This document shows positions 1 to 32,346 of a stretch of DNA of 32,346 nt, piece after piece. Within the stretch, counting starts at the first letter, position 1. Each line of letters opens with the position of its first letter. The notes under the pieces were generated by a model. That model made no database searches, had not been told where the DNA came from, and saw only the letters and a program-made list of their open reading frames with translations. Made by a program: the position numbers and the translations under genes. Source of the stretch: an uncultured Flavobacteriales bacterium (GTDB lineage: Bacteria; Bacteroidota; Bacteroidia; Flavobacteriales_D; CAJJDF01); assembly GCA_938009745.1 (NCBI GenBank), contig CALLII010000123.1:1-32346 (forward strand), written 5' to 3'.

Positions 1-131
1 TAAATTTTAAACAAAGTTAAGCGTTTTTATTTTTTTTTAAATCACTGTTAATAAATAGATTGTTTTTTTATTTTATAAAATGGGTTACTTTTGAGTAACC
101 AAATTGTATCTCTTATTATAAGGTATAACCT

Positions 132-1040
132 ATGACAAAAATTATTTTTCTGGCAACTTTTGGGTTATTCTGCCTATTTTCTCTTCCCTCTTTTGGACAA
201 GAAGCTATAGAAACACCCCAACGTTTTGGACAGTTTTACAACAATCCAATGATGAATATTGCTAGAAATGGGCTAACCTCTAAAATTGAAGCTAGACTAG
301 ATAATCAAAGAACAGCAGGTGGTTTTGCAGGATCGTCCACTTCGTATGCCAGCTTTTTATATAACAACAGTACTAGAAAACACAAAAACATCTACGGGCT
401 TTATGTGTATAACGATAATGAAGGTGATTTCATTTCAAGGCAAAGAGTTTTATTAAGTTACTCCCGTCATCAAAAAATCTCCAGAAATGTTTTTTTATCT
501 GTTGGTCTCTCTTCTGGAATAAGTTTATACGGTATAAAACCTTCGGCAACTACACCCGCCTATTCCGATAATTCCTTCGAGGGAAATGCAAGTTTATTGA
601 TGTACAGTAAAAAATCTCAAATAGGACTTTCGGTAAATCAATTTAGTAATAGTACTATGCAACCGGCTTCTCAAATTTTGAGATTAGCACGTCACTATTA
701 TTTATTTGGTCAACAAGATTATGATATTTATTCTGATCTAAAAATGTCATCCAATGTATTTGTCCAATATATGAATGTACCTCCAAATACCAGATTAAAT
801 AAATTGAATTTTGGTTTTTCGCAAAGAGTATATCTAAATATTATATTGGTTGGCGTAGGTATAGAGAGAGATGCAGCTACTGCAATTATTGGATTAAACA
901 ATTTAAAATTTGGACAAAACGCGATTGATTTTGATTTTTCTTATCGCTTGCCTTTTGCAAAAACGAACGCAATAAATGTTAACTTATTAGAACTTCACCT
1001 TAAATATCGATTAATTAAAGATAAAGGGGTTACTTTTTAA
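132..1040 (+). CDS. PorP/SprF family type IX secretion system membrane protein
   Basis: Signal peptide (MTKIIFLATFGLFCLFSLPSFGQ), then an early FYNNPMMNIA segment and outer-membrane beta-strand pattern ending LHLKYRLIKDKGVTF, typical of PorP/SprF proteins; followed by a PKD/CTD cargo gene. Confidence 0.85.
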   Translation: MTKIIFLATFGLFCLFSLPSFGQEAIETPQRFGQFYNNPMMNIARNGLTSKIEARLDNQRTAGGFAGSSTSYASFLYNNSTRKHKNIYGLYVYNDNEGDFISRQRVLLSYSRHQKISRNVFLSVGLSSGISLYGIKPSATTPAYSDNSFEGNASLLMYSKKSQIGLSVNQFSNSTMQPASQILRLARHYYLFGQQDYDIYSDLKMSSNVFVQYMNVPPNTRLNKLNFGFSQRVYLNIILVGVGIERDAATAIIGLNNLKFGQNAIDFDFSYRLPFAKTNAINVNLLELHLKYRLIKDKGVTF

Positions 1041-1085
1041 AAGTGGCATTGTATTAGATATAACTGAGGTAATAAAACGATTATT

Positions 1086-2813
1086 ATGAAACAATTTAAA
1101 TATAGCTTATTGGCGTTCCTGCTGATTCTCTTTTTCCAAAAAGAGGTTGGGGCTCAGTGTCAAGCGGGCTTTTCTTATATTAATACTGGGAATACCTTTA
1201 ATTTCACTTCTGGTTGGTCAGGAGTAATGCCATCTTTTAGCTGGAATTTTGGTGATGGTAACACAGGAACTGGAGCTTCTACTTCAAATACTTATACAAC
1301 TAATGGGATTTATAAAGTAACACTTATTATACAAAAACCTGGTTGTATTGACAGTGCTATTCATTGGATAGCAGTAAATGGAGGAACTTGTCCAGTTACA
1401 GCTGGTATTTATACGGATGGAAGTAATTCTTTTATTAAGCAATTTAATTTTTCTGGAACCGGAGATAATCCTACAACAAGGTACTTATGGTACTTTGGTG
1501 ATGGGCAAACAAGCCCTGTTCAAGATCCAACTCATAGTTATTCGAGTGCCGATTACAACCATGTTTCTTTAATTGCTACTGATACATCTGGATGTAGTTC
1601 AAGTGCAGCAGCTGCGGTATCAATATGTATGATTTTAGCGAATTTTGATGATAGTATTGTTGGATTAAGTCATTACTTGACGTCAACTTCAATAACTCCT
1701 TCCGCAACTGCAACATACAATTGGGATTTTGGTGATGGGAACTTTGGAACTGGGCAAACAACTAACCATACCTATGCTGTGGCAGGAAACTATAGAATAA
1801 CATTATCAGTTAATGATGGTGCTTGTTTTGACAGTACTTCTAAACCTGCAAGTTGTAATTTAAAAGCAGGTTTTACATGGCTTCAGACTTCATGTAATAG
1901 TTATGCTTTTAATTCCTCTCAAAGCACTGGAACAACTCCTGGAGTTACATATTCTTGGAGTTTTGGTGATGGAGTAACAGATACAGCTATTAATCCATTT
2001 CATACATATACAAGTAATGGGAGATATAATGTTTTTTTATTACTAACGGACTCTGGAGGTTGTTCTGATATTGTAACTGACTCTATAAATGTTAATGTAA
2101 TGAATGCTGCTTTCACATACACTACAAACCAATTAACAAGTAATTTTACCTCTACAACAACAGGAAATAGCATTAATTCTACATATAATTGGGATTTTGG
2201 TGATGGAAATTTTGATGTAGGCCAATCTACTTCACACACATACAGCAGTAATGGAAACTATTTAGTGAAACTAACAGTTATAGATTCTGTTAACTCATTT
2301 GTTTGTTTGGATACTTTTACTCAATTAATTTCTGTCCAAAATACCCCTTGTACATTTAATACATCCTTTTCTGATAGCATAAATGGTACTAATGTAACAT
2401 TCCAATCAACAACAGTTGGAGTTTCAACTACAGCAACATACGCTTGGGATTTTGGTGATGGAAACAATGGAGCTGGACAACAAGTATCTCACACATACAA
2501 TTCACAAGGCTTATTTAATGTGAAACTGGTAATTAGTGACTCTACCTGTCAAGATTCGGCAACTAGGTTAATTAGTATTACTGCTAATGTATTCACTCCA
2601 AATGGAGATGGAATTGATGACGTTTTTAGCATCCCTTGTGGTTCTGCGGGAGGATTAGTTTACAACAGATTTGGAACTTTAGTTAAAACTTTGGCCCCTG
2701 GTTCGTTAGTTTGGGATGGATCAAATAACAGTTCAGGACTAGAGCCAACAGGACTCTATTTCATAATCTGTAATGGTTCAGCAACTCCAATATCAGTTAC
2801 ACTTATAAGATAA
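1086..2813 (+). CDS. Secreted PKD-repeat protein with T9SS type B C-terminal sorting domain
   Basis: Signal peptide; six PKD repeats (W.FGDG ... H.Y...G.Y.V.L); C-terminus NVFTPNGDGIDDVF...VYNRFGTLV...WDGSNNSSG...GLYF...VTLIR matches the gliding-motility-associated/type B CTD pattern. Confidence 0.9.
   Translation: MKQFKYSLLAFLLILFFQKEVGAQCQAGFSYINTGNTFNFTSGWSGVMPSFSWNFGDGNTGTGASTSNTYTTNGIYKVTLIIQKPGCIDSAIHWIAVNGGTCPVTAGIYTDGSNSFIKQFNFSGTGDNPTTRYLWYFGDGQTSPVQDPTHSYSSADYNHVSLIATDTSGCSSSAAAAVSICMILANFDDSIVGLSHYLTSTSITPSATATYNWDFGDGNFGTGQTTNHTYAVAGNYRITLSVNDGACFDSTSKPASCNLKAGFTWLQTSCNSYAFNSSQSTGTTPGVTYSWSFGDGVTDTAINPFHTYTSNGRYNVFLLLTDSGGCSDIVTDSINVNVMNAAFTYTTNQLTSNFTSTTTGNSINSTYNWDFGDGNFDVGQSTSHTYSSNGNYLVKLTVIDSVNSFVCLDTFTQLISVQNTPCTFNTSFSDSINGTNVTFQSTTVGVSTTATYAWDFGDGNNGAGQQVSHTYNSQGLFNVKLVISDSTCQDSATRLISITANVFTPNGDGIDDVFSIPCGSAGGLVYNRFGTLVKTLAPGSLVWDGSNNSSGLEPTGLYFIICNGSATPISVTLIR
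1236..2550 (+). repeat. Six tandem PKD repeat units; near-identical DNA core tgggattttggtgatggRaa at about 1722, 2190 and 2445
   Basis: Repeated protein motif W(N/D)FGDG and conserved nucleotide core gggattttggtgatgg seen three times. Confidence 0.8.
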
Positions 2814-2867
2814 TAGTTATGAAGACGGTTTACTCACATATTCGCTTTCTCAAAATGGTTAATAAAC

Positions 2868-3446
2868 ATGGGTAAATCGTCTTATACTAATATCGAGGTT
2901 ATAGAGGCCATTAAAAATAACAAAGCAGATACTGTTTTGTTGTATTTATATAAAAATCTAGAACCAAAAATTAGAAAATGGATAACAAGTAATAGTGGCT
3001 CAAAAGAAGAAGCTCAGGATATATTTCAGGATTCTATCTTGGTGTTTTATTCTTATGTAACGAAAGATAAATTTGAAGTAGAGTCGAACATTGAGGCTTT
3101 CATTTTTAGAATAGCCAAAAACAAATGGATTAATTACGTAAAAAAAGAAGGTAAAACAACAACTATAAAAGAAGACATAGCTATAAATATGGAGCCTAGT
3201 TCATCTCAGATAAACAATAGTAACCAAGTTATTATTAATGAATTATTAGAAAAACTAGGAAACATTTGCAAAGAGATACTTACCTATACCATATTTTATA
3301 ATTTAAGTATGGAGGATGTTTGTTCTCGGTTAGGGTTTAATAATCCTAATACCGCTAAAACGAAAAACTACAAGTGTAAACAAAGATTAAAAAACTTAAT
3401 AAACGATAACCCAAGGATAAAACAGCAGCTTTCAAATGCAAGATAA
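2868..3446 (+). CDS. ECF-like sigma-70 family RNA polymerase sigma factor
   Basis: Region 2-like segment (EEAQDIFQDSILVFYSYV...IEAFIFRIAKNKWINYVKKE) and region 4-like HTH (LSMEDVCSRLGFNNPNTAKTKNYKCKQRLKNLI). Confidence 0.85.
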   Translation: MGKSSYTNIEVIEAIKNNKADTVLLYLYKNLEPKIRKWITSNSGSKEEAQDIFQDSILVFYSYVTKDKFEVESNIEAFIFRIAKNKWINYVKKEGKTTTIKEDIAINMEPSSSQINNSNQVIINELLEKLGNICKEILTYTIFYNLSMEDVCSRLGFNNPNTAKTKNYKCKQRLKNLINDNPRIKQQLSNAR

Positions 3447-4548
3447 TTTTAATACATACTCACAAATCCAAGATTACTTAAATGGAAATTTAAGTACTGA
3501 GGAAAGTAGTGCCTTTGCAAAAGAGCTGGAAACCAATCCAGAGCTTCAAGCCTTGGTGGATGATTATGGCTTGGTTGATACTCTTATCGAACAAAATGAA
3601 TTATTTTCGGTTAATTCTACACTTACTCAAATTCATAAAACTACCTTAAGAAGAAAAAGAATTGCAAAAGGATTAATAATAGCTTCTGTAGCTCTACTAG
3701 CTATTGCTGGAGCACTATTTATTTCTAAAATCGATAAATCTGCAGACAAAGTTGTACTTGCAACCGAAACTAACAAAGCAGAAGACTTTTTAGTAGAAGC
3801 TACTCCTTACAAAGTTATCGATTCCATGAGCGAAGTGGAACTTAATTCTGCTATAAAAGAAAGCAGAATTGCTCTGGAAAAGATTGAAAAAACTGATACT
3901 GTTGTTGATGTTGAGCCTAAAGATATTCCTGAAACAATTTTGCCTAAAAAAGATTCAGTAGTAAAACCTATCTCTGTTCTACCTACAAAAGTTGATTCTG
4001 TAATTCAAGAACCTCAGACTTCAAATAATGATACTGTTAAAGTAAGAAAGCCTTGTGAAATTAAATTAACTGCCGAAAATATTTCTTTAACAAGCACTTG
4101 CCAAGAGAAAAGATCGGGAGCTATTCTGTTTACTAATACAGAATCAGATTATTTATATTCTATTAATAATCAAGAAAGTTATGCCAAAAACCCTCTTTTC
4201 AATTACTTGGAGGAAGGAAGATATTTAATCTCCATCAAAAAAGACCAATGCGAAAGCGAACCAATAGAAGTTACTATTGAAGGATACCAATGTAATTATG
4301 TTATTGATCCTGCTAACTTAATTTTCTTTGAAAAATCACTTATTAAATTTCAGGAAGAAAATACAGTAGAAGTATTTATATTCAATAGATATGGAGTAAT
4401 GGTATACACCAAAACTTTACCTACAACTGAAAATTTTACTTGGGATGGAAGCGCTAGTAATAACACCCAAGCACCAATGGGTAATTATACATATCTCATA
4501 AAAAGTGGGCAAAAGATTGCAAAAGGAGAGATTACTGTTATTAGATAA
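3436..4548 (+). CDS. Membrane-anchored anti-sigma-like protein with periplasmic SprB-like repeat and CHU_C/type-B-CTD-like C-terminus
   Basis: Overlaps the sigma gene by 11 nt; N-terminal YLNGNLSTEESSAFAKELETNPELQALVDDY (Bacteroidota anti-sigma N-terminal style), one TM (GLIIASVALLAIAGALFI), about 105-aa linker, SprB-like unit, C-terminal VFIFNRYGVMVYTK...WDGSASNNTQAPMGNYTYLIK...GEITVIR. Confidence 0.75.
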   Translation: MQDNFNTYSQIQDYLNGNLSTEESSAFAKELETNPELQALVDDYGLVDTLIEQNELFSVNSTLTQIHKTTLRRKRIAKGLIIASVALLAIAGALFISKIDKSADKVVLATETNKAEDFLVEATPYKVIDSMSEVELNSAIKESRIALEKIEKTDTVVDVEPKDIPETILPKKDSVVKPISVLPTKVDSVIQEPQTSNNDTVKVRKPCEIKLTAENISLTSTCQEKRSGAILFTNTESDYLYSINNQESYAKNPLFNYLEEGRYLISIKKDQCESEPIEVTIEGYQCNYVIDPANLIFFEKSLIKFQEENTVEVFIFNRYGVMVYTKTLPTTENFTWDGSASNNTQAPMGNYTYLIKSGQKIAKGEITVIR

Positions 4549-4564
4549 CTGAGCTTTCGGTTAT
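4545..4564 (+). terminator. Possible hairpin terminator after the sigma/anti-sigma locus
   Basis: ATAACTGA-GCTT-TCGGTTAT (8 bp with one G.U) overlapping the stop codon; no clear T-tract follows, so weak. Confidence 0.3.
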
Positions 4565-4661
4565 TAATACTCAAACTAATTTACTCATCAATCTTTAGAA
4601 ACTATTCTCTGCCAATTGGTGTATTTTAACTAAATATAACGGTTAGTTAGTCCTTTTTTCG

Positions 4662-4669
4662 TAATTTTG
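4662..4669 (+). promoter_or_regulatory. Bacteroidota-type -7 box (TAATTTTG) upstream of secA
   Basis: Exact match to TAnnTTTG in the 200-bp intergenic region, about 80 nt before the secA ATG; no convincing -33 TTG at the ideal distance. Confidence 0.4.
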
Positions 4670-4749
4670 TCAGTCAAAATGACCTTTTAAAAACGTAAGC
4701 ACAGTTTTTGTAAAATCACTGTAACTACGCGACAAAAATATACTATAAG

Positions 4750-7700
4750 ATGATTCAAAATATCCTTAAAAAATTACTAGGAGACAGCAAAAAAAATGTT
4801 TTTAAAGACATTAATCCTTTGGTAGACCTTACTAAAGAAGCTTTTGCTAAACTTCAGACTTTATCTAATGATGAATTAAGAGGGAAAACTCAAGAATTTA
4901 AATCTAAAATTAACGCTTACACAGCTGATGTTGAAGATGAAATTGCTACTCTTAAAGCCAAAACTCAGGACGAGAATACAGATGTAGATGCTAAAGATGA
5001 AATTTTTCAGGAAATTGAAAAACTAGAATTATTATCTAATGAAAAATTAGAAGAAGTATTGTTAGAAATACTTCCAGAAGCATTTGCTGTAGTTAAAGAA
5101 ACCGCTAGAAGATTTAATGAAAACGAAGAGATTGAGGTAACTGCTACTGAAATGGATAGGTATGTTTCTACCAAAAAAGATGCTGTTGAAATAGATGGAG
5201 ACAAAGCCATTTGGTTTAATTCATGGACTGCAGGAGGAACACAAGTAACGTGGGCAATGGTTCACTATGATGTACAATTAATTGGTGGTGTTGCACTACA
5301 CTCTGGAAAAATTGCTGAGATGCAAACAGGAGAGGGAAAAACATTAGTTGCCACCTTGCCAGTATACCTAAATGCACTTGCAGGAAAAGGAGTTCACATG
5401 ATTACAGTGAACGATTACCTTGCAAAAAGAGATAGTGAATGGATGGGAACTCTTTATGAGTTTCATGGGTTATCAGTAGATTGTATCGACAAGCATCAAC
5501 CAAACTCTGACGAAAGAAGAAAAGCGTACAATGCTGACATTACTTTTGGAACAAACAATGAATTTGGATTCGATTACTTGAGAGATAACATGAGTAGTGA
5601 TGTAGATTCTTTGGTACAAAGAAAACACCACTTTGCTATTATAGATGAAGTAGATTCAGTTTTAATTGATGATGCAAGAACTCCATTAATTATATCTGGG
5701 CCAACACCTAAAGGTGATGAGCAGGAATTTACAGCTCTTAAACCAAAAGTAGAAACACTATTTGCTGCCCAAAGAAAACTAGCTAAAGAAAACCTTCAAA
5801 TTGCAAAAGAAAATATTGCAAAAGCAGAAGATGAATCTTTGGACAAAAAAGCTAGAGCTGAACATACTAAAGTTGGTCAAATGGCTTTATTACGCTCTCA
5901 CAGAGGAATGCCAAAAAATCCTGATTTAATTAAATATTTAAGTGAGCCAGGAATTAAAGTTCAACTTCAAAAGGTAGAGAATTTCTACATGCAAGATCAA
6001 AGTAAAGAAATGATCAAGGTAGATAGAGAACTTTATTTTGTAATCGAAGAAAAAAACAATCAAGTTGATTTAACCGAAAAAGGAATTGATTTAATTTCTG
6101 GAGTTGAGGACCCAAATTTCTATATTTTACCTGATTTAGGTGGGCTTTTTGCAGAAGTAGAAAACAAGAAACTTGGAGTAGATGATACTATTGCCAAAAA
6201 AGATGAAATCATCAGAGATTACACAGTTAAAGCCCAAAGAATTCACTCTATCAATCAATTACTTAAAGCCTACACCTTATTCGAAAAAGATACCGAATAC
6301 ATTATGGTGGATGGAAAAGTGAAAATTGTAGATGAGCAAACAGGTCGTGTAATGGAAGGAAGACGATATTCTGACGGACTTCACCAAGCGATTGAAGCTA
6401 AGGAGAATGTAAAAATTGAAGCGTCTACTCAAACGTATGCTACGATTACATTACAGAACTATTTTAGAATGTACCACAAACTTGCTGGTATGACAGGAAC
6501 TGCAGAAACTGAAGCTGGTGAATTCTGGGATATTTATAAATTGGATGTGGTTGTAATCCCTACAAATAAACCAATTGCTAGAGATGATCGTGAGGATTTG
6601 GTATACAAAACAACTAAAGAAAAATACTTTGCTGTAAGTGATGAAATTGTAAAGCTAGTAGGTGAAAATCGTCCAGTATTGGTAGGAACAACTTCGGTAG
6701 AAATTTCGGAATACTTAAGTAGCTTATTAAATTCTAAAGGAATTAAGCACAATGTACTAAACGCAAAAAAACACCAACAAGAAGCAGATATTGTTGCAGG
6801 TGCTGGTAAAGCTGGAGCTGTAACCATTGCCACAAACATGGCAGGAAGGGGAACAGACATTAAACTTCAAGCTGGAGTTAAAGAAGCTGGAGGTTTAGCA
6901 ATTATTGGTACGGAACGTCACGATTCGAGACGAGTTGATAGACAATTAAGAGGAAGAGCAGGAAGACAAGGAGATCCAGGATCTTCTCAGTTTTTCATCT
7001 CTTTAGAAGATAACTTAATGAGACTTTTTGGTTCGGAAAGAATTGGAAAAATGATGGACAGAATGGGATTCAAAGAAGGTGAAGTAATTCAGCATTCTAT
7101 GATTTCTAAATCTATTGAAAGAGCTCAGAAAAAAGTAGAAGAAAACAACTTTGGGATACGTAAGCACTTGCTTGAATATGATGATGTGATGAATGCCCAA
7201 AGAAATTCAATCTACTCGAAAAGAAAGAATGCTCTGTACGGAGATAAACTTGATTTAGATATCGCTAATACGCTTTACGAAATTTCTGAAAGTGTAGTTT
7301 ATACGGCTCGTGATGCGGAAGATTTTGAAGGATTCCAATTGGAATTAATTAGAATCTTATCTATTCCTTCGCCAGTTAACGAAGTTGATTTCAACAAAAT
7401 TAACGAGCAAGAGTTAGTAGAAATGGTCTATGATAAAGCTAAAGAAGCTTACAATAGAAAGTCAGAATTAATGGCTTCTCAAACTTATCCTGTTATTGCA
7501 AATGTGTATCAGAACGAATCTAATTCGTACGAAAATATCATTATCCCAATTACAGATGGAAGCAAAAGCACTCAGCTACTAGCTAACCTAAAAGATTCAT
7601 TTGAGGCTAAAGGAAAGAACTTAACAAAATTGCTAGAAAGAAACATTACTCTTGGTGTAATTGATAACGAGTGGAAAGAGCATTTGAGAGAAATGGATGA

Positions 7701-8139
7701 CTTGAGGCAATCGGTAAGAGGAGCACAATACGAGCAAAAAGATCCTTTACTTATTTATAAGTTAGAGTCTTACGAGTTATTTAAGCAAATGGTAAGCAAA
7801 GTCAACAAAGAAATTATTTCTTTCTTGATGAAAGCTAACCTACCTCAAAACGAAGGGGTAGAACAAACGAATAATGAGAAATTAAGAACAAAATCTCAGC
7901 CTAAATTACAAACAGGAAGAACTGATATTGGGGCTGGAACTGAAGCTAACCAACAAGTTGCGAGACAGCAACAAAATGGGGAAAGAGTAAAACAACAGCC
8001 AGTAGTAAATGAAGCTAAAATTGGAAGAAACGACCGAGTTCAAATCATAAACTTGAGAAGTGGAGAAACCAAAGAGGTAAAATACAAGCAAGCCGAACCA
8101 CTTATCAAAGAAGGTACTTGGCAAATGGCTCAAAAATAA
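4750..8139 (+). CDS. secA: Preprotein translocase subunit SecA
   Basis: 1129 aa; AEMQTGEGKTLVATLPVYLNAL, VHMITVNDYLAKRD, IIDEVDSVLIDDARTPLIISG, MAGRGTDIKL, GTERHDSRRVDRQLRGRAGRQGDPGSSQFFISLEDNLMR motifs. Confidence 0.98.
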   Translation: MIQNILKKLLGDSKKNVFKDINPLVDLTKEAFAKLQTLSNDELRGKTQEFKSKINAYTADVEDEIATLKAKTQDENTDVDAKDEIFQEIEKLELLSNEKLEEVLLEILPEAFAVVKETARRFNENEEIEVTATEMDRYVSTKKDAVEIDGDKAIWFNSWTAGGTQVTWAMVHYDVQLIGGVALHSGKIAEMQTGEGKTLVATLPVYLNALAGKGVHMITVNDYLAKRDSEWMGTLYEFHGLSVDCIDKHQPNSDERRKAYNADITFGTNNEFGFDYLRDNMSSDVDSLVQRKHHFAIIDEVDSVLIDDARTPLIISGPTPKGDEQEFTALKPKVETLFAAQRKLAKENLQIAKENIAKAEDESLDKKARAEHTKVGQMALLRSHRGMPKNPDLIKYLSEPGIKVQLQKVENFYMQDQSKEMIKVDRELYFVIEEKNNQVDLTEKGIDLISGVEDPNFYILPDLGGLFAEVENKKLGVDDTIAKKDEIIRDYTVKAQRIHSINQLLKAYTLFEKDTEYIMVDGKVKIVDEQTGRVMEGRRYSDGLHQAIEAKENVKIEASTQTYATITLQNYFRMYHKLAGMTGTAETEAGEFWDIYKLDVVVIPTNKPIARDDREDLVYKTTKEKYFAVSDEIVKLVGENRPVLVGTTSVEISEYLSSLLNSKGIKHNVLNAKKHQQEADIVAGAGKAGAVTIATNMAGRGTDIKLQAGVKEAGGLAIIGTERHDSRRVDRQLRGRAGRQGDPGSSQFFISLEDNLMRLFGSERIGKMMDRMGFKEGEVIQHSMISKSIERAQKKVEENNFGIRKHLLEYDDVMNAQRNSIYSKRKNALYGDKLDLDIANTLYEISESVVYTARDAEDFEGFQLELIRILSIPSPVNEVDFNKINEQELVEMVYDKAKEAYNRKSELMASQTYPVIANVYQNESNSYENIIIPITDGSKSTQLLANLKDSFEAKGKNLTKLLERNITLGVIDNEWKEHLREMDDLRQSVRGAQYEQKDPLLIYKLESYELFKQMVSKVNKEIISFLMKANLPQNEGVEQTNNEKLRTKSQPKLQTGRTDIGAGTEANQQVARQQQNGERVKQQPVVNEAKIGRNDRVQIINLRSGETKEVKYKQAEPLIKEGTWQMAQK

Positions 8140-8142
8140 ACT

Positions 8143-8913
8143 ATGACATTGTTCAAACAACATTCAAAAGCAATGATGATTATTCTTATAATCTCATTGC
8201 TTTTTTCTTGCACCAACAATTCTAAAGTAAAAATCTATGTATCCTGGCCAGGTGGCGAAGGACTGCCTCATTACCAATGGGAAAAAGGAGATTTGAAACC
8301 AACAGGAATAGAACCTGCATTTATCGAAAGAGTGCTCGAAGAAGCCGGTTTGGAATATGAATACATCACTGATTTAGCCTTACAAAAGGGTGGTGATCCA
8401 AGAATGTATTCCATTACAACTGGACGAGCAGATATCTGTATCAGAGGAATGACTATAAATGAAAACAGAAAGCGATTTGTATTGTTTACCAATCCCTATT
8501 ATGTGGATGGATTATCAGCATTAGTTCGTAAATCAGATTCATTAAAAACGCAAGAAGATTTAGTAGGTAAAAACGTGTATGCCTTAGAATTCACAACTGC
8601 TTATCCTTGGGCAATTAGTAATATGCCAAATAGCACAGTAATGACTTATTCGGAGTTTGATACAGCTTTTGTTAAGCCAGAAGGCCTGTTACTAAAGAAT
8701 GAAATTGATGCTTACATCATGGATAAGAGTTTCTTAAATTATATTGAACAGTTTAATTCTACTCTGGAAGTAATGGAGCGTAAATTTACGGAGGAAAGCA
8801 TTGGTATTGCTGTATCTAAAAATAGACCAGAGTTAGTTGAAAAACTAAATACTGCTATGGAAAAACTTAAAGAATCTGGAGAGTTTAATAAACTATTAAA
8901 AGGATTATTATGA
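8143..8913 (+). CDS. Transporter substrate-binding domain lipoprotein (SBP_bac_3-like)
   Basis: Lipobox LLFSC; PAFIERVLEEAGLEYEYI, GRADICIRGMTINENRKRFVLFTNPYYVDGLSALVRKSDSLKTQEDLVGKNVYALEFTTA typical of family 3 solute-binding proteins. Confidence 0.8.
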   Translation: MTLFKQHSKAMMIILIISLLFSCTNNSKVKIYVSWPGGEGLPHYQWEKGDLKPTGIEPAFIERVLEEAGLEYEYITDLALQKGGDPRMYSITTGRADICIRGMTINENRKRFVLFTNPYYVDGLSALVRKSDSLKTQEDLVGKNVYALEFTTAYPWAISNMPNSTVMTYSEFDTAFVKPEGLLLKNEIDAYIMDKSFLNYIEQFNSTLEVMERKFTEESIGIAVSKNRPELVEKLNTAMEKLKESGEFNKLLKGLL

Positions 8914-9404
8914 TTTTAAAATCAGATATTCCAAGTGATTCTAGTTTGCATAATCATATTGATAATATAGATTTTGAAGACTGCTTTAGCTTTTACATCT
9001 CTAATAATTCCATGTCAATTAATGATTTGTATGTAGCTATTTTTTCTTCAGCTCCAAAATGGGTGGAAGCCTTAATGAGATTTAGAAATAGTATTGTAAG
9101 AGTTTTTGGATTAAAAACTGAGATGAAAGAAGCACCTAATTCTGATTTTAAAGTTGGAGATAAGGTCGGTATTTTCTCTATTTATGAAATCCTTAATAAC
9201 GAAATAATTGCTGGTGAAGATGACAAACATCTAAACTTTAGGGTTTCTATTCACAGAGAAATAAAGGAGAAAACAACAGTTTCAGTTTCTACAGCAGTTC
9301 ATTACAATAATAACTTTGGTAAAGTTTATATGACAATTGTAAAACCTTTTCATAAACTGGTGGTAAAATCATTGATGAAGAAGGCTTGTAAAAAACTAAG
9401 GTAA
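8910..9404 (+). CDS. DUF2867-like protein
   Basis: 4-nt ATGA overlap with the preceding gene; AIFSSAPKWVEALMRFRNSIVRVFGLK...VGDKVGIFSIYE...EDDKHLNFRVSI...VKPFHKLVVKSLMKKA resembles DUF2867. Confidence 0.65.
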   Translation: MILKSDIPSDSSLHNHIDNIDFEDCFSFYISNNSMSINDLYVAIFSSAPKWVEALMRFRNSIVRVFGLKTEMKEAPNSDFKVGDKVGIFSIYEILNNEIIAGEDDKHLNFRVSIHREIKEKTTVSVSTAVHYNNNFGKVYMTIVKPFHKLVVKSLMKKACKKLR

Positions 9405-9434
9405 AATCCATCTAACTCCTTATATTTACGGAGC

Positions 9435-10886
9435 ATGAACAGAAAATTCATAACCAATCTCGCATTTTTGCTCTTCCTCAATTTTTTGGTGAAGCCATTT
9501 TATATTTTGGGAATTGATGCCGAAATACAAAATCGTGTGGGAGCCGAAGACTACGGAATGTATTTTTCTCTTCTAGGATTTACATTTCTGTTCACTATTT
9601 TTCTGGATGTAGGAATCGTAAATTTCACTACCAGAACCATTTCACAACAACCATTTTTAATCCAAAAATATTTTTCTAAGGTATTTTCTCTAAGAATTTT
9701 ATTGGCGTTAATTTACGGAGTATTTGTACTCATACTAGGAGGAATAATTGGATACAACCAAGCCGAAATTTACTTATTACTGTGGCTTATTTTTAATCAA
9801 ATACTAGCTGGTTTCACTTTATATTTCCGTTCCAACTTAACAGGATTATTATTATTCAAATACGATAGTATCGTTTCCGTATTAGATAGATTTCTACTCA
9901 TTATCATTTGCTCCATTCTACTTTGGGGAGGAGTAACTACCGAACCTTTTCAAATATATTGGTTCGTGTATGCCCAAACATTTGCCTACGGAGTTTCTGC
10001 AATTACCGCTTTGATATTTTTATTAAGCAATCAAAAATTAAAAAAACTAAACTGGGACAAACTGTTTTCAATGGCAATACTTAGGCAAAGTGCTCCTTAT
10101 GCATTGCTAATTTTATTAATGACATTCTATTACCGTGCAGATAGTGTAATGCTCGAGCGAATGCTCGAAGATGGTAAAACACAAGCAGGAATTTATGCTA
10201 ATGGATTTAGATTTTTTGAAGCAGCCAACAACATAGCTTTCCTTTTTGCCACTCTCCTACTCCCTTTGTTTTCTAATTTATTAAAGAACAAAAAACCAGT
10301 AGCCAGTTTAGTAAAAGTTGCAAGTAGCATTCTTATTCCAGGAGCTATTTTGGTAGCAATTACTTGCTTTTTGTTTAGCCAACAATTAATAGATGCTCGT
10401 TACATCAATAGCACATTTCAATCGGGTCAAGTATTTGGAATTCTAATGATTTGCTTTGTATTTATTTCAACTACGTATATTTTTGGGACACTTTTAACAG
10501 CAAATGGAAACCTTAAAACATTGAACAAAATTGCCTTTGGAGGAGTTGTTCTTAATGTTGTTCTAAACCTTATTTTAATACCTAAGTATCAAGCTTACGG
10601 AGCTGCAATAGCAAGTTTAATAACTCAAGGGTTAACTACAATTGCTCAAGTTTGGTTATGTAAATCGTATTTTAATTTAAAGCTCAATTCTTCGCTTATT
10701 ACCCGAGGTTTCATCTTTACAGGAATGTGTATAACATTGGGTGTTATATTAAATCAAGAGTATTTCAATTTCATTCCTTGGTATGGATTAATGGCTATTT
10801 TATTCTTTTCGGGAATCCTATTTTTATTTATGTTACAAATAGTTGAAATTAAAAACGTGAAGAAGTTATTTCAAAAGACCTCTTAA
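9435..10886 (+). CDS. Wzx-like oligosaccharide flippase / polysaccharide biosynthesis membrane protein
   Basis: 483 aa, many TM segments; RVGAEDYGMYFSLLGFTFLFTIFLDVGIVNF and GNLKTLNKIAFGGVVLNVVLNLILIPKYQAYGAAIASLITQG are flippase-like. Confidence 0.85.
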   Translation: MNRKFITNLAFLLFLNFLVKPFYILGIDAEIQNRVGAEDYGMYFSLLGFTFLFTIFLDVGIVNFTTRTISQQPFLIQKYFSKVFSLRILLALIYGVFVLILGGIIGYNQAEIYLLLWLIFNQILAGFTLYFRSNLTGLLLFKYDSIVSVLDRFLLIIICSILLWGGVTTEPFQIYWFVYAQTFAYGVSAITALIFLLSNQKLKKLNWDKLFSMAILRQSAPYALLILLMTFYYRADSVMLERMLEDGKTQAGIYANGFRFFEAANNIAFLFATLLLPLFSNLLKNKKPVASLVKVASSILIPGAILVAITCFLFSQQLIDARYINSTFQSGQVFGILMICFVFISTTYIFGTLLTANGNLKTLNKIAFGGVVLNVVLNLILIPKYQAYGAAIASLITQGLTTIAQVWLCKSYFNLKLNSSLITRGFIFTGMCITLGVILNQEYFNFIPWYGLMAILFFSGILFLFMLQIVEIKNVKKLFQKTS

Positions 10887-10904
10887 AACTTTTATATTTA
10901 GTAA

Positions 10905-11567
10905 ATGAAAAAAATAGGTACAATAATTCCACTTGCTTGGCCAGATACCCCTGTAATTCAGGAGGGTAAATGGTATGATGGAATTATGCGTGCTCTTGGG
11001 TTTCTAAAAAATGGGTTTTACAAAGCTGGACATGCAGCTTTAGTTTTGGCTAATCACGAAACTAAAGAGTTCTATTACTATGATTTTGGAAGGTATCAAA
11101 CTCCAAAAAAACATGGAAGAGTTAGGGATAATTTTACCGATCCTGATTTAATTTTGCATACAAAAGTAGAATTAGAAAACGGAAACATAACCAACATAGA
11201 AGAGCTAATGAGCGAATTAGCTTCTTTGGAAGCAACACACGGAGAAGGAAGATTAATTGCCTCAACTAAGGTTGTTTTGGACATTGATAAAGCATTTGCA
11301 AAAGCGAAAGCCATGCAAAATAGAGAAGCCATAATTTATGGTCCATTTAATATTGGCGGAACTAATTGCTCGCGTTTTGTAGCGCAGACGGCAAAAGTCA
11401 GTAATTTAGGTTGGTATAAAAATATACTTATTCGTATTCCTTATACCATAACGCACACAACTATTACTAACGTAAAAATCATTAACGACAAGCGGTATTA
11501 TTACGAACTGAAAAATGGAGTTTTTACCAAACGAATGAACATCCTTTACCCTTTGATAAAAAAATAA
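10905..11567 (+). CDS. Conserved hypothetical protein; possible permuted papain-fold (LRAT/NlpC-P60-like) protein
   Basis: GHAALVLANHETKEFYYYDFGRY followed about 125 aa later by TNCSRFVAQTAK, a His-then-Cys order similar to LRAT-type proteins. Confidence 0.6.
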   Translation: MKKIGTIIPLAWPDTPVIQEGKWYDGIMRALGFLKNGFYKAGHAALVLANHETKEFYYYDFGRYQTPKKHGRVRDNFTDPDLILHTKVELENGNITNIEELMSELASLEATHGEGRLIASTKVVLDIDKAFAKAKAMQNREAIIYGPFNIGGTNCSRFVAQTAKVSNLGWYKNILIRIPYTITHTTITNVKIINDKRYYYELKNGVFTKRMNILYPLIKK

Positions 11568-11866
11568 TGGATTTAACTGGAAGACTTATAGCGCCCGAAA
11601 AAATTGGTAAAACACCATCAAAAGCTCAATGGCTTACTGGCGAAGGTGGTGGTGCTTGGTTTTACATCCAAAAAGAGGGAAATAATTATCGAATAAAACG
11701 ATTCACGCCACAAGAAATAATAGATTGTGATAGAGTTTTTGAGTTAAAAAACTCTGAGAATTTTAACGAAAATGAATCTTTTGAAATGCAACATATTTCT
11801 CATGGTGCTATTGTTAGAGTGAAACAAAATGGAGTATTGTTTGTGTTTAAATGGATTAGGGAATAA
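11567..11866 (+). CDS. Hypothetical protein, translationally coupled to the upstream gene
   Basis: 99-aa ORF with ATG overlapping the upstream stop by 1 nt (TAATG). Confidence 0.6.
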   Translation: MDLTGRLIAPEKIGKTPSKAQWLTGEGGGAWFYIQKEGNNYRIKRFTPQEIIDCDRVFELKNSENFNENESFEMQHISHGAIVRVKQNGVLFVFKWIRE

Positions 11867-11931
11867 TTTTATTCAAAATCCGTGTTACTTTTCCAAACCT
11901 TTGCATTACACAATAAAGAAAAAGCCCTTCT

Positions 11932-12477
11932 TTGACAGAAAAAGAAAAACATATTGAACTGGAATACATCCAAAAAGCCAAGGAAAACAAGCAGTTTTTC
12001 GGGTTTTTGTATGAGAAATACTTCGAGCAAATTTTTGTGTTTATTTTCAAAAAACTTCAAGATGAAGAGTTAACTGGAGAAGTATGTTCCCTTACTTTTC
12101 TTAAAGCCATGTCTAATTTAGATAAATATGAAGACAGAGGCTTTCCATTCTCTTCTTGGTTATACCGAATTGCAAGTAATGAGGTAAACCAGTATTTCAG
12201 AAAAAACAAGAAAAACATAACAATAGAAGTGAACGAAAATTCCCTTCAGGAGATTGTAGAGGAGCTAGATATTGAAAACAAGGAAGAACAGCTCGCTTTA
12301 GTTTTAAAAGCGATAGAAGAGCTCCCTTTGGAAAAAAGCCAATTGATAGAACTGAGGTATTTTGAAGAATTGAGCTTTAAAGAAATTGCCAGTATATTTG
12401 CAATAACCGAAGCAAACGCAAAAATGCGTATTTATCGAATTATTGAAACGATTAAAAAATCGATAAAAAGAGGATAA
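11932..12477 (+). CDS. Sigma-70 family RNA polymerase sigma factor (TTG start)
   Basis: FGFLYEKYFEQIFVFIFKKLQDEELTGEVCSLTFLKAM...FSSWLYRIASNEVNQYFRKNKK and LIELRYFEELSFKEIASIFAITEANAKMRIYRIIETIKKSI; the next Met is 60 codons in, so the TTG start is needed. Confidence 0.88.
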   Translation: MTEKEKHIELEYIQKAKENKQFFGFLYEKYFEQIFVFIFKKLQDEELTGEVCSLTFLKAMSNLDKYEDRGFPFSSWLYRIASNEVNQYFRKNKKNITIEVNENSLQEIVEELDIENKEEQLALVLKAIEELPLEKSQLIELRYFEELSFKEIASIFAITEANAKMRIYRIIETIKKSIKRG

Positions 12478-12489
12478 CATAACCTATAA

Positions 12490-12702
12490 ATGAAAAAGTA
12501 TAAATTAAATAAAGACAAAAAACCTGGGTTGCCATCCAAAGAAGCTATGGCAAAGCAGAAGGATTTTGGCAAACTTTTTCATGATTACGAAAACTTTACC
12601 AAGCGTCCTAAAAAACCTATTTACAAAGATCCTAAATACTTCTTTTTCTTATTGGTGATTGTAGCTGTGGTATATTTAATTTCGGAGTTCGCTCAGAAGT
12701 AA
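12490..12702 (+). CDS. Small tail-anchored membrane protein of unknown function
   Basis: 70 aa, basic N-terminus then a single C-terminal TM (YFFFLLVIVAVVYLISEFAQK); 12 nt after the sigma gene. Confidence 0.6.
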   Translation: MKKYKLNKDKKPGLPSKEAMAKQKDFGKLFHDYENFTKRPKKPIYKDPKYFFFLLVIVAVVYLISEFAQK

Positions 12703-12704
12703 TG

Positions 12705-12734
12705 TTGGCAATTCATTGCAAATCAATATATTTG
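12705..12734 (+). promoter_or_regulatory. Canonical Bacteroidota promoter: TTG (12705-12707) - N19 - TATATTTG (12727-12734)
   Basis: Exact -33/-7 elements with 19-nt spacing upstream of the ATG at 12755. Confidence 0.65.
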
Positions 12735-12750
12735 TTTTGAAACAAATATA
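12727..12750. repeat. Perfect 11-bp inverted repeat TATATTTGTTT-TG-AAACAAATATA overlapping the -7 box
   Basis: Arms are exact reverse complements separated by 2 nt. Confidence 0.85.
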
Positions 12751-12754
12751 CTTC

Positions 12755-13900
12755 ATGAAAAACATCTTATTTCTAGCGACAATTATTCTTTTTACTAATT
12801 GCGTTACCAAAAAAAAGTACGAAGAATTAGTACTAAGAAACTGCGAAGTAGAATGTGAATTACTGATGAAGAAACTTTCTAGTGAAAGTCCATTAACAAA
12901 CCTGGTCAAGTGGAGAGCCATTGATGAAAAGTGTGGAGAAACATCAGAAAATTACTACTTGAGCGGGGCGTTAATTTACAGCTACCTTATTTATACAAAC
13001 AAAAGAAAAGGAAGCGGAGGTCTAACTGCTAAATACATTGATACGTGCGAAAATATTTATAAAAAAGGTATTGCTAAGCTCGATTCTGCTTCTTTTTTGA
13101 AGATGAGTTATGCGAATTTTCTTAAAAGCAATAAAGAAATTACAAGCTTAGAATACTACAATTTAGTTCGAGAAGCAATCTATAATGAAACTAGAAAAGC
13201 AAATTCAAATTTGGTTTACGAATTTATAAAAAACCTAAAAATAGTAGCCGAGAAACAAGAGATTTCAAAACCTCAATTGACTAAGGATTATTATAGACTA
13301 CTAAAAATTGAAAGTGAAAAAAAAATGTTTCAGACTAACCATAGTGATGAACTAATTAATGATGCTCACCTTTATTTAAATTGCGAAGAAATAACTAGTG
13401 AACTTAAAAAATTAAACCTCAGTTTTGAATACAATATAAATTCCATAAAACAATATTTATCAGCCTACGACAAATTAAATTGTATAGATAATGAGGAGAT
13501 AAGTAAAATGAATAAGGAAGTAAAAAGACTAGCTGGATTAGAACAAGAAGTAAGGATAGATTTTAGAAAGGCGCCAGTTGTGGAAGAAATATTTGAGGTA
13601 GTAGAAACACAGCCTTCTTTCCCTGGTGGAGAAGAAGAGCTTTTTAAGTTTATTAGACAGAATACAGTCTACCCAGATTCGGCTAAAGAAAATGGAATTA
13701 GCGGAAAAGTGTATGTACAATTTGTAGTCACAAAAACTGGCGAAGTTAACGACATTAAAGTGATAAGAGGAATTGGTGGTGGTTGTGATGAAGCTGCAGT
13801 TGCAGTAGTTAGCAAAATGCCAAATTGGATTCCTGGCGAACAAAGAGGAAAGAAAATTGATGTGAGATTTGTACTTCCTATTTCGTTTAAGTTAGAGTAA
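12755..13900 (+). CDS. Lipoprotein with C-terminal TonB_C (energy transducer TonB-like) domain; start corrected from 12716 to 12755
   Basis: MKNILFLATIILFTNC lipobox signal begins at the ATG at 12755; C-terminus PSFPGGEEELFKFIRQNTVYPDSAKENGISGKVYVQFVVTKTGEVNDIKVIRGIGGGCDEAAVAVVSKMPNWIPGEQRGKKIDVRFVLPISF. The ORF-track start at 12716 is a TTG lying inside the promoter spacer. Confidence 0.88.
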   Translation: MKNILFLATIILFTNCVTKKKYEELVLRNCEVECELLMKKLSSESPLTNLVKWRAIDEKCGETSENYYLSGALIYSYLIYTNKRKGSGGLTAKYIDTCENIYKKGIAKLDSASFLKMSYANFLKSNKEITSLEYYNLVREAIYNETRKANSNLVYEFIKNLKIVAEKQEISKPQLTKDYYRLLKIESEKKMFQTNHSDELINDAHLYLNCEEITSELKKLNLSFEYNINSIKQYLSAYDKLNCIDNEEISKMNKEVKRLAGLEQEVRIDFRKAPVVEEIFEVVETQPSFPGGEEELFKFIRQNTVYPDSAKENGISGKVYVQFVVTKTGEVNDIKVIRGIGGGCDEAAVAVVSKMPNWIPGEQRGKKIDVRFVLPISFKLE

Positions 13901-13903
13901 AGT

Positions 13904-15127
13904 CTAGCTTTTATACAACCAAATAGCTGGATTCTGGGTACTCATATCCGAACCAGAAATTTTCCAAATTTCGAAATGTGATTCAGAAATTGTGCCTGAT
14001 GGATCGGGTAATAGAACACCTACTTCTTGCTTAGTTTTAACAGCTTGCCCTACCTCAACTTTTACAGATTTAAGGTTGGAATAAACAGTTCGATATGCAC
14101 CATGACTAATAATTACAGTTTGTCCACTTCCGGGAATTGTGAAAACACTTGTAACAGTTCCTTCGAATACGGCCCGTACGTTAGATCCTTTGATCGTACT
14201 AATATCAATTCCATTGTTCTGGACATAAGCAGTAGATATTTCGCTATGCCTTTGTTTTCCGTATCTTTTGGTTATAGTTCCTCGAGATACTGGCCAAGGT
14301 AATTTCCCTCTATTTTTTTCAAAACTATTAGAGGCTAATTTTGCTTCTGGGCTCAAGGCAAACGAGTTATTCTTTCTCGATTTAGCCATCTGCTTCTCAA
14401 TCTCCGCTCTTATCGCTTGGGCTATTCGTTCTTGCTCGGCTTCTTGCTTTTTAAGTTTAGCTTGTAGCACTTCTTTATTCGATAAAATTTTATTCAACAC
14501 AATTTGTTGCTTGTCTTTAACCTCCTGAAACTTCTTTTTTTCCTCATCATAAGAGGCAATAAGCTCCTTTTTAGACTCGATATTTGCAAGTAGTATTTCA
14601 TTCTCTTTTCTAAGCTTAGCTTGCATGTTTTTTACCTCAACAGCTTTCAGTTTTCTGTTTTCAGAATACTGTTCAATGTATTTTAATCTTCTGTAAGCTT
14701 GGTTATAATCTTCAGATGAAAATAAGTAAATAACACTATATTCTCTCTTCCTATTTTTATAGGCAAACCTCACCATTTCACGAAACTCCTTTTTTAATCT
14801 AAGTATAGATTCGTTAAGGGATTCAACCTCTTTTTTATTGGTTTTTATTTGGTAAGTAGTCTCTTTAATTTGGTTTCCCATGTTAATTAAAAGCTCCTCT
14901 TTAAAAGCGATTTGCTTATTAATTATTCGTAATTCAGATAATGTTGAATTCTGAGATTTTTGAGTAGCAGAAAGCAATTCTTGAGTTTGCTCAAGCTGTT
15001 TATTCAATTGCTTTTCCTTAGCTTTTAACTTATCCGTTTTACTTTGAGAAAAACTATTAAAACCAACAAATCCCATTAGCATTACCAATGAAATTATTTT
15101 CAATATATGGAGGTTAGTGCTTCTCAT
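13904..15127 (-). CDS. EnvC-like murein hydrolase activator (coiled coil plus LytM/M23 domain)
   Basis: Signal peptide, long coiled coil, C-terminal LPWPVSRGTITKRYGKQRH...NNGIDISTIKGSNVRAVFEGTVTSVFTIPGSGQTVIISHGAYRTVYSNL...VGVL...SHFEIWK. Confidence 0.88.
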   Translation of the reverse strand: MRSTNLHILKIISLVMLMGFVGFNSFSQSKTDKLKAKEKQLNKQLEQTQELLSATQKSQNSTLSELRIINKQIAFKEELLINMGNQIKETTYQIKTNKKEVESLNESILRLKKEFREMVRFAYKNRKREYSVIYLFSSEDYNQAYRRLKYIEQYSENRKLKAVEVKNMQAKLRKENEILLANIESKKELIASYDEEKKKFQEVKDKQQIVLNKILSNKEVLQAKLKKQEAEQERIAQAIRAEIEKQMAKSRKNNSFALSPEAKLASNSFEKNRGKLPWPVSRGTITKRYGKQRHSEISTAYVQNNGIDISTIKGSNVRAVFEGTVTSVFTIPGSGQTVIISHGAYRTVYSNLKSVKVEVGQAVKTKQEVGVLLPDPSGTISESHFEIWKISGSDMSTQNPAIWLYKS

Positions 15128-15960
15128 TATAGGTTTTCGTATGCTGTGTAATGGCTAGGGATAACAAAAGTGTAATCCATTTCAGTGTTTATTTTTACCC
15201 TTTGATAATTCAAATTTACTGAAATTGAATCCTTTTCAGTAATAATTTCTGCTTTGGTTCTATTTGGGAAATTTTGTCCTTCTATTTTCTTATAGTCAGC
15301 TTGAAAAACTTCAATACTAGTATCTGTAGAATCATTAGAGATAATTGTCTTTCCTGTTTTGTACAATTCATTAATCCAATACTTAATTATCCACTCATTT
15401 TTTTTGTTTGCAAGATTCGCTTTCTGGCGAAGTTCATTCCTTGACAAACTACTTAAGAAAAGGTCGTCCTCCTCCTGAACCAAATAATAGTTTTGGTTAG
15501 TATCAATAATCAAAGGATTACCTACCAAAAGGTTTTGTAGCTGGTTAAAAGTAATGTCAGTATTTAACATTTTAGATACGTAAGAGAAATCACCAATAAA
15601 ATACTTTTGATCTTTTTTATTTAAAAATTTCAATGAATCAGGAGTTATTAAAGCAACAACAACAGGAAATCCTGCCACAGAAATTGTAGCGTGAATAATG
15701 GAGTCTCTTTTCATTTTAAGAAAAGTCCCAAAAATTAAATTCTGTTTTTCTCTACTCTTAAATCTAGTATTAATCTTTGCTTTTAAATTATCGAACTGGA
15801 AGTTGTTGGCAACTAAGTTTTTTACAATAGTGTCTGCTTTAGACTTTGATGTAAAAACTTGCTCTTCGGAATCGAGCAAAGGTTTTTTAGCTCTGCAACT
15901 TCCTAATAACAGAGAGCTACAAATCAAAACAGCAAAAAATAATACTTTTTTATTCCACAT
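15127..15960 (-). CDS. DUF4292-like (LolB-like) lipoprotein
   Basis: Lipobox LLLGSC; NLKAKINTRFKSREKQNLIFGTFLKMKRDSIIHATISVAGFPVVVALITPDSLKFLNKKDQKYFIGDFSYVSKML; coupled by TAATG with the downstream gene. Confidence 0.75.
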   Translation of the reverse strand: MWNKKVLFFAVLICSSLLLGSCRAKKPLLDSEEQVFTSKSKADTIVKNLVANNFQFDNLKAKINTRFKSREKQNLIFGTFLKMKRDSIIHATISVAGFPVVVALITPDSLKFLNKKDQKYFIGDFSYVSKMLNTDITFNQLQNLLVGNPLIIDTNQNYYLVQEEDDLFLSSLSRNELRQKANLANKKNEWIIKYWINELYKTGKTIISNDSTDTSIEVFQADYKKIEGQNFPNRTKAEIITEKDSISVNLNYQRVKINTEMDYTFVIPSHYTAYENL

Positions 15961-17566
15961 AACTTTTAGTTCTTATTTTTTCGTCAATCTTACTAGTATG
16001 CTCGCCATTTTCTTTAGCTTTTTTCCAATATTCTAAGGCCTTTTCTGTGTTCTTGAGCTTACTCATAACATCACCATAATGTTCTAATACCGTGCCACTT
16101 TTGATACCTCCGTTCTTGAGCGATAATTTAATCCAAGCCTCAGCTTCGGTATATTTACCTTGTTGGAATAAAATCCACCCGTAAGTATCGTTAAAAGAGG
16201 CATTGTTAGGAACTACCTCGTTAGACTTTTTAGACATCTCTGCAGCCTTCTCTAGCTTATCTTTTCTTAAAGAAAGAAAGTAGCTATAATTATTAAGCAT
16301 AAATGGCTCTAGTCCATTTATCTTCATTGCATTGTCGAATGCCTCATCCGATTTTTTATATTCTTTTAACTCATTGTAAGTCTCCCCCATTTTTGAGTAA
16401 AACTCAAACATCATTTTCTCGTCATCAGCAATCATATTCTTTCCTGCTTTAAAAGACGATATTGCTTTAGTATAATTCTTTTTTTCTTTGTAACCCATTC
16501 CTTGATACAAGTAAAAAACAGGTTGAGTTGGATAAGATTCTAGTGCTTTTTCAGAAATAGAAATCACCTTATCAAAATCTCTAGAGTTAAAAGAATTATC
16601 CATCAACTGCATAAGAATTGGATAGGAGTTTGTGGAATATTCTAATGATTGCTCATAGTATTCGTTTGCCTTTTTTGTGTCTCCTAATTTTCCAAAATAA
16701 TCTCCTGCTCCAACATATGATTTCACGTCTTTTGGATGCGTTTTGAGCATGATATTAACCAACTCCAGAGTTTCTGCTTGTTTCAGTTTGTCATCACCCA
16801 TTCTGGTAGTGAAGTCGGTAAGTACATTTAGTTTTGGCTCGGTATTTATAGAGGCATCTTGAAATACATAAATCAATCGAGAATGTACTTTTTCTCCTTC
16901 TCCAATTTTTTCATAATATTGAGCCATTGCTAGGTTTGCCATTCCATTCTCTGGATCTATTTTTAGCATTTCCTTAATTTCATTCAATCCTTCTTCATCT
17001 TTACCAGCATCCATTAATAGCATGTATTTCTGATAACTTAACTCAGGATTTTTTCCTCTTATTACTTCTATTTTATCTAGGATATTAACTGTTTCATCAT
17101 ACTTACCTGCACTTTTATACAAATTTGCCATTTCATACAAAACTCCTAAATTTTTCTCATCCATTTTTATAAGCTCTTCGTAGGCACTCAAAGCTTTTTC
17201 TGACTGACCTGTAGCTCGGTATACAGTTGCTTGTTGCAACACATACCATTTGTTTTTTGGATTAAGTTCGTAGGCTTTTTCTGCATTGCTAATAGCCTGC
17301 AGTGCATTTTTCTTTTTAGCATACATACGAGATAATTCGTAATGTACAGCAGCATTTTTAGGCCTCAGAACTTTACACTTTTCATAAATCTCAATAGATT
17401 TATCGTAATCTTCTTGAATAGCATAGTTTGTTGCTTGTATAAAAAGAGAGGTAAACTGGCTATCCTGTTTTTCTGATGTCGTCATTTCCTCTGACTTAAC
17501 TTCTTTGGAAGTTCGGCAGGACAAAACAAAAAAGGATAAGAATAATATGGCTACTAGTTTACGCAT
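15950..17566 (-). CDS. Tetratricopeptide repeat lipoprotein
   Basis: Lipobox SFFVLSC; many TPR units (e.g. AVHYELSRMYAKKKNALQAISNAEKAYELNPKN, YVLQQATVYRATGQSEKALSAYEELIKMDEKN). Confidence 0.9.
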   Translation of the reverse strand: MRKLVAILFLSFFVLSCRTSKEVKSEEMTTSEKQDSQFTSLFIQATNYAIQEDYDKSIEIYEKCKVLRPKNAAVHYELSRMYAKKKNALQAISNAEKAYELNPKNKWYVLQQATVYRATGQSEKALSAYEELIKMDEKNLGVLYEMANLYKSAGKYDETVNILDKIEVIRGKNPELSYQKYMLLMDAGKDEEGLNEIKEMLKIDPENGMANLAMAQYYEKIGEGEKVHSRLIYVFQDASINTEPKLNVLTDFTTRMGDDKLKQAETLELVNIMLKTHPKDVKSYVGAGDYFGKLGDTKKANEYYEQSLEYSTNSYPILMQLMDNSFNSRDFDKVISISEKALESYPTQPVFYLYQGMGYKEKKNYTKAISSFKAGKNMIADDEKMMFEFYSKMGETYNELKEYKKSDEAFDNAMKINGLEPFMLNNYSYFLSLRKDKLEKAAEMSKKSNEVVPNNASFNDTYGWILFQQGKYTEAEAWIKLSLKNGGIKSGTVLEHYGDVMSKLKNTEKALEYWKKAKENGEHTSKIDEKIRTKSYVE

Positions 17567-17575
17567 AAATTGGTG

Positions 17576-18574
17576 TTATTTCATTTCGGTATAATCTCCA
17601 ACACTTAAGTCTTGAGAGTTACCAGTGATTTTAGCATAGTTTCCTATCATGGAGTTTGTCATATTTCCTTTTTCAATATGAGCATGATTTTGAATAATGC
17701 TGTTGTCTATAACTGAATTTACTATGGTTGTATTGTTTCCAATAGAAACATGAGGCCCAACAACCGAATTAGTTAAAGTTACCTTATCACCAATAAAACA
17801 GGGTTCAATTATTACGGAATTGTTATTTGTGAAGTTTCCTTCAATGATGTTTTTCCCCTCAAAAGCTAAAACTCTTTGGTTAGTTTCTACAGTTACATTT
17901 TTGTTTCCACAATCCATCCAAGCCGAAACTTTTCCAGTTTTAAATTTAGCTCCTTTGCTCTTCATGTTTTCAAGAACATTGGTGATTTGAAACTCACCAT
18001 TTTCTTTTATGTCATTGTCTATAAGGTACTGTAACTCGTTTTTAAGGTTATTACCATCCTTAAAATAATAAATCCCAATAATGGCTAAATCCGATACAAA
18101 GTCTTTTGGTTTTTCAACAAAATCAGTAATTGTTCCTTCTTCATCTAGTTTTACAACACCAAATGCACTTGGGTTATCAATTTGGTTTACCCAAATAATT
18201 CCATCATTCTGAGTATCCAAAGTGAAATCTGCTTTAAACAAAGTATCTGCAAATGCAACTACGACATTTCCGTCTAGAGAATCACCTGCACATAATATAG
18301 CATGAGCAGTTCCCAAAGCTTCTTCTTGGTGGTATACACTTCCTTTCGCCCCTAGACTTTCAGCAATTTCAATAAGTTGTTTTTCTGTTTCAGCACCAAA
18401 ATCACCAATAATAAAAGCAATTTCATCTACTTTCTCGTTACTTACTTTAGTAATGTCTTCTACCAATCTTTGTACAATTGGTTTTCCAGCAACTGGCATC
18501 AAAGGTTTTGGAATTGTAAGTGTGTGAGGTCTCAAACGCGAGCCTCTACCTGCCATTGGAACGATTATTTTCAT
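17576..18574 (-). CDS. Sugar-phosphate nucleotidyltransferase with C-terminal left-handed beta-helix
   Basis: MKIIVPMAGRGSRLRPHTLTIPKPLMPVAGKPIVQRLVED; C-terminal hexapeptide-like NSVIIEPCFIGDKVTLTNSVVGPHVSIGNNTTIVNSVIDNSII. Confidence 0.92.
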   Translation of the reverse strand: MKIIVPMAGRGSRLRPHTLTIPKPLMPVAGKPIVQRLVEDITKVSNEKVDEIAFIIGDFGAETEKQLIEIAESLGAKGSVYHQEEALGTAHAILCAGDSLDGNVVVAFADTLFKADFTLDTQNDGIIWVNQIDNPSAFGVVKLDEEGTITDFVEKPKDFVSDLAIIGIYYFKDGNNLKNELQYLIDNDIKENGEFQITNVLENMKSKGAKFKTGKVSAWMDCGNKNVTVETNQRVLAFEGKNIIEGNFTNNNSVIIEPCFIGDKVTLTNSVVGPHVSIGNNTTIVNSVIDNSIIQNHAHIEKGNMTNSMIGNYAKITGNSQDLSVGDYTEMK

Positions 18575-18741
18575 TGTAAAATTTTGATTTTTATTACACT
18601 AGCGAAGATAATAATTTCAAGGCTTTATTTTGTTATTCTAATGCTAATAAAACTCCAAATCAACCGTTATAGACAAATAATTTCTCTAATGTTAGAGTTA
18701 TTAGTAATTTTGACCCTCATTTTAAAAACTATTATTCAGTT

Positions 18742-19731
18742 ATGACTACTAGCCAAAACAACCATGCAGAAGACTTATTGCAATTTATTTGGAACAAAAG
18801 AAAGTTAATCGTTTTGATAACAGCTATTGCTGCAATTGCTGCAATCATCTATTCTTTGTTGATAGAAGAAAAGTTTAAATCAACTGTTACTTTGTATCCA
18901 GCAATGTCCAACACTGTAGCTTTTACAGATGAAGTTCATCCTGAGCAAAGTGCGGCTCAGTTTGGTGAGGAAGAGCAAGCTGAACAAATGATTCAAATTT
19001 TACAATCTGCTGAAATTAGAAACAGTATTATTGAGAAATATAACTTAATGGAGCATTACGAAATTGATACTTCAAGTAAAATAAAGTTCACATCCCTAAA
19101 CAAGATGTACGAAGAAAATGTTTCTTTTTCGAGAACTAAATATGGTTCGGTATTGGTGGATGTAATGGATAAAAATCCTAAGATGGCTGCTGACATGGCA
19201 AATGACATTGCCAATTTATTTGACAATACTAAGAACAGAATGATTAACGAACGTTCTTCTGAAGCCCTTAATGTAGCTCTTGCAGAAAGAGATAAATTAA
19301 AAAAAGACATAGGTGGTATTGTAGATTCATTGGGTGAACTTAATAAGATAGGTGTAGTAGATAAGGAAACCAGACCCACTTTAATTACAGCTCTTGCCAA
19401 TGCAAAAGATGGAACAACAAGAAAGTTAATCCAGAATAAGATTTTAGCAACTGATAAATTCGGAAGTATTTATTCTAATTATGAAAACAAACTGGAGTGG
19501 ATGAATATTCGTTTGTCAACTAAAGATGCTGTTTACGAACAACTTAAATCGGATGCGAAATCTACTTTTTCGCATAAATTTACTTTAGAAAAAGCCTCAG
19601 TATCTGAAAAAAAAGCCTACCCAATTAGATGGTTAATTGTAGTAGTTTCAACAATTTCAGCATTTCTTTTTGCAATCATTTTACTGTTGATTTTTGAAAA
19701 ATTAAAAGAGTTAAAAAGACAAGAATCATAA
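18742..19731 (+). CDS. Wzz/chain-length-determinant family polysaccharide co-polymerase
   Basis: Two TMs flanking a coiled region; LLQFIWNKRKLIVLITAIAAIAAIIYSLLIEEKFKSTVTLYPA and C-terminal KAYPIRWLIVVVSTISAFLFAIILLLIFEKL. Confidence 0.88.
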   Translation: MTTSQNNHAEDLLQFIWNKRKLIVLITAIAAIAAIIYSLLIEEKFKSTVTLYPAMSNTVAFTDEVHPEQSAAQFGEEEQAEQMIQILQSAEIRNSIIEKYNLMEHYEIDTSSKIKFTSLNKMYEENVSFSRTKYGSVLVDVMDKNPKMAADMANDIANLFDNTKNRMINERSSEALNVALAERDKLKKDIGGIVDSLGELNKIGVVDKETRPTLITALANAKDGTTRKLIQNKILATDKFGSIYSNYENKLEWMNIRLSTKDAVYEQLKSDAKSTFSHKFTLEKASVSEKKAYPIRWLIVVVSTISAFLFAIILLLIFEKLKELKRQES

Positions 19732-19737
19732 GTTCAT

Positions 19738-21183
19738 TTGTTAAAATCCAACTTTAGATATAACTCCATAGTTTTACTTTTCAGTATTGCATTTATTGCA
19801 CTGAATGGTATTTTATTGTACCGTAATATCTACTACCTTTCTTTTTTACCACTGGCATTAGCAGTAGTTTATTTTGCTTTTTACAAAACAAAAGAACTTT
19901 TATTTTTCACTATTTTATGTACTCCTTTATCGCTTAATTTAGAGCAACTTGCTTTAGGAAATGTAGGGTTTTATTTGCCAACTGAACCCATACTTTTTGG
20001 GTTAATGATAATTCTCATTTTACGATTCATAAAACGAGGTACTTATGACAAAAAAATAGTGAACCATCCAATTACAATTGCCACTCTTTTTTACCTTATT
20101 TGGATGTTTGTTACAGTTTTGACTAGTGAGGATATCCTTGTTTCTTTCAAATTTTTTATCGCCAAAATGTGGTTTGTAGTTCCGCTTTTCTTCTTTTTAA
20201 TTGTGCTATTAAAAGAAAAAGAAAACATGTATCGAGTTGTTTGGCTTTACTTAGCTTCTTTAGCTGTGGTGGTAGCAGTAACACTTATTAAACATTATTC
20301 GTGGGGATTTGATCAAAAAGCTGCACACTGGATAATGTCTCCTTTTTATAAAGATCATACTTCTTATGGTGCTATTGTAGCATTTTATATTCCACTTTCA
20401 GTAGGGTTATTATTTAGGAAGAAAAACACTGCAATAATCCAGTTTACCTTAATCTCAATTCTTATTGTATTAACAGTTGGATTAATTTATTCTTATACTC
20501 GAGCTGCTTGGCTTAGTTTGGTTGCTGCACTTGGAGTTTGGGCTTTATTTAAGTTAAAAATTAATTTTAAATATGTAGTTTTAGCACTCGCTTTTGGAGG
20601 GTTTGTGGGTTATCAATACTATACAGATATTTCTATAGCACTAAGTAAAAACAAAACCGACTCATCAGAAAATCTATCTAAGCACATTGAATCCATGTCT
20701 AATGTATCGACAGATGCTTCGAATTTGGAACGGATTAACAGATGGAATTGTGCAATACGAATGTTTGAGGAAAGACCTGCTTTTGGATGGGGGCCAGGAA
20801 CTTATGCTTTTGAGTATGCCCCGTTTCAACACTCAAGCGAAATTACTGTGATAAGTACTAACTTTGGAACCAAAGGAAACGCGCATAGCGAATATCTTGG
20901 AGTTCTGGCAGAGTCAGGAGTTATTGGGTTAATCTCATTTTTAGTTTTATTATTCTTTGTGTTTTATAAAGCTTCAATCCTTTATATTAAATTAGAGGAT
21001 AAAGAGCTAAAAACACTTTTGCTATCAGTAATTCTGGCACTTGTTTCTTATTTTACTCATGGGGTTTTAAATAACTATTTGGATACAGACAAAGCTTCTG
21101 TGCCGGTTTGGACGTGTTTTGCAATTGTAGTTGCAATGGAAATTTATCACAGTAAACCAAAGGAAAAATCTATCGAGAATTAA
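19738..21183 (+). CDS. O-antigen ligase/polymerase family membrane protein (TTG start)
   Basis: Multi-TM; YTRAAWLSLVAALGVWALF, RWNCAIRMFEERPAFGWGPGTYAFEY, NAHSEYLGVLAESGVIGLISFLVLLFF are Wzy_C/ligase hallmarks. Confidence 0.88.
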   Translation: MLKSNFRYNSIVLLFSIAFIALNGILLYRNIYYLSFLPLALAVVYFAFYKTKELLFFTILCTPLSLNLEQLALGNVGFYLPTEPILFGLMIILILRFIKRGTYDKKIVNHPITIATLFYLIWMFVTVLTSEDILVSFKFFIAKMWFVVPLFFFLIVLLKEKENMYRVVWLYLASLAVVVAVTLIKHYSWGFDQKAAHWIMSPFYKDHTSYGAIVAFYIPLSVGLLFRKKNTAIIQFTLISILIVLTVGLIYSYTRAAWLSLVAALGVWALFKLKINFKYVVLALAFGGFVGYQYYTDISIALSKNKTDSSENLSKHIESMSNVSTDASNLERINRWNCAIRMFEERPAFGWGPGTYAFEYAPFQHSSEITVISTNFGTKGNAHSEYLGVLAESGVIGLISFLVLLFFVFYKASILYIKLEDKELKTLLLSVILALVSYFTHGVLNNYLDTDKASVPVWTCFAIVVAMEIYHSKPKEKSIEN

Positions 21184-22490
21184 AGATTAACTTTTAATTC
21201 TATTCTAGTTGAATCTCCTTTTTGTGATCCTACCAAAACAATATGTTTCCCTTTTATGACATTCAACTTTGGCAATAGATAATTAAGGTAAGTAGAATCC
21301 ATTTTTGTAAAATCAGATTCTAAAACTAAAAATTCATCAAAGGTACCGTTTACTGGATTTTCATTTATTTGAGTATTAAGTTCTAAAACATTCTTTTGTT
21401 CTTTTGCAATTACTTTTGCAAAAGGAAATGAGGTGAAAACAGGTATTTCATCTACGTATTTTATAATACTATCGTTCACCAAATAACTATAAATTCCTTG
21501 AGTTTCGAAATTAGTAAACAGACTGAAATTTGGTGAAACGCGATTCGTTATTTTAGAAACTTCAACTTGGTTAAAATTTTCATCATACTCGTAACTTATT
21601 GATGAATCCTGAGTAATTGAAGGCGAACGCAAAAACATACTCCAACTTTTTGGTTGGAATTTTAATAAACTATCTGAACTAAATCCTGTGGTTTTCTCAA
21701 AACTTTCTGGGTCAATTTTAGCTGTTAATTTATTCCAAAAATTAGACTCCCCAAAGTTCATATAAAAACTAGCTTGTGATTTTTCACTTACTAAATTCCA
21801 ACTAGATATTTCTGGGAATTGGTGTTTTGTATTGAGGAATAAATCTCCTTCTAATACAAGCTCTTTGTCTTTTATGTTAAGAGTTAACCATGATTCTTTA
21901 TCAATAATATTTCCTTTTTTGAACCAAACTAAACCGTGATTATTACTTTCATAAATTTCTTTAAATAGCTTATTATCAAGACTCATCAGGTTTTTAGAAG
22001 TCAAAACATCATTCACAACTTCTAAATTATTTGCATTAGATAAATGAACTCCTAAACAAAAAACAACTTGTGTTTTTTCTGTATTACAAGTGATTATAGC
22101 GTTCTTATTACTCCAAGAGTTAATGGAAGCTATAAAGTTTTGATTCAATACTAGGCTGTCTAGCCAAGAATTAAACAAAGTAGAATCTGTTATTTCAAAT
22201 GAAGTAAAAAGAGCGTTAGGAGCTTTTTCTGTGCAGCTAAATGCAACTACATAATTAGGGATAGAAAGTCCGTAGTTTTTGATGTTTAGGTACTCATAAT
22301 TAGACTCACCAGAACCAAATAAATAATCGTTTAACAAAGTGTTTCGGATATTTACATAATCCAAAACCCAAACCGAATCGGCATAATTAGGGATTGAATT
22401 AGCTACCTTTTCCTTTTTATTATAAAAGTAATATCCAACCAAAAGAATAGCTCCAACAATAACACCAAGTCGAATAAAATTCTTTTTCAT
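21180..22490 (-). CDS. DUF3352-like membrane-anchored envelope protein
   Basis: N-terminal TM (IRLGVIVGAILLVGYYFYNK), periplasmic domain; adjacent to a DUF4836-like gene. Confidence 0.55.
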   Translation of the reverse strand: MKKNFIRLGVIVGAILLVGYYFYNKKEKVANSIPNYADSVWVLDYVNIRNTLLNDYLFGSGESNYEYLNIKNYGLSIPNYVVAFSCTEKAPNALFTSFEITDSTLFNSWLDSLVLNQNFIASINSWSNKNAIITCNTEKTQVVFCLGVHLSNANNLEVVNDVLTSKNLMSLDNKLFKEIYESNNHGLVWFKKGNIIDKESWLTLNIKDKELVLEGDLFLNTKHQFPEISSWNLVSEKSQASFYMNFGESNFWNKLTAKIDPESFEKTTGFSSDSLLKFQPKSWSMFLRSPSITQDSSISYEYDENFNQVEVSKITNRVSPNFSLFTNFETQGIYSYLVNDSIIKYVDEIPVFTSFPFAKVIAKEQKNVLELNTQINENPVNGTFDEFLVLESDFTKMDSTYLNYLLPKLNVIKGKHIVLVGSQKGDSTRIELKVNL

Positions 22491-22501
22491 TAGTTCCCGA
22501 A

Positions 22502-24661
22502 TTAGTATTTTATTTCTATCATTCGGTTAATAAAATTAAAGAAATACAAGGCACTATTTAGTTCATTATTAGGAGTAGAAACAAATCCTGTTGTTTCCAT
22601 ATTTCCATTTTTATTTTTTGAAGAAACCACTATTTCTTCACATCCAAACTCTTTGTACATTGCATATTCATCTTGAGTTCTTCTCGAGAAAAAATCAGTA
22701 GGAATATACTCGGTCAACTTTTGGTTATTTATGTAAATCACTTGCGAATTACTGCTGACCAACTTTTGGTGTCTGCTAGCTAGGTTGTTTTCAAATTTAC
22801 CGCCTTGTACAATCGTTTTAATTTCTATTTCATCAGTTGAAACAAACACAATTCCATCTTTAATCACAAAAAAGATATCGAATGGTAAATCTCCTTTTTT
22901 ACTATTGATTGTGTAATACTTATTATTTTCAATTAGTATCTCATTTTTAATTCCAAGTCCCATTATTTTGGTTAGCATTTCTTCATTACTTGTACTGAAC
23001 ATGAATAAAAATTCTGGTAATAATTCAGTTTTTGTTTTCTCTACTAAAGTGCTTTTATAATTCTCATCATACTCGTAAGAGTTATATGTAACTTCCTTTT
23101 TAACCATGTCTTTCAATACAAAAAAAGCATTCCCGGTAGCAAGTTCACCAATTGCTTTTTCATCCAAAAAGATAGAAATCATTTCTACCATTACTTGGAA
23201 CTCTTCTTGTCTATCTTCGGCAAATCTTCCGTACTGATCCATGTACAATTGTGGCATTACCTCAATAAGCGATTTGGAGTCAAAAGATAGAGACATATAC
23301 CCTAAAAAGTTATCTCCATTTACGTAATCAAAAAACCTTGAATCCTGCTTAGTACTGTAAATGTTATTGGTGCTATTTAACTGAAATTCATTGTTTTCAG
23401 TATTGTTCTCGAATTTAATTCCATCTTTCTCAAAAAACAATTTAGAGACTGAATATGCTGAGTTCATTTGATTAAGCGAAGTACCAAATACGCCTAAATC
23501 TCTGTACATTCTGGAGTATCTGTACCCATACAATTCGCGCAATAAATTTGCCGAAAGTGCATTACCCGACATTTGGTTTCTCACCCAAAAAGTAGCGTCA
23601 GCTTTTTTATCCTGGCTGTTTTTGAATGAGGAATTAGCTGCAATGCTATTGAAATTTGATTTAGGATTAAATACTGAAGAAACTCTATTGTCATAAAGTA
23701 ATTGGGTTAAGATATCACGTTTCCTTTCTGTTTTTTCTCTCAAATAATTTCTATAATCATTACGTTTATCAGCTCTATAGCTTCTTAACTCTCTTTTTCT
23801 AGATTCATTTTTGTAATATTCATCTTCATTGTAAGCTTCATCAGCTGATTCTACCGCAACAGCTTCCAAGGCTTCAGTAATTTCATCTACCATAACATCT
23901 TCAGCAAATTCAACTTCCATAGATTCCTTTTTGGGGTCTGCTTGGTTAGCTCCAATAGTTAAATTCATTTCGCTTTTAACTTCTTGAATTTCCTTTTTGG
24001 TGAAATTTTCAGGAAACTCAGGGTGATTGTCCAGTTCTGATACTTTAAAAGAGAGTCCTAATATCTCGTCCATTCTATCAGATTGTTTCTGAAGCCCCCA
24101 AGTATTTTCGCTATCCTCTTCTATTATTTGCTTTATAGCTCTATTCTCTGTGTAGTAATCACTTTTAAGAAATTCATTGTCGTAACTGTATCTATACCTA
24201 TATTTTTGACCGACATAATACCCAGATATAAACACAGCAAACTCTTTATTCCAAGCTATTTTTTTTCCGTTTTTTTCAAGAACTTTATAGCCTTTCTCCT
24301 TTTTAATTTCTGAACCATAGGATGTAGGAATTATTTTAGTGAATTTAGCTTCATCTTTAATTGGCATAAAAAATATGCTAATATTCATGCTCGTATCCCA
24401 CTCTTGAGCAAATACAAAACTCTTAGTAAAATCTAATCCAAAATCAGAAAGAGTATTGATATCAGGATTACCAAATTCTTTTTTAAACTCATTGAATACA
24501 GCCGATTCATTCAATTGTTTTTCACTTACTTTTCCTAATATGGTACTCCCGTTTAGGGTGAAAACCATACTGGCATTTTCGGAGATTTTAGAGGTGAAAT
24601 TTTGTGAGTTTCCAACTAACACTATAGTCAGTAATAAGAAGGTTGAGAGTGTTTGCTTCAT
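22502..24661 (-). CDS. DUF4836-like exported protein
   Basis: Signal peptide; FTSKISENASMVFTLNGSTILGKVSEKQLNESAVFNEFKKEFG and later FFVIKDGIVFVSTDEIEIKTIVQGG... Confidence 0.6.
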   Translation of the reverse strand: MKQTLSTFLLLTIVLVGNSQNFTSKISENASMVFTLNGSTILGKVSEKQLNESAVFNEFKKEFGNPDINTLSDFGLDFTKSFVFAQEWDTSMNISIFFMPIKDEAKFTKIIPTSYGSEIKKEKGYKVLEKNGKKIAWNKEFAVFISGYYVGQKYRYRYSYDNEFLKSDYYTENRAIKQIIEEDSENTWGLQKQSDRMDEILGLSFKVSELDNHPEFPENFTKKEIQEVKSEMNLTIGANQADPKKESMEVEFAEDVMVDEITEALEAVAVESADEAYNEDEYYKNESRKRELRSYRADKRNDYRNYLREKTERKRDILTQLLYDNRVSSVFNPKSNFNSIAANSSFKNSQDKKADATFWVRNQMSGNALSANLLRELYGYRYSRMYRDLGVFGTSLNQMNSAYSVSKLFFEKDGIKFENNTENNEFQLNSTNNIYSTKQDSRFFDYVNGDNFLGYMSLSFDSKSLIEVMPQLYMDQYGRFAEDRQEEFQVMVEMISIFLDEKAIGELATGNAFFVLKDMVKKEVTYNSYEYDENYKSTLVEKTKTELLPEFLFMFSTSNEEMLTKIMGLGIKNEILIENNKYYTINSKKGDLPFDIFFVIKDGIVFVSTDEIEIKTIVQGGKFENNLASRHQKLVSSNSQVIYINNQKLTEYIPTDFFSRRTQDEYAMYKEFGCEEIVVSSKNKNGNMETTGFVSTPNNELNSALYFFNFINRMIEIKY

Positions 24662-24725
24662 AACAATTAATTATTTCCTTAAAGGTCACAATTATTTTGT
24701 TGTTCATCAAATATTTAGCCTAAAA

Positions 24726-25397
24726 CTACTTGGCTAAAGTCACACTATTTTTAATGGAGGATTTATCAGCAATTATATCTACAACATTTAACTGCATCAT
24801 AATGGCTTTTTTGTTGGCTGCAATCCTAGCATTTGAATTAGAAACAGAAACTACTTCTTGCTCAAATTTACAAATTGAAATTATTTTTGCACCCTGAAAA
24901 ACCTTTTTATCCTCAAGGTTTAAATTCTCATACTCGTCTTTAAATGTTGAGTTAAAATATCGATAAAAAACATTCTTCCCTATGTCATAACCAAACTGGT
25001 TGTCATGAGTATTATCCTGAAGGTTTTTAGCAATTCTCACGTTCTTAACCGCACTGTTTAAGGCTTCTAGATTATCAAATTTACAACTGAACACAAAAAT
25101 AAAATTATCAAAATCTAATTTTTTAGTAAACTCAGATATTCCTTTGGTTTGCTTCACTAGTCGCTCCAGAACCTTTATTTCCTCTCGTATTTGGGTTTCG
25201 CTAGGTACGGAGTGTCCGTTAATTTTATCCATTAACATAATAGATTTTAGCTTGGTTTTACTTTGGCTAAAATTAGCTGTAAACGAATATGTTCCACTAC
25301 CGTCTTCTTTCAGGTTTACCTCCTCCAACAGCTCAAAGCAGCTAGATGAAACTAAACACAGTAGAATAAGAAAAAAGTAGGTGACTCGATTTTTCAT
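24726..25397 (-). CDS. Lipoprotein of unknown function (LppM/DUF3153-like N-terminus)
   Basis: Lipobox LVSSSC followed by FELLEEVNLKEDGSGTYSFTANFSQSK. Confidence 0.6.
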   Translation of the reverse strand: MKNRVTYFFLILLCLVSSSCFELLEEVNLKEDGSGTYSFTANFSQSKTKLKSIMLMDKINGHSVPSETQIREEIKVLERLVKQTKGISEFTKKLDFDNFIFVFSCKFDNLEALNSAVKNVRIAKNLQDNTHDNQFGYDIGKNVFYRYFNSTFKDEYENLNLEDKKVFQGAKIISICKFEQEVVSVSNSNARIAANKKAIMMQLNVVDIIADKSSIKNSVTLAK

Positions 25398-25438
25398 GTT
25401 CTAAATTAAGGCTTTATGGATTAGTTAAGTGAATATTT

Positions 25439-25455
25439 AACCTTTTTATAAGGTT
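25439..25455. repeat. Small hairpin AACCTT-TTTAT-AAGGTT downstream of the LptF/G gene
   Basis: Exact 6-bp arms in the 61-bp intergenic gap; no U-tract on the minus strand. Confidence 0.4.
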
Positions 25456-25458
25456 GTA

Positions 25459-26907
25459 TTAAGCCTTTTTCTTTTTGAAAACACTCAAAACAAAAGTTCC
25501 TATTTTCTTAAAAAACCTTCCGTACAATTCAAAATCAAATATTTTGGATTCGGTAGCAGCTTGGTAAGTGAATATAATTCCTAAAGGTAAAAGCACTAAC
25601 GAGCTCAACCACATACCAATATAAGGCGGAAATACTAAGCTCTCGCCCAATCGCTCACCAGTGATAGAAACTATGTAATACACCACAAATAAGGTAATTG
25701 CAATGGCGACTGGAATCCCCAATCCTCCTTTTTTTACGATAGCGCCAAGTGGAGCTCCTACCAAAAACAACAAAATACACGCCAATGAAAGGGTAAATTT
25801 TCTGTGCCATTCGGTTTCTACTTTAGCTTTGTACTTGGCTCTATTCATAAAATCTGAGCTTCGGTTATCCAGATAGTTCACTGAATTGTTTAGCCTGTTT
25901 ACAGTAGCTTTTAGCACAGCTTTTTGTTCCTGTGGTAGTAATGAGTCTAGATAGTAATAGGCAGGTTGAATGGTGTCCCAGTCGAAATTAGCTTGCTCTC
26001 GGGAGGCTGTTAATGAATTAGAATAATAACCTAATAAGCTCCGCTTTATGGTATCGTAATTTGCCTGAAGTGAATCTACAATTTTAGTCAATTTAAATAC
26101 TGGTAATAAATTGGGTTGCTCGCCATAATCCTCTTCGGAGGTTCTACTAAGTTGTAAGGAAGAAATATCAATTTTTTGGGTAGTCTCAAAAAACTCAATT
26201 TTTTGATTAGGAAGAATACTTTTCTCCTCCATAGGATTGCTGTAAGGATTTATCACTTCATTAATTTCACCTTCATATAAAGTTAAAACTAGGTAAGCTC
26301 CATCATCAGATTTTTTCATCTGACCTTGTTTGGCTCTTATTACTTTGCGGTATTTAAAAGTTGGATCGTGCTGGTAAATTAATATATCGCCTAGCATATT
26401 GGTAGCTTTATCTACTTCATTTGCTCGAATGCTATAATTATCTATTTCATTAAAAAACACACCTTCTTTAAGCACTAAAGAGAGCTTTTTGTTAGTCATG
26501 TCATTTATGAGGATTCTCTTTTTTAAATAGGCGTTACCCCAAACATAGTTAGAGAAATAAAATGAAATCCCGGCAAACATAATCATGATAAACAGCAAAG
26601 GACGCATAACTCTTAGTAAAGAGACTCCAGCAGCTTTGGCAGCTGTAAGCTCATTCTTTTCTCCCAAGTTGCCCATTGCCATAATGGATGACAATAAAAT
26701 TGCCAAAGGAAGTGCCATTGGAACGAATTCCAAAAAGGCATATAGCATTAATTCTGAGTAAATATTAACTCCTACTCCTTTTCCAACAAGGTCGTCTAAA
26801 TAAACGAACATAAATTGGATGATTAGCACAAATTCGGCTATGAAAAACGTTACCACAAAGGGCACGATATAGGATTTTATGATGAACCAATCGAGTTTTT
26901 TCAACAT
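25459..26907 (-). CDS. LptF/LptG family (YjgP/YjgQ) LPS export permease
   Basis: MLKKLDWFIIKSYIVPFVVTFFIAEFVLIIQFMFVYLDDLVGKG, YAFLEFVPMALPLAILLSSIMAMGNLGEKNELTAAKAAGVSLLRVMRPL, C-terminal GAPLGAIVKKGGLGIPVAIAITLFVVYYI. Confidence 0.95.
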   Translation of the reverse strand: MLKKLDWFIIKSYIVPFVVTFFIAEFVLIIQFMFVYLDDLVGKGVGVNIYSELMLYAFLEFVPMALPLAILLSSIMAMGNLGEKNELTAAKAAGVSLLRVMRPLLFIMIMFAGISFYFSNYVWGNAYLKKRILINDMTNKKLSLVLKEGVFFNEIDNYSIRANEVDKATNMLGDILIYQHDPTFKYRKVIRAKQGQMKKSDDGAYLVLTLYEGEINEVINPYSNPMEEKSILPNQKIEFFETTQKIDISSLQLSRTSEEDYGEQPNLLPVFKLTKIVDSLQANYDTIKRSLLGYYSNSLTASREQANFDWDTIQPAYYYLDSLLPQEQKAVLKATVNRLNNSVNYLDNRSSDFMNRAKYKAKVETEWHRKFTLSLACILLFLVGAPLGAIVKKGGLGIPVAIAITLFVVYYIVSITGERLGESLVFPPYIGMWLSSLVLLPLGIIFTYQAATESKIFDFELYGRFFKKIGTFVLSVFKKKKA

Positions 26908-26940
26908 AAAAGGTTAACTAAATGGATAGGTAATTATTGT

Positions 26941-27327
26941 TTAAGCACCAATAACTCTTCTCAAATCATTGATTTGGCTTTCCCAAAGTAAAATATTTTC
27001 TTCTACTTCTTCTTGGTCATCTGCAAAATCAGTAACTACAAGAGCTACATCTTTTGTGATTCCGTCAATTTTAATTGCAAGCTCAAAATAAGTTGATGGA
27101 TCTTCGTCCTCTACCCATTTGAATCTTACATATTCGTTTTTACTTGCTCTTATAAGTTCCGCTTTTTCTTCTGAACCTTCCCAAAAGAAAGTATATATAT
27201 CTCCATCAATGTTTACATCATTACAGAACCAATCGGAAAGTCCGCTTGGTGTAGTCATCATGTCAAATAGGATTCCTACTGATGTTTTAATCGCTATCTC
27301 TTTTTGAAACTTTATTTTTTCTGACAT
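26941..27327 (-). CDS. START-like domain protein
   Basis: 128 aa; IAIKTSVGILFDMMTTPSGLSDWFCNDVNIDGDIYTFFWEGSEEKAEL...YVRFKW matches the Bacteroidota START-like/SRPBCC pattern. Confidence 0.85.
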   Translation of the reverse strand: MSEKIKFQKEIAIKTSVGILFDMMTTPSGLSDWFCNDVNIDGDIYTFFWEGSEEKAELIRASKNEYVRFKWVEDEDPSTYFELAIKIDGITKDVALVVTDFADDQEEVEENILLWESQINDLRRVIGA

Positions 27328-27401
27328 TCTTTATTTGTTATTGAGCCCAATATAGTAAAAAAGTTGAACCTTTGATAAAATTCATTTTTTTTATTACTCC
27401 C

Positions 27402-27444
27402 AACTTATTAACCAATAGATTAAATTATTATCTATCAATAAGTT
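27402..27444. repeat. Nested inverted repeat in the START-like/sixA intergenic region
   Basis: Outer 8-bp arms AACTTATT (27402-27409)/AATAAGTT (27437-27444); inner 6-bp arms ATAGAT (27415-27420)/ATCTAT (27430-27435). Confidence 0.6.
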
Positions 27445-27467
27445 ATTTGCAAATTTTAGTTTAAATT

Positions 27468-27959
27468 TTATTGCTCTTTTTTAGGGTAATCTACCCATTT
27501 TAATGAACCTGTGTCTCTAAAAACCTCTTGCCAATCGTCAGTGTCAAAAGTTATTTTTGTCATTCCTAAGGTTGGGAATTCAAAAAATTCACCACACAAG
27601 TAATCGCACAGCATTGAAATTCCTGGATTATGAGCAACAAGCATTATGGTTTCAATTGAATTATCTACATCATTAATAAACTGCATCATGGTAGAAACTG
27701 AGGAGTGATAAATAGCATCTTCAAATTGAATATCGCCAGTAGAATAATCAATTGCTTTGGCCAAAGCTATACTCGTTTGGGTAGTTCGTTTTGCCGAACT
27801 AGAAATTATCTTTTCAATAGATTCATTTCTATTCATTAGCCTTTCGCCCATTGTTGTTTTATCTCGGTTTCCTCTTTCATTCAATGGCCTTTCAAAATCA
27901 GATAAGTCTGTTTTGCTCCAACTAGATTTTGCATGCCTTACAAGAATTAGGTTTTTCAT
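27468..27959 (-). CDS. SixA-type histidine phosphatase
   Basis: KNLILVRHAKSSW at the N-terminus, ERPLNERG, IMLVAHNPGIS. Confidence 0.92.
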   Translation of the reverse strand: MKNLILVRHAKSSWSKTDLSDFERPLNERGNRDKTTMGERLMNRNESIEKIISSSAKRTTQTSIALAKAIDYSTGDIQFEDAIYHSSVSTMMQFINDVDNSIETIMLVAHNPGISMLCDYLCGEFFEFPTLGMTKITFDTDDWQEVFRDTGSLKWVDYPKKEQ

Positions 27960-28021
27960 TGTTCGTTCAGTTTTTATATCAGAAAGTTAAGAATACTTAT
28001 TCTATGATTTCAAATTAATTA

Positions 28022-28055
28022 ATAATCCAAAACATGAATTCTTTTGTTGGATTAT
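28022..28055. repeat. Perfect 9-bp inverted repeat ATAATCCAA-N16-TTGGATTAT between divergent sixA-like gene and uvrA
   Basis: Arms 28022-28030 and 28047-28055 are exact reverse complements. Confidence 0.7.
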
Positions 28056-28085
28056 AATTACCTTTAAAGTCGATTTAAAAATAGG

Positions 28086-30914
28086 TTGAAATCGAGCAAA
28101 AACCAAATAATAAGAGTGAGTAAAAATACTACGAAAGACTACATCCACATTAAAGGAGCTAGAGTTCACAATTTGAAAAATGTAGAGCTTAAAATTGCTA
28201 AAAATAAGCTTACCGTAATCACAGGACTTTCTGGTTCAGGTAAATCCTCTTTAGCTTTTGATACGCTTTATGCCGAAGGGCAAAGAAGGTACATTGAAAG
28301 TTTATCCTCTTACGCAAGGCAATTTTTAGGAAAACTAGAAAAGCCTGAAGTAGATTTTATCAAAGGAATTGCACCTGCTATTGCTATTGAACAAAAAGTT
28401 AACTCTCGTAACCCTAGATCTACAGTAGGAACAACTACTGAGGTTTACGATTATTTAAAATTACTATTTGCTAGAATTGGAAGAACAATTTCCCCAATTT
28501 CTGGTAACGAAGTAAAAAAAGACACTACCGAAGATGTAGTAAATTACCTCAACACTTTTCCAAAAGGAACCAAGGCTGCTGTATTATCAGAAATTAGTAT
28601 CTCCGAGCCAGAAAAATTAGCTCTTTACCTTGCTAATATTCAGGTTGAAGGGTATAACAGAATAGAATTAGACGGAGAAGTTTATTTGATTGAAGAAGTA
28701 TTAGAAAACCCTCCAAAAAAGTTTGAAACAGTAAAAATTGTAATTGATAGAGTTTCTATAGATCCTGAAACAGAAGAAAATGTTTCTAGATTATTCGATT
28801 CTGTAGAAATTGCTTTCCAGCAAAGTAATGGAAATTGCGAAGTGCAAATAAATGCTGAGGAGCAAATTTCGAGAGTTTTCTCAAATAAATTTGAACTGGA
28901 TGGAATGGAATTTCCAATTCCGCACGAACATATTTTTAGTTTTAATAATCCACTTGGAGCATGCCCAACTTGCGAGGGTTATGGAAAAACAATTGGAATT
29001 GACGAAGATTTAGTCATTCCTAATAAAAATTTATCGGTTTTTGAAGAGGCAATAGTTTGCTGGAAAGGGGAAAAAATGAGTGCTTGGAGCCAAGAATTAA
29101 TTCAAAGTTCTCACCAATTTGATTTCCCGATTCACAAACCTTATTATGAGTTAACTCCAGCACAAAAGAAACTACTTTGGACTGGAAACAAATACTTTAA
29201 AGGATTAACTGAGTTTTTCAAATTTGTAGAAAGCCAGTCGTACAAAATTCAATACCGAATAATGCTTAGTCGTTATCGAGGGAAAACTATTTGTACTACT
29301 TGTGATGGAAAAAGACTGAAAGCCAAAGCGGGTTATATTTTTGTTGGAGGTAAAAATATCTCTGATTTAATTGATATTTCGCTAGAAAAATGCGCTCAAT
29401 TTTTTGAAGATTTAGAGCTAACAGAAAGAGAAAAAGCAATCTCAAAAAGGATATTAACTGAAATTACTCAAAGACTTCAATTTTTGTTAGATGTTGGTTT
29501 AGGATACTTAACTCTTAATAGACTTTCTTCTACACTTTCGGGTGGAGAAAGCCAAAGAATAAACCTTGCAACCTCATTAGGAAGTAGTTTGGTAGGTTCT
29601 ATGTACATTTTGGATGAACCAAGTATTGGGTTGCACTCACGTGATACAGAAAGGCTAATTAAAGTCTTAAAATCACTGCGAGATATTGGAAACACTGTTG
29701 TTGTAGTGGAACATGATGAAGACATTATGCGAATAGCTGATGAAATCATTGATATGGGGCCAAGAGCCGGAAGTCATGGTGGAGAGGTTGTATTTCATGG
29801 AAATCACAAACAATTAATTGAATCAACAGCAAGTTTAACAGCCGACTATCTTACCGAAAGAAAGAAAATAAAAATCCCTACGGAAAGAAAAGTGAGTACA
29901 CGAAGCATTCAGTTTTTGGGTTGTAGAGAAAACAATTTACAAGGCATGGATATTTCTATTCCACTTAATATATTTTCAGTAATTACTGGGGTAAGTGGAA
30001 GTGGAAAATCTTCGTTAATTAAGCAAATTATATATCCTGCTCTTAAAAAACTGAAAGGAGGACACGCGTTTAAAACTGGAGATTTTATTAAAATGGAAGG
30101 CGATACCGACCATATTGATGAAGTTGAATTTATAGATCAAAATCCAATTGGGAAATCATCAAGAAGTAATCCTGCAACATACGTTAAAGCTTATGATGAA
30201 ATTAGAGCTTTGTATGCTAGCTTAACCCACTCTAAAGTAAACGGATACAAAACCAAACACTTTTCGTTTAATACCGAAGGAGGAAGATGCGAATCTTGTT
30301 CTGGTGATGGTACTATAAAAGTAAATATGCAGTTTATGGCTGATATTTCTTTAGTTTGTGATGAGTGTAGAGGGAAACGGTTTAAACCAGAAGTACTTGA
30401 AATAAAATACAAAGAGAAATCTATTTTTGATATTCTTGAACTAACAATTGATGACGCTATTGACTTTTTTATGGTTTCGGAAGAAAAATATGGGAAGAAA
30501 ATTGCCAATAAACTTCAGCCATTACAAGATGTTGGATTGGGATATTTAAAAATGGGACAATCTTCCAACACACTATCTGGAGGTGAAGCACAAAGAATTA
30601 AATTAGCCTCATTTTTAGTAAAGGAAAAATCATCAAAACGTACCTTATTTATTTTTGATGAACCAACTACTGGTCTTCATTTTGAGGATATTCAGAAACT
30701 GCTTAAAGCTTTTTATGCGCTTATCGATAAAGGAAATTCTTTATTGGTAATTGAACACAACATGGAGGTAATAAAATGTGCCGATTGGGTGTTGGACCTA
30801 GGTCCTGGCGGAGGAGAATACGGAGGAAACCTAGTTTTTGAAGGGACCCCAGAAAATTTAGCTAAAAACAAAAAATCGTATACAGCTCAATACTTAAAAG
30901 AGAAATTAAACTAA
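28086..30914 (+). CDS. uvrA: Excinuclease ABC subunit UvrA (TTG start at 28086 or GTG at 28116)
   Basis: GLSGSGKSSLAFDTLYAEGQRRYIESLSSYARQFLG, CPTCEGYGK/CTTCDGKRL and CESCSGDG/CDECRGKRF zinc motifs, two LSGGE(S/A)QRI signatures. Confidence 0.97.
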   Translation: MKSSKNQIIRVSKNTTKDYIHIKGARVHNLKNVELKIAKNKLTVITGLSGSGKSSLAFDTLYAEGQRRYIESLSSYARQFLGKLEKPEVDFIKGIAPAIAIEQKVNSRNPRSTVGTTTEVYDYLKLLFARIGRTISPISGNEVKKDTTEDVVNYLNTFPKGTKAAVLSEISISEPEKLALYLANIQVEGYNRIELDGEVYLIEEVLENPPKKFETVKIVIDRVSIDPETEENVSRLFDSVEIAFQQSNGNCEVQINAEEQISRVFSNKFELDGMEFPIPHEHIFSFNNPLGACPTCEGYGKTIGIDEDLVIPNKNLSVFEEAIVCWKGEKMSAWSQELIQSSHQFDFPIHKPYYELTPAQKKLLWTGNKYFKGLTEFFKFVESQSYKIQYRIMLSRYRGKTICTTCDGKRLKAKAGYIFVGGKNISDLIDISLEKCAQFFEDLELTEREKAISKRILTEITQRLQFLLDVGLGYLTLNRLSSTLSGGESQRINLATSLGSSLVGSMYILDEPSIGLHSRDTERLIKVLKSLRDIGNTVVVVEHDEDIMRIADEIIDMGPRAGSHGGEVVFHGNHKQLIESTASLTADYLTERKKIKIPTERKVSTRSIQFLGCRENNLQGMDISIPLNIFSVITGVSGSGKSSLIKQIIYPALKKLKGGHAFKTGDFIKMEGDTDHIDEVEFIDQNPIGKSSRSNPATYVKAYDEIRALYASLTHSKVNGYKTKHFSFNTEGGRCESCSGDGTIKVNMQFMADISLVCDECRGKRFKPEVLEIKYKEKSIFDILELTIDDAIDFFMVSEEKYGKKIANKLQPLQDVGLGYLKMGQSSNTLSGGEAQRIKLASFLVKEKSSKRTLFIFDEPTTGLHFEDIQKLLKAFYALIDKGNSLLVIEHNMEVIKCADWVLDLGPGGGEYGGNLVFEGTPENLAKNKKSYTAQYLKEKLN

Positions 30915-30959
30915 GTTTAGTTCATCTCTCTTTTAATGTATTTCTCAAAATGAGCTTTA

Positions 30960-32321
30960 TTAAGGAGCATAAATATTTGCTGCATTAACCTGTGTAGAAT
31001 TATGCGATATAAGAGTGCTTACTGCCGAATTAAAACTTCCTATTCCTGTTAAGAAAGTATATCCAGTTTCTTCATTATTGGCAGAAGTATATAATAAATT
31101 TTGTTGCGTATTATAAATTGCGCTCATTCTACTTGTAGTAAAAGATGAATTTGCAAAGCTCTTTACATATGCTTTATAAGTTGTTTCGTAATCGTTATTA
31201 TTAATCAAATAATTAATCAGTGGCCAATCTGTACCAGTTGTGTTCATTGCAAATGGAAGTGGCGATTTACGACCATTACCTGATGTAAATGCTTCATTAT
31301 TATCCCAAACTATCCATCTTAGTTTACCCATTGCTGGATCATTGTATAGGTAGTAATTATGAGTCATGTTTCCATAAGTATCCCAGTTTTGAATGGTATT
31401 ATTTGCTGCCAAATATTTAAGAAATCCGTCCACATCAAATATTGCCTCTAACCCTGCTTTCCATGCAGTTGGGTCAGATGTTCTTGTAGATGCATGAAGT
31501 GCATCATACATTGCTTGAATATCTTCTCTTCCAGTTGTTTTATTAGTTTTTTTCTCAAAATCATTTAAATCAAATCCTGAAGTAGCAAATGCTGCTCCAT
31601 CACCATCTGGCTTGTAACAATTACCGGATTCACTTCCGAAAAAATCAGTTAAAAAAGAATCGAATACAACTTCGCACATAGTGTAAATCCCATAATATTG
31701 GTAAGATCCAGTTCCTTTGTCAATGTATATTTCGTAAAAAGCTGTTCGAACAGCTGGCACTCCAAAGTTTCTAAAAACATCACAGGCCGATTTTTCTCTC
31801 ATAAAAGATTTATCATTAAAGTTACTACTCATTGATAACTCCTTAAATCCATAAAACCTCTGGTTATTAATTTCTGGATTTTCATCTTCAAACTCATCAA
31901 ACTGAAATCTCAATGGTAGTTTATTAGAGTTTGCTGTTAAACTAGAATTTCCTTTGTATCTAACACCTACATCATACCATTGTTTTCCGTTAAAATAAAA
32001 ATCGGCTGCAAAGTAAAGAGGTGTTTGATCCGAAAAAGAACTCCCTCCTCCAGATGCACTTAGCACATCAGATAAATCTGTTTGCATGGCTGCCCATTCG
32101 TCTGCTGTAAAAACAATCTCAATTTTGTTTACTTTAGTTTCATTAAAAACTACGTCATAATTTGGGTCTACATTATTAGAGTGAGTTTCTGTTGTCCAAT
32201 CTGCAGGTCTTGCTCTTCCACTTTCTTCGTCTTCTAGTAAAATTACTTTCCTACAAGAGATAATAGCGCTTGCCATTATTATTAATATCATAGTTTTTTT
32301 AAAAGTAGTTATCATGTTCAT
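30960..32321 (-). CDS. CotH kinase family lipoprotein
   Basis: Lipobox ASAIISC; DVGVRYKGNSSL, LPLRFQFDEF, SCNFNDKSFMREK-like segment (SSNFNDKSFMREKSACDVFRNFGVPAVRTAFYEIYID), QNWDTYGNMTHNYYLYNDPAMGKLRWIVWDNNEAF. Confidence 0.88.
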   Translation of the reverse strand: MNMITTFKKTMILIIMASAIISCRKVILLEDEESGRARPADWTTETHSNNVDPNYDVVFNETKVNKIEIVFTADEWAAMQTDLSDVLSASGGGSSFSDQTPLYFAADFYFNGKQWYDVGVRYKGNSSLTANSNKLPLRFQFDEFEDENPEINNQRFYGFKELSMSSNFNDKSFMREKSACDVFRNFGVPAVRTAFYEIYIDKGTGSYQYYGIYTMCEVVFDSFLTDFFGSESGNCYKPDGDGAAFATSGFDLNDFEKKTNKTTGREDIQAMYDALHASTRTSDPTAWKAGLEAIFDVDGFLKYLAANNTIQNWDTYGNMTHNYYLYNDPAMGKLRWIVWDNNEAFTSGNGRKSPLPFAMNTTGTDWPLINYLINNNDYETTYKAYVKSFANSSFTTSRMSAIYNTQQNLLYTSANNEETGYTFLTGIGSFNSAVSTLISHNSTQVNAANIYAP

Positions 32322-32346
32322 TAAGTTTTTAAATTACGTACTATCG

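Follow-up and report, generated by a model that had tools for sequence, protein, structure and literature searches.

An ECF sigma/anti-sigma pair with a modified type B CTD on the anti-sigma factor: a candidate T9SS-shuttle checkpoint in Bacteroidota

Introduction

Why should an anti-sigma factor end in a domain that resembles the export tag of a T9SS cargo? This question is raised by a locus of an uncultured Flavobacteriales bacterium, located on a stretch of 32,346 nucleotides (the window, meaning the whole stretch of DNA analysed) that makes up the complete contig C123 of an assembly of 2.5 Mb in 165 contigs. The first five genes encode, in this order, a PorP/SprF protein, a PKD-repeat type B cargo, an ECF sigma factor, an anti-sigma factor and SecA. 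PorP/SprF proteins are the cognate shuttles and anchors of type B cargo (PMC12618676, PMC9143113); the T9SS core gene sprA was found in the same genome, which revealed 43 CHU_C matches. Trans-envelope anti-sigma factors (Fec, Dma), CTD proteins acting on a T9SS sigma factor (PorA) and ECF promoters before T9SS genes are already known. For a T9SS CTD domain on an anti-sigma factor, no description was found in the literature searched, most subscription papers and bioRxiv being outside its scope.

Results

The features of the locus are as follows.

132..1040, + strand: PorP/SprF family outer-membrane shuttle, 302 aa (PF11751, 73 bits)
1086..2813, + strand: cargo, a secreted PKD-repeat protein with a type B CTD, 575 aa (PKD_4 243.7 bits, CHU_C 37 bits)
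2583..2810, + strand: type B CTD of the cargo, FTPNGDGIDD motif present
2868..3446, + strand: ECF sigma factor, 192 aa (TIGR02937 and PF04542 above cut-off)
3436..4548, + strand: putative anti-sigma factor with a CHU_C-like end, 370 aa
3436..3669, + strand: anti-sigma-type helical N-terminus, cytoplasmic, aa 1-78 (profile of aa 1-98)
3670..3726, + strand: transmembrane (TM) helix, aa 79-97 (hydropathy 2.46; helix in the model)
3727..4053, + strand: disordered periplasmic tether, about aa 98-206 (pLDDT < 50 at aa 99-204)
4054..4308, + strand: SprB-like beta domain, about aa 207-291 (model; SprB 2.2e-6 in one relative)
4309..4545, + strand: modified type B CTD, about aa 292-370, without FTPNGDGxND
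4750-8139: SecA

Further downstream, a 220-aa protein (window 10905-11564) matched PF25218 (type VI secretion effector TseH-like) with 155.5 bits, and no type VI genes were seen among the few ORFs scanned around it.

Sigma and anti-sigma genes share an overlap of 11 nt, and the sigma product matched TIGR02937 (sigma70-ECF) with 52.8 bits (cut-off 42.9) and PF04542 with 29.7 bits (cut-off 24), so that the original prediction of an ORF at 3436 overlapping an ECF-like sigma gene is borne out by both the ORFs and the profile matches. An AlphaFold2 model of the anti-sigma factor displayed helices at 2-98, a low-confidence stretch at 99-204 (pLDDT about 30) and two beta domains at about 207-291 and 295-370 (pLDDT 77-93). 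The hydropathy maximum marks a single TM at 79-97 and, with a helical, hydrophilic N-terminus and no other TM, the protein carries no cleavable Sec signal peptide. The layout first read from the letters, namely an anti-sigma-like N-terminus, one TM and a linker of about 105 aa, agrees with this model of helices, TM and a disordered tether of ~108 aa.

A profile of aa 1-98, searched against 1,296 ORFs from the loci retrieved, matched outside the family almost only ORFs directly 3' of ECF sigma genes; many of these loci had been picked via sigma similarity, which makes the link between N-terminus and sigma factor a strong association and no independent proof. Proteins sharing this N-terminus bear very different C-terminal parts. 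In two ORFs (L223:6566-7654 and L225:2519-3646) a similar N-terminus is followed by an apparent trypsin-type protease domain with a GNSGGP / GNSGAP motif, a possible anti-sigma-protease fusion. Curated anti-sigma models matched the N-terminus weakly (NF052375, E 0.048; zf-HC2, E 0.017-0.078). Taken together, the sequences support a classification of the products of 2868-3446 and 3436-4548 as a sigma/anti-sigma pair, which would presumably bind each other.

The C-terminus of the anti-sigma factor scored 34.6 bits against PF13585 CHU_C (cut-off 27, E 2.2e-8), 29.8 bits against PF13860 FlgD_ig (cut-off 27) and 27.5 bits against TIGR04131 (cut-off 35). CHU_C was detected at some level in all 11 aligned anti-sigma factors, and four relatives scanned one by one each remained under the PF13585 cut-off. 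PDB sequence and fold searches yielded generic beta/Ig-like proteins, designed or WD-40 propellers, FlgD, GhpA and PorU, with no type B CTD among the matches. Of the close match to a type B CTD that had been proposed originally, the PF13585 hit, the quoted motifs (NRxG, WDG, G.Y and IR, all found in the window protein) and the confidently modelled beta domains stand, while FTPNGDGxND is absent, TIGR04131 stays below its cut-off and the fold search returned no type B CTD. The SprB-like unit proposed alongside is a fair but weak assignment, as the window protein does not reach Pfam SprB (PF13573) and a single one of the 11 aligned members matches it (2.2e-6).

The CHU_C match of the window anti-sigma factor begins at profile position 25-26, past the FTPNGDGxND segment. 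By regular expression, this motif was found in none of the 12 anti-sigma factors of this family (type 1) versus 7/8 cargos of the same cassettes. It was also present in 24/24 cargos of the own genome, a set chosen partly by that motif, and the unbiased view of the loss is therefore given by the start positions of the CHU_C matches: in the own genome, strong ones start at profile positions 2-3 and weaker ones by 16, and only the anti-sigma factor starts at 25, two contig-edge fragments aside. Most members carry a variant around P..Q..YWEIP in the place of FTPNGDGxND. Of the remaining motifs, at the extreme C-terminus, WxG and GxY are found in 12/12 type 1 proteins and a terminal R/K in 9/12, while NRxG (motif B) is kept in 3/12, including the window protein. 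In F. johnsoniae, the SprB CTD was no longer secreted when any one of its five conserved type B motifs had been mutated (PMC12618676); the text of that paper does not spell the motifs, and we infer that its loop motif A is FTPNGDGxND. The sequences support a derived type B domain without the first motif at the end of the anti-sigma factor and, given the loss of motif A and the behavior of those mutants, a role of the CTD as tethered mimic or docking domain is more likely than one as exported tag. The tethered cargo mimic envisaged at the outset is therefore retained in its type B origin, but changed insofar as the first motif is lost in 12/12 proteins.

A genome search revealed five genomes (the window, G081, G075, G177 and G471), and scanning the sigma alignment against 85,462 species genomes led to 18 loci. 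The full pair of sigma factor and CHU_C-anti-sigma factor occurs in 12 genomes including the window, comprising Flavobacteriales and other Bacteroidia MAGs, Vicingaceae, Cyclobacteriaceae, Cytophagales and Cytophagaceae, and the window sigma factor shows 38-49% identity to the other aligned cassette sigmas. The pair is rare, with 3/395 class genomes and 4/399 order genomes sampled (window counted). A survey of Bacteroidota, as suggested with the original prediction, hence recovered the fusion with a sigma gene directly upstream in 11 other genomes, which argues against chance, and an ORF or fusion artefact is ruled out by its being common to 12 genomes.

The order PorP-cargo-sigma-anti-sigma, with adjacent genes, was observed in the window, G177, L215, L217, L218 and L219. 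The halves of the cassette lie on two contigs in G075; in L213 and L214 it is cut by contig ends, with the cargo present, and in L220 PorP and cargo are on the opposite strand, adjoining the sigma/anti-sigma pair. L221 carries the pair with no PorP or cargo within about 6 kb. Against the window PorP, scores were 115-146 bits for cassette PorPs and no higher than 32.5 bits for any other PorP of the searched genomes; by these scores the cassette PorPs form their own group. PorP/SprF, type B cargo, sigma and anti-sigma factor thus form a conserved four-gene cassette.

BLAST unveiled no close orthologs within the same genus. The closest named record is Flavobacteriales MAG HE327_NSB006, with 93-94% DNA identity where aligned. 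A relic of the cassette was found in a sister-species MAG, in which L212:5796-6526 aligns to window 1-217 and 3060-3573. Window 218-3059 is deleted there, so that PorP is largely lost, and the cargo entirely, together with the N-terminus of the sigma factor; the anti-sigma match ends after residue 47, most of this protein being gone as well, and the PorP promoter motif is still there.

A first dyad search for a promoter motif performed no better than shuffles. From its output, the motif GGTTACTTT-N13-TGTA was chosen by eye among PorP-upstream sequences and then tested separately, the independent tests being the second copy before cargo genes, the match in G075, L215 and genome-wide counts. The window contains two copies.

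83..108, + strand: GGTTACTTT-N13-TGTA before PorP/SprF
1028..1053, + strand: second GGTTACTTT-N13-TGTA, before the cargo gene

The PorP-upstream motif is kept in L210, L217, L218, L219, G075 (L242/L282, spacing 14) and the L212 relic. In the window, the cargo-upstream motif reaches into the PorP ORF at its 3' end; it is intergenic in L215, L217, L218 and L219, which is why coding constraint does not explain it. With loose spacing, GGTTACTTT-N(11-14)-TGTA occurs twice in the window against 0.00 expected from window shuffles, and in 9/229 loci, all of them type 1 cassettes or the L212 relic. Twelve sites share a spacing of 13; a spacing of 14 was seen before sigma in L220 and before PorP in G075. 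The 12 are the only spacing-13 sites in 1.06 Mb of loci, none lying outside the cassettes and the L212 relic, and the spacing-13 motif was found in one of 18,009 resampled upstream regions. L221 carries a one-mismatch site 42 nt before sigma. Directly before the window sigma gene no promoter motif was detected, the only candidate being a two-mismatch site inside the cargo gene.

Genome-wide, the own genome showed three matches at loose spacing, two of which are the window sites before PorP and cargo, and a scan of G075 found the PorP gene of that genome. G177 displayed nine matches versus one for the reversed control. Four extra spacing-13 matches in this genome (L277-L280) lie 48-82 nt before genes. 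Two of these genes encode type B cargos, one of 983 aa and the other a CotH protein of 821 aa whose gene is followed by PorP/SprF; the other two encode a type A cargo and a secreted protein of 200 aa. The remaining G177 matches are within genes or away from gene starts; in this one genome, the regulon may be wider than the cassette. The best reading of these sites is that the cassette sigma factor transcribes the shuttle and cargo genes. As the motif precedes both genes in the window and in related cassettes, it is very probable that shuttle and cargo are driven by the sigma factor of their cassette, co-occurrence with the cassette being what would assign the motif to this sigma factor and not to another one. 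The predicted coupling of the sigma factor to cargo and PorP expression is accordingly backed by conserved synteny and by the motif before both genes.

CHU_C was also found on a second family of putative anti-sigma factors (type 2; L074, L075, L117, L118 and L159-L187), in which, as seen in G002 and G005, a different ECF sigma factor is followed by a protein with a TM near residue 45, a tether, PKD and CHU_C. N-terminus and sigma factor are unlike those of type 1. The tether measures 98-143 aa versus 91-120 aa in most type 1 relatives in which it was measurable. A full-length type 2 match was detected in 33 of 395 class genomes; the own genome carries two type 2 proteins at contig ends, with the 5' part cut. 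A sigma-like ORF lies directly upstream in 25/29 loci inspected, the rest being unresolved by the simple ORF caller. In more than half of the 20 loci with longer flanks a large secreted protein is next, several of these visibly having a CHU_C-type tail at the end. FTPNGDGxND is kept in 28/31 type 2 proteins and NRxG in 3/31. That two anti-sigma families differing in N-terminus and sigma factor have in common this domain and a similar tether length argues for a shared purpose. Sites resembling AGGCAACC-N15-17-CGTC before many type 2 sigma genes (L188-L207) suggest autoregulation. A type 2 regulon is not claimed from this motif, for which a genome-wide scan yielded control matches in about equal number in several genomes.

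Discussion

Gene order, domains, motif loss and promoter motif are computational observations, and regulation of the cargo by the sigma factor is well supported; the docking partner, the sensing step, proteolysis and the direction of the signal are proposed here. We suggest, at roughly even confidence, a T9SS-shuttle checkpoint in which a substrate-mimicking anti-sigma factor senses the state of the shuttle and the sigma factor drives PorP and cargo. The ECF sigma factor would transcribe both genes from GGTTACTTT-N13-TGTA promoters and would be kept at the inner membrane by the anti-sigma factor, whose tether of ~110 residues would allow the modified type B CTD to reach the outer membrane. There, this CTD would compete with that of the cargo for the cognate PorP/SprF or for the translocon behind it and, without the first secretion motif, would dock and not be exported, so that its docking state would report whether the shuttle is free or occupied. 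In the preferred direction, the anti-sigma factor would be cleaved once its CTD has docked on a shuttle that is free and ready for export; the sigma factor would be released and more PorP and cargo made, until cargo saturates the shuttle, displaces the mimic and the sigma factor is held again. The opposite sign, with backed-up cargo releasing the sigma factor, would also be possible; that a free shuttle switches the sigma factor on is preferred on functional grounds, because the cargo is in the regulon. In this way, the cell would probably make cargo and carrier only at the pace of export.

A sensor of competition fits best, since the domain is cargo-tag-like, is devoid of a motif probably needed for export and belongs to a system controlling cargo and shuttle genes. 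Against it, the CTD-like domain scores as a generic FlgD Ig-like domain too, retention of NRxG in only 3/12 proteins could mean that PorP recognition is lost as well, and the partner is not always adjacent, as evidenced by the L221 pair without PorP or cargo nearby. Moreover, the regulon is a prediction made from sequence, and its extra G177 targets stem from a single genome.

Other explanations have to be weighed against this checkpoint. The protein might be a T9SS-type dual membrane-spanning anti-sigma factor, the C-terminus of which is exported and anchored by PorP at the surface, the SprB-like domain serving as the receptor by which surface contact or an external ligand is sensed. Tether length and layout as in Dma proteins (PMC13088901), the binding of type B CTD proteins by PorP/SprF (PMC9143113) and a motif A kept in 28/31 type 2 relatives speak for it; yet motif A is absent in 12/12 type 1 proteins though all five motifs are needed for secretion of the SprB CTD (PMC12618676), the anti-sigma factor has no cleavable signal peptide, and a part of it would have to traverse the T9SS while still anchored in the inner membrane, so that we regard an exported C-terminus as unlikely.

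It also seems improbable that the C-terminal domain is no more than a periplasmic sensor of the Ig-like kind, taken from a CTD and responding to an unrelated ligand or stress, the T9SS cargo regulon then being incidental. Such an origin would suit the FlgD_ig score above cut-off, the generic Ig-like fold matches in the PDB, GhpA and PorU among them, and the quite different sensors that a similar anti-sigma N-terminus bears elsewhere, but two anti-sigma families that differ in N-terminus and sigma factor have recruited CHU_C, which in type 1 is accompanied by cargo, PorP and a dedicated promoter motif. As the anti-sigma assignment is drawn from gene position, layout and weak HMM matches (NF052375, zf-HC2), the membrane protein could in principle be an activator or chaperone of the sigma factor instead of its inhibitor; we consider this very improbable, as nearly all homologous N-termini are found directly 3' of an ECF sigma gene and are combined with varied sensors, which is the usual anti-sigma arrangement.

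In comparison with known systems, the proposed checkpoint resembles FecA-FecR-FecI, in which an outer-membrane barrel, an inner-membrane anti-sigma factor spanning the periplasm and an adjacent ECF sigma factor transcribing the barrel gene act together. Neither the anti-sigma factor nor its aligned relatives revealed a FecR Pfam match, and no TonB-dependent receptor was found in the cassette; PorP/SprF and the CTD mimic would replace the TonB-dependent receptor and the FecR domain. Similarly, the exported flagellar anti-sigma factor FlgM ties export readiness to the expression of late substrates, and here, too, an anti-sigma factor resembling an export substrate would provide that link, but FlgM is soluble and leaves the cell, whereas the window protein is predicted to be membrane tethered with a tag lacking a secretion motif.

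A comparable layout is seen in the Dma proteins of Bacteroidota (PMC13088901), displaying an N-terminal anti-sigma domain (ASD), one TM, a long disordered tether, an outer-membrane C-terminal domain and an adjacent ECF sigma gene; in the window protein, TM and tether are taken from the model and the ASD rests on association. While Dma ends in a beta barrel, the window anti-sigma factor ends in two small Ig-like beta domains, one SprB-like and one a modified type B CTD, and the predicted regulon differs in consisting of the T9SS shuttle and cargo. In PorA-PorXY-SigP of Porphyromonas gingivalis, a CTD-bearing protein likewise signals to an ECF sigma factor controlling T9SS genes (PMC7712824); PorA, however, is a surface protein of its own, carries a FimH-like domain and signals via a two-component system, whereas here the CTD-like domain is located within the anti-sigma factor and the predicted targets are one PorP and its cargo. 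The SM6 promoter set of F. psychrophilum, with a CGT box at -10, comprises an ECF/anti-sigma pair, gldN and porU (PMC9723704). It is similar in placing ECF-type promoters before T9SS genes in a flavobacterium, but targets core T9SS genes, in contrast to the window motif GGTTACTTT-N13-TGTA with shuttle and cargo as predicted targets.

We tentatively put forward, leaning somewhat to the doubtful side, that Bacteroidota have built, at least twice, anti-sigma factors reading the occupancy of a T9SS shuttle by mimicry: a tethered type B CTD would have lost a secretion motif and would compete with the cargo for PorP/SprF, so that every pair of shuttle and cargo would have an export-coupled sigma switch to itself. 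With a compact cassette, a defined promoter motif and a regulator bearing a motif-defective copy of the export tag, the matching of cargo and shuttle becomes testable with one reporter. As the type 2 architecture is widespread, the principle could extend to many Bacteroidota and their surface adhesins.
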